A stretch of 39,232 bases of DNA from Campylobacteraceae bacterium (GTDB lineage Bacteria > Campylobacterota > Campylobacteria > Campylobacterales > Campylobacteraceae). The first letter of the stretch is position 1. Each line of letters begins with the position of its first letter. This document shows, piece after piece, positions 1 to 39,232 of this stretch. The translations under genes and the position numbers were made by a program. Below the pieces are notes generated by a model that was given only the letters and a program-made list of their open reading frames with translations, had not been told where the DNA came from and ran no database searches. The stretch covers positions 1-39,232 of the forward strand of contig JAIROK010000002.1 of assembly GCA_031257555.1 (NCBI GenBank), written 5' to 3'.

Positions 1-105
1 GATACTTTTTATCTTCACTTAAAAGAGAGTGAGTTTAAGTTTAACAATACAGATGAAAATCTATATGCTATGATATTAAAGAATTTGGGAGAGAAAAGTT
101 TTTAA
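1..105 (+). CDS. IS1595/ISXO2-like transposase, C-terminal end only
   Basis: The open frame enters the window from the left edge and ends at TAA 103-105, giving 34 residues. They begin DTFYLHLKESEFKFN and end NLGEKSF. The aromatic-rich HLKESEFKFN signature followed by a short LY..ILK helix is, from memory, how DDE transposases of the IS1595 (ISXO2-like) family end. The catalytic part lies outside the window, so activity cannot be judged. The stop sits immediately before a sequence that looks like the terminal inverted repeat, which is normal for compact insertion sequences. Confidence 0.65.
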   Translation, partial: DTFYLHLKESEFKFNNTDENLYAMILKNLGEKSF

Positions 106-120
106 AGGTTGGTTAGAGCC
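1..120 (+). mobile_element. Right end of an IS1595-type insertion sequence
   Basis: This entry combines the transposase tail with the sequence GGTTGGTTAGAGCC at 107-120. Read inward it is GGCTCTAACCAACC, resembling the GGCT-type terminal repeats of IS1595-group elements. The bases after 120 (TTATTATT) could be the target duplication. The left end is outside the window, so neither the repeat pairing nor the duplication can be verified. Confidence 0.5.
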
Positions 121-426
121 TTATTATTTATAATATTGCGATATAAAATTATGTCAAAATGTCACTGCTTGGTATTATTTGATGCTGCTGCATTTAAAAT
201 AATTTGTTGATATGTAATGTAAATAGTGTTGCTTTGTTTGACAGGAAATGTATATTTGGTTATTTTTTGATTGTATTTTATTTTCATGGTATATTATTTC
301 TGTGACATTATAATATTATATAGTTTAAGTATTTATTTTAATTAATTATATATAATGATTTAAGTTTATAATGCAAATTTATTATTGGCAAAAAAGTTTA
401 ATCTATTGCAAGATTGATATACAAGA
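121..426. other. AT-rich intergenic stretch between IS end and lnt
   Basis: About 300 bases with no convincing gene on either strand. A TTGACA at 238-243 is followed after 17 bases by TATTTT at 261-266. This would make a sigma-70-like promoter on the plus strand, but no plus-strand gene lies directly downstream of it. No tRNA, hairpin terminator or repeat was seen. It may be flanking DNA degraded after the insertion. Confidence 0.4.
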
Positions 427-1761
427 TTATCGACCAAAAGATATATCAATTCCTGTATTTTTCAAAATGTAATTTGTCAAACTTGGACGAGGTTTTATAA
501 TGACACTTTCCGAACCATTTATGCTGTGATAAACCAAAGAATTTGTTTTTGTAGCATATAGCGATAACATTAGATTTTGAAGTATTGGCTCCGTAGACGG
601 CATAAACCATGCATTGTTGCTGATGACGCTTATGTATTTTGGCTCATTTTCATATATGGCTTTTGAACTTCCCTCAAAACATACGGCACTTCGTATTTTT
701 ATATCATCTATCATAAAATCAGTAGTATTTGAAGCTTCCGTAAAATCATCAGCTCCATCAAAAAAGATATCATTTGTAATTGAAACTAAAAAATTAGGCA
801 GAGGAATTTTTTCTGCAAACGGTACAAGTGTTACTTTATCGCCTCTTTTCATTTCGCCTTTATCAAAAAAGTATGCGGAGTTATAATATTTATTATTTTC
901 ATAAGCCAATCCTCCGGCAATAATAGCAATATCTTTTGAGTATTCCAAAAGTTTCTCAACAATAATTTCATTTTTATTTAGATAAAGGGCAAATGCTGTT
1001 TCAGGCAGTATGATGAGTCTTTTTTTGTTTTTTATTGCTTTTTCTATCATATCAAAATTATTTTTGATACTTTTTATAATATTTTCATTTTCCCATTTGT
1101 TGTTTTGTGGTATCTTCGTGTGAACAAGTTCGATGTCAATATTTGGCTCTTTAGGTAATGGATTGTTTGAAAAATCAATAGATGCTACGAGCAAGAATAA
1201 GGCAATTATTTTGAGTCCTTTTATTTTACTCTTGAAAGTCAGTATAGCAGCCATCAAAAAACCCGCATGCAAAGGCGTTAAACCAAAAGGCGTATAGTAT
1301 AGTATCAGCTCAAAATTAAACCAATTAAAACCAAAAGGAGCTGTTTGCGAAAACAGAAGAAGGAGAAAAGCTTTTAAATATTGTGATTCTGTTATAAGTG
1401 CCGGGATTAAAAAAAGCACTCCGTATATAATAGCTATAAAAAGTATTACTATAGGTATCATCCAATAGAGTTCGCCATAATATCTGAAACTAAACGATAT
1501 CCAATAAAACCAAAATATACCTATAAAAAAACCTGTTAAAAAATATCCTAATTTTCCTGATTTCAAAAGAAGCCAAAAGCCTGCCAATGCAAAAAATGAA
1601 TGTATTGCATAATTAGTAATACCAAAAAGTGCAAGGTATATAAAAGCAGATAAGCATGCTGCTGTGACAAAGGCTTTTATTATAATAAAAGTGATAAAAT
1701 ACTTACTTAAATTTTTTTCATTAAAGGACTTGTATGCAAGAGGGAAATTTTTTAACTTCAC
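427..1761 (-). CDS. lnt: Apolipoprotein N-acyltransferase
   Basis: Lnt adds the third acyl chain to the N-terminal cysteine of lipoproteins in the inner membrane. The 444-residue protein has hydrophobic segments over residues 20-195, then a nitrilase-like periplasmic domain. The expected catalytic residues are visible: Glu254 in ILPETAF, Lys309 in DKVTLVPF and Cys361 in SAVCFEG. A final hydrophobic anchor is short or absent. The start is GTG at 1761, supported by AAGGGG five bases upstream on the minus strand. That ribosome binding site lies inside yajC, so the two divergent genes overlap by 28 bases. Lnt acts on lipoproteins such as the LptE-like protein encoded downstream of yajC. Confidence 0.9.
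   Translation of the reverse strand: MKLKNFPLAYKSFNEKNLSKYFITFIIIKAFVTAACLSAFIYLALFGITNYAIHSFFALAGFWLLLKSGKLGYFLTGFFIGIFWFYWISFSFRYYGELYWMIPIVILFIAIIYGVLFLIPALITESQYLKAFLLLLFSQTAPFGFNWFNFELILYYTPFGLTPLHAGFLMAAILTFKSKIKGLKIIALFLLVASIDFSNNPLPKEPNIDIELVHTKIPQNNKWENENIIKSIKNNFDMIEKAIKNKKRLIILPETAFALYLNKNEIIVEKLLEYSKDIAIIAGGLAYENNKYYNSAYFFDKGEMKRGDKVTLVPFAEKIPLPNFLVSITNDIFFDGADDFTEASNTTDFMIDDIKIRSAVCFEGSSKAIYENEPKYISVISNNAWFMPSTEPILQNLMLSLYATKTNSLVYHSINGSESVIIKPRPSLTNYILKNTGIDISFGR
1692..1700 (+). promoter_or_regulatory. Extended -10 promoter for the yajC operon
   Basis: TGATAAAAT fits an extended -10 element (TG, one base, TAAAAT). It would start transcription near 1707, followed by AAAGGA at 1723-1728 and the yajC ATG at 1734. 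It lies inside the first codons of lnt on the opposite strand. No clear -35 box was seen, which is usual for Campylobacterota promoters. Confidence 0.45.
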
Positions 1762-2006
1762 TATTACCCCTTATCGTATTAATTGCAATTTTTTACTTTC
1801 TTATTATTCTGCCTCAACAGCGCCAGGCTAAAGCTCACAGAGTAATGCTCTCAGAGCTGAAAAAAGGCGACAAAGTTATTACAAGTGGCGGACTTGTCGG
1901 CGAAGTAACAAGTGTTGACGATAATTTTATCAAAATTAAACTTAACGATGATGTAATTGTTAAAATAGTTAAAGAGCATATTGCAAAGAGGTTAGATGAA
2001 AAATAG
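1734..2006 (+). CDS. yajC: Sec translocon accessory subunit YajC
   Basis: YajC is a small single-span membrane protein that associates with SecDF. The 90-residue product has one hydrophobic helix at residues 10-27, followed by the family signature FLIILPQQRQAKAHR. The cytoplasmic domain contains the typical LKKGDKVITSGGLVGEV stretch. AAAGGA precedes the ATG with suitable spacing. The stop overlaps the secD start by 11 bases, so the two are probably translationally coupled. It heads the long plus-strand operon that runs to mfd. Confidence 0.95.
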   Translation: MQEGNFLTSLLPLIVLIAIFYFLIILPQQRQAKAHRVMLSELKKGDKVITSGGLVGEVTSVDDNFIKIKLNDDVIVKIVKEHIAKRLDEK

Positions 2007-3702
2007 AGGTTTAAATTATCGTTTGACAATATTTATTATTGCAACGATTTTTGGCATATTTTTCTCAATACCGACATTCAAACCATCTACGGCTTTGGAA
2101 GGCGAAGTTGTAGATGGTAAAGTTTTGACACTTAGTCAAACCGGTGTTGTTGCAAATGAACGTAAATTAACATTTTTTGAGCGTATTTTACTAAGTATAG
2201 ATAAAGCGCCTAAGGTTGCTATGGGGCTTGATTTACAAGGCGGATTGTATATGCTGCTTGGTGTGCAAATAGATGAGGCTGTCGGTTCAAAAATGAAATC
2301 TATAGCTTCTGGCATCAAGTATAATACAGATGTTAACGGTATTATGATCAGCTCTTTCAAAATAGGTAATGACAAAATAACTTTGGAGCTTTTGGATCCT
2401 TCAAAAGAGGCATCTTTAGATGAGTTTATTCAAGAAACAAAAGGTGTTATTATAGATAAACAAGGATTAAACTACACAATAACTCTAAGCGATGCTGAAA
2501 AAGAGAGTGTAAAAAGTATGGCTGTTTTGCAGGCTGTAGAGACTATACGAAACAGGCTTGATCAATTCGGACTCGCCGAACCTACTGTAGCAAAACAGGG
2601 AGAAGAACATATTTTAGTCGAGATTCCCGGTATAAAGACGCAAGATGAGGAGCAAAGAGCGCGTGAGCTTATAGCAAAAGCTGCTCATTTGCAGTTAATG
2701 GCTGTAGATGAAGATAGAAACGACAAAGCCAATTTTATAACTGAAGAAGAGGCGGCTTTGTATGGTGATATAGTGTTAAAAGACTATAGAGACCCATATA
2801 AAAGGTATCTTGTAAAATCAGTCCCGATATTAGACGGTTCTATGCTTACGGATGCCGGAGTTGCATTTGATCAAAACAACAGACCTATGATTACATTTTC
2901 GTTAAATTCTCAAGGCGCTAGAATATTTGGAGATTTTACAGGCAAAAATAAAGGTAAGAGACTTGCCATAGTCTTGGATAATGTTATTTATTCTGCTCCA
3001 AATATCATTGATAGAATAGGTGGCGGAAGCGGACAAATAACAGGTGCTTTTACGATAGATGAAGCAAATGATGTAGCTATTGCTTTAAGAAGCGGAGCTT
3101 TACTTGCTCCTGTTACAATGTTGGAAAAACGAAGCGTGGGACCATCTTTGGGAGCTGATAGCGTAAAGGCAAGCTTGATAGCGCTTATAAGTGGATTTGC
3201 TGCAGTCGTTGTGTTTATGTGTTTTTATTATAGAGTTGCCGGAGTTATAGCGTGTATCGCTCTTGTAAGTAATTTGCTCATATTAATTGGGCTTATTGCA
3301 CTTTTTGGTGCTACTTTGACGTTGCCCGGAATGGCTGGTATCATTTTAACGGTTGGTATGGGAATAGATGCTAATGTTATTATAAATGAGCGTATAAGAG
3401 AGTTGTTGCGCATGGGCAACAGTATAAGAAATGCTATAGAAAAAGGATATCAAAATGCTTTTACGGCTATTTTGGATTCAAATCTTACAACTATCATAGT
3501 AGCTTTAGTCTTGTATGTTTATGGCACAGGTCCTGTAAAAGGGTTTGCTATAACATTGAGCTTTGGTGTATTCATATCGATGCTTACGGCTATTTTAGGC
3601 ACAAGAGGCATATATGAAGCTATCGTAAATAAAATAGAAAAGAGTAAAAATCTTACATTATGGTTTGGTATGGACAGAAAGGGCAGTTATGGAAATATTT
3701 AA
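1996..3702 (+). CDS. secD: Protein translocase subunit SecD
   Basis: SecD uses the proton motive force to help pull exported proteins across the inner membrane. The 568-residue product has an N-terminal transmembrane helix (about residues 10-27) and the conserved GLDLQGG motif at 77-83. A long periplasmic region follows, then a C-terminal group of transmembrane helices with GMGIDANV at 454-461 and the LDSNLTT segment. About 50 residues separate the first helix from the GLDLQGG motif. AAGAGG lies just before the ATG, inside the end of yajC. It overlaps secF by 14 bases. Confidence 0.97.
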   Translation: MKNRGLNYRLTIFIIATIFGIFFSIPTFKPSTALEGEVVDGKVLTLSQTGVVANERKLTFFERILLSIDKAPKVAMGLDLQGGLYMLLGVQIDEAVGSKMKSIASGIKYNTDVNGIMISSFKIGNDKITLELLDPSKEASLDEFIQETKGVIIDKQGLNYTITLSDAEKESVKSMAVLQAVETIRNRLDQFGLAEPTVAKQGEEHILVEIPGIKTQDEEQRARELIAKAAHLQLMAVDEDRNDKANFITEEEAALYGDIVLKDYRDPYKRYLVKSVPILDGSMLTDAGVAFDQNNRPMITFSLNSQGARIFGDFTGKNKGKRLAIVLDNVIYSAPNIIDRIGGGSGQITGAFTIDEANDVAIALRSGALLAPVTMLEKRSVGPSLGADSVKASLIALISGFAAVVVFMCFYYRVAGVIACIALVSNLLILIGLIALFGATLTLPGMAGIILTVGMGIDANVIINERIRELLRMGNSIRNAIEKGYQNAFTAILDSNLTTIIVALVLYVYGTGPVKGFAITLSFGVFISMLTAILGTRGIYEAIVNKIEKSKNLTLWFGMDRKGSYGNI

Positions 3703-4660
3703 TCAATCAAAAATATATAAATTCATGGAATTTAGCACAATCATGATTATTATATCTGCTATTTTTTGTGTTGCTACCATTATTGCATTAAGCGTTAAAG
3801 GTCTGAATTATGGTATAGATTTTGCCGGTGGTACGGTAGCGCAAGTTAAATATAATGGCGATGCCCCTATAGATTTGATACGTGAAAATATAGCTAAAGA
3901 ACCTTTTTTTAAAGGAGCGAGCGTTACGGAGTTTGGCGGTAAAGACGAGGTAACTATAAGATTTTCAGGCAGTATGGAGACTGTCGGAGAAGATGTAGGC
4001 GATAAAATAAAAGCTGCACTCGAAGGAACCGGAGAGTTTGAGCTAAGACAAGTCGGCATGGTGGGACCAAAAGTCGGAGATGAACTTCGCAAAAAAGGAA
4101 TTATGGCGATTAGTTTTTCTCTCATTGCTATTTTGGCTTATATAGCTTTTAGATTTGAGTGGCGTTTTGGAATAGCAGCTATTATATCTGAATTTCACGA
4201 TGTCATAATCATAATAGGCATTATATCTTTGCTACAAATAGATGTTAATTTGGAAATTTTAGCTGCGGTATTGACACTGGTTGCATACTCTATTAACGAT
4301 ACTATTGTAATTTTTGACAGGATTCGTGATGAACTTAAGACGTCAAAAAGCAATAGTCTTTTTAATATCATAAATATTTCTGTTTCAAAAACTCTATCGC
4401 GTACAACACTTACTTCACTTACTACGATATTTGTTGTTTTAGCTCTTTTGATATTTGGTGGAGAGTCCATATATGGATTTTCTTTGGTACTTACGATAGG
4501 TATCATCATAGGAACTTACAGTTCCATTTTTATAGCTGCTCCTTTTTTAAAATGGCTCAAATTTGATGTAAGCGCATATAAAGCCAACATAGCGAAAAAA
4601 GAGAAAGAGAAGATAGAAAGAGCCAAGATGCGTGCTCAATATGAGCGCGGCGCTGTTTAA
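3689..4660 (+). CDS. secF: Protein translocase subunit SecF
   Basis: SecF is the partner of SecD. I prefer the ATG at 3689 over the in-frame ATG at 3665. It has AAAGGG at a suitable distance and gives the family-like N terminus MEIFNQSKIYKFMEFS. The resulting protein has 323 residues. The DFAGGT motif is at residues 44-49, after the first transmembrane helix. The conserved YSINDTIVIFDRIRDE stretch lies near residues 200-215, and further membrane helices follow. The charged C-terminal tail is rich in Lys, Glu and Arg. The gene sits between secD and a small membrane-protein gene in the operon. Confidence 0.95.
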   Translation: MEIFNQSKIYKFMEFSTIMIIISAIFCVATIIALSVKGLNYGIDFAGGTVAQVKYNGDAPIDLIRENIAKEPFFKGASVTEFGGKDEVTIRFSGSMETVGEDVGDKIKAALEGTGEFELRQVGMVGPKVGDELRKKGIMAISFSLIAILAYIAFRFEWRFGIAAIISEFHDVIIIIGIISLLQIDVNLEILAAVLTLVAYSINDTIVIFDRIRDELKTSKSNSLFNIINISVSKTLSRTTLTSLTTIFVVLALLIFGGESIYGFSLVLTIGIIIGTYSSIFIAAPFLKWLKFDVSAYKANIAKKEKEKIERAKMRAQYERGAV

Positions 4661-4667
4661 GGAGTAA

Positions 4668-5009
4668 ATGATGGATTGGGGTAAGGTTATTTATATATTT
4701 TTTGCTTTAATGAGCTTAACTACGACAGCCGGATTTTTATATGAGCACAATGAATTTGCACTTTTTGTAGCTGCAAGCATCAACGTGATTTCTACATTTT
4801 TAAAAATCGGTATAAAAAATATGCTTTCAGCAGAGCTGTTTGCAAGCTCTTTAGTGGCTGATTTGCATCTTGTTCCAGCATTTATAATACTTGAAACATC
4901 AAATAATATTAATGTTGTGATTGCTCTTGCAATAGGCGCGATAATAGCAAATCTATTTTCGTTGATATTGGTATTGGTAGAATCATCAAAAGCAGGAGAT
5001 GAGTTCTGA
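4668..5009 (+). CDS. Small DUF6394-like integral membrane protein
   Basis: This 113-residue protein is almost wholly hydrophobic, with about four predicted membrane helices (roughly residues 5-22, 27-48, 60-78 and 80-105). It resembles the DUF6394 proteins that I recall at the same position, between secF and leuS, in Helicobacter and Campylobacter relatives. No catalytic motif is visible. GGAG precedes a double ATG, and either ATG could serve as the start. The TGA overlaps the leuS ATG by one base (TGATG). Its place beside SecDF suggests a membrane or export-related role, but that is inference from context only. Confidence 0.75.
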
Positions 5010-7471
5010 TGGAGTATAAAGCTTTTGAAGTTGAAAAAAAGTGGCAGGCAAAATGGAATGAAACAGAAGCTTTTGAGCCATTTGATGATTTGACAAAACC
5101 CAAAAAATATATCTTAAGCATGTTTCCTTATCCAAGCGGACGCATACATATGGGACACGTGAGAAACTATAGCATAGGTGATGCTATAGCAAGGCACTAC
5201 AGGAAAAAAGGTTTTAATGTTTTACATCCTATAGGATGGGACTCTTTTGGCATGCCCGCTGAAAATGCAGCTATAAAACATGGAATTCACCCAAAAAATT
5301 GGACATATGAAAATATCGATTATATGAGAAAAGAGTTACGCTCTTTGGGACTTTCATTTTCAAAAACGCGCGAATTTGCAACGAGTGACCCTATATACAC
5401 AAAACACGAGCAAGAGATTTTTATAGATATGTATGAAAAAGCTCTTGTGTATAGAAAGAAAGCTCTCCTTAATTGGTGCGATAATTGTAAAACAGTGCTG
5501 GCTAATGAGCAGGTAGAAGAGGGCAGATGCTGGAGATGCTCTAATGAAGTTACGCAAAAAGAGATGAGTGGATACTATCTTAAAATATCTCAATATGCAA
5601 AAGAGCTTTTAGACTCAATGCCTGAATTAAAAAATGGTTGGCCAAATCAAGTTTTAGTACAGCAAGAAAATTGGATAGGTCAAAGTGAAGGGTTAGAATT
5701 TGAGTTTAGATTGAGCGAAAAATCTATTAAAAAACTTAATAATAAATTTGAAAAATATACCGTTTTTACAACAAGGGCAGATACGATTTACGGTGTTACA
5801 TATTCTGCTTTAGCGCCTGAACATCCTATAGTAAAAGAGCTTTTGGAAAGAGACCTTTTGGGTAAACAGAGTGCTGAAAAAATTAAAGAGATGCAAAAAT
5901 TAAGTTCCCGCGACAAGCAAATAGTCCAAAAAGAGGGAGTATATCTTGGCATAGATGTTATTCACCCGCTTACAAAAAAAGAGATTCCTGTTTGGGCAGC
6001 AAATTTTGTTTTGCTTGAGTATGGTGGCGGGGCTGTCATGGCAGTTCCTGCGCATGATGTGAGAGATCATGAGTTTGCTCTTAAATTTAATTTGCCTATA
6101 GTTCAAAGCGTACAGCCAAAGCATGGTGAATACAGTATTCAAGAGGCTATGTGCGAAGATGGATTTTTGATAGATTCGGATAGATTTGCAGGTCTTGAAT
6201 CCTCAAAAGCAAGAGAAGAGATAATAAAATATTTTGAGCAAAGCAGTTTAGGCAAAAAGGTAATTAATTATAAAATAAGAGATTGGGGTATAAGCCGTCA
6301 AAGGTATTGGGGTGCGCCGATACCGATTGTACATTGTAAAAAATGCGGTGCAGTTACGGAAAAAAAAGAAAATTTACCTATAACTCTTCCGGATGATGCG
6401 GAGATTACGGGTGAGGGAAATCCTTTAGACAGGCATCCGACATGGAAATTTACAAAATGTCCCAAATGTGGTGCTGATGCAGAGCGCGAGACAGACACAA
6501 TGGATACATTTATACAGTCAAGCTGGTATTTTTTGAGATATACGACTGCTCCAAATTTATGGAAAGATGTTCCATTTGATAAAGACAGCGTCAAATATTG
6601 GATGAGTGTCGATCAGTACATAGGCGGTATAGAACATGCCATTTTGCATCTTTTGTATGCTAGATTTTTTACAAAAGTTTTGAGAGATTTGGGGTATATA
6701 GATAAAGATATCAATGAACCTTTTTCAAATCTACTGACACAAGGCATGGTGTTAAAAGATGGCGCTAAAATGAGTAAATCCAAGGGAAACACGGTTGATA
6801 CGGATAGCATTATAGAAAAATACGGTGCGGATACGGCAAGGCTTTTTATTTTGTTCGCTGCTCCTCCTCAAAAAGAGCTTGAATGGAATGATAGTGCGGT
6901 TGACGGAGTATTTAGATTTATTAAACGTTTGATAGATAGAAGCGATAATGTTTTAGCGTGTGAGAGTCTGCCCGAAATTAATCACAAAGCACTTAGCAAA
7001 GAGTCGCAGTATGCTAGAAAAAAAGTATACGAAGCGGTAAAAAAATCAATCGATGTATTTGGGAACGGTGCATATGCTTTCAATACGCTTATCGCATCTT
7101 CCATGGAAGCTTTTAATGCCTTGAGTGCACAAGATGATAAGAGGGTTTGGACGGAGGGGTATTATATACTTTTGGATATATTAGAGCCGATAATACCGCA
7201 TATAACAAGCGAACTTAGTGAAAAATATTTTAAATGCAAAAATTTTACGCAAGATATCAAGTTAGACGAGAGTGTATTTGAATCCGAAACTATGGTTTTG
7301 GCTGTTACGGTAAACGGTAAACGCAGAGGTGAGTTTGAAGTAAACACAGATGCAAGTGAAAGCGAAATAATAAAAGCAGGCAAAAGTGCTGTTTCCAAAT
7401 GGCTTGAGGGTTCTGATATCAAAAAAGAGATTTATGTCAATAAAAAACTTGTAAATTTGGTAATTGCATGA
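5009..7471 (+). CDS. leuS: Leucyl-tRNA synthetase
   Basis: LeuS charges tRNA-Leu with leucine in the cytoplasm. At 820 residues it has the usual length for a class I bacterial LeuRS. The HIGH signature appears as HMGH at residues 47-50 and KMSKS at 587-591. An editing (CP1) domain with TTRADTIYG lies between them. Two cysteine pairs (CDNC...CWRC and CKKC...CPKC) suggest zinc-binding inserts. The C-terminal anticodon-binding region and the extreme C-terminal domain are intact. The start overlaps the previous stop, and the end overlaps the lptE start (ATGA). Confidence 0.98.
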
Positions 7472-7983
7472 AAAAAGCAGTTATTTTTATTTTGTCATTA
7501 TTTTTACTGATAGGCTGCGGTTATAAACCAAGTGCGTATTTTGCCAAGAATGTTTTGGGTAAAAAAGTTTATATACATGTAACTATGAGCAGAGAAGATC
7601 CGCAAAATACAGTATCGATAAAAGATGCGGTATCAAGCGCATTTATAGATAAATTTGGTTCGCAAATCGTCACCAAAGAGTTTGCGGATACACAGCTTTT
7701 TGTTACATTGCAGTCTGTAAATTTTAGACCGTTGGTTTATGATAAAAACGGTTACGTTATATCATATAAAGCTACGGCAAAATTGCAGATAGATTATAAT
7801 CTTTTTTCAGGCGAAAAAGGGACGGTAATTACAAGCGGAGATTACGACTTTCCGATTGCCGCTGATAGCATTATTTCGGATACAAAAAGATTTGAAGCCA
7901 TAAAGTATGCTTCTGAAGATGCCATTGATGAATTTACTGCATCTATTACCCTAAAGGGGTTGCAGTATGACGGCAACAAATGA
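7468..7983 (+). CDS. lptE: LPS-assembly lipoprotein LptE-like
   Basis: This is an outer-membrane lipoprotein of 171 residues. A short signal peptide ends in the lipobox LIGC, with lipidation expected at Cys17, followed by the GYKPS start typical of the LptE family. In that family it plugs the LptD barrel that delivers LPS to the cell surface. Sequence similarity across LptE is weak, so the call rests on the CGYKPS motif, the length and the leuS-lptE neighbourhood. ATGA overlaps join it to leuS upstream and to folC downstream. Confidence 0.75.
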
Positions 7984-9122
7984 GTCTTAAAAAATACTTG
8001 TCAAGCAAACCACTCTATTATGAGCATATAGATTATAATAGAATGCCGAATGTATTTAAAAACATATCAGATAATTTTAGGTTTCCTAAAGTTATACATA
8101 TGGCAGGTACAAATGGTAAAGGCTCTACGGGCAGGTATATCGCAAAGATGCTGGAGGTTGAAGGTTTTAGAGTAGGGCATTATACATCGCCTCATATTTT
8201 GGAGTTTAACGAGCGCATTTATAAAAATGGTAAAAATATTTTAGATGATGAATTGGAAGTTTTGCATATAAGGCTTTTGGAGATTTTGAAAGATTACGAA
8301 AAAGAACTTTCATATTTTGAGTATACTACACTTTTGGCATTTTTGTATTTTGAAGATTGTGATTATGTGGTATTAGAAGCTGGAGTTGGAGGAGAGTTTG
8401 ATGCGACAAATGTTGCTCCGAAAATTCTGTCTGTCATAACGCCAATCTCGATCGACCATCAAAATCTTCTTGGAAATTCTATAAAAGAGATAGCTTTTAC
8501 AAAGCTTCAAAGCGTGAACAATAAAGCTGTGATAGCTTACCAAAAACATGAAGAAGTTATGGAGGTAATAAAACAAAGAGAGGCTGTTTGCGGGTTTGAG
8601 TTTTTATATGTGGATAAAGATGAGATAGATGATGGTATCGAAAAGTATGTTCAAAAATTTTCTTTACCTTGGTTTTTAAAGCAAAATCTCTTAACAGCTT
8701 TTCAAGCAGTGAAATCTTTGGGTGTATCTCCTGATTTGTCAAAGCTGCAAGCTTTGGATTTGCGCGGAAGATGCGAGAAAATTGCTCCTAATATCACTTT
8801 AGATGTGGGTCACAATATAGATGCGGCAAAAGCGTTAGTTGAACATTTTGGAAACAAAAAAGTTGTTTTGGTTTACAACTCTTATAAAGATAAAGATTAT
8901 ATAGAGGTGTTAAATATTTTGAAGTTTATCATAAAACGTGTGGAGTTAATAGATATGGTAAATACTGCGAGGCAGAGTGCAGAACGGCAGATAAAAGAGC
9001 TGCTTGATTCTTTTGATGTAGAGTATAAAGATTATGAAGGTATTAATGGAAATGACGAATATTTAGCATTCGGTTCATTTGGCGTTGCCGAGAGCTTTTT
9101 AAAGAGTTTGAATGAAAAATAA
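7980..9122 (+). CDS. folC: Folylpolyglutamate synthase / dihydrofolate synthase
   Basis: FolC is an ATP-dependent Mur-ligase-type enzyme that adds glutamate to folates and, when bifunctional, to dihydropteroate. The 380-residue protein has the P-loop GTNGKGST at residues 43-50, the folate-loop region YTSPHILEFNERI, and LDVGHN in the C-terminal half. It is somewhat shorter than the E. coli enzyme but matches the compact versions in this phylum. The start overlaps the lptE stop (ATGA), and its end overlaps the next gene by 11 bases. Confidence 0.93.
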   Translation: MSLKKYLSSKPLYYEHIDYNRMPNVFKNISDNFRFPKVIHMAGTNGKGSTGRYIAKMLEVEGFRVGHYTSPHILEFNERIYKNGKNILDDELEVLHIRLLEILKDYEKELSYFEYTTLLAFLYFEDCDYVVLEAGVGGEFDATNVAPKILSVITPISIDHQNLLGNSIKEIAFTKLQSVNNKAVIAYQKHEEVMEVIKQREAVCGFEFLYVDKDEIDDGIEKYVQKFSLPWFLKQNLLTAFQAVKSLGVSPDLSKLQALDLRGRCEKIAPNITLDVGHNIDAAKALVEHFGNKKVVLVYNSYKDKDYIEVLNILKFIIKRVELIDMVNTARQSAERQIKELLDSFDVEYKDYEGINGNDEYLAFGSFGVAESFLKSLNEK

Positions 9123-9972
9123 ATTTACTATAACGATTTCGGACATAAGAGGTTCAAGGCACTATACGCTAAATCAGATTATCAAAAAAGTTATAATGTA
9201 TATTTTTCTTTCCATTTTCTTTTTGATTGTATCGGGAGCTATATATATAGCTTTTTTAAATAACGAAGTTGAAGAACTTGTCGGCAAAAAAGATGGATTG
9301 CAAAGAGATTTGGATGAACAAATAGCGTATTATCAAGTCATACAAAATAAAATAGAGGATATCGAAACTATCATAGGTATTACTCCTGAAGATAACAATA
9401 CAAATTATGATACAAGACTTGAAAGTATCAATTTGACTACCATACAACAATCTATTTTGCTGCAGCTTTTGCCAAATGGCGAGGTGATAAATCATAAGGG
9501 AATTTCTGCCGGTTTTGGCACAAGAGACCATCCGATTTATGAAAGGACGGAGTTTCATAGAGGTATTGATTTTAGAGCGCCGCTTAAAACTCCTATTTAT
9601 GCCCCGGCAGCAGGTATAGTTGAGTTTGCAGGAATGCAAGACAGCTCCGGTTACGGATCACTTGTGATAATAAATCACGGTTTTGGTTTTAGGACTTACT
9701 ATGCGCATTTAGACAGTACAATGGTGACAAAATACGGAAAGTTTGTCAAAAAAGGAGAGCATATAGCAAACTCGGGAAATACAGGACTTTCTACGGGTCC
9801 GCATTTGCATTATGAGGTACGATTTTTAGGGCGACCTTTAAATCCTATGAATTTTATCAATTGGAACAATAATAATTTTTCTGAAATTTTTGAGAAGGAG
9901 AAGAGTGTACAATGGGAATCTTTGTTAGAAATGGCGAGCATGTTATTAACAAGCAGACAGAATCAACAATAA
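9112..9972 (+). CDS. M23 peptidoglycan endopeptidase, Csd1/Csd2-like
   Basis: A membrane-anchored LytM-type metallopeptidase of 286 residues. It has a cytoplasmic N terminus, a transmembrane helix at about 26-49, a short coiled coil at about 50-85, then the M23 domain. Zinc ligands are visible as His149 and Asp153 (HRGID) and His233 (HLHYE), with His199 (YYAHL) as the second active-site histidine. In H. pylori the corresponding genes csd1 and csd2 flank ccmA and trim cross-links to make helical cells. Only one copy is present here. The last 61 bases overlap the bactofilin gene, a strong hint of coupled synthesis. Confidence 0.9.
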   Translation: MKNKFTITISDIRGSRHYTLNQIIKKVIMYIFLSIFFLIVSGAIYIAFLNNEVEELVGKKDGLQRDLDEQIAYYQVIQNKIEDIETIIGITPEDNNTNYDTRLESINLTTIQQSILLQLLPNGEVINHKGISAGFGTRDHPIYERTEFHRGIDFRAPLKTPIYAPAAGIVEFAGMQDSSGYGSLVIINHGFGFRTYYAHLDSTMVTKYGKFVKKGEHIANSGNTGLSTGPHLHYEVRFLGRPLNPMNFINWNNNNFSEIFEKEKSVQWESLLEMASMLLTSRQNQQ

Positions 9973-10316
9973 TAGCAAACGGTGCTAAAATTGAAGGAGT
10001 GTTTGAGCTTTCTACATATTTTTATGTGGACGGAGTAGTTTTAGGCAAAGTATATTCAACAAATACTATAGTTATAGGCAGGCGGGGATTGATTAAAGGT
10101 GAAGTCGAAGCCCCGAAGATGATAATAAACGGCAGGTTCGAAGGTAAAGCTGTGTGTGATAGCATAGAGATATTAGAAGGCGGCGAACTTTTGGGTGCTA
10201 TATATATAAATGAGATTGTAATTGAACAAAAAGCGCATTTTGAAGGTGAGAGTCATATGAAAAATTCAATGCCGCAATCTTTAATCGCCGTAGAAGAAAC
10301 AGAGGACAGAGAATAA
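9912..10316 (+). CDS. ccmA: Bactofilin, CcmA-like cell-shape scaffold
   Basis: A 134-residue bactofilin: a short flexible N terminus, then a right-handed beta-helix made of repeated strands (VDGVVLGKVY, IGRRGLIKGEVEA, INGRFEGKAV and similar), then a short tail. In Helicobacter, CcmA polymerises without nucleotide and positions the Csd peptidoglycan enzymes. The ATG at 9912 gives MGIF, matching the MAIF start I recall for CcmA. AAGGAG lies 11 bases upstream, a rather long spacing. The gene begins inside the M23 peptidase gene and ends three bases before the mfd start. Confidence 0.93.
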   Translation: MGIFVRNGEHVINKQTESTIIANGAKIEGVFELSTYFYVDGVVLGKVYSTNTIVIGRRGLIKGEVEAPKMIINGRFEGKAVCDSIEILEGGELLGAIYINEIVIEQKAHFEGESHMKNSMPQSLIAVEETEDRE

Positions 10317-10319
10317 TAA

Positions 10320-13301
10320 TTGCAAGCGGCTGTTTATGAATATCTAATAAGCGGAGGTGATGCTGAACTTGTCATCTGCAAAGATGACAAGGAGGCTTTC
10401 ACGCTCTTTAATGCTGTTGCGTTGACCAATAAAAAGGCATTTGTGCTGCCTGATTTCAGAGCTGCTTTTGGCGATGATTTGAGATCCTATAGAAGTGAGC
10501 TTTTAGAATTAGTTAATACTTTAAGAGAGTATTATAATGAAAAATCATCAAAAAAGATATTAATTTCCCCGATAAGAACACTCATACATTCTCTTCCAAG
10601 TTCCAATCTTTTTAAAAGTATCACTATAGATTTTGGTAAAACTATAAATATTCAAGAGCTGAAAGATAAGTTTTTGCATTGGGGATATAGTTTTGTTGAT
10701 ATAGTAGAAGACAAAGGCGAAGTTTCTTTTAGGGGCGATATCGTAGATATATATCCTATAAATTTTGAAAATCCGGTTAGGATTTCCTTTTTTGATGACC
10801 AAGTGGAGAGCATCAGAGAGTTTTCATGTGAAAATCAAAAAAGCCAAAAGGAGGAGTTGGATAGTGTAGTTATAACTCCTGCGCTTTTTGCGTTAGACAA
10901 TAAAACTTATGAAACTATGAATAAAAGTATCAAGCGGCTAAACAGTGACAGCATAGCCCAAGATATAGAATCTTTGGGATTTTGGACGCTTGGCAATAAC
11001 ACGCAGGATTATTTAAAGACAAAAAAAGCTGTCTATGCTTTCAAGATGCAAGAGGAAATAGATGAAGTTGGGGCATTTTACGAACATGCGGATAAAAACT
11101 TATTAGAGTCTATTCCTGTTATTCCGGAGCCTTTGGTTTTTAAAGATTTGCAGATTACAACGTTAAAATCTTTTTTGGAATTTCATAAAGAGCAAAAAAT
11201 CACTATTTTGGCAAAAAGTGAAACGCTTGTTAGACAAAATGGTATCGAAATAGGCGGTAATATATCATTTACTCAAAGCCCTTTGATTGTAAATCTTACA
11301 AGCCATAAAGAGATAATCATATCATTAAACAAGCAACTTCCAAAAAGGCGTAAAAGACATTCGTCTATTATACTGGATGAGCTTAAAATAGGTGATTATG
11401 TAGTACATGAAAATTATGGTATAGGCATTTTCAAAGGACTCCAAAATACCACTATTTTGGGTGCCAAAAAAGATTTTATCGTTATCGAGTATCAAGGAGA
11501 CGATAAGCTTTTATTGCCGGTTGAAAATCTAAATGTTATAGATAGATATATAGCTGACAGCGGTACCATAGCTGTAGTTGATAAGCTTGGCAAAGGAAGC
11601 TTTTTAAAATTAAAAGAAAAGACAAGGATTAAACTTTTTGAGATAGCTCAAGAGATTATCAGTATAGCGGCAAAAAGAGAACTCATAGAGGGTTTCAAGA
11701 TAGATAGTGCAAATGCACCGCTGGAAGAGTTTTGGCAAAATGCCGGATTTACTTATACAAGTGATCAGAAAAAAAGTGTTGATAGTATACTGCAGGATTT
11801 AAACTCGGGCAAGGTTATGGATAGACTTCTTAGCGGCGATGTGGGTTTTGGGAAAACAGAAGTTGCCATGAATGCAATTTTATGTGCGGTAAAAGAGAAT
11901 TTTCAATCCCTATTTATCGTACCTACAACCCTTCTTTGCATGCAGCATTATAAAAGTCTTGTTAAAAGATTTGAGAATTTTAATATAAAAATAGCAAAAT
12001 TAGATAGATTTACTGCGCCAAAAGAGAAAAGCAAGATATTAAGGGAGTTAAAAGAGGGCAAGATTGATGTGTGTGTAGGAACTCATGCGCTTTTGGGTGT
12101 GCATTGTGCAAATCTTGCTTTGGTAGTAATAGATGAAGAGCATAAATTTGGCGTAAAACAAAAAGAGAGATTGAAAAATTTGCGGGAAAATATACATATA
12201 CTTTCCATGAGCGCTACTCCAATCCCAAGAAGCCTAAATATGGCATTAAGTTCCATAAAACAGTATTCACAGATTTTGACTCCGCCAAATGAGAGAGAAG
12301 ATATAAGAAGTTTTGTAAAAGAGTATGATGAGAAAATCATAAAAGAGGTAATTTCAAGAGAACTTCGTCGGGGCGGACAAATCTTTTATATACATAATAA
12401 AATAGCCACTATAGAGCTTAAAGCCAAAGAGTTAAAAAAGATATTGCCCAATATCAAGATATTGATTTTGCATTCACATGTTAGTGAAAACATAGCAGAA
12501 GAAGAGATGATAAGATTTGAAAACAAAGAGTATGATGTTTTACTCTCAACTTCCATAATAGAATCAGGCATTCATCTGCCAAATGTAAACTCCATTATTA
12601 TTGAATCAGCAGATAATTTTGGTATTGCTGATTTGCATCAATTGCGAGGACGTGTCGGACGCGGAAAAAATCAGGGCTTTTGTTATTTTCTGGTAAAAAG
12701 CAAAGAGGCTTTAAAAGAAGATAGCAGAAAACGGCTTATGGCGCTTGAATCAAATTCATTTTTGGGAAGCGGTTCGGTACTTGCTTATCATGATTTGGAA
12801 ATTAGAGGTGGGGGCAATCTGATAGGAGAAGCACAAAGCGGACACATAAAACATATAGGCTATTCTTTGTATCTTAGAATGTTAGAAGAGACGATAAACG
12901 AACTTTTAAATAAAACTCCTGTTAAAAATACAGATGTTGAGATAAAACTTAGCATAAGCGCATTTATCAGCGCGGACTTGATCGGTGAGGATAGATTGCG
13001 TTTGGAACTTTACAGAAGACTTAGCAAGTGTACAAGTGTAAATGAAGTGTATGAAATAGAAGAGGAGATTGAGGATAGATTTGGCAAACCGGACATTTCT
13101 ACATCGCAATTTTTATCTCTCATCATAATAAAAATTTTAGCTTCAAATTTGAAAATCAAAAATATCTCAAACTATAAAGACAATATCGCTGTCACATATG
13201 AAGATGAGCAAAAAGTTTATCTAAAATCCGCAAGTTTTGATGACGATGATATTATATCCGCTGTACTTTTGCACTTAAGAGAGAAAAATAAAAAGATTTA
13301 A
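10320..13301 (+). CDS. mfd: Transcription-repair coupling factor
   Basis: Mfd removes stalled RNA polymerase and recruits UvrA to the lesion. The 993-residue protein has a UvrB-like N-terminal region, then the RNA-polymerase-interaction domain (IGDYVVHENYGIGIFKG). The superfamily 2 motor carries Walker A GDVGFGKT at 506-513, DEEH at 605-608 and SMSATPIPR. The helicase RGRVGRG motif and the C-terminal domain follow. The start is TTG at 10320. An in-frame TAA stands just before it, and the first in-frame ATG lies about 200 codons in, so a non-ATG start is required. It closes the long operon. Confidence 0.96.
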   Translation: MQAAVYEYLISGGDAELVICKDDKEAFTLFNAVALTNKKAFVLPDFRAAFGDDLRSYRSELLELVNTLREYYNEKSSKKILISPIRTLIHSLPSSNLFKSITIDFGKTINIQELKDKFLHWGYSFVDIVEDKGEVSFRGDIVDIYPINFENPVRISFFDDQVESIREFSCENQKSQKEELDSVVITPALFALDNKTYETMNKSIKRLNSDSIAQDIESLGFWTLGNNTQDYLKTKKAVYAFKMQEEIDEVGAFYEHADKNLLESIPVIPEPLVFKDLQITTLKSFLEFHKEQKITILAKSETLVRQNGIEIGGNISFTQSPLIVNLTSHKEIIISLNKQLPKRRKRHSSIILDELKIGDYVVHENYGIGIFKGLQNTTILGAKKDFIVIEYQGDDKLLLPVENLNVIDRYIADSGTIAVVDKLGKGSFLKLKEKTRIKLFEIAQEIISIAAKRELIEGFKIDSANAPLEEFWQNAGFTYTSDQKKSVDSILQDLNSGKVMDRLLSGDVGFGKTEVAMNAILCAVKENFQSLFIVPTTLLCMQHYKSLVKRFENFNIKIAKLDRFTAPKEKSKILRELKEGKIDVCVGTHALLGVHCANLALVVIDEEHKFGVKQKERLKNLRENIHILSMSATPIPRSLNMALSSIKQYSQILTPPNEREDIRSFVKEYDEKIIKEVISRELRRGGQIFYIHNKIATIELKAKELKKILPNIKILILHSHVSENIAEEEMIRFENKEYDVLLSTSIIESGIHLPNVNSIIIESADNFGIADLHQLRGRVGRGKNQGFCYFLVKSKEALKEDSRKRLMALESNSFLGSGSVLAYHDLEIRGGGNLIGEAQSGHIKHIGYSLYLRMLEETINELLNKTPVKNTDVEIKLSISAFISADLIGEDRLRLELYRRLSKCTSVNEVYEIEEEIEDRFGKPDISTSQFLSLIIIKILASNLKIKNISNYKDNIAVTYEDEQKVYLKSASFDDDDIISAVLLHLREKNKKI

Positions 13302-13362
13302 AATAGTTTAACTTAATAAATTATTATATATAAATAAGTTTGTTGAGTAATAAGGCATTATG

Positions 13363-13371
13363 TGCTATAGT
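13363..13371 (+). promoter_or_regulatory. Extended -10 promoter ahead of the DUF815 ATPase gene
   Basis: TGCTATAGT (TG, one base, TATAGT) lies in the 115-base gap after mfd. It is about 45 bases before the ATG at 13417, which has AAGGAG upstream. No obvious mfd terminator hairpin was seen in the gap, so read-through is also possible. Confidence 0.4.
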
Positions 13372-13416
13372 TGATTTTTATCCATTTTATAAATATTTGC
13401 AAATAAGGAGTGCATC

Positions 13417-14181
13417 ATGATAGATTGGGGGACTACAAAAGCAGCCATTTATAGAGCAAAGAAAGATGCTCTAAAGCCTGTATTTGAGATAGATACGGTG
13501 ACATTTGATGATTTATTAAATATAGACGAACAAAAAAGTGCTCTTTTTGAAAATACCAAAAGATTTATCGATGGCAAATCAGCCTCTCACGCACTCCTTT
13601 GGGGGTCAAGAGGGACAGGTAAATCATCTTTGGTCAAAGCTGTTTTAAATCATTTTTTTGATGATGGTTTGAGACTTATCGAGTTTTTTAAAGAGGATTT
13701 GCAAGCATTAACAGATATAAGTGATGAGATAAGGTTTTTACCTTATAAATTTATAATATTTTGTGATGATATCTCTTTTGAGGCGGGGGATTCCAGTTAT
13801 AAAGCGTTAAAAAGTGTCATTGAAGGTTCCATAGAGCTTCCACCCAAAAATGTTTTGGTTTATGCCACCTCAAACAGAAGACATTTGATTCCTGAATTTC
13901 ATACCGATAATGAAGGAACGAAAATAGCGCATGGAGAGATTCATTACTCGGATAATGTTGAGGAGAAGATTTCTCTTTCGGATAGATTTGGGCTTTGGCT
14001 CTCATTTTATCAAGGTACTTTTGATGAGTATTTGAAGATAATAGACAAACTCTTCTCATCTTTTAGTGATGAAAAGAGAGCTTTAGTGCATGAAGAAGCT
14101 AAACGCTTTGCCTCTCTTAGGGCTTCAAGGAGCGGACGAACTGCAAAGCAATTTTATGCCCTTTATCATGATAAGTTTTAA
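13417..14181 (+). CDS. DUF815 family AAA ATPase
   Basis: A 254-residue AAA-type ATPase of the DUF815 family, whose cellular role is not established. Walker A is GSRGTGKS at residues 63-70, and the Walker B-like stretch is IIFCDDISF. Sensor 1 is in YATSNRRHL. The family-typical block EEKISLSDRFGLWLSFY follows. AAGGAG precedes the ATG. It is followed eight bases later by the YmdB-type gene and shares a strand with MagIII, so the three probably form one operon. Confidence 0.88.
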   Translation: MIDWGTTKAAIYRAKKDALKPVFEIDTVTFDDLLNIDEQKSALFENTKRFIDGKSASHALLWGSRGTGKSSLVKAVLNHFFDDGLRLIEFFKEDLQALTDISDEIRFLPYKFIIFCDDISFEAGDSSYKALKSVIEGSIELPPKNVLVYATSNRRHLIPEFHTDNEGTKIAHGEIHYSDNVEEKISLSDRFGLWLSFYQGTFDEYLKIIDKLFSSFSDEKRALVHEEAKRFASLRASRSGRTAKQFYALYHDKF

Positions 14182-14189
14182 GGATATAA

Positions 14190-14996
14190 ATGAAGATAGG
14201 TTTTATAGGAGACGTGGTAGGTAAACCGGGGCGCGATATGATAAATTCTCATTTAAAAGCTTTAAGAGAAGAATTTGAAGTGGATTTTGTCATAGCAAAT
14301 ACTGAAAATGCTTCGCATGGCTTTGGTCTAAGCATTAAAAATGCAAATGAGCTTTTTGGTATGGGTATAGATGTGATGACAGGCGGCAATCACACTTGGG
14401 ACAGGAAAGAGATAGTTGAAATTTTGAATGTTTTGCCGATTTTGCGTCCGTATAATTTACCTTTAAGTGTTGCCGGTCGCGGCGCCATAACAGTTGATAT
14501 AAACGGTAGAAAACTTGGCATTATAAATCTCATGGGGCATTTCTCAATGCCCATGTGTGACAATCCGTTCATCAAAGCCAAAGAGGCTGTGGCATTTGTG
14601 AAAGAGCAGGGTGCAGAAGCAGTATTTATAGATTTTCATGCCGAATCTACAAGTGAAAAAGCAGCTTTGTTTGCCATGCTAAAAGGAGAGATTTCAGCTC
14701 TCATAGGAACCCATACGCATGTTGGAACAGATGACTCGAAGATAGATAAAGGCACATTTTTTTTAAGCGATATAGGTCTTAGCGGATGCAGAGATGGTGT
14801 GATAGGAGTAGATAAAGAAGCGCCTTTAAATAGATTTTTGACAGGACTCCCTTTTGCTTTTGAAATCCCAAAAAGCTGTAAAAAAATCTTCCAAATGGCT
14901 GTTTTTGAGATAGAGGGCAAAAACTGTGTTGATGCTTTTAAGATAAAGATTTATGATGACAAACCAAGAGAGATAACAAGAGCGCTTCATGAATAG
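14190..14996 (+). CDS. YmdB-type metallophosphoesterase (TIGR00282)
   Basis: A 268-residue calcineurin-like phosphodiesterase. Metal-binding residues match the family: Asp8 (FIGDVVGKPGRD), Glu39-Asn40 (NTENASHG), Asn67-His68 (GGNHTWD), and later histidines in DFHAE and GTHTHVGTDD. Bacillus YmdB hydrolyses cyclic nucleotides and affects RNA turnover and biofilm decisions. Whether this holds here is unknown. AAGGA precedes the ATG. The last codons overlap the MagIII start (ATGA). Confidence 0.9.
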   Translation: MKIGFIGDVVGKPGRDMINSHLKALREEFEVDFVIANTENASHGFGLSIKNANELFGMGIDVMTGGNHTWDRKEIVEILNVLPILRPYNLPLSVAGRGAITVDINGRKLGIINLMGHFSMPMCDNPFIKAKEAVAFVKEQGAEAVFIDFHAESTSEKAALFAMLKGEISALIGTHTHVGTDDSKIDKGTFFLSDIGLSGCRDGVIGVDKEAPLNRFLTGLPFAFEIPKSCKKIFQMAVFEIEGKNCVDAFKIKIYDDKPREITRALHE

Positions 14997-15651
14997 TTTT
15001 GATTTGCTTGTCTCATTAAAGCATGCAGGGTATTTGAGAGATGGCTGTGAGAAGATGTGGTGGCCGAATGCAGGAAGTTTTGAAGTAGTAGCAGGAAGTG
15101 TGCTTACACAGCAGACAAAGTGGGATAACGTAGAGATTTCATTGACAAATCTCAAAAAACACTCCCTGCTCTCTTTGGAGGCTTTATCTGAAGCAGATGA
15201 ATATTTACTAAGAGCTCTTATGCAAAAATGTGGTTTTAGCGGGCAAAAAGCATCAAGGTTGATAATGCTTTCGAAAAATATCATAAATGATTTTGAAGAT
15301 TTTGAAACTTTTCAAAAAGAGGTCGGCAAAGAGTGGCTTTTGGCTCAAAAAGGTTTGGGACATGAGAGTGCAGACGCCATCTTGTGCTATGCTTGTTTAA
15401 AACCCGTCATGGTAATAGACAGCTACACAAACAGACTTTTGAAAAGTTACGGATATGAGTTCGAAAGATATGAGGATATTCAAGAGTGGTTTTATGATGG
15501 CATTTTAAGTTCATGGGATAAGACGATGCAACTTTATGATGATGATATAGATGAAACAACTCTGTGGGCAAGATATCATGGCAAAATAGTTGAATTTTGC
15601 AAAGAAAATCTAAGAGGCAAAAACAGTATTTTAAATATTTTGGATATATAG
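14989..15651 (+). CDS. magIII: 3-methyladenine DNA glycosylase, MagIII type
   Basis: An endonuclease III-superfamily base-excision enzyme of 220 residues that removes 3-methyladenine. It resembles H. pylori MagIII along its length: GSVLTQQTKWDNVE, the helix-hairpin-helix QKGLGHESADAILCYA (about 120-135) and VMVIDSYTNRL with the likely catalytic Asp144. Lys199 in ARYHGKIVEF matches the lysine reported as carbamylated in MagIII. The four-cysteine iron-sulfur cluster of EndoIII/MutY is absent, as expected for MagIII. ATGA overlap with the upstream gene. Confidence 0.88.
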   Translation: MNSFDLLVSLKHAGYLRDGCEKMWWPNAGSFEVVAGSVLTQQTKWDNVEISLTNLKKHSLLSLEALSEADEYLLRALMQKCGFSGQKASRLIMLSKNIINDFEDFETFQKEVGKEWLLAQKGLGHESADAILCYACLKPVMVIDSYTNRLLKSYGYEFERYEDIQEWFYDGILSSWDKTMQLYDDDIDETTLWARYHGKIVEFCKENLRGKNSILNILDI

Positions 15652-15675
15652 CTTGATTGTTTAAAAGGATTTATG

Positions 15676-16308
15676 ATGAAAAAAACAGTTATTTTATCAA
15701 TAGCTTTAATATTATCTTTTGGCGGCTGTGGTAATAAAAAAGATTCTAATACCGATATCTCTAAAAATATAACAAATCCTCCAGTTATTACACCAACTCC
15801 CGAATATAGCTGCGAAGGAGGAGATACAGTAAATGGTTTTACACTTCCTGCTTGTCCTGATCAAAAACTAAACGATTCAACTCTTCTTGGCATAGACGCA
15901 AACGATAACGGCGTAAGAGATGATGTTGAAAGATGGCTCATCATAAGATATAAAGACCACCATAAGATAGTTACGGAGATAGGGTTTCAAGCAGACAGAG
16001 CACGTCGATTTATGTTTGTAAATCCTGATAAGCCTGAAGAGGCAAGACAGCTTATCAATGGAGCGCAAAGTTGCAATAGCTATTTTGAACATTATGCAGA
16101 TTTATACAATGAACCCATCTTGATTGATCATGATATCATAACTTCTACCGCTTATAAAACAATTCAATTAAACACAGAACAAAGAATAAAAGCATATCTG
16201 GATTACGATAGAAAGCTATCGGGTGGGGTATATAAACTTCCTCACATAGACGAAAAAAAAGCTTTCTGCGACTTTGATGTTGACGCTCTTTTAAAGGAAA
16301 CAAGATGA
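15676..16308 (+). CDS. Lipoprotein with a calcium-loop-like motif, unknown function
   Basis: I do not recognise a named family. The 210-residue product has a lipoprotein signal ending FGGC (Cys18), then a Pro/Thr/Asn-rich linker. The rest is compact, with cysteines in YSCEGG, LPACPD, QSCNSY and AFCDFD. Residues 74-85 (DANDNGVRDDVE) look like an EF-hand or thrombospondin-type calcium loop. A second ATG lies one codon upstream at 15673, but the start at 15676 has better spacing from AAGGA. The stop overlaps the ATG of the giant gene (ATGA), so the lipoprotein is probably its partner or anchor. Confidence 0.8.
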   Translation: MKKTVILSIALILSFGGCGNKKDSNTDISKNITNPPVITPTPEYSCEGGDTVNGFTLPACPDQKLNDSTLLGIDANDNGVRDDVERWLIIRYKDHHKIVTEIGFQADRARRFMFVNPDKPEEARQLINGAQSCNSYFEHYADLYNEPILIDHDIITSTAYKTIQLNTEQRIKAYLDYDRKLSGGVYKLPHIDEKKAFCDFDVDALLKETR

Positions 16309-19300
16309 AAAAATTATTCTTAATTTTAACATTTTTATTTATTCCTTTTTATTTAAATGCTCAAACTATAGTAATTGATGAACGTATAAATGATATATAC
16401 TTCGCTAACGGAATAATGAATACGGAAGAAGATGCTTGGAAGTCGTCAAGTTTATTAGAAAAAGCTACTCTCAAAGACATCTACAACGGTGATATTGTCT
16501 CCATGAAGCGCGAAACTGACTTCAAACTTCTTTACAATCACACTTATGGTTTATACGCAGATAAACTCGAAGCTTTCAATCAAAAGAAAGCAGAACATAA
16601 ATATTTTTGGATAGTTATGGAGGCTTTTATATCCATAGCAGGTAAAACAACAAAAGCAAGTATATTTACAGATGCTGCAAAAGATGAGATAGCCGATATG
16701 ATAGCCCAAGAGGTATTAAATGCATTAAAAGAGGGAGTTATCACATATGGTTTAGAAATAATAGACCAGGAACAACTCAAAAATGTTATAAGCGCATTAG
16801 AAAAGAATTATTTAAAAGATAAAACAGCAGCAAGTTTGTGGAGTGCGATCAGCGCAGCAAGCGATATACTGCAAAATATGGATTTAAATAAACAGTTTGA
16901 CGCTCTTACAGCAAGTATCTCATCAGGTTATCAAGCTATCATTGTAGCTCACTCTGAAGGAAATTTCTTTGCTAATGATTTGGATGAAAAACTAAATAGA
17001 GATGGCAAATCATGGATGAAGCAATACATCAAAGCCATATCAATATCAAATCCGGCAAATAAAATTCCATTTGGAGGTTCTCATATAACTTATGACAATG
17101 ACCCGATCACGATATGGCTTGATAGAGCAGAGCCAAGCATTCCAAATCCTTTGCGCTATAGAAAGTTTTACTCACAATACAATTATAACGGAACTTTATC
17201 GGACGAGGATGTTTTGGATATTATAAAAAGTATCTATTCCATGTCTATGCCTGAAGAGTGTGCTGTTGTACTTGGATTTTACTTTGAAGAGGATATATCA
17301 TCTTCGTGTTACAACAATGCCGGCATAGCATTATTTGATATAGCAAATGCAAAATTCAATACCTTTGAGTACTATATGCAAGAACAATTTGTGTCAGATA
17401 TCGGAACCGTACACAAAAATCCTTCAAGGGAATATATAACCAATTTTTTGTCCAAAAGTATAACCGCATTTAGGACAGCGCCTTCACAATGGAAACTTAA
17501 AAAGAAAAACAATAATTGTCCGGCAAGCTGCAGCGATAAAAAAAGAGAAATAGAGCATAAATACAGCAAAGCAGTCAATGATATGATATCTGCTTCACAG
17601 CTTAAAGTTTATCCATTTTCCGAAAGTGGAAAATTATATCCGTTAGAGGGTTGGTATGCAGGCGATTTCATAGTGAGTTCAGATAATGATTATGCAAAAG
17701 CTTTTAGTATAGAAGGTGGAGTTGTTGTCATGGGCAACATAACGGAGAGTAAGGGCATTTGCTATGAGTTAAAAACTATCGAAAATGATAAACCTGCAAA
17801 GCTTTTGGGAACAATCAAAAAAGATGAAGCTCAAAAGCCAACAGAACCGACAAGCGGCTATGTGGAAGTCAGTCTTAGCTGGACAAATGCTGATATCGAT
17901 ATGGACTTGAAAGTTAGTTTTCCGGGTGTACATGATATACAAGATGAGTGCCAACTTATGGAGCATTTTTACACTTTAGACGACAGAGATGTAACTCCAG
18001 GACTTTATCCGATATATATTACTTATGAGGCAAATACGACTTTAAACACATCGGTAAAAGAGATGCAAGATATCGTAGTAACCATCAAAGTTCCGGGAGC
18101 TACGGAAGCGAGGACTGTAAACCTTAAAACTATAGATTCTTCCAGTCATATAGCAGATATAAAGGTCGAAGAGAGAAAGGTAGAGGTTGTCTTAAGAGAC
18201 AATTTTCAAAAGAGCAGCACGGTTTTGTATTATCGTCCTGTAAGCGAATATAGTGTAAGCGGAAATGCAGGTTACAGCGGAGGATATAACAGTACACTCA
18301 GTAGCAGCGGAAGCTGGACATCTACATATGTTTCGCCTCCGATTAAAGATTATATTTACTCTATCATTTGGCATATATCACAAGCATTGCTTGGACCATT
18401 GAGCGGAGCAAATATCAATGTTTATGCGCTTGAAGATTATAACTTGATTACAAATAAAGGTTCAAATCCTGTATATTCGGGTATTTCTTCATATGGTTCA
18501 TCTATATATACGGCGGGCGTTATAAATGTGCCAAGAGAGATAACGGACTCTTTAGACGACGATAAGCTTTACATTATCGAAGCAAAAGGCGGAATGGATA
18601 TAGATGTGAACGACGATAAAGTATTTGACGCAAATCCTGTTGTCAATACTGGAACGATAAGAGCCGTAACAAGCGGGAGTGCGCTTAAAAACATAGGATT
18701 TAAACTAAATATCTTAACGGAGATGGCATATCAAATCTCTAAAGAGCATTATGACAAGAACGATATTTCAAGATTTATAAATAAAAGCGACGAAGCGGTA
18801 AAGTGCCTTTTAAACAGCGATATAAACCTCGATAATGTCACAAATACTATAGACGCTTTATACTTTACGCCTTACAGCGATATGGATAAATTGTATAGAA
18901 ATTATCGCAGCGAATTTATGCCTATTATAAATAAAATCCATAATGGCGGTGATATATACAAGGACAGTTTTAAACTGTATGCTAAACCTTTGGTAGCAGG
19001 CGGATATTTTAGCATAAATGAAGATGCTCCTGTAGGAACAATTATCGGCAAGATGGAGACGGATTGTGTCAGCGAGAGTCCTGTGTATCTGTTTACTTTG
19101 AGCGGAACAGGAAGTGAAAACTTTGAAGTAGATGGCGAGGGAAATCTCAAAGTTGCCAAACCGCTTGTTTATGAAGATAGAAGGATATATCATTTTTCTG
19201 TCATAGGTACGAACGCTTACGGCGATTCTCCTGCCAAACCTGTTTATATCACTGTTACTGCTGATAATTCACCGGTGATAACAAGTACATTAACAAGTTA

Positions 19301-22016
19301 TGTTTTTGAAAATATGCCAAACGGTTCGCATATGGGGACGATAAGCGTAAACGATATGGGTTATCCTATAACGAGTATGAGGCTTGAAGGATTTGGAGCT
19401 GAATACTTTAGTATAGATAATAACGGCAGAATAACTGTAGTGCATGGTGAAAATATAACTTTAAGCGATAAAGTTTATAATTTAAGAGTTATAGCCTCAA
19501 ACACTTTTGGTGACAGCGCGTCTTCACCCGTTACATTTACTATACATGACGATATACCTGTCATAGTAAAAGATATTTCTATAACGATAAAAGATAATAT
19601 CGCAGATGGTACGGTCATAGGAAGACCCTCTTATTATCCCGGACTTTCAAATATAAAAGAGTTTAAGCTTGAAGGGTATGGTGCTGAAAACTTCAACGTT
19701 AGTGCAGACGGAACCATAAGAGTTGCGCAAAGTGCCAATATAACGATTAATAATTCCCCTTATCGTTTATACATATCTGCTGAAAATGAACAGGGTATCA
19801 GTGAGCCGAAAACAGTAACTATAAATGTCATATCCTCACAAGTTGACAACATCGTATCTCTTTCCAGCTTTAGCGCAAATATATACGATAGTGCTGGTAA
19901 TAACTTTGTTGTTGGAAAGATAGCGTACAGTTACGGATATACTCCGCCAATAGCATTTAGTCTAAGCGGTGCGGGAAGCGAAAGATTTAGTATAAATTCC
20001 AATGGCGTTATAACTTTGATAGACAATACAAATCTAAACGCGGGAGATGTATTTGACCTTGAGGCAAACGCTTCAAATGAATATTTCTCAAGTACAAAAT
20101 CTAAAGTAAAGATAACGGTCATTGAAGATATGCCGCATTTATATGATTTTAGCGTTTCAATTGTAGAAGGTTTGGAAGGAGGTACCGCTATAGGCAAAGT
20201 GGGATACTCTTATGGGATAAATCGGATAGTAGAGTTTGAAATCATAGGGAACGATGATTTTACGATAGATAATAGTGGAATTATAAAAATAAAAGAGGGA
20301 GCCGTTATAGACTATGACGTTAAAAATCTGTACACATTTACTATTAAAGGTGTCAATGCTGTCGGCAAAATGACACAAAGCAGCGCTTCTGTTAGAATCA
20401 TAGACGATGCTCCTGTGTTGACGAACACCGTGCTAAGTATAATGGAAAACTCTTATGGGGGAGAAGTCGTAGGATATGTGAAAGTAAGTTCAAATGGTAA
20501 AAGCGTTATAACGTCATTTGCTCTAAGCGGTGAAGGAGCGGAAAAATTTAACATAAACGAGCAAGGACTTATAAGGCTTGGAATCGGAGCAGAGATAGAC
20601 TACGAGACAAAAAGCGTTTATAATTTGAGGGTAGTTGCTATAAATTCTCACGATACGAGCAATGAAGCAAACGTAACCATAAACGTTGTAAATGCGCCTG
20701 ATCAAGAACCTGTACTCATTCCAACTATGCTATATATGGATGAAAACTCGCCTGCCGGTACGACAGTGGGAAATATAGGCGTGTATTCTAACGGAGCGGA
20801 CGCTATAGTTTCGTTTGTCATAGAGGGTGTTAACAGCGATTGGTTTGATATAGACGATACTGGCAAAATAACCGTAGGTGAAAATGCAGTTTTAGATTAT
20901 GAAAAGAAAAAAACTTTTAATCTGAAAGTAAAAGCTACAAATAGTTACGGTTATAGTGCGCTTACGGATTTGACGATAAATTTAAATGATTTACCCGATA
21001 CCCCTCCGACCATAATATCAACGACGCTTTATGTAGATGAAAATGTACCTAAAGGTTCTTTTGTTGGACAACTTCGAGTGTACGGAGCTGGTTCTTCTAT
21101 CACTTCCATTGAATTTACGGGAGACGGCAGTGAGAATTTTAAAGTGTATGCTAACGGTACTGTTGTGACAGTAAAAGATTTGGACTATGAGCAGAAGACA
21201 AGCTATAGTTTTATAGCAACAGCAAGTAATGAGTTTTTTACAAGCAGCGCTGCAAATGTAGATATTCGTATTAATAATTTGCCGGATAGTCCTCCTATAT
21301 TAAATGATACGAGTCTTAGCATTTATAGAGAGACTCCTGTAAATAAAATGATAGGAGTTATATCGGTAAGTTCGACTATACACTGCGGTATAACAGGATA
21401 TGTGATAGATGACAACTCAGTATTTAGCATAAGAGATAGCGGAGAAGTTTATACAAATGCTGCTATAACCGAAAAAAGCAATTATACTGTGAATGTGTAT
21501 GCCAAAAGTTCATGTGGTGATAGCAATATTGTAAAGTTGACGGTAAATACGCAAAGCAGGATTATCGGTCAATTTACTAAAAGTATTTGCGATATCATTC
21601 TCTCATCAGATGATACGAAAGTATTTATGACTGATTATAGTGGCGGCAATTTGAGCATAGTCGATGTGAGCAACCCTGCAAATCCAACGCTTATCAGTTC
21701 AATCAATGTTGGAAAGTATACTTGCGGCATAGCTCTCTCATTAGATGACACAAAAGCATTTGTGACTAATTTTTATGATGGTAATTTGAAGATAATCGAT
21801 GTGAGTGACCCTGAAAATCCAATACTTATCAGTTTAATCCATGTTGGAAATGATGTTCAAAATATCGTTCTCTCCTCCGACAATACAAAAGCATTTGTGA
21901 CTGATTATGATGATGGCAATTTAAAAATAGTCGATGTGAACAACCCCGCAAATCCAATGCTTATCAGTTCAATCAGAGTTGGAAATTATGCTTACGACAT
22001 AGCTCTCTTCCGATGA
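16305..22016 (+). CDS. Giant exported hydrolase-like/cadherin-like/propeller protein, N-terminal part of a broken gene
   Basis: 1903 residues. A Sec signal peptide covers residues 1-19 (cleavage after NA). An alpha/beta-hydrolase-like region follows, with the nucleophile elbow AHSEG (Ser217) and a possible acid in TYDNDPI. The catalytic histidine is not obvious. SLSWTNADIDMDLKVSFPG at about residue 525 recalls DUF2135-like folds. Nine cadherin-like repeats of about 95 residues (about 890-1748) have the pattern ENxPxGTxVGxLxV...SGxGSENFxVxxxGxIxVxxxAxLDYExxxxYxLxVxAxNxxG. Then a beta-propeller begins with 45-residue blades. The frame ends in blade 4 at TGA 22014-22016 because of a 2-base deletion. 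The coding sequence continues in another frame. No sorting signal or transmembrane anchor was seen. Confidence 0.85.
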   Translation: MKKLFLILTFLFIPFYLNAQTIVIDERINDIYFANGIMNTEEDAWKSSSLLEKATLKDIYNGDIVSMKRETDFKLLYNHTYGLYADKLEAFNQKKAEHKYFWIVMEAFISIAGKTTKASIFTDAAKDEIADMIAQEVLNALKEGVITYGLEIIDQEQLKNVISALEKNYLKDKTAASLWSAISAASDILQNMDLNKQFDALTASISSGYQAIIVAHSEGNFFANDLDEKLNRDGKSWMKQYIKAISISNPANKIPFGGSHITYDNDPITIWLDRAEPSIPNPLRYRKFYSQYNYNGTLSDEDVLDIIKSIYSMSMPEECAVVLGFYFEEDISSSCYNNAGIALFDIANAKFNTFEYYMQEQFVSDIGTVHKNPSREYITNFLSKSITAFRTAPSQWKLKKKNNNCPASCSDKKREIEHKYSKAVNDMISASQLKVYPFSESGKLYPLEGWYAGDFIVSSDNDYAKAFSIEGGVVVMGNITESKGICYELKTIENDKPAKLLGTIKKDEAQKPTEPTSGYVEVSLSWTNADIDMDLKVSFPGVHDIQDECQLMEHFYTLDDRDVTPGLYPIYITYEANTTLNTSVKEMQDIVVTIKVPGATEARTVNLKTIDSSSHIADIKVEERKVEVVLRDNFQKSSTVLYYRPVSEYSVSGNAGYSGGYNSTLSSSGSWTSTYVSPPIKDYIYSIIWHISQALLGPLSGANINVYALEDYNLITNKGSNPVYSGISSYGSSIYTAGVINVPREITDSLDDDKLYIIEAKGGMDIDVNDDKVFDANPVVNTGTIRAVTSGSALKNIGFKLNILTEMAYQISKEHYDKNDISRFINKSDEAVKCLLNSDINLDNVTNTIDALYFTPYSDMDKLYRNYRSEFMPIINKIHNGGDIYKDSFKLYAKPLVAGGYFSINEDAPVGTIIGKMETDCVSESPVYLFTLSGTGSENFEVDGEGNLKVAKPLVYEDRRIYHFSVIGTNAYGDSPAKPVYITVTADNSPVITSTLTSYVFENMPNGSHMGTISVNDMGYPITSMRLEGFGAEYFSIDNNGRITVVHGENITLSDKVYNLRVIASNTFGDSASSPVTFTIHDDIPVIVKDISITIKDNIADGTVIGRPSYYPGLSNIKEFKLEGYGAENFNVSADGTIRVAQSANITINNSPYRLYISAENEQGISEPKTVTINVISSQVDNIVSLSSFSANIYDSAGNNFVVGKIAYSYGYTPPIAFSLSGAGSERFSINSNGVITLIDNTNLNAGDVFDLEANASNEYFSSTKSKVKITVIEDMPHLYDFSVSIVEGLEGGTAIGKVGYSYGINRIVEFEIIGNDDFTIDNSGIIKIKEGAVIDYDVKNLYTFTIKGVNAVGKMTQSSASVRIIDDAPVLTNTVLSIMENSYGGEVVGYVKVSSNGKSVITSFALSGEGAEKFNINEQGLIRLGIGAEIDYETKSVYNLRVVAINSHDTSNEANVTINVVNAPDQEPVLIPTMLYMDENSPAGTTVGNIGVYSNGADAIVSFVIEGVNSDWFDIDDTGKITVGENAVLDYEKKKTFNLKVKATNSYGYSALTDLTINLNDLPDTPPTIISTTLYVDENVPKGSFVGQLRVYGAGSSITSIEFTGDGSENFKVYANGTVVTVKDLDYEQKTSYSFIATASNEFFTSSAANVDIRINNLPDSPPILNDTSLSIYRETPVNKMIGVISVSSTIHCGITGYVIDDNSVFSIRDSGEVYTNAAITEKSNYTVNVYAKSSCGDSNIVKLTVNTQSRIIGQFTKSICDIILSSDDTKVFMTDYSGGNLSIVDVSNPANPTLISSINVGKYTCGIALSLDDTKAFVTNFYDGNLKIIDVSDPENPILISLIHVGNDVQNIVLSSDNTKAFVTDYDDGNLKIVDVNNPANPMLISSIRVGNYAYDIALFR
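18979..21550 (+). repeat. Nine tandem cadherin-like repeats
   Basis: The repeats are about 95 codons each and diverged from each other in DNA, joined by short linkers such as LPDTPPTI or LPDSPPIL. Each has one 'SGxGSENF' turn and ends in an 'SNxFGxSxxxxVxIxV' strand. The ninth (from about 21280) differs. It has Cys in TIHCGITG and SSCGDSN, and lacks the ENxPxG and LDYE motifs. Confidence 0.8.
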
Positions 22017-22490
22017 TACAAAAGCATTTGTGACTGATTATGATGACGGCAATTTGAAAATAGTCGATGTGAACAACCCCGCAAATCCAATGCTTATCAG
22101 TTAAATCAGAGTTGGAAATTATGCTTACGACATAGCTCTCTCTTCCGATGATACAAAAGCATTTGTGACTGATTATTATAATGGCAATTTGACGATAGTC
22201 GATGTGAGCAACCCTGCAAATCCAATACTTATCAGTTCAATCAAATTCAAAGGTGGTACTCACGACGTAATTCTTTCATCAGATGATACAAAAGTGTTTG
22301 TGACTGGTTATTATGATAGCAATTTGAACATAGTCGATGTGAACAATCTTGCAAATCCAATGCTTATTGGTTCAATCAATGTCGGAAATTATATTCGCGA
22401 CATAACCCTATCCTCTGACAATACAAAAGCATTTGTAGCAACAGACGGAGGTTTAATAATAATAGACATTGAAGAATTTATCAACAATCA
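21560..22490 (+). repeat. Propeller 1: seven blades of about 45 codons
   Basis: The blades follow the consensus SSDDTKAFVTDYDDGNLKIV followed by DVSNPANPILISSINVG, on a 135-base period. This is an LVIVD/YVTN-type propeller. Counting the damaged blade 4 gives seven blades, closing with ATDGGLIIIDIEEF. Blade DNA is very similar between copies, especially blades 3 and 4. Confidence 0.8.
22002..22104 (+). pseudogene. Double lesion that splits the giant gene
   Basis: Blade 4 of the first propeller carries two defects. At 22002-22010 the sequence GCTCTCTTC lacks one CT compared with GCTCTCTCTTC at the same place one repeat later (22134-22144), which shifts the frame. In the shifted frame the repeat continues to AGT TAA at 22099-22104, where neighbouring repeats read AGT TCA, so a nonsense change is also present. 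The spacing of repeat starts (GCATTTGTGA at 21891, 22024 and 22159) is 133 and then 135 bases. Elsewhere it is 135, which confirms the 2-base loss. Confidence 0.85.
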
Positions 22491-25400
22491 GCTGCCGCCT
22501 ATCATTCAAAGCGGTTTAACATTGCAAGTCAATGAAAACTCTCTTGGCGGAACATTTGTAGGACAGTTGAATGTATATAATGCTTATACAATAAATTTAT
22601 CAGGTACAGGAAGCGAAAATTTCAAAGTTTATAATAACGGAACTATAGTTGTAGCCGAAGGGGCAAATTTGGACTATGAAAGTAAAACCGGATACGCACT
22701 AAAAGCAACAGCTGTAAATGACTATGGCAATAGCAATACAGTCAGTATTTATATAAACATAAACAATTTACTTGATATTTTGCCTGTTTTGCAAGACACT
22801 CATCTTGATATATATAAAATAACACCTGCAGATACAACTATAGGAGTTATCAAAGTAACCTCGTCCATGCATTGCAATGTGATAGAGTATATATCGGATG
22901 ACAACTCCATGTTTGGGGTAAGAGACAATGGCGATGTTTATACAAAGACCATTACGTCAAAAGGAAATTATACTATAAACGTATATGCTCTAAGCAGCTG
23001 CGGCAATAGCAATACCGTGAAATTAACAATAAGTGCTGATAACATAATGGGTTCAATAAATAGTATGCAAGCTTACAATGTCGTTCTCTCTTCTGATGAT
23101 ACAAAAGCGTTTGTGACTGATTGTTTCGGCAACAATTTGAATATAATTGATGTGAGTAACCCTGCAAATCCAATACTTATCAGTTCAATCCATGTCGGAA
23201 ATTTTCGTGGCGTAACTCTCTCTTCAGATGACACAAGGGTATTTGTGGTTGATGATGACGGCAATTTGAAAATAGTCGATGTGAACAACCCCGCAAATCC
23301 AATACTTATCAGTTCAATTTATGTTGGAGGTTATATTTACGATGTCGTTCTCTCCTCCGACAATACAAAAGCATTTGTGAATGATTATCTCGGCGGCAAT
23401 TTGACGATAGTTATTGTGAGCAACCCTGCAAATCCAATACTTATCAGTTCAATCTATGTTGGAGATACTTATGGTGTAACTCTCTCATCTGATGATACAA
23501 AAGTGTTTGTAGTTGGCAGTAGGAATTTGAAAATAGTCGATGTGAGCAACCCTGCAAATCCAATACTTATCAGTTCAATCAATGTTGGAAATTATGCTTA
23601 CGACATAGCTCTCTCCTCCGACAATACAAAAGCATTTGTGACTAATTATGATAATGGCAATTTGAAAATAGTTGATGTGAGTAACCCTGCAAATCCAATA
23701 CTTATCAGTTCAATCGAAGTTGCAGTATTATATTATGCTCACGATGTAACTCTCTCCTTCGATGATACAAAGGCATTTGTGACTAATTATGATAATGGCA
23801 ATTTGAAAATAGTTGATGTGAGCAACCCTGCAAATCCAATACTTATCAGTTCAATCAATGTTGGAAATTATGCTTACGACACAGCTCTCTCCTCCGACAA
23901 TACAAAAGCATTTGTAGCAACAGACGGAGGTTTAATAATAATAGACATTGAAGAATTTATCAACAATCAGCTGCCGCCTATCATTAAAAACGATTTAACA
24001 TTGCAAGTCAATGAAAACTCTCCTGGCGGAACATTTGTGGGACAGTTGGCTGTATATAATTTGGATAGTGTGACATCTATAGTTTTAAGCGGATATGGCG
24101 CTGACAATTTCAAGGTTTATAATAACGGAACTATAGTCGTAGCCGAAAGGGCAAATTTAAACTATGAGAGGCAATCAACATATGTTATAAAAGCAACAGC
24201 TGCAAATAGTTATGGATATAGTGCGCTTGTTGATTTGACGATAAACTTGAATGATTTACCCGATACTCCGCCTGTTGTTGCAGATTTTCAAGATTTTTCA
24301 GTCGATGAGGGTTCTCTTGGCGGGACAATCGTAGGAAAACTTATTATAAATAATGTTTTTTCCCCGATAACCTCTATAAAATTGAGCGGCAACGGAGCTG
24401 AAAAATTTAGAGTTGATAATAACGGAACTATAACCGTAGCCGAAGGGGCAAATCTCAATTATGAAATAAGTAATATTTATAAGTTATATGTAATTGCTTA
24501 CAATGAATTTGGAGCAAGTAGTATGGTATATATATCTATATTTGTTAATAATTTCCCAAATCCGTATATTTCGTATAGTTGGTTTGATATTAATGAGAAT
24601 TTACCTTCGGGAACAGTTGTAGGCAAACTAACCGTTGAAGATTACGGCAGCCCTATCGCCTCAATATATTTTGAAGGTATAGGAAGCGAAAACTTTGATA
24701 TAGCTCTTGATGGAACGATAATCGTGGCAAACAATGCTATTTTGGATTATGAAACAAAACGATACTATAATTTTAGAGTTTTTGCGGTTAATAATTATGG
24801 AAAAAGTGATGGTACGGTAATATCTATATATTTAAACAATATTCCGGATTCTCCTCCTGTTGTATCTGGAGCCATCATAAAACTTGATAATAACGCTCAA
24901 GCTGGAGATGAAGTCGGCTATTTATCAATTTATACCGATGGCAGCGGGATAGACGATATATATCTGTCCGGTGAAGGAAGCGAGAATTTTGACATGGATT
25001 TTAGCGATTGTCATACTGGTGATTATCATTGCTCTTTATATATACGCGTGTCGGAAAGCGCCAATCTTGACTACTTCAATGATGGCATATATAAAATATA
25101 TATAAGTGTGTCTAATGAGTTTGGAAACAGCAGCGCTGATATTTGGATAGTTTCAAAAAGAGGTTCCGAGGCATTGCCGCCGGAGTTTGACAATATCACT
25201 TTTGTTACTTTTGGAGGCGATATGGAAAATGGTTATCGCATAGGCAATATATATCCGGTATCAGAAAATCACTGTGAAATAACAGATTATTTTACAGATA
25301 ATGATAAATTTACTATCCGGTGGAATTGGCAAGATAGATACATTGAAATTAGCTCTAATGAATTTATGCAAGGCGGTAAAGTCTATCATCTTAACATATA

Positions 25401-26436
25401 TGCAAATAGCACTTGTGGAGTCAGCAATGGTGCAGGCATTACGGTAGATGCAATGGATAGAACTACTGCTTTTGATGCAACCGGATATGACTATGAGTAT
25501 TTATCGTTAGTAGACAATGAAACAAAACTGTTTGTCGGCGATAGCTATAATACTAATTCTACATATGTTGTGGATTTGAAAAGCGGTGAAAGTATTCGTT
25601 TAAATTTACAAATCGGCAAAGACAAAAATGTATTATCAAGTATCGCATCAAAAGACGGTAAATATCTATATGCAGTCATTTGTGAGTATAATGTAAGTTG
25701 TGTTCTAAATATTTATGATATGAGTTCCCCTTACAGTCCTGTACTTATAGGCTTGTTTAATATGGGTTACCTTGATATGTACGATTTGAAAACGATACTG
25801 TCAAAAGACGGCAGCAAACTGTTTTTGCCAAGCAATAATACTGTTTATATAATAAATGTAAACAATCCTTATTTGCCTGAGATGATTAGTAAAATAGGTT
25901 CATATAATGAGATAACGATGGTATCAATATCAAAAGATGAAAAAGTCATGTATATCATAGGGTATGATAATTCCGGTTCAATTGCTATGCAAAGATATGA
26001 TATAAGTTCTTTGTATAATCCCGTCAGACTGGCTCCGATCTCTTTTAAAAACTCATATGCGATCATCGGCATGTCTGAGGATGATAATTTAGTTTATACA
26101 TCAGGCAAATATGGGTTGGCAACTTATGATGTATCTGATGCCAATAATCTTACACTGGTTAATTTGTATAGCAGACCAGGATCTTATTATCATATGGAGT
26201 ATATGAATGTTCCAATAACTTTAAATAACAACAAGTTGCTTGTTAGCAGCAAAACAGGAAAACCATTTACGATATTTGATTTAAGTGATCCGAAAAAACC
26301 GTATGTTAGTGCTATAATGGCGATCAGCTCCCCATTTTATTTTTATAAAGGACTTATTTTAACGGCAGACGAGTCGAAGGTGTTTGCGTTAGGAGATAAT
26401 GTTCTAATGATGGATATTGAAGGTATTGGAAAGTAG
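22165..26436 (+). CDS. Downstream part of the broken giant protein: propellers and cadherin-like repeats
   Basis: The frame is open from 22105 to the TAG at 26434-26436. The first possible start, GTG at 22165, is mid-repeat, has no ribosome binding site and no signal peptide, so independent translation and export are unlikely. In order it encodes propeller 1 blades 5-7, cadherin-like repeat 10, the cysteine-pair repeat 11, propeller 2, repeats 12-15, cysteine-pair repeat 16 and a divergent propeller 3 that ends the protein. With the deleted CT restored and the TAA ignored, 16305-26436 is exactly 3378 codons including the stop. No further stops occur in 4.3 kb, so the damage is recent, or is an assembly error. 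Confidence 0.75.
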   Translation: MTDYYNGNLTIVDVSNPANPILISSIKFKGGTHDVILSSDDTKVFVTGYYDSNLNIVDVNNLANPMLIGSINVGNYIRDITLSSDNTKAFVATDGGLIIIDIEEFINNQLPPIIQSGLTLQVNENSLGGTFVGQLNVYNAYTINLSGTGSENFKVYNNGTIVVAEGANLDYESKTGYALKATAVNDYGNSNTVSIYININNLLDILPVLQDTHLDIYKITPADTTIGVIKVTSSMHCNVIEYISDDNSMFGVRDNGDVYTKTITSKGNYTINVYALSSCGNSNTVKLTISADNIMGSINSMQAYNVVLSSDDTKAFVTDCFGNNLNIIDVSNPANPILISSIHVGNFRGVTLSSDDTRVFVVDDDGNLKIVDVNNPANPILISSIYVGGYIYDVVLSSDNTKAFVNDYLGGNLTIVIVSNPANPILISSIYVGDTYGVTLSSDDTKVFVVGSRNLKIVDVSNPANPILISSINVGNYAYDIALSSDNTKAFVTNYDNGNLKIVDVSNPANPILISSIEVAVLYYAHDVTLSFDDTKAFVTNYDNGNLKIVDVSNPANPILISSINVGNYAYDTALSSDNTKAFVATDGGLIIIDIEEFINNQLPPIIKNDLTLQVNENSPGGTFVGQLAVYNLDSVTSIVLSGYGADNFKVYNNGTIVVAERANLNYERQSTYVIKATAANSYGYSALVDLTINLNDLPDTPPVVADFQDFSVDEGSLGGTIVGKLIINNVFSPITSIKLSGNGAEKFRVDNNGTITVAEGANLNYEISNIYKLYVIAYNEFGASSMVYISIFVNNFPNPYISYSWFDINENLPSGTVVGKLTVEDYGSPIASIYFEGIGSENFDIALDGTIIVANNAILDYETKRYYNFRVFAVNNYGKSDGTVISIYLNNIPDSPPVVSGAIIKLDNNAQAGDEVGYLSIYTDGSGIDDIYLSGEGSENFDMDFSDCHTGDYHCSLYIRVSESANLDYFNDGIYKIYISVSNEFGNSSADIWIVSKRGSEALPPEFDNITFVTFGGDMENGYRIGNIYPVSENHCEITDYFTDNDKFTIRWNWQDRYIEISSNEFMQGGKVYHLNIYANSTCGVSNGAGITVDAMDRTTAFDATGYDYEYLSLVDNETKLFVGDSYNTNSTYVVDLKSGESIRLNLQIGKDKNVLSSIASKDGKYLYAVICEYNVSCVLNIYDMSSPYSPVLIGLFNMGYLDMYDLKTILSKDGSKLFLPSNNTVYIINVNNPYLPEMISKIGSYNEITMVSISKDEKVMYIIGYDNSGSIAMQRYDISSLYNPVRLAPISFKNSYAIIGMSEDDNLVYTSGKYGLATYDVSDANNLTLVNLYSRPGSYYHMEYMNVPITLNNNKLLVSSKTGKPFTIFDLSDPKKPYVSAIMAISSPFYFYKGLILTADESKVFALGDNVLMMDIEGIGK
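22417..22569 (+). repeat. Long direct repeat, copy 1 (partner at 23896-24048)
   Basis: This 153-base stretch encodes the last propeller blade and the first strands of the following cadherin-like repeat. It is nearly identical to 23896-24048, 1479 bases (493 codons) downstream. Only a few substitutions were seen, for example in ATCATTCAAAGCGG versus ATCATTAAAAACGA. It marks an in-frame duplication of a cadherin plus propeller module. Confidence 0.8.
23041..23985 (+). repeat. Propeller 2: seven blades
   Basis: The same blade consensus as propeller 1, with the last blade again ATDGGLIIIDIEEF. Blades 5 and 6 (TNYDNGNLKIVDVSNPANPI) are almost identical in DNA. Some blades vary in length (SRN for blade 4, an extra VLYY before blade 6). 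All seven are in frame. Confidence 0.8.
23896..24048 (+). repeat. Long direct repeat, copy 2 (partner at 22417-22569)
   Basis: This is the second copy of the 153-base direct repeat, joining propeller 2 to cadherin-like repeat 12. Recombination between the copies would delete or duplicate 493 codons without changing the frame. Confidence 0.8.
25460..26433 (+). repeat. Propeller 3: diverged seven-bladed C-terminal propeller
   Basis: Seven blade cores can be followed: LFVGDS..YVVDLKS, YLYAVI..LNIYDMSSP, LFLPSN..IINVNNP, MYIIGY..QRYDISS, VYTSGK..TYDVSDA, LLVSSK..TIFDLSDP and VFALGD..MMDIEG. It is much more diverged than propellers 1 and 2. It forms the C terminus of the protein. Confidence 0.65.
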
Positions 26437-26448
26437 ATTTTTAGACAT

Positions 26449-26480
26449 AATAAGGCAATGCTTGATACGCTTGCCTTATT
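26449..26480 (+). terminator. Hairpin just after the giant gene
   Basis: AATAAGGCAA at 26449-26458 pairs perfectly with TTGCCTTATT at 26471-26480 around a 12-base loop. No U-run follows, so it may protect the mRNA end or weakly pause polymerase. The hairpin at 26550-26574 is the better terminator. Confidence 0.4.
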
Positions 26481-26549
26481 GCTTATTGAATTTGTATGAA
26501 CTTCAAAAACAAAAAACTTTATATATAGATAATATGATTTTAGAGGTAA

Positions 26550-26580
26550 TTTTCGGGCGTTTGCAGCCCGAAAAGTTTTT
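26550..26580 (+). terminator. Intrinsic terminator between convergent genes
   Basis: TTTTCGGGC at 26550-26558 pairs with GCCCGAAAA at 26566-26574 around a 7-base loop, followed by GTTTTT on the plus strand. It ends the giant-gene operon. Read on the minus strand it lies just after the DUF465 stop, with a weaker tail, so it could act in both directions. Confidence 0.8.
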
Positions 26581-26806
26581 AGAGGCTATTCTCTTTTTTG
26601 TATTTTATTATAAGTGCATAGGCTTCATCTTTTAATAGCAGCTTCTCTTTTTTCAGCTTTTCAAGCTCCAAATGTTCCATATATTCACGACCCTCTTCAA
26701 CATTTAGTATCTTTTGGTCAAGCTCGTTGTGCTTTTCAAAAATCTTAGCAAAGTGCGCATCTTCTTGTTTTAGTTTTGTGATAATGTCACGGTACTCGTG
26801 CAACAT
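26579..26806 (-). CDS. DUF465 (YdcH-like) small coiled-coil protein
   Basis: A 75-residue, highly charged, mostly helical protein. The pattern LHEYRDIITKLKQEDAHFAK, then the conserved HNELDQKI, then a Leu-Lys helix ending KKENSL, is typical of DUF465/YdcH proteins, whose function is unknown. AAGGAG lies upstream of the ATG on the minus strand. It is the last gene of the rpmB-kch-argJ-DUF465 run, 51 bases after argJ. Confidence 0.85.
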   Translation of the reverse strand: MLHEYRDIITKLKQEDAHFAKIFEKHNELDQKILNVEEGREYMEHLELEKLKKEKLLLKDEAYALIIKYKKENSL

Positions 26807-26857
26807 AGCATCTCCTTATAAAAATTTTTTTATTTTAACGATTTTGTTATTAAAACC

Positions 26858-28045
26858 TTATGAACGATAGTCGGCATTTATACTGACATACTCATGACCC
26901 AAATCACATCCGTATGCCGTGTAACTTGCGTCGCCTATACCCAAATCACAAACGATTTTAAAGCTCTCTTTTTTCATTACTTGATTTGCTTTATATTCGC
27001 TCTCTTTATCAAGCTGTTTTTTTTGAGGCGAATATACAAGTACATCATCATAATAAATAATCAAACTATCTTCTTCACATGTAATGCCGCTCGCACCTAT
27101 CGTAGAGGCTATGCGTCCCCAATTTGGGTCTTCTCCAAAAATAGCAGTTTTTACAAGCAAAGAGTTACTCAAAGCTTTTGCAGCTTTTTTGGCTTCATCT
27201 ACAGTTGCTGCGTTTTTAATCTCAAATGCCACAACTTTTTTGCTTCCTTCACCATCTCTTACTATCTCTAAAGCCAAATGTTTCGTGACAAATTTCAAAG
27301 CTTCGCTAAAAGCTTCTCTATCCCAAACACCGCTTTTTGCCGATGATAAGAGCATTACGGTATCATTTGTAGATGTATCACCGTCTACGCTTATGGCATT
27401 AAAACTCTCTTCGGCAGCGTTTTTCAAAAGATTGGCTATCAACTCTTTAGGAATATTTGCATCAGTTGCTATGAAGCAAAGCATTGTAGCAAGAGAAGGG
27501 TTTATCATACCTGCTCCTTTGCAAATAGCTGCTATATGAAACGAACCCTTGCCCTCAACATCAACTCTTACCGATATCTCTTTTTTGAATCTATCTGTAG
27601 TCATGATCGCTTCAGCAGCTGCATTTGAATCTTTAGCATTGAAGTCAAAAAGCTCAAAAGATTTTGCTATCTTTTTTGTATCAAGCCTGTAGCCTATGAC
27701 GCCAGTTGAACTCATGATGGGATTTTTTATATTTAAAGAGTTTGGAAGATATGAAAATATCTCATCTATATCGTCCATTCCATCTTTTCCTGTCATGGCA
27801 TTAGCATTTTTGGAATTGATCAAAATAAAATTTGTTTGAAATATTTCGCCGTATCTTTTAAAATGGCGTATAGGCGCGGCTTGAAATTTGTTTGATGTAA
27901 AAATTGCACCCACATCGCAAAGCGCATCACTTCTTATGAAAGCCACATCTTTTTTGTTGTTCGGTTTAAGTCCTACACTTACACCACTGCTGAAAAAACC
28001 ATCTACATTATCAAGTCCGCCTTTTAGAGGCAATATATCAAACAT
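26858..28045 (-). CDS. argJ: Glutamate N-acetyltransferase / ornithine acetyltransferase
   Basis: ArgJ moves the acetyl group from N-acetylornithine to glutamate in the cyclic arginine pathway. The 395-residue precursor self-cleaves before a threonine nucleophile. The cleavage block is KGAGMINPSLATML, with Ala186-Thr187 as the expected scission site. Upstream are the MSSTGVIG oxyanion region (111-118) and AIMTTD. Downstream are DGDTSTNDT, DPNWGRI and the C-terminal VSINADYRS. Whether it also uses acetyl-CoA (bifunctional) cannot be read from the sequence. AAGGA precedes the ATG. Confidence 0.95.
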   Translation of the reverse strand: MFDILPLKGGLDNVDGFFSSGVSVGLKPNNKKDVAFIRSDALCDVGAIFTSNKFQAAPIRHFKRYGEIFQTNFILINSKNANAMTGKDGMDDIDEIFSYLPNSLNIKNPIMSSTGVIGYRLDTKKIAKSFELFDFNAKDSNAAAEAIMTTDRFKKEISVRVDVEGKGSFHIAAICKGAGMINPSLATMLCFIATDANIPKELIANLLKNAAEESFNAISVDGDTSTNDTVMLLSSAKSGVWDREAFSEALKFVTKHLALEIVRDGEGSKKVVAFEIKNAATVDEAKKAAKALSNSLLVKTAIFGEDPNWGRIASTIGASGITCEEDSLIIYYDDVLVYSPQKKQLDKESEYKANQVMKKESFKIVCDLGIGDASYTAYGCDLGHEYVSINADYRS

Positions 28046-28079
28046 ATTTCAGTTCCTTTTTAAATAGTATATTTTATTA

Positions 28080-29219
28080 TCAGACGTATTTTAACTCTTC
28101 TGGTTTTGTCTTTTTTCTGATTAATCTTTTTGCACTCACAATGCCGTCCATGCTTCCTATCAAAAGCAGTTTAGAGTTTATTCCTATCAGCGTTTCACCG
28201 GTTGGCATAGGCACAAATTTGCCGTTTATGTCGCTTATGCCAACAACGCTCACATTTGTTATATCTCTCATTCTTGCCTCTTTTAGCTTTTTAAATATAA
28301 GCCAAGAGTAGCTAGGTACCTCTACCTCTTCAATGTTTATAGGAGAGTCTTTTTTTGATAAAAAATTCTCAAGCATATTTTGCATATCCGGATGCAAACT
28401 TATAGCATTGAGCCTTTGAGCTACAAGTTTTGATGGCGATACTACGGAGTCAGCACCTAATTTCTTAAGTTTAAGCGCATCTATATCATTGCTTGCATGT
28501 GACATGATAAAAAACGGTTTTTTAAGTTCAAGCTCTTTTTCATAAAGTCTTACGGTAACAACTTGAGCTATATTGTCAGCTACATTTTCGCTTAGCGTTA
28601 TAACTCCTTTTGCGCTTGAGAGTGAGGACTTGAGTATGGAAGTTTCCGTATGCGGTTCGCCCTGTATGTAGTATGGATATTGATTTTGCTTTGCTGTTTG
28701 TTCGAAGTTCGAAGAGTTATCAACTACAACAAAAGGTATATGGTTTTGACGGAACTGTTTTGCAAGCTCTATCGTAAAACTATTGTGGTGACAAATAACA
28801 AAGTGGTTTTTTAATCTGGCGATTTTTTGAAGCATTTTTCGCTCCTTAATAAGTTTTGAGATAACGCCTTTGTTTATCATCTCTATCAAAACGCCGATTG
28901 AAAATGAGAAAACGGCAAATCCCAAAATGATTAGCCCGATGGTAAAAAAGCGTCCTGCTGCAGAGATTTTGGATACTTCACCGATTCCTACGGTTGTAAA
29001 GGTAAAGCCGGCTTGATATATAGCGTCAATCAAAGAAAAACCGTCTATTATCACGTAACCCATAGTGCCTATAACCATTGTGATGACAAGCAGGATAAGA
29101 GGAAGTCTTAGCGGTTTTAATTGTTCATAAATTTGATTTTCTATATTAATTTTAGGAGTGTCAGGCTTTGCGAACCACCCTTTCGACGGTTTTTTATTTT
29201 GATCGAAAAAGCCCAACAT
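28080..29219 (-). CDS. Two-helix potassium channel with RCK (TrkA-N) domain
   Basis: A 379-residue inner-membrane ion channel. One helix lies at about 36-58, followed by a pore loop with the filter TTVGIGE at 75-81. A second helix (about 91-113) leads to an RCK/TrkA-N regulatory region from about 135, then a TrkA-C-like tail. The layout resembles MthK and the Helicobacter channel HpKchA. The first RCK strand reads HFVICHHNSF, so the usual glycine-rich GxGxxG nucleotide loop is missing. It lies 32 bases after rpmB and ahead of argJ on the minus strand. Confidence 0.88.
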   Translation of the reverse strand: MLGFFDQNKKPSKGWFAKPDTPKINIENQIYEQLKPLRLPLILLVITMVIGTMGYVIIDGFSLIDAIYQAGFTFTTVGIGEVSKISAAGRFFTIGLIILGFAVFSFSIGVLIEMINKGVISKLIKERKMLQKIARLKNHFVICHHNSFTIELAKQFRQNHIPFVVVDNSSNFEQTAKQNQYPYYIQGEPHTETSILKSSLSSAKGVITLSENVADNIAQVVTVRLYEKELELKKPFFIMSHASNDIDALKLKKLGADSVVSPSKLVAQRLNAISLHPDMQNMLENFLSKKDSPINIEEVEVPSYSWLIFKKLKEARMRDITNVSVVGISDINGKFVPMPTGETLIGINSKLLLIGSMDGIVSAKRLIRKKTKPEELKYV

Positions 29220-29251
29220 TCACCTCTGCGTGAAACGGCTGAATATACTAA

Positions 29252-29440
29252 TTAGCCGTTTTTTTTCATTGTGCGAAGCGTTGAAGCTGCCACTTTGATT
29301 TTTCTTGTAGTGCCATCTTCAAGAGTAACTCTTACTGTGCGAAGATTTGGCAAAAATCGTCTTTTTGTTTTATTGTTGGCGTGGCTGACATTGTTTCCCA
29401 CAAGCGGACCTTTGCCGCTTACTGCGCATTTTCTTGCCAT
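29252..29440 (-). CDS. rpmB: 50S ribosomal protein L28
   Basis: A 62-residue L28 with the standard opening [16 protein letters not shown] and the [12 protein letters not shown] core, ending MKKNG. The frame is open upstream to 29599, but the ATG at 29440 has AAAGGAT before it and gives the family N terminus, so the upstream extension is rejected. It heads the minus-strand unit rpmB-kch-argJ-DUF465. Confidence 0.97.
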
Positions 29441-29527
29441 TATTTTATCCTTTGGTCTGTTTTTAAAAGGTTGATATTTTACAAGAAAGTAGCAAAAGCA
29501 CTGCTTAAAAACATCAAACAAAACCAT

Positions 29528-29536
29528 AATTATATC
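29528..29536 (-). promoter_or_regulatory. Extended -10 promoter for rpmB
   Basis: On the minus strand this reads TGATATAAT, a perfect extended -10. Transcription would start near 29521 and leave a leader of about 80 bases before rpmB. Divergent from the promoter at 29608-29613. Confidence 0.55.
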
Positions 29537-29607
29537 ATATAATTTTGTAAAACTGCTATGTGATTTATGATTTGTCAAAATTAAGCCTTCTCTTAACAAT
29601 AAGCATA

Positions 29608-29613
29608 TATAAT
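29608..29613 (+). promoter_or_regulatory. -10 box for the amidohydrolase gene
   Basis: TATAAT in the divergent gap, about 50 bases before the ATG at 29663. A second TATAAT at 29643-29648 is too close to the ribosome binding site to serve. Confidence 0.4.
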
Positions 29614-29662
29614 ACTATATTAAATTGATAAATTAACTATACTATAATTAAGGATGCGAAAA

Positions 29663-30508
29663 ATGAGCATAATAGATGTAAGATGCCGACCCGCGTATTT
29701 ACATGAGTTTTTTGGAGCGGTTGTTGGCTCTAAAGCGTACGATGGAGCTAAATGGTTAAATAGAAGAGTCGGTACAAGAGGAGATGATGAGCATTTTAAA
29801 AAATCTCTTACAAAAGAGGGTTTTTTAGATGAGGTTAAAAGTGCAGGGCTTTCATATGCAGTTATCGTTGGAAGACGCACGCCAAGCCAACAGATAAGCA
29901 ATGATTTTTTATATGAGATTACAAATCCTCATAAAGAGCTTTTGGGAATAGCAGGTATTGATCCCGCACTTGATGGAATTGACGAGAGTATAAAAGAGAT
30001 AGATAGAGTTTCTGATAAACTAAAGCTTTCAGGAGTCAATATAGAACCTGGATTTGCCGAGCCTCCTCATCATCCGGACGATGATATATATTTTCCTATA
30101 TATGAACATTTGGCGCATAAAAAGATACCGCTTACTTTGATGTCAGGACCAACTACACCAAATCCTGTTTTTAATGATCCGTCACATTTAGCTAAAGTAG
30201 CGCGCGAATTCCCATCTCTTGCGATTATCTGCTATCATGGATACTACCCAAATACAAATCAATTAGTTGGTGTTGCCTTTAAATATGAAAATATCTATCC
30301 TGTGCCTGATATGTATGGTTTCATAGCAGGAAGCGAAGTTTTTGTTAAAGCCGGAAATACATTTTTGCAAGATCAAATATTGTTTGGTTCTTCATATCCG
30401 TTTAGACCTATAAAACAATCTATAGATGATTTTGCCGCATTTGGTTTTGATGATCATGTGCTTGAAAAGCTTTTTTATAAAAATGCAGCAAGAATTTTCA
30501 ATCTTTAA
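29663..30508 (+). CDS. Amidohydrolase-2 fold protein lacking the usual HxH metal motif
   Basis: A 281-residue TIM-barrel protein of the amidohydrolase-2 (PF04909-like) type. The N terminus, where most members have IDxHxH, reads IIDVRCRPAY. The late FGSDYPF-type motif is FGSSYPF, so the usual Asp is Ser. Other features fit the fold (GIAGIDPA, IICYHGYYPN, NAARIFNL). It may therefore be a metal-independent member, as known for LigI-like lactonases. The substrate is unknown. The ATG at 29663 has AAGGA eight bases upstream. The ATG at 29654 overlaps that site and is rejected. Confidence 0.8.
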   Translation: MSIIDVRCRPAYLHEFFGAVVGSKAYDGAKWLNRRVGTRGDDEHFKKSLTKEGFLDEVKSAGLSYAVIVGRRTPSQQISNDFLYEITNPHKELLGIAGIDPALDGIDESIKEIDRVSDKLKLSGVNIEPGFAEPPHHPDDDIYFPIYEHLAHKKIPLTLMSGPTTPNPVFNDPSHLAKVAREFPSLAIICYHGYYPNTNQLVGVAFKYENIYPVPDMYGFIAGSEVFVKAGNTFLQDQILFGSSYPFRPIKQSIDDFAAFGFDDHVLEKLFYKNAARIFNL

Positions 30509-30573
30509 AGATATTTTATTGCAATTTTTTGTGCTGTAATTATTGCGAAATAAAGATAATTATCGAAAAGTTT

Positions 30574-30582
30574 TGATACAAT
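30574..30582 (+). promoter_or_regulatory. Extended -10 promoter for the rpe operon
   Basis: TGATACAAT lies about 30 bases before the rpe ATG at 30612. It is the likely promoter for rpe-trpF-dnaQ-DUF192. Confidence 0.5.
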
Positions 30583-30611
30583 TTGAGTTATTTTAAATTC
30601 AAAGGGTATTT

Positions 30612-31253
30612 ATGCTTGTAGCTCCGAGCATTTTATCGGCAAATTTTGGCAGGCTTGATGAAGAGATAAAAGCAATTTGTGGTGCAGGCTGTGATTTTGT
30701 GCATGTGGATGTTATGGATGGACACTTTGTGCCAAATCTCACAATTGGTCCTGTAGTTGTTGGGGCTGCTGCGAAAGTTTCTTCAAAACCTTTGGATATT
30801 CATTTGATGGTTGAAAATAATACATTTTTTACAGAACTTTTTGCTCCATTAAAACCAAAATATCTCTCTTTTCATATCGAAGAGGAGAAACATCCCCACA
30901 GGCTTATCCAAAAGATAAAAAGTTACAGTATAAGTCCTGCTATTGTCTTAAATCCGCACAGTCCTTTAAGCAGCATAGAGTATATATTAGAAGAGATTGA
31001 CATGGTGCTTTTAATGAGTGTAAATCCTGGATTTGGCGGGCAGAGCTTTATTCCATCATCTCTTAAAAAAGCCGAAAGACTGCGTAAAATGATAGATAGT
31101 GCAGGGTTGAAAACTTTGATAGAAGTAGATGGCGGTATAAATGATAAAAATGTATATGATTTGAAAAATGCCGGCGTGGATATAGTGGTGGCTGGCAATT
31201 ATGTTTTTGGTTCTCCTTCATATAAAAATGCAATCGATTCTTTAAGAGTGTAG
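30612..31253 (+). CDS. rpe: Ribulose-phosphate 3-epimerase
   Basis: Rpe interconverts ribulose-5-phosphate and xylulose-5-phosphate in the pentose phosphate pathway. The 213-residue TIM barrel opens with APSILSANFGRL. Metal ligands are visible as His31 and Asp33 (HVDVMDGHFVPN) and His64 (DIHLMV), with the later Asp in EVDGGIN. The MSVNPGFGGQSFI phosphate loop is intact. AAAGGG precedes the ATG. The stop directly abuts the trpF ATG. Confidence 0.97.
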   Translation: MLVAPSILSANFGRLDEEIKAICGAGCDFVHVDVMDGHFVPNLTIGPVVVGAAAKVSSKPLDIHLMVENNTFFTELFAPLKPKYLSFHIEEEKHPHRLIQKIKSYSISPAIVLNPHSPLSSIEYILEEIDMVLLMSVNPGFGGQSFIPSSLKKAERLRKMIDSAGLKTLIEVDGGINDKNVYDLKNAGVDIVVAGNYVFGSPSYKNAIDSLRV

Positions 31254-31841
31254 ATGAGAGTAAAAATCTGCGGTATCACATCGCTTCAGGATGCTTTGAT
31301 GGCTATCGATGCAGGCGCTGATGCGATAGGGTTTATTTTTTACCCAAAATCACCAAGATATATAACCATGAAAGCTGCAAAGAAAATATCTGTTTTACTG
31401 CCGCCTTTTGTTCAAAAAATCGGTGTTTTTGTAAATGAAAGTCCAAAGAGCATAGATAAAATCTGCAAAAAGGTGAAATTAAATTTTGCACAGCTTCATT
31501 TTGATGTTGATGAAAAATTTTTATCGAAATTAAAGACACCCCACATAAGAGTTGTACGAGCCAAAGAGAAGAGTGATATTTTAAGATATAAAGATGAATA
31601 TCGCTTGATTGATGCTTTTACGGATAATTTTGGAGGAGATGGGAAAAGCATTGATTTATCATGGTTTGACGCAATCGATTGCTCTAAAATAATCTTAGCA
31701 GGAGGACTTCACGCAGAAATGCTTGAGGGCATAAAGCATTTTGGATTTTATGGCGTTGACGTTAACAGCGGAGTAGAGTTTTCATATGGCAGAAAAGATG
31801 CACGGAAGGTATATAATTTTGTAAAAAGTGCTAAAAATTGA
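31254..31841 (+). CDS. trpF: Phosphoribosylanthranilate isomerase
   Basis: TrpF catalyses the third step of tryptophan synthesis. The 195-residue protein has KICGIT with the catalytic Cys6, GFIFYPKSPRY, the likely catalytic Asp in LIDAF, FGGDGKSIDLSW and the terminal GVDVNSGVE phosphate site. It starts directly at the rpe stop, with no gap. No other trp genes are in the window, so the pathway genes are scattered here. The end overlaps the dnaQ TTG start. Confidence 0.95.
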   Translation: MRVKICGITSLQDALMAIDAGADAIGFIFYPKSPRYITMKAAKKISVLLPPFVQKIGVFVNESPKSIDKICKKVKLNFAQLHFDVDEKFLSKLKTPHIRVVRAKEKSDILRYKDEYRLIDAFTDNFGGDGKSIDLSWFDAIDCSKIILAGGLHAEMLEGIKHFGFYGVDVNSGVEFSYGRKDARKVYNFVKSAKN

Positions 31842-32635
31842 AACAGTTTGAGCAGCTTTGTGATAAATTAGTCAAAAAAGATTTAAGCACTGAGTATTTT
31901 TTTTGTATGTTGAAAAAGTATGAATATCTGAATGATTTTGAGATAACTTCAGTAGAAGAGCTTAACTCTTTAGGGCTTGATGCAGCAGAAAATAACAAAG
32001 GTATTTTGTCACTTCTTACAAAAAATAGAGCATGGCAGGAACAAAGATTTTGCGTAGTAGATATAGAGACGAACAATCTTACACAAAATGATGCAAGAGT
32101 TATAGAAATAGGTGCGGTGATACTAAAGGGCGGTAAAATCTTAGATGAGTTTAACTCTTTTGCTTTTACGGATTTTTTACCTGAAACGATAGTGAATTTA
32201 ACGGGTATTACGGTTGATATGTTAAAAAATGCCCCAAGTGAAGCTGAGGTATTGGAAAAATTTAGACTTTTTTTAGGAACTGATGTTTTTGTTGCACATA
32301 ATGTCGATTTTGATTATACATTTTTGAGCGATGCTTCTAAAAGACACCATTTTGCACCATTTTTAAATAGAAAATTATGCACCATAAAATTTGCCAGAAA
32401 AACTATAAAAAGTGTTAAGTACGGTCTTGGTACATTGTGCGAAGTTTTAGATATAAACGAAGGTACTTTACATAGGGCACTTAGCGATGCAAAAAGTGCG
32501 GCAAGAGTGTTTCAAGAATCTTGCAAAAATCTACCAAAATGGGTTGTAACCACTGAAGATTTGATAGAATTTACAAAATCAAATAAAAATTTTTTAGAGT
32601 TGCAGTTGCCGTTTATAGATGATGAACAGCGATGA
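31838..32635 (+). CDS. DEDD 3'-5' exonuclease, DnaQ-like
   Basis: A 265-residue protein with an N-terminal helical region of about 65 residues, then a DnaQ/epsilon-type exonuclease domain. ExoI is VVDIETN, ExoII AHNVDFDYTFL and ExoIII HRALSDAKSA, so all acidic catalytic residues and the DEDDh histidine are present. It could be the proofreading subunit of DNA polymerase III or a related repair exonuclease. The N-terminal extension is not part of classical E. coli epsilon. The start is TTG at 31838, overlapping the trpF TGA, with only a weak ribosome binding site. Confidence 0.85.
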   Translation: MKQFEQLCDKLVKKDLSTEYFFCMLKKYEYLNDFEITSVEELNSLGLDAAENNKGILSLLTKNRAWQEQRFCVVDIETNNLTQNDARVIEIGAVILKGGKILDEFNSFAFTDFLPETIVNLTGITVDMLKNAPSEAEVLEKFRLFLGTDVFVAHNVDFDYTFLSDASKRHHFAPFLNRKLCTIKFARKTIKSVKYGLGTLCEVLDINEGTLHRALSDAKSAARVFQESCKNLPKWVVTTEDLIEFTKSNKNFLELQLPFIDDEQR

Positions 32636-33054
32636 TTAGGGTTTTTGTTTTGTCATTTTTGCTGTTTTTCAATACAGCTTGCAGTGAAGCTTTGCCGCTT
32701 TGTGTGATAGAGTTTGATAATGGCTTTAAAATTGAAAAGCTTCCGCAGGCAAATACGCCAAAAACTCAACAAAAAGGGTTGTCGGATTTAGACAACATTG
32801 GAGTTGGAATGATATTTACATGGAGCAAAGCACAAAAACTTTCATTTTGGATGAAAAATACTAAAATAGCTCTTAGCATAGGCTTTTTTGATGAAAATGG
32901 AAAACTTTTTCAAATAGATGATATGCAGCCATACTCTCTTGATATGCATCGCTCCAAAAAAGAGGCAAAATTTGCACTTGAATTAGAACAAGGGGATTTT
33001 GCAAAGCATAATATTGCTATCGGTGCAAAAATAACAAAATTTGAGTGCAAATAA
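32632..33054 (+). CDS. Exported DUF192 family protein
   Basis: A 140-residue protein with a signal peptide (hydrophobic 3-14; Cys17 could be a weak lipobox or cleavage could follow SEA). The DUF192 core follows: GLSDLDNIGVGMIF, then the hallmark SFWMKNTKIAL and IGFFDENGKL. The function of the family is not established. The ATG overlaps the upstream TGA (ATGA). It is the last gene of the rpe operon and converges on the glycosylase gene across an 80-base gap with no strong terminator. Confidence 0.88.
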   Translation: MIRVFVLSFLLFFNTACSEALPLCVIEFDNGFKIEKLPQANTPKTQQKGLSDLDNIGVGMIFTWSKAQKLSFWMKNTKIALSIGFFDENGKLFQIDDMQPYSLDMHRSKKEAKFALELEQGDFAKHNIAIGAKITKFECK

Positions 33055-33133
33055 ACTAATTTTTGATATTTAGTATTTTGTTTAAATATGCTGTGCTTAG
33101 TTTAAGTAAAACCAAGATGTGGCTAAATGCAAT

Positions 33134-33625
33134 TTATAAAAACTCTCTTATCTTTCTCCATTCTTTTAAAAACTTTTCGTTTTTTTGTTGTGCACAGTTA
33201 GCCGGACTTGTAGATGGAAGATAGATAGAATCAAAACCAATATTTTTAGCGCATAATTTTTCAAAGAGCACAGAAGCTTTTTTGCCCGTTGTAAAAATAG
33301 CTTTGATTTTAGAGTTTTTCAAAATATATGAAAAATCATTTGCTATAGGAGATTTTATCGTGCTATCTGCTGCCCCTTCTATTTTGCAAGAATGCAAGAC
33401 GTCCCAAAGCGCGATACGATTTTGCAGCAAAAATGCTTTTTTTGACACTATATCATTTGCCGGTTCATCTTGTTTAAGTGTACGCGCTAAAGTTTTCCAA
33501 AAAATATTTTGAGGATGTCCGTAATAAAATCCGTACTCTCTTGATTTTGGTGAAGGGAACGAGCCTAATATTAAAATTTTCGAATTTTCGTCAAACACAC
33601 ATTCCCAAGGATGTATCAGAGTCAT
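33134..33625 (-). CDS. DNA-deoxyinosine glycosylase, UDG family 6-like
   Basis: A 163-residue member of the uracil-DNA-glycosylase fold. The opening LILGSFPSPKSRE (about 18-30), FYYGHPQNIFW (33-43) and the late STSPAN (138-143) match the hypoxanthine/deoxyinosine glycosylase group as I remember it. Such enzymes remove deaminated adenine from DNA. A Mug-like or other UDG assignment is the main alternative. It is alone on the minus strand and has its own sigma-70-type promoter at 33692-33720. Confidence 0.8.
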   Translation of the reverse strand: MTLIHPWECVFDENSKILILGSFPSPKSREYGFYYGHPQNIFWKTLARTLKQDEPANDIVSKKAFLLQNRIALWDVLHSCKIEGAADSTIKSPIANDFSYILKNSKIKAIFTTGKKASVLFEKLCAKNIGFDSIYLPSTSPANCAQQKNEKFLKEWRKIREFL

Positions 33626-33691
33626 TTTGCTACCTATTGTTTTTCACTCCGTTTGTTTTACCAACTCTAAAGTGCAAATGTTTTTATTGAA

Positions 33692-33720
33692 AGTATAAAA
33701 AACTTCATGCATTTTGTCAA
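33692..33720 (-). promoter_or_regulatory. Sigma-70 promoter for the glycosylase gene
   Basis: On the minus strand TTGACA (33720-33715) and TATACT (33697-33692) are separated by exactly 17 bases. Transcription would begin near 33685, about 60 bases before the ATG at 33625. It is the closest match to the consensus in the window. Confidence 0.6.
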
Positions 33721-33800
33721 TGTAAATATAAGCTTTGCGTTGAAATAAATATCGTACAAAAGCTATGTGTAAAATTTTCACTTTGCGGCTTTGCGATGCA

Positions 33801-33841
33801 GACAAAAATAAAACAGTATCTATCAAACTTGATAGATACTG
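33801..33841 (-). terminator. Intrinsic terminator after ppk1
   Basis: CAGTATCTATCA at 33814-33825 pairs perfectly with TGATAGATACTG at 33830-33841 around a 4-base loop. On the minus strand the hairpin is followed by TTTTATTTTTGTC, a U-rich tail. It lies 37 bases after the ppk1 stop. Confidence 0.85.
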
Positions 33842-33877
33842 CGTGAAACATCGATATCAAAACAAAATTATACTTTT

Positions 33878-35971
33878 TTAACTTTCCTTAAATAATTTTT
33901 TTGCCAACTGATCGGCTTTTGATGATGAAGCATCTTTTTTTAGAGTTTTGTAAATTCTATTTATGTATTCATCAAGCATTTGCTGGCAATTTATAGGCTT
34001 TTCATTATTTTTTATTTTTGTATATTTTCCATCATTTCCGAGCGACCAGCTTAAAACATTGTCGTTAAGCTGTACTTGTAAAATCTCAAAGAGTTTTTTT
34101 TGTAAAGGTTTATCTTCTATGGGTGTCATGAGCTCTAATCTTCGCTCAAGATTGCGCGGCATCCAATCTGCGCTTGAGATAAAGATATTTGGAGTTGAAT
34201 GTTTAAAATAAAATATTCTTGCATGCTCCAAATATCGTCCGACTATAGATTTTACCGTGATATTTTCACTAACATCTTTTATGCCCGGTCTAAGACAACA
34301 GATGCCACGCACGATAAGCTCTATTTTTACACCTTTATTTGAAGCGTTATAAAGGGCTTTAATTACATCCGAATCCACAAGAGAGTTCATCTTGGCTATT
34401 ATATGACCGTTATGAGCATTTTCGCTCTCATTATTTATCATGGCAATTATGCGGTTTTTAATCTGCATGGGAGACATTGAGAGTTTTTCTAATCTTTTAT
34501 TTTTAGAAAATCCTGAAAGAATATGAAAAAATGTAGTAGAGTCTTTTGCATAATCTTCTCTTGACGTAAAAAAACTTATATCGGTATAGATTTTTGCACT
34601 TGAAGCGTTGTAATTTCCTGTTCCAAAATGCATGTAAAATTTTAATTTATCGTCAATTTGGCGGATAACTTGAGCAAGTTTTGCGTGAACTTTGAAACCT
34701 GTGATGCCGTAAATTACATGTGCGCCTGCGTTTTCCAAAGCTTTTGCCCAATGAAGGTTATTTTCTTCGTCAAATCTTGCTTTCAGTTCTACCATAGCAG
34801 TAACTTGTTTGCCTTCGTTTGCTGCATTTATAAGAGCCTGAACGATTGGCGAGTTTTTCTCGACTCTATAAAGCGTCATACGTATAGATATAACTTTAGG
34901 GTCTTTTGAAGCTTCCTGCAAAAATGATGTTACGGGGTCAAAGCTCTCATAAGGATGGGCTATCAGTATATCGCCTTTGTCGATTACAGAAAATATAGAT
35001 TCATTTGTGTTAAGCGGGGATAAAATTTTCGGGGTATTTGGAGCAAGTGATAGGTGCAAAAATTCTTTATTGCTTACTATCTGCCACAATGCTCCAAGAT
35101 TTAATGGAATATTATATTCATAGACATCTTTTTGAAAAATTTGCATATGGGAATTTAAAAACTCAATGATGTCAGGGTCAGCATCCTTTTTCACAGCAAG
35201 CCTTACAAAAGCCCCTTTTCTGCGTAGTTTAAGCCCTTGTTCCATCATAAGCATAAAATCGTCTGCTTCCTCTTCTTCTATATTCATATCGGCATTTCTT
35301 GTAACGATAAACGGTGCGGAAGCCATGAGCGTATAACCTGGAAAAATTACTTCAACATGCCATCTTACTATCGATTCGATAGGGATATATACATTACTGC
35401 TTGCTTTGTAAAATCTAGGCAGTACGCGCGGGATTCTTATCATGCCGTATTTTATCTTTTCGCTTTCATTATCTTTAAGCTTAACGGCAAGTGAAAAGCT
35501 AAGATTATTTAGATGCGGAAACGGATGTGTTGCATCAACAGCAATAGGAACGATAACAGGCAGTATATTTGAGTAAAAAAAGTCATCTGCTTTTGTCTGT
35601 ATCTCTTTGCTTGTTTCGCTGTATTTTGCAATAAAAAGATTCTCTTTGGCAAGTTCAGATGTTATCTCCTCGTAACTTGCTTCCAATACATTTTTTTCAT
35701 TTGTTATATACTCTCTTATTTCGCGCAGCTGCTCAAGTGTAGTTTGTTGATCATTTCCTGTGGTTATAATGCCTGCTGATAAGAGTTGTTTAAGTCCTGC
35801 TACTCTTATCATATAAAATTCATCCAGATTTGTAGAGTAGATTGCTAAAAACTTAAGTCTCTCAAGAAGAGGCAGTTCTTTTTTGAGCGATTCATTTAAA
35901 ACTCGCGTATTAAAATGAAGCCATGAAATCTCTCTGTTGAGATACAATTCTGGATTATTCATATCGTTCAT
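33878..35971 (-). CDS. ppk1: Polyphosphate kinase 1
   Basis: PPK1 makes polyphosphate reversibly from ATP. At 697 residues it has the normal length. It opens with the family signature [16 protein letters not shown] and continues [18 protein letters not shown]. His429 in TGFKVHAK corresponds to the autophosphorylated histidine, and His583 in LEHARIF to the second essential histidine. The arginine in [10 protein letters not shown] and the C-terminal EDKPLQKK region are present. AAAGGA lies six bases before the ATG on the minus strand, with a possible TAAAAT -10 box at 36009-36014. A strong terminator follows. Confidence 0.96.
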
Positions 35972-36152
35972 CTTTTGTCCTTTGTGGAAACTAATGAGTA
36001 ATTTTTTAATTTTATCTAAAAACTAATAAAAAATCATCTATATCTTTGTTGTTGATAGGAAATTTTTTAAAATAGAGAGTAGAAAACTTTTTGAATATAT
36101 TATTATTCTAAAGTAAATAAGTCGATATACTATTGTTTTTTAAAATTTTATG
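35972..36152. other. Divergent intergenic region between ppk1 and the ABC operon
   Basis: About 180 AT-rich bases carrying the ppk1 ribosome binding site and probable promoter on the minus strand. I see no gene, RNA or strong hairpin here. The plus-strand promoter follows at 36153. Confidence 0.5.
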
Positions 36153-36161
36153 TGTTACAAT
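36153..36161 (+). promoter_or_regulatory. Extended -10 promoter for the leader ORF and ABC operon
   Basis: TGTTACAAT fits TG, one base, TACAAT. The start site would be near 36168, just ahead of an AAAAGG ribosome binding site at 36179-36184 and about 170 bases before the first permease gene. Confidence 0.5.
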
Positions 36162-36191
36162 ACGTCTGCATTTTTTACAAAAGGTTAAGTT

Positions 36192-36293
36192 TTGAGCGGC
36201 AGATATGAGTATTTTTGTGCCAAAGGTGCAGTTAAAATCACCAAAACGCTTAACAGACAGAGTTTTTATAATTCTATCGCAGGTTTAAATTGA
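36192..36293 (+). CDS. Candidate 33-residue leader ORF with TTG start
   Basis: The frame begins at TTG 36192, seven bases after AAAAGG (36179-36184), and ends at TGA 36291-36293. An in-frame TAA at 36186-36188 means no longer version exists. The peptide begins MSGRYEYFCAKGAVK and ends FYNSIAGLN. It matches nothing I recognise. It sits between a good promoter and the amino-acid ABC operon, 47 bases before the first permease. Bases 36184-36194, including the start codon, can pair with 36242-36254. It could be a leader peptide, an independent small protein or a chance ORF in an untranslated leader. Confidence 0.35.
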   Translation: MSGRYEYFCAKGAVKITKTLNRQSFYNSIAGLN

Positions 36294-36340
36294 GACAAAA
36301 ATATATCAGTTGTTTTAAACTAAAAAGGCAGTAGGGTTTC

Positions 36341-36985
36341 ATGGATTACGAATTGATGGTTTCAAGCATTCCGCTTTATGCAAAAGCTGCGTGTTATACG
36401 CTCTATCTTGCTTTTTGCGCCGTTGTTCTTTCGCTTATTATAGGGCTTTTTTGCAGCTTGGTTTTGTATTTTAAAGTGAGATTTTTAAGTTATTTCGTAA
36501 AAGCGTATATAGAACTTTCAAGAAATACGCCTCTTTTGATACAGCTCTTTTTTCTTCATTTCGGATTGAAAATCGAAGCGCACATCTGCGCCGTTGCGGC
36601 TTTGGCATTTTTGGGCGGAAGTTATATGGCGGAAGCTTTCAGGGGCGGACTTGAAGCGGTTGAAAAGATACAGATAGAATCGGCTCTTAGCATAGGGCTA
36701 AATAAATTGCAGTTGATTATCTACATAATAATCCCGCAAGCGCTCATAGTATCTTTCCCCGCTATCGGGGCAAATATGATTTTTTTACTGAAAGAGACGT
36801 CTGTTGTGAGTATCATCTCTATAACCGATTTGGTGGCTACGGCAAAAGATTTGATATCCGTATATTACGCAACCGATGAGGCGCTTTTAATGCTTGTAGC
36901 CTCATATCTTATCGTGCTGGTGCCGATATCGTTTGGGATTTGGTTTTTAGAAAAGAGGATAAAGTATGCAGCTTTTGGGAATTGA
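36341..36985 (+). CDS. Polar amino-acid ABC transporter permease (HisM/GlnP type), first
   Basis: A 214-residue inner-membrane protein with about five helices. The family block LSRNTPLLIQLFFLHFG follows the second helix. The EAA loop that docks the ATPase lies in the segment [23 protein letters not shown] (about residues 110-132). With its paralogue downstream it would form a heterodimeric channel for Asp/Glu/Gln-like amino acids. The nearby Peb1-like binding protein favours acidic amino acids. The ATG is preceded by AGTAGGG. It overlaps the next gene by 20 bases. Confidence 0.92.
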   Translation: MDYELMVSSIPLYAKAACYTLYLAFCAVVLSLIIGLFCSLVLYFKVRFLSYFVKAYIELSRNTPLLIQLFFLHFGLKIEAHICAVAALAFLGGSYMAEAFRGGLEAVEKIQIESALSIGLNKLQLIIYIIIPQALIVSFPAIGANMIFLLKETSVVSIISITDLVATAKDLISVYYATDEALLMLVASYLIVLVPISFGIWFLEKRIKYAAFGN

Positions 36986-37640
36986 CATTTTATTTGAGGG
37001 CATTAATATACAAAGGCTTTTGGGCGGTCTTTGGGTGACAGTCAGGATAGCTCTCATATCGGTTGCGCTCTCTATATTTTTGGGCACAATCATAGGAGTT
37101 TTCGCATCAAGCAAAAATATCATACTCAAATTTGTCTGCAAACTCTATCTTGAATGCGTGAGGATAATACCGCTCATAGTCTGGCTATTTGTATTTTACT
37201 ACGGGGCGGCAAGGGCTTTTGGCGTTTCATGGAGTGGCGAATTGACGGGGATTATAGTTTTTACTATATGGGGGAGCGCTGAAATGAGCGATTTGGTGAG
37301 GGCTGCAATTACCTCTTTGCCGACGCATCAAAGACAGAGCGCGTTGGCTCTTGGCTTAAACAGGTATCAGCTTTATGTTTACATCATAATACCGCAGGCT
37401 TTAAGAAGACTAATGCCATCAGCCATGAATCTTGTCACAAGAATGATAAAAACAACGCCTTTGGTTGCCTTGATAACGGTTGTTGAAGTACTTAAAATCG
37501 GACAGCAGATCATAGAATACAATGTTTTGAAAAATCCGCTCGCGGCATTTTGGGTTTATGGATTTGTATTCTTTTTATATTTTATCATCTGCTATCCGAT
37601 ATCTCTTGCCTCAAAGAGGCTTGAGAAAAAATGGCAGTAG
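36966..37640 (+). CDS. Polar amino-acid ABC transporter permease, second
   Basis: A 224-residue paralogue of the previous permease. It has [19 protein letters not shown] in the position of the first permease's NTPLLIQ block. The EAA loop is in [20 protein letters not shown], followed by [18 protein letters not shown]. Its ATG lies 20 bases inside the upstream gene, so the two are probably translated in step. It ends ten bases before the TTG of the ATPase gene. Confidence 0.92.
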
Positions 37641-37650
37641 AGGAGAGGCT

Positions 37651-38385
37651 TTGTCACATTTATTAAAGATAAATCATCTTTACAAAAAGTTTGATGAGAC
37701 GGAGATTTTGCATGATATAAATCTCACTATTGACAAAGGGGAAGTTTTGGTCATTGTGGGACCTTCGGGGTGCGGCAAAAGCACGCTTCTTAGGTGTATC
37801 AATGGTCTTGAAGAGATACAAGGAGGTGATATTGTTTTTGAAGGTAAAAACATAAGCGGTAAAAATACAAAATGGAATTTAGTGCGTCAGCAAATCGGCA
37901 TGGTTTTTCAAAGCTATGACCTGTTTGCGCATATGAACATTTTGGATAATGTACTGTTGGGTCCGCTGAAAGTGCAAAAACTGCCAAGAAAAGAGGCGGA
38001 AAACAGAGCTCTTGCGCTGCTTAAAAGAGTGGGGCTGGAAGAGAAAAAAGACGCCTATCCAAGACAGCTTTCAGGCGGACAAAAACAGCGTGTTGCGATA
38101 GTGCGCGCGCTTTGCATGAATCCTAAAATCATGCTTTTTGACGAAGTTACGGCTTCATTGGACCCTGAAATGGTAAGAGAGGTATTGGACTGCCTGCTGG
38201 AACTTGCAAATACCGGTATGACTATGATAATAGTCACGCATGAGATGGCATTTGCAAAAGCTGTGGCGGATAGAGTTATTTTTATGGACGAGGGGAGGAT
38301 AGTTGAGGAAAATCTGCCTAAAGTTTTCTTTGACAATCCAAAAAGTGAGCGTGCGAAACGCTTTTTGAGCAAATTTAATTTTTAA
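37651..38385 (+). CDS. Polar amino-acid ABC transporter ATP-binding protein
   Basis: A 244-residue GlnQ-type ATPase. Walker A is GPSGCGKST at residues 37-45, the Q-loop MVFQSYDLF, the signature LSGGQ at 140-144, Walker B IMLFDE ending at 165, and the switch histidine is in VTHEMAFA. I choose TTG at 37651 ([14 protein letters not shown]). It begins where the family begins and has GGAG a few bases upstream. The in-frame ATG at 37558 would add 31 unrelated residues read from within the permease gene. Confidence 0.93.
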
Positions 38386-38404
38386 TTTTTTAAAAGGAGA
38401 AAAA

Positions 38405-39232
38405 ATGGTTAGGTTGATTAGAATTTTACTTTTGTCTTTATTGGCATTTAGTTTTGGATTTAGCGCCGAGTTAAATCCTTCGTCTATCGCGGCGATTAAA
38501 GAGCGCGGCGTTTTGAGAGTTGCGGTTTTCAGCGATAAACCGCCCTTTGGATATGTGGATGCAAACGGGAAAAACCAAGGATATGATATCTACTTTGTAA
38601 AGCGTCTGGCAAAAGAGCTTTTGGGAGATGAAAATAAAGTAGAGTATGTTTTGGTTGAGCCTGCGGCTAGAGTCGAGATATTGGAAAGCGGCAGAGTGGA
38701 TATAGTTTTTGCAAATTTTACGGTAACCGACGAGCGCAAAAAAAGGGTTGACTTTGCAAATCCTTACTTCAAAACCGCTATCGGCGTTGTGTCAAAAGAG
38801 AATGAGCTTATAACCGACATCAAACAGTTAAAAGGTAAAAAGCTTATCGTCATCAGAGGCACGACGGCAGATGTCTATTTTACAAAAAATCACCCTGAAA
38901 TTACGCTTGTAAAATATGACCAGATAACGGAAGCTTTTCAAGCTCTAAAAGACGGAAGGGGCGTTGGCTTGTCTCAAGATAATGCGTTATTGTTTGCATG
39001 GGCTTTGTCAAATAAAGGCTTTCGTGTCGGCGTCGGCTCTCTTGGAAGCGTTGATCCTATAGCGCCTGCCGTTAAAAAAGGCAATAACGAACTAAAAGAG
39101 TGGATAAATGCCGCGCTTACGAAACTTGGCAAAGAGAATTTTGCGCATAAAGCTTATGAGGCTACGCTAAAACCTGTTTACGGCGACACTGTTGATCCTA
39201 ATGATCTGATAGTTGAGGGCGGAGTTTTATAA
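38405..39232 (+). CDS. Periplasmic amino-acid binding protein, Peb1-like
   Basis: A 275-residue family 3 solute-binding protein. The signal peptide ends FSA before ELNPSS. The conserved segments follow: IKERGVLRVAVFSDKPPFGY, the ligand-arginine region RVDFANPYF, then LKGKKLIVIRGTTAD and the hinge near DGRGVGLSQDN. It resembles Campylobacter Peb1, which binds aspartate and glutamate. Specificity here is inferred from that likeness. AAAAGGAG precedes the ATG. The stop codon is the last three bases of the window, so a downstream operon partner cannot be excluded. Confidence 0.92.
   Translation: MVRLIRILLLSLLAFSFGFSAELNPSSIAAIKERGVLRVAVFSDKPPFGYVDANGKNQGYDIYFVKRLAKELLGDENKVEYVLVEPAARVEILESGRVDIVFANFTVTDERKKRVDFANPYFKTAIGVVSKENELITDIKQLKGKKLIVIRGTTADVYFTKNHPEITLVKYDQITEAFQALKDGRGVGLSQDNALLFAWALSNKGFRVGVGSLGSVDPIAPAVKKGNNELKEWINAALTKLGKENFAHKAYEATLKPVYGDTVDPNDLIVEGGVL

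What the first reader, a model, noticed from the sequence alone, without database searches (positions are those of the whole stretch)
16305..26436. Giant exported protein with three seven-bladed propellers alternating with cadherin-like blocks
Manual alignment of the repeats gives 16 cadherin-like repeats (9, 2 and 5) and three propellers, each with seven blades. Directly before each propeller sits a distinct cadherin-like repeat with a Cys pair (TIHC...SSCG near 21383, SMHC...SSCG in 22860-23010, ENHC...STCG in 25260-25420). The recurring unit [cadherin-like block]-[Cys-pair repeat]-[propeller] suggests a modular surface fibre built by duplication. I know of no described protein with this layout.
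Basis: partly seen in the sequence, partly recalled or inferred. Interest (0 to 1): 0.7.

Follow-up and report, generated by a model that had tools for sequence, protein, structure and literature searches.

The report
Propeller-bearing surface fibre with lipoprotein partner
A bacterium related to termite-gut Campylobacteraceae carries a giant exported protein in which a lipase-like head is joined to a stalk of cadherin-like repeats and three seven-bladed propellers; its relatives carry one to four propellers, and the head is almost always encoded right after a small lipoprotein gene, an apparently undescribed gene pair found in many bacterial phyla.

Summary
The window encodes 16 cadherin-like repeats (9, 2, 5) and three seven-bladed LVIVD propellers, each directly preceded by a repeat with a Cys pair. 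In termite-gut relatives 19 of 19 pre-propeller repeats carry that pair and 0 of 98 other repeats do. The order [cadherin-like block]-[Cys-pair repeat]-[propeller] recurs in related genomes with one to four modules (1320 to 4174 residues). Free-living relatives keep the layout without the Cys pair. Structure prediction supports both folds.

The protein starts with a signal peptide and a lipase-like alpha/beta-hydrolase domain (AHSxG motif; Ser-Asp-His triad in most relatives, His replaced by Asn here). A lipoprotein gene of a second orphan family lies directly upstream here and at 85 of 92 hydrolase loci in many phyla. All 19 sampled Campylobacterota genomes with the hydrolase also have the lipoprotein.

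The gene here is broken by a 2-nt frameshift and a stop codon in propeller 1; assembly error is not excluded.

Best explanation: a long, multi-headed surface adhesin built on an older secreted hydrolase/lipoprotein pair. The function is inferred, not shown.

The parts
15673..16308 (+). Partner gene: small lipoprotein (211 aa, lipobox-like FGGC, EF-hand-like GIDANDNGVRDDVE motif, conserved CDFD near the C-terminus); overlaps the start of the giant gene by 4 nt
   Evidence: ORF; family conserved directly upstream of 85 of 92 hydrolase loci; no Pfam or PADLOC match and only sub-threshold signal-peptide matches in NCBIfam
16305..16364 (+). Putative Sec signal peptide (MKKLFLILTFLFIPFYLNA)
   Evidence: sequence read directly; helix 2-17 in the model
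16377..17654 (+). Lipase-like alpha/beta-hydrolase domain, aa about 25-450; Ser217 (16953-16955) in VAHSEGN, Asp266, and Asn352 where relatives have His
   Evidence: alignments A3/A4 and residue table; model with Ser217 between strand 210-216 and helix 219-232; weak fold hits to DDHD, cutinase, lipase and PLA1
17754..18944 (+). Two further non-repeat domains: a beta-sandwich with YfaP/DUF2135-like sequence (aa about 484-625) and a mixed domain (aa about 683-880), joined by a low-confidence linker (627-678)
   Evidence: weak DUF2135 matches in relatives; YfaP-family feature under a plasmid match of a stand-alone relative
18987..21272 (+). Cadherin-like repeats 1-8 (first block)
   Evidence: custom HMMs; Pfam Cadherin
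21294..21548 (+). Cys-pair repeat 1 (TIHC...SSCG)
21570..22494 (+). Propeller 1, seven blades, interrupted in blade 4
22009..22016 (+). Frameshift: CT run two bases shorter than in the neighbouring blade copy
22102..22104 (+). In-frame TAA stop in blade 4
22498..22761 (+). Cadherin-like repeat of the second block
22783..23034 (+). Cys-pair repeat 2 (SMHC...SSCG)
23035..23982 (+). Propeller 2, seven blades
23977..25152 (+). Four cadherin-like repeats of the third block; the last has two cysteines of its own (DCHTGDYHC)
25186..25449 (+). Cys-pair repeat 3 (ENHC...STCG)
25462..26436 (+). Propeller 3, divergent type, seven blades, ends the protein (no C-terminal sorting domain seen)

Best explanation
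An exported, cell-surface adhesin of a Campylobacteraceae bacterium related to termite-gut lineages, encoded in a two-gene unit with a lipoprotein. N to C: signal peptide, lipase-like alpha/beta-hydrolase domain, two linker domains, then a stalk of cadherin-like repeats that carries one or more seven-bladed propellers as binding heads. Each head is joined to the stalk through a cadherin-like repeat that, in the termite-gut group, is probably stapled by a disulfide. The stalk grew by duplication of whole [repeat block + Cys repeat + propeller] modules, so head number and reach vary between species. The hydrolase/lipoprotein pair is older and widespread; the fibre was added to it in Campylobacterota. 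In several termite-gut giants, including this one, the triad is damaged, so there the head domain probably binds its partner or an anchor rather than catalysing. Shown: architecture, conservation, gene pairing, module number variation. Inferred: surface location, adhesion, disulfide, partner contact. This copy is interrupted and may be a recent pseudogene or an assembly error.
For: Same architecture in open frames elsewhere: G004 4174 aa with 4 propellers; G013 at least 3380 aa with 3; G005 2622 aa with 2; G008 1320 aa with 1; Helicobacteraceae MAGs L106/L109 with 1; G377 (1976 and 1368 aa, complete single-contig genome) with 1 each; L158 2519 aa with 2. Bin name prefixes match termite-gut MAG sets (Gsp477, Kf353, Roe453: PMC11707648). 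Cys pair 19/19 before propellers, 0/98 elsewhere in the gut group. Within-lineage similarity of propellers 1 and 2. Fold evidence. Gene pairing at 85/92 loci and in 19/19 genomes, hypergeometric p 3e-24 if genomes were independent. Analogue with tested function: BapP of Pseudoalteromonas tunicata (signal peptide, five-bladed propeller, beta-sandwich repeats; deletion reduces biofilm; PMC12153261).
Against: No outer-membrane anchor, C-terminal sorting domain or dedicated secretion genes were identified near the gene. The cadherin DxNDN linker motif is absent in 127 of 127 repeats tested, so calcium-rigidified cadherin behaviour is doubtful. The window copy is broken. Adhesion itself is untested. 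The N-terminal fold match is weak (best Foldseek E 0.016).
Confidence: 0.55

Rival explanations
1. Antibacterial effector and immunity pair: the hydrolase is a secreted phospholipase-type toxin, the upstream lipoprotein protects the producer, and in Campylobacterota the toxin is displayed on a propeller-tipped fibre for delivery to neighbours.
For: The AHSQG motif fits the XHSQG motif of Tle3 phospholipase effectors, whose immunity protein Tli3 is an outer-membrane lipoprotein (PMC9860674). Near-universal pairing. Tandem lipoprotein copies beside one hydrolase (L174 x5, L166 x6, L198 x4) and 13 genomes with the lipoprotein but no hydrolase hit are what immunity genes often look like (general knowledge).
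Against: The hydrolase has a signal peptide, and no T6SS association was tested. Triad residues are lost in several giants, odd for a toxin. No sequence link to Tle/Tli families was found in Pfam or NCBIfam scans.
Confidence: 0.2
2. Secreted lipase or esterase with a dedicated lipoprotein chaperone or outer-membrane tether; the fibre and propellers only hold the enzyme on polymeric substrate (mucus, chitin, plant wall).
For: Stable pairing with a 4-nt overlap or short gaps; triad intact in most stand-alone members: Ser 37/43, Asp 43/43, His 40/43 over the whole alignment; lipase-like fold hits.
Against: Triad degenerate in the window, G004 and G005 giants; lipoprotein copies exceed hydrolase copies at several loci; no substrate evidence.
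Confidence: 0.2
3. A decaying pseudogene or assembly artefact without present function in this genome. (This can be true together with any of the functional readings of the intact family.)
For: Two lesions in one blade of the window copy; a second hydrolase paralogue in the same genome (contig C80) also has stops; draft assembly of 62.75% completeness.
Against: 1443 codons after the lesions stay open; orthologues at the same site next to argJ are open in G004 and G013.
Confidence: 0.25

Closest known systems
BapP biofilm adhesin, Pseudoalteromonas tunicata (PMC12153261)
   Same: Signal peptide, one beta-propeller, tandem beta-sandwich repeats including cadherin-like ones, adhesin by deletion
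   Different: Five-bladed propeller at the N-terminus only, T1SS genes adjacent, no hydrolase domain, no repeated stalk/head modules, no Cys-pair repeat reported in the passages read
Archaeal surface layer proteins with propeller and PKD domains (PDB 1l0q; Jing et al. 2002, cited in PMC2447325)
   Same: Best PDB sequence match of the propellers (E=1e-22); propeller joined to an Ig-like domain in a surface protein (paper title; details from memory)
   Different: PKD instead of cadherin-like repeats, archaeal, no hydrolase, no lipoprotein partner
LVIVD-repeat and choice-of-anchor B proteins (PF08309, TIGR04312)
   Same: Blade family
   Different: TIGR04312 below its cut-off; these models describe the propeller only
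Tle3/Tli3 type VI lipase effector and immunity pair (PMC9860674)
   Same: XHSQG hydrolase encoded next to a lipoprotein gene
   Different: Tle3 is predicted cytoplasmic and interacts with VgrG; ours has a signal peptide; no sequence relation detected
Eukaryotic protocadherins and cadherins
   Same: Repeat fold by sequence and Foldseek
   Different: Canonical calcium linker motif missing

Membership tests
Cadherin repeat (PF00028) | Score above the Pfam gathering cut-off | tested here: met
   141 and 90 bits against 28.8
Cadherin repeat (PF00028) | Interdomain calcium motif DxNDN | tested here: not met
   0 of 127 repeats; LDYE/LDRE-type motif in 60
LVIVD propeller (PF08309) | Score above cut-off, several tandem blades | tested here: met
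   92.8 bits against 20.2, six stretches
Seven-bladed propeller fold | Seven four-stranded blades with ring closure | tested here: met
   Seven blades by sequence in each; 27 of 28 strands assigned in the model of propeller 2; coordinates could not be inspected for ring closure
Alpha/beta-hydrolase (lipase-like) | Nucleophile elbow and Ser-Asp-His order | tested here: met
   For the family: Ser after a strand and before a helix, order S-D-H; best fold hits are lipase-type but weak
Alpha/beta-hydrolase (lipase-like) | Complete catalytic triad in the window protein | tested here: not met
   Asn352 in place of His
Tle/Tli effector-immunity pairs | T6SS delivery and toxicity neutralised by the partner | not tested
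   No T6SS search was made; toxicity needs the bench
Bap-like RTX adhesins | RTX repeats / T1SS C-terminal signal | tested here: not met
   No RTX family match; the protein ends in propeller 3; one weak T1SS_rpt_143 match (30.6 bits against a cut-off of 66) inside the cadherin block

The most novel reading that the evidence does not exclude
A previously undescribed, widespread two-gene system (lipoprotein plus Sec-exported hydrolase) acts as a surface-displayed toxin and immunity pair, and in Campylobacterota the toxin domain sits at the base of a giant modular fibre whose propeller heads select the target cell and multiply by module duplication.
Probability: 0.15. Interest if true: 0.85.

Novelty: new variant of a known kind. 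Interest (0 to 1): 0.55.

Why it matters
Bacterial surface proteins mixing propellers with Ig-like or cadherin-like repeats are known, but a stalk with several heads, varying in number from one to four between related species and each with its own conserved disulfide-type connector, gives a natural series for asking how multi-headed adhesins evolve. The stronger lead is the gene pair: two families without a Pfam, NCBIfam or PADLOC model, almost always adjacent, in many phyla including cultured soil bacteria, which makes the pair directly testable.

Tried and rejected
Rfam and tRNA searches found nothing in the window. PDB profile searches with the hydrolase and lipoprotein alignments gave no significant match. 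PADLOC gave none. I considered that the Cys pair is universal for the layout and rejected it: six pre-propeller repeats of five free-living relatives lack it. I considered all three propellers to be recent copies and rejected it for propeller 3. I considered phase variation by the CT run at the frameshift; the run is short (three to four units) and a stop codon follows, so I do not favour it. The idea that near-identical gene copies break the G005 assembly was only partly supported: the contig-end lipoprotein copies are 72-93% identical, not identical. A literature search for the hydrolase motif together with Cupriavidus found nothing.

Full report
What is there. The region encodes one gene split in two: ORF 16305-22016 (1903 aa) and ORF 22165-26436. 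The split has two causes inside blade 4 of propeller 1: a two-base shorter CT run near 22009-22016 and an in-frame TAA at 22102-22104; the next blade copy shows neither. I analysed the pieces separately and did not mend the gene.

Domain count. HMMs built from the window's own repeats and iterated over the window and its relatives give nine repeats, propeller, two repeats, propeller, five repeats, propeller. Each propeller has seven blades; the third is divergent and its blades are partly below the HMM threshold but readable. Pfam places the blades in LVIVD and the repeats in Cadherin. The nearest solved propeller by sequence is 1l0q, a surface layer protein.

Structure. AlphaFold2 of window 22834-26433 with 17 aligned sequences reached mean pLDDT 80.5. 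Propeller 2 is mostly near or above 90, with 27 strands assigned out of the 28 expected for seven blades. Foldseek against the PDB returns protocadherin, desmoglein and CELSR ectodomains and multi-propeller proteins such as Trm734 and LRP2. The relative orientation of domains is not reliable (pTM 0.43). The interrupted propeller 1 was not modelled.

The Cys-pair repeat. All 19 pre-propeller repeats in the termite-gut group have the pair and none of 98 other repeats do, once the three repeats preceding the divergent C-terminal propeller are counted correctly. In free-living relatives (L113, L158, L183, L184, L187) none of six pre-propeller repeats has it. So the placement is special, but the pair is a lineage feature and not a requirement of the layout. 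The first Cys lies just before strand C and the second just after strand F in the model of the third Cys repeat. In Ig-like folds these loops are at the same end, so a disulfide is plausible; this is inference.

Relatives. The same layout occurs with one to four propellers: G008 1, G090 1, L106 and L109 1, G377 1 (in each of two genes), G005 2, L158 2, G013 3, G004 4. G004 and G013 lie at the same site, next to argJ, and are open throughout the sequence held; G013 starts at a contig end. In all, 37 of 397 sampled genomes of the phylum match the Cys-repeat/propeller profile, but many of those hits are propellers alone. Record titles name Campylobacteraceae and Helicobacteraceae MAGs; the sample codes Gsp477, Kf353 and Roe453 are termites according to PMC11707648. 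The window's own genome is in the same genus as several of these, but its source was not shown, so the termite gut is inferred for it. 'Termite-gut group' here means the genus of the window plus G090, L106 and L109; for some members the host is inferred from the name pattern, and 'free-living' for the others is inferred from record titles.

Duplication. Propeller 1 pieces are 69% and 78% identical to propeller 2, against at most 62% to any other species' propeller. Propeller 3 is closest to G013_p3 (52%) and G004_p4 (48%). Thus the module arrays are partly recent and partly inherited.

The head of the protein. Residues 1-890 are not repeats. A 43-row alignment has invariant His216, Gly219, Phe222 and Asp266. 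The triad columns are Ser 37/43, Asp 43/43, His 40/43. The window has Ser217 and Asp266 but Asn352; the G004 giant has Gly at the nucleophile; the G005 giant has Ala and Asn. The model (mean pLDDT 77.6, much of the domain core above 90) puts Ser217 at a strand-to-helix turn. PDB fold hits are weak, and the lipase-type ones (DDHD, cutinase, lipase, PLA1) lead. No Pfam or NCBIfam model covers it; weak matches to DUF676, Abhydrolase_6, DUF3089 and palmitoyl thioesterase in relatives are of the same fold class.

The partner. The 211-residue lipoprotein gene 15673-16308 overlaps the giant gene by 4 nt. Members of its family lie directly upstream, on the same strand, at 85 of 92 distinct hydrolase loci, from Campylobacterota to Yonathbacteria, Nitrospina, Bdellovibrio and Ferrimonas; at least three of the seven exceptions (L032, L105, L109) start at the edge of the sequence held. 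All 19 sampled genomes of the phylum with the hydrolase carry the lipoprotein, which occurs in 32 of 397; shared ancestry of the genomes inflates the significance. A conjugative plasmid of Cupriavidus metallidurans carries a compact pair annotated as hypothetical proteins, recovered by both profiles. Tandem lipoprotein copies occur at several loci.

Interpretation. I favour a surface adhesin fibre built on an older secreted hydrolase/lipoprotein pair. BapP of P. tunicata, with a propeller and beta-sandwich repeats and a biofilm phenotype on deletion, is the best functional analogue (PMC12153261). The pair resembles Tle3/Tli3 in motif and partner type (PMC9860674), so an effector/immunity role is a live rival, weakened by the signal peptide and by triad loss in several giants. 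Neither role has been tested.

Limits. The anchor and secretion route are unknown. The window genome is a 62.75% complete draft. Literature was searched only in the held open-access library, so 'undescribed' means not found there or in the family libraries used.

Noticed in passing
window 15673-16308 and loci L174, L166, L198, L184: The upstream lipoprotein family occurs in tandem arrays (up to six copies) beside one hydrolase gene, and without a hydrolase hit in 13 sampled genomes.
   Followed up: partly
G005 contigs C2, C4, C6, C8, C24, C27 (L231-L236): Six of the eight lipoprotein copies listed for this related genome lie within the first kilobase of a contig and run towards its end, suggesting multi-copy loci that break the assembly; matching stretches are 72-93% identical.
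   Followed up: partly
G000 contig C80, 15327-16839 (L197): A second hydrolase paralogue in the window's own genome is interrupted by stops, so decay of these genes may be common here.
   Followed up: no
window 24858-25152: The last ordinary repeat of the third block has two cysteines of its own (DCHTGDYHC); the repeat at that position also has two Cys in G013 and G004.
   Followed up: partly
window 18987-19253: The first cadherin-like repeat has one cysteine, conserved in most gut relatives checked (TDCVSES-type).
   Followed up: no
L028 4477-7662 (G013); L029 128-1048 (G005): Propellers of 6 and 8 blades (one blade shortened) sit in one G013 protein, suggesting blade exchange between propellers or misassembly; the second G005 propeller has five blades.
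   Followed up: partly
window 13417-14181 and 14190-14996: Neighbouring DUF815 ATPase and YmdB-like phosphoesterase genes; ordinary genes (secDF, leuS, mfd, argJ, ppk) make up much of the rest of the window.
   Followed up: no

Follow-up and report, generated by a model that had tools for sequence, protein, structure and literature searches.

A frameshift and a stop codon in one blade of a repetitive β-propeller divide a 10 kb cadherin-repeat gene in a draft Campylobacteraceae genome

Introduction

Frameshifts and stop codons have been described as disrupting highly repetitive β-propellers, and one published example is a Kelch-like propeller of seven blades that carries both a frameshift and a stop (Pereira and Lupas 2022, PMC9218822). 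Where that paper deals with disrupted propellers, it attaches a sequencing-error caveat to them, and it calls propellers 'highly repetitive' above a median blade identity of 60%. The gene analyzed here resembles the propellers presented there in its blade identity above 60%, out-of-frame blades, local blade amplification and varying blade numbers. Unlike the disrupted cases described there, its LVIVD/YVTN-type propeller lies in the interior of a 10 kb gene with cadherin repeats and not near a protein terminus.

Two further systems are close to parts of this gene. The LVIVD repeat (PF08309, PMC2447325) is common to both fragments of the gene above the gathering score; the locus departs from LVIVD proteins as outlined in the family description in that the repeat is combined with cadherin repeats and occurs so in Campylobacteraceae relatives. 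The propeller of an archaeal surface layer protein (PDB 1l0q) matches the second propeller of our gene in sequence (4e-12) and, when compared to its model, in structure (Foldseek E 9e-16, TMq 0.80), but with 22% identity in the structural alignment and with PKD neighbors instead of the cadherin repeats found here.

Results

A very long gene present as two open frames

We analyzed a window of 39,232 nucleotides (contig JAIROK010000002.1, labeled C93), which is one contig of a draft bin (1,479,426 bases, 136 contigs, 62.75% complete) and represents a single consensus sequence. According to the list of open reading frames and their translations, positions 16305–26436 contain a very long gene in two open frames; this and all features below lie on the forward strand. 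The front fragment (16305–22016, 1,903 aa) begins with a stretch that by eye resembles a signal peptide, comprises an N-terminal module, cadherin repeats and three propeller blades, and ends at a TGA stop (22014–22016). The rear fragment (22105–26436) follows in another frame, with its first GTG at 22165 and a natural stop at 26434–26436; inspection by eye revealed no export signal of its own. The initial annotation had noted that the 4.3 kb behind the break has no other stop, and 22105–26433 was indeed open.

Pfam searches detected cadherin repeats and LVIVD blades in both fragments, with a Cadherin match of 141.2 bits in the front fragment (cut-off 28.8) and LVIVD matches of 30.0 bits in the front and 92.8 bits in the rear fragment (gathering score 20.2). 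No Pfam family matched the first 632 residues of the front fragment. Within the N-terminal module (16305–18200) we observed an AHSEGN stretch, which we take to resemble a serine hydrolase nucleophile motif. The product of the large gene would be exported and is probably surface attached.

Three propeller regions were distinguished. The first LVIVD-type β-propeller (21560–22480) has seven blades including the one that bears the lesions, with blade matches at 21600, 21735, 21870, 22003, 22138, 22273 and 22408. The second (23038–23976) is intact and seven-bladed by its blade matches, and its structural model (pLDDT 93.8, pTM 0.91) is closed, with 28 strands forming seven four-stranded blades. Weak matches at 25480–26300 indicate a third, degenerate propeller-like region. 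A 90-bp exact repeat, the longest in the gene, closes both of the first two propellers (22417–22506 and 23896–23985). Median blade identity at the amino acid level was 64.7% in the first propeller (ten pairs from five blades, leaving out the lesion blade and the short last blade and with blade 3 truncated ahead of the lesion) and 70.5% in the second (15 pairs from six blades, leaving out the short last blade). Both values exceed 60%, and further blades lie out of frame behind a premature stop, as in the disrupted propellers already in print; we therefore assign the gene to a known kind.

Two lesions in the fourth blade

We aligned all 14 blades of the two propellers, 12 of which are full blades. 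Distances between the IVDV codons were multiples of three in ten of 11 intervals, including the 813-base gap between the propellers. The exception, 21927–22060, measures 133 bases and contains, at the border of blades 3 and 4 (22001–22010), a tract of three CT units where the near-identical next copy has four. This unit is thus 133 instead of 135 bases long, and the two-base CT loss proposed for blade 4 was borne out. The second proposed change, from TCA to TAA, was likewise found: the serine codon is TCA in ten of the 12 full blades and TTA in one (blade 2), and TAA stands only in blade 4 (22003–22137), in the original frame at 22102–22104 and, as claimed, ~95 bases from the end of the CT tract. 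As the TGA at 22014–22016 ends the front frame within ~10 bases of the lost CT, the TAA belongs to a frame that translation no longer follows. Sites drawn at random in pairs from the 10.1 kb gene would fall within 95 bases of each other with P ~0.019, so that the two lesions are clustered mildly, not strongly.

Intact versions in related genomes

The gene has unbroken counterparts in two relatives. G013 (JAIRXG010000018.1) encodes a single open frame of 3,380 aa, cut at its 5′ end by the contig start, and G004 (JAISAU010000023.1) one of 4,174 aa. Each matches both window fragments and adjoins the same downstream neighbors, of which the nearest two orthologues are 86–88% identical. These single open syntenic frames show the window gene to be one long gene that has been broken. 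A search of 14 genomes of the genus revealed none from the same species with either an intact or a broken copy. A homologue in another genome (G006:C82, L062:2322–4873) is itself split between two frames near window-protein residues 490–513, with a rear frame that reaches the contig end, and represents another family member with a frameshift.

Blade number and blade similarity

The initial annotation had argued that counting the lesion blade restores exactly seven blades and that this blade is consequently original and not an extra copy. Its first half stands, since the second propeller folds with seven blades and seven is thus a sensible number. Its second half does not follow. No other of the 66 full-blade pairs is as similar as blades 3 and 4 (95.5% identity; median 80.2%), whose near-identity exceeds one unit: it spans 159 bases, interrupted by three substitutions and the two-base gap. 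Such a tract makes a recent tandem copy or gene conversion likely. A 38-bp direct repeat, identical at 21971–22008 and 22104–22141, also marks this region. Moreover, relatives carry between four and eight blades: across 14 propellers from ten loci, not counting the degenerate C-terminal propellers of L052 and L053, eight gave seven matches, three gave six, and one each gave eight, five and four. Weak blades can escape such counting, and inspection by eye adds a seventh blade to the six matches in the first propeller of L053.

In the syntenic first propeller of G013 we counted six blade matches; folded from one sequence, this propeller gave one fair model (78.5) out of five, the others scoring 43–49. 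In the second propeller of the same genome (L052:6715–7641) we found eight blade matches, one of them without its initial portion, as an internal deletion in frame would leave it.

Age of the break

No further stop occurs in the 10.0 kb that the two sides of the lesions make up together. Since ~4.4% and 4.1% of possible substitutions would create one, neutral change since the loss amounts to less than ~0.7% per site (95% upper bound). The absence of additional stops indicates a young break, and together with the intact syntenic versions in two relatives it favors the recent decay that had been offered as one of three readings of the locus. The excess of changes at codon position 3 relative to the relatives was 2.04–2.13 before the lesion, 1.56–1.67 behind it and 4.8–5.2 for two neighbors. 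The lower value behind the lesion could reflect an older relaxation, but different domains are compared here and we draw no date from it.

Discussion

The data are probably best explained by one long surface-protein gene that was recently inactivated in the sequenced population. The original gene would have encoded a hydrolase-like N-terminal module, cadherin repeats, two LVIVD β-propellers and a third, degenerate one. Its lesion blade would itself have been copied recently from a neighboring blade or been converted by it. Loss of two bases from a four-unit CT tract would then have shifted the frame, ending translation within ~10 bases, and a second change in the same blade would have placed a stop in the old frame. 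If these lesions are present in the organism, what is exported would be the front fragment, whose propeller, at only three blades, could not close, and the rear fragment, behind the stop and devoid of an export signal, would probably be unused. Ordinary recent decay, of a kind already known, is the most likely reading of the break, although independent decay is somewhat unlikely to produce two null changes in a single blade and none in the rest of the gene (P ~0.019).

This clustering could also arise if the lesions belonged to the consensus and not to most cells, which would be intact, the consensus having taken up a rare variant, the null allele of a related strain or repeated errors. We consider this rather unlikely. 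In its favor, the source is a draft bin of 136 contigs with 62.75% completeness, and the family is hard to assemble, as indicated by frames running off the contig end in four (L052, L055, L057 and L062) of 14 family regions. A mis-assembled repeat in the simple sense, also raised in the initial annotation, fails: a misjoin only recombines existing words, and those at the two lesions (12 bases for the CT loss, 10 bases for the TAA) each occur once in the window. In addition, no 53-mer of the lesion blade and no 91-mer of the gene is repeated. Longer lesion words were also found only once each in the whole bin (62.75% complete), and a donor pseudogene elsewhere in the genome was rejected at that coverage. 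The k119 titles of the relatives' contigs suggest assembly from short reads, in which case the reads themselves would have held the lesions, with a minor strain or repeated errors as possible sources. Seven downstream neighboring frames match relatives over essentially their full length, which shows that errors are not rife in this stretch of the contig.

Inactivation might instead be reversible. The lesion blade could be gained and lost, or overwritten by conversion from its neighbors, so that on and off forms coexist in the population. The identical 38-bp direct repeats lie on either side of the lesions at a distance of one unit, the length of the 133-base unit and the offset between the frames of the two halves are equal modulo three, and relatives differ in blade number. 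However, we saw no second form and regard such switching as improbable. In its more specific version, which we consider very improbable, the lesion blade is an off-cassette: the 133-base unit between the 38-bp repeats would break the 10 kb gene when gained and reopen it when lost, and a surface protein would be switched on and off in the population through blade number. Slippage in the CT tract gives the idea of a switchable gene no support. Dinucleotide tracts of four units are too short for usual slipped-strand switching, and the tract at the break has three units in the window and four in the neighboring copy, the latter being the longest dinucleotide tract length in the gene; the long simple repeat that marks phase-variable genes was not found at the break.

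It is extremely unlikely that both fragments are made as a two-part protein, by frameshifting or from a new start at 22165. A GTG in the rear frame does exist at that position, but the rear product would start inside blade 5 and, as judged by eye, carry no export signal, a single product would require a frameshift as well as stop bypass, and two syntenic relatives keep a single frame.

Recent inactivation of one long gene would make the locus a clean, young example of the published birth-and-decay cycle of repetitive propellers, found in an uncultured genus of Campylobacteraceae, within a large protein with cadherin repeats, and accompanied by intact syntenic relatives for comparison. Should the blade be gained and lost within a population, propeller amplification would be tied to surface-protein switching. 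For now, the locus is a broken gene of an ordinary sort from a draft genome.

Neighboring genes

Plasmid origin was considered and rejected: 16305–17500 had no match in a plasmid collection, and the upstream neighbors match the secD, secF, leucyl-tRNA synthetase and TRCF/mfd families. Directly upstream, a gene for 211 aa (15673–16308) overlaps the start of the large gene. Its product matched no Pfam family, and its NCBIfam lipoprotein matches were all below the cut-off. The gene is conserved beside N-terminal homologues in relatives, being kept at six loci with 36–64% identity, and it also adjoins stand-alone N-terminal forms of ~640 aa. It is likely to encode a functional partner.
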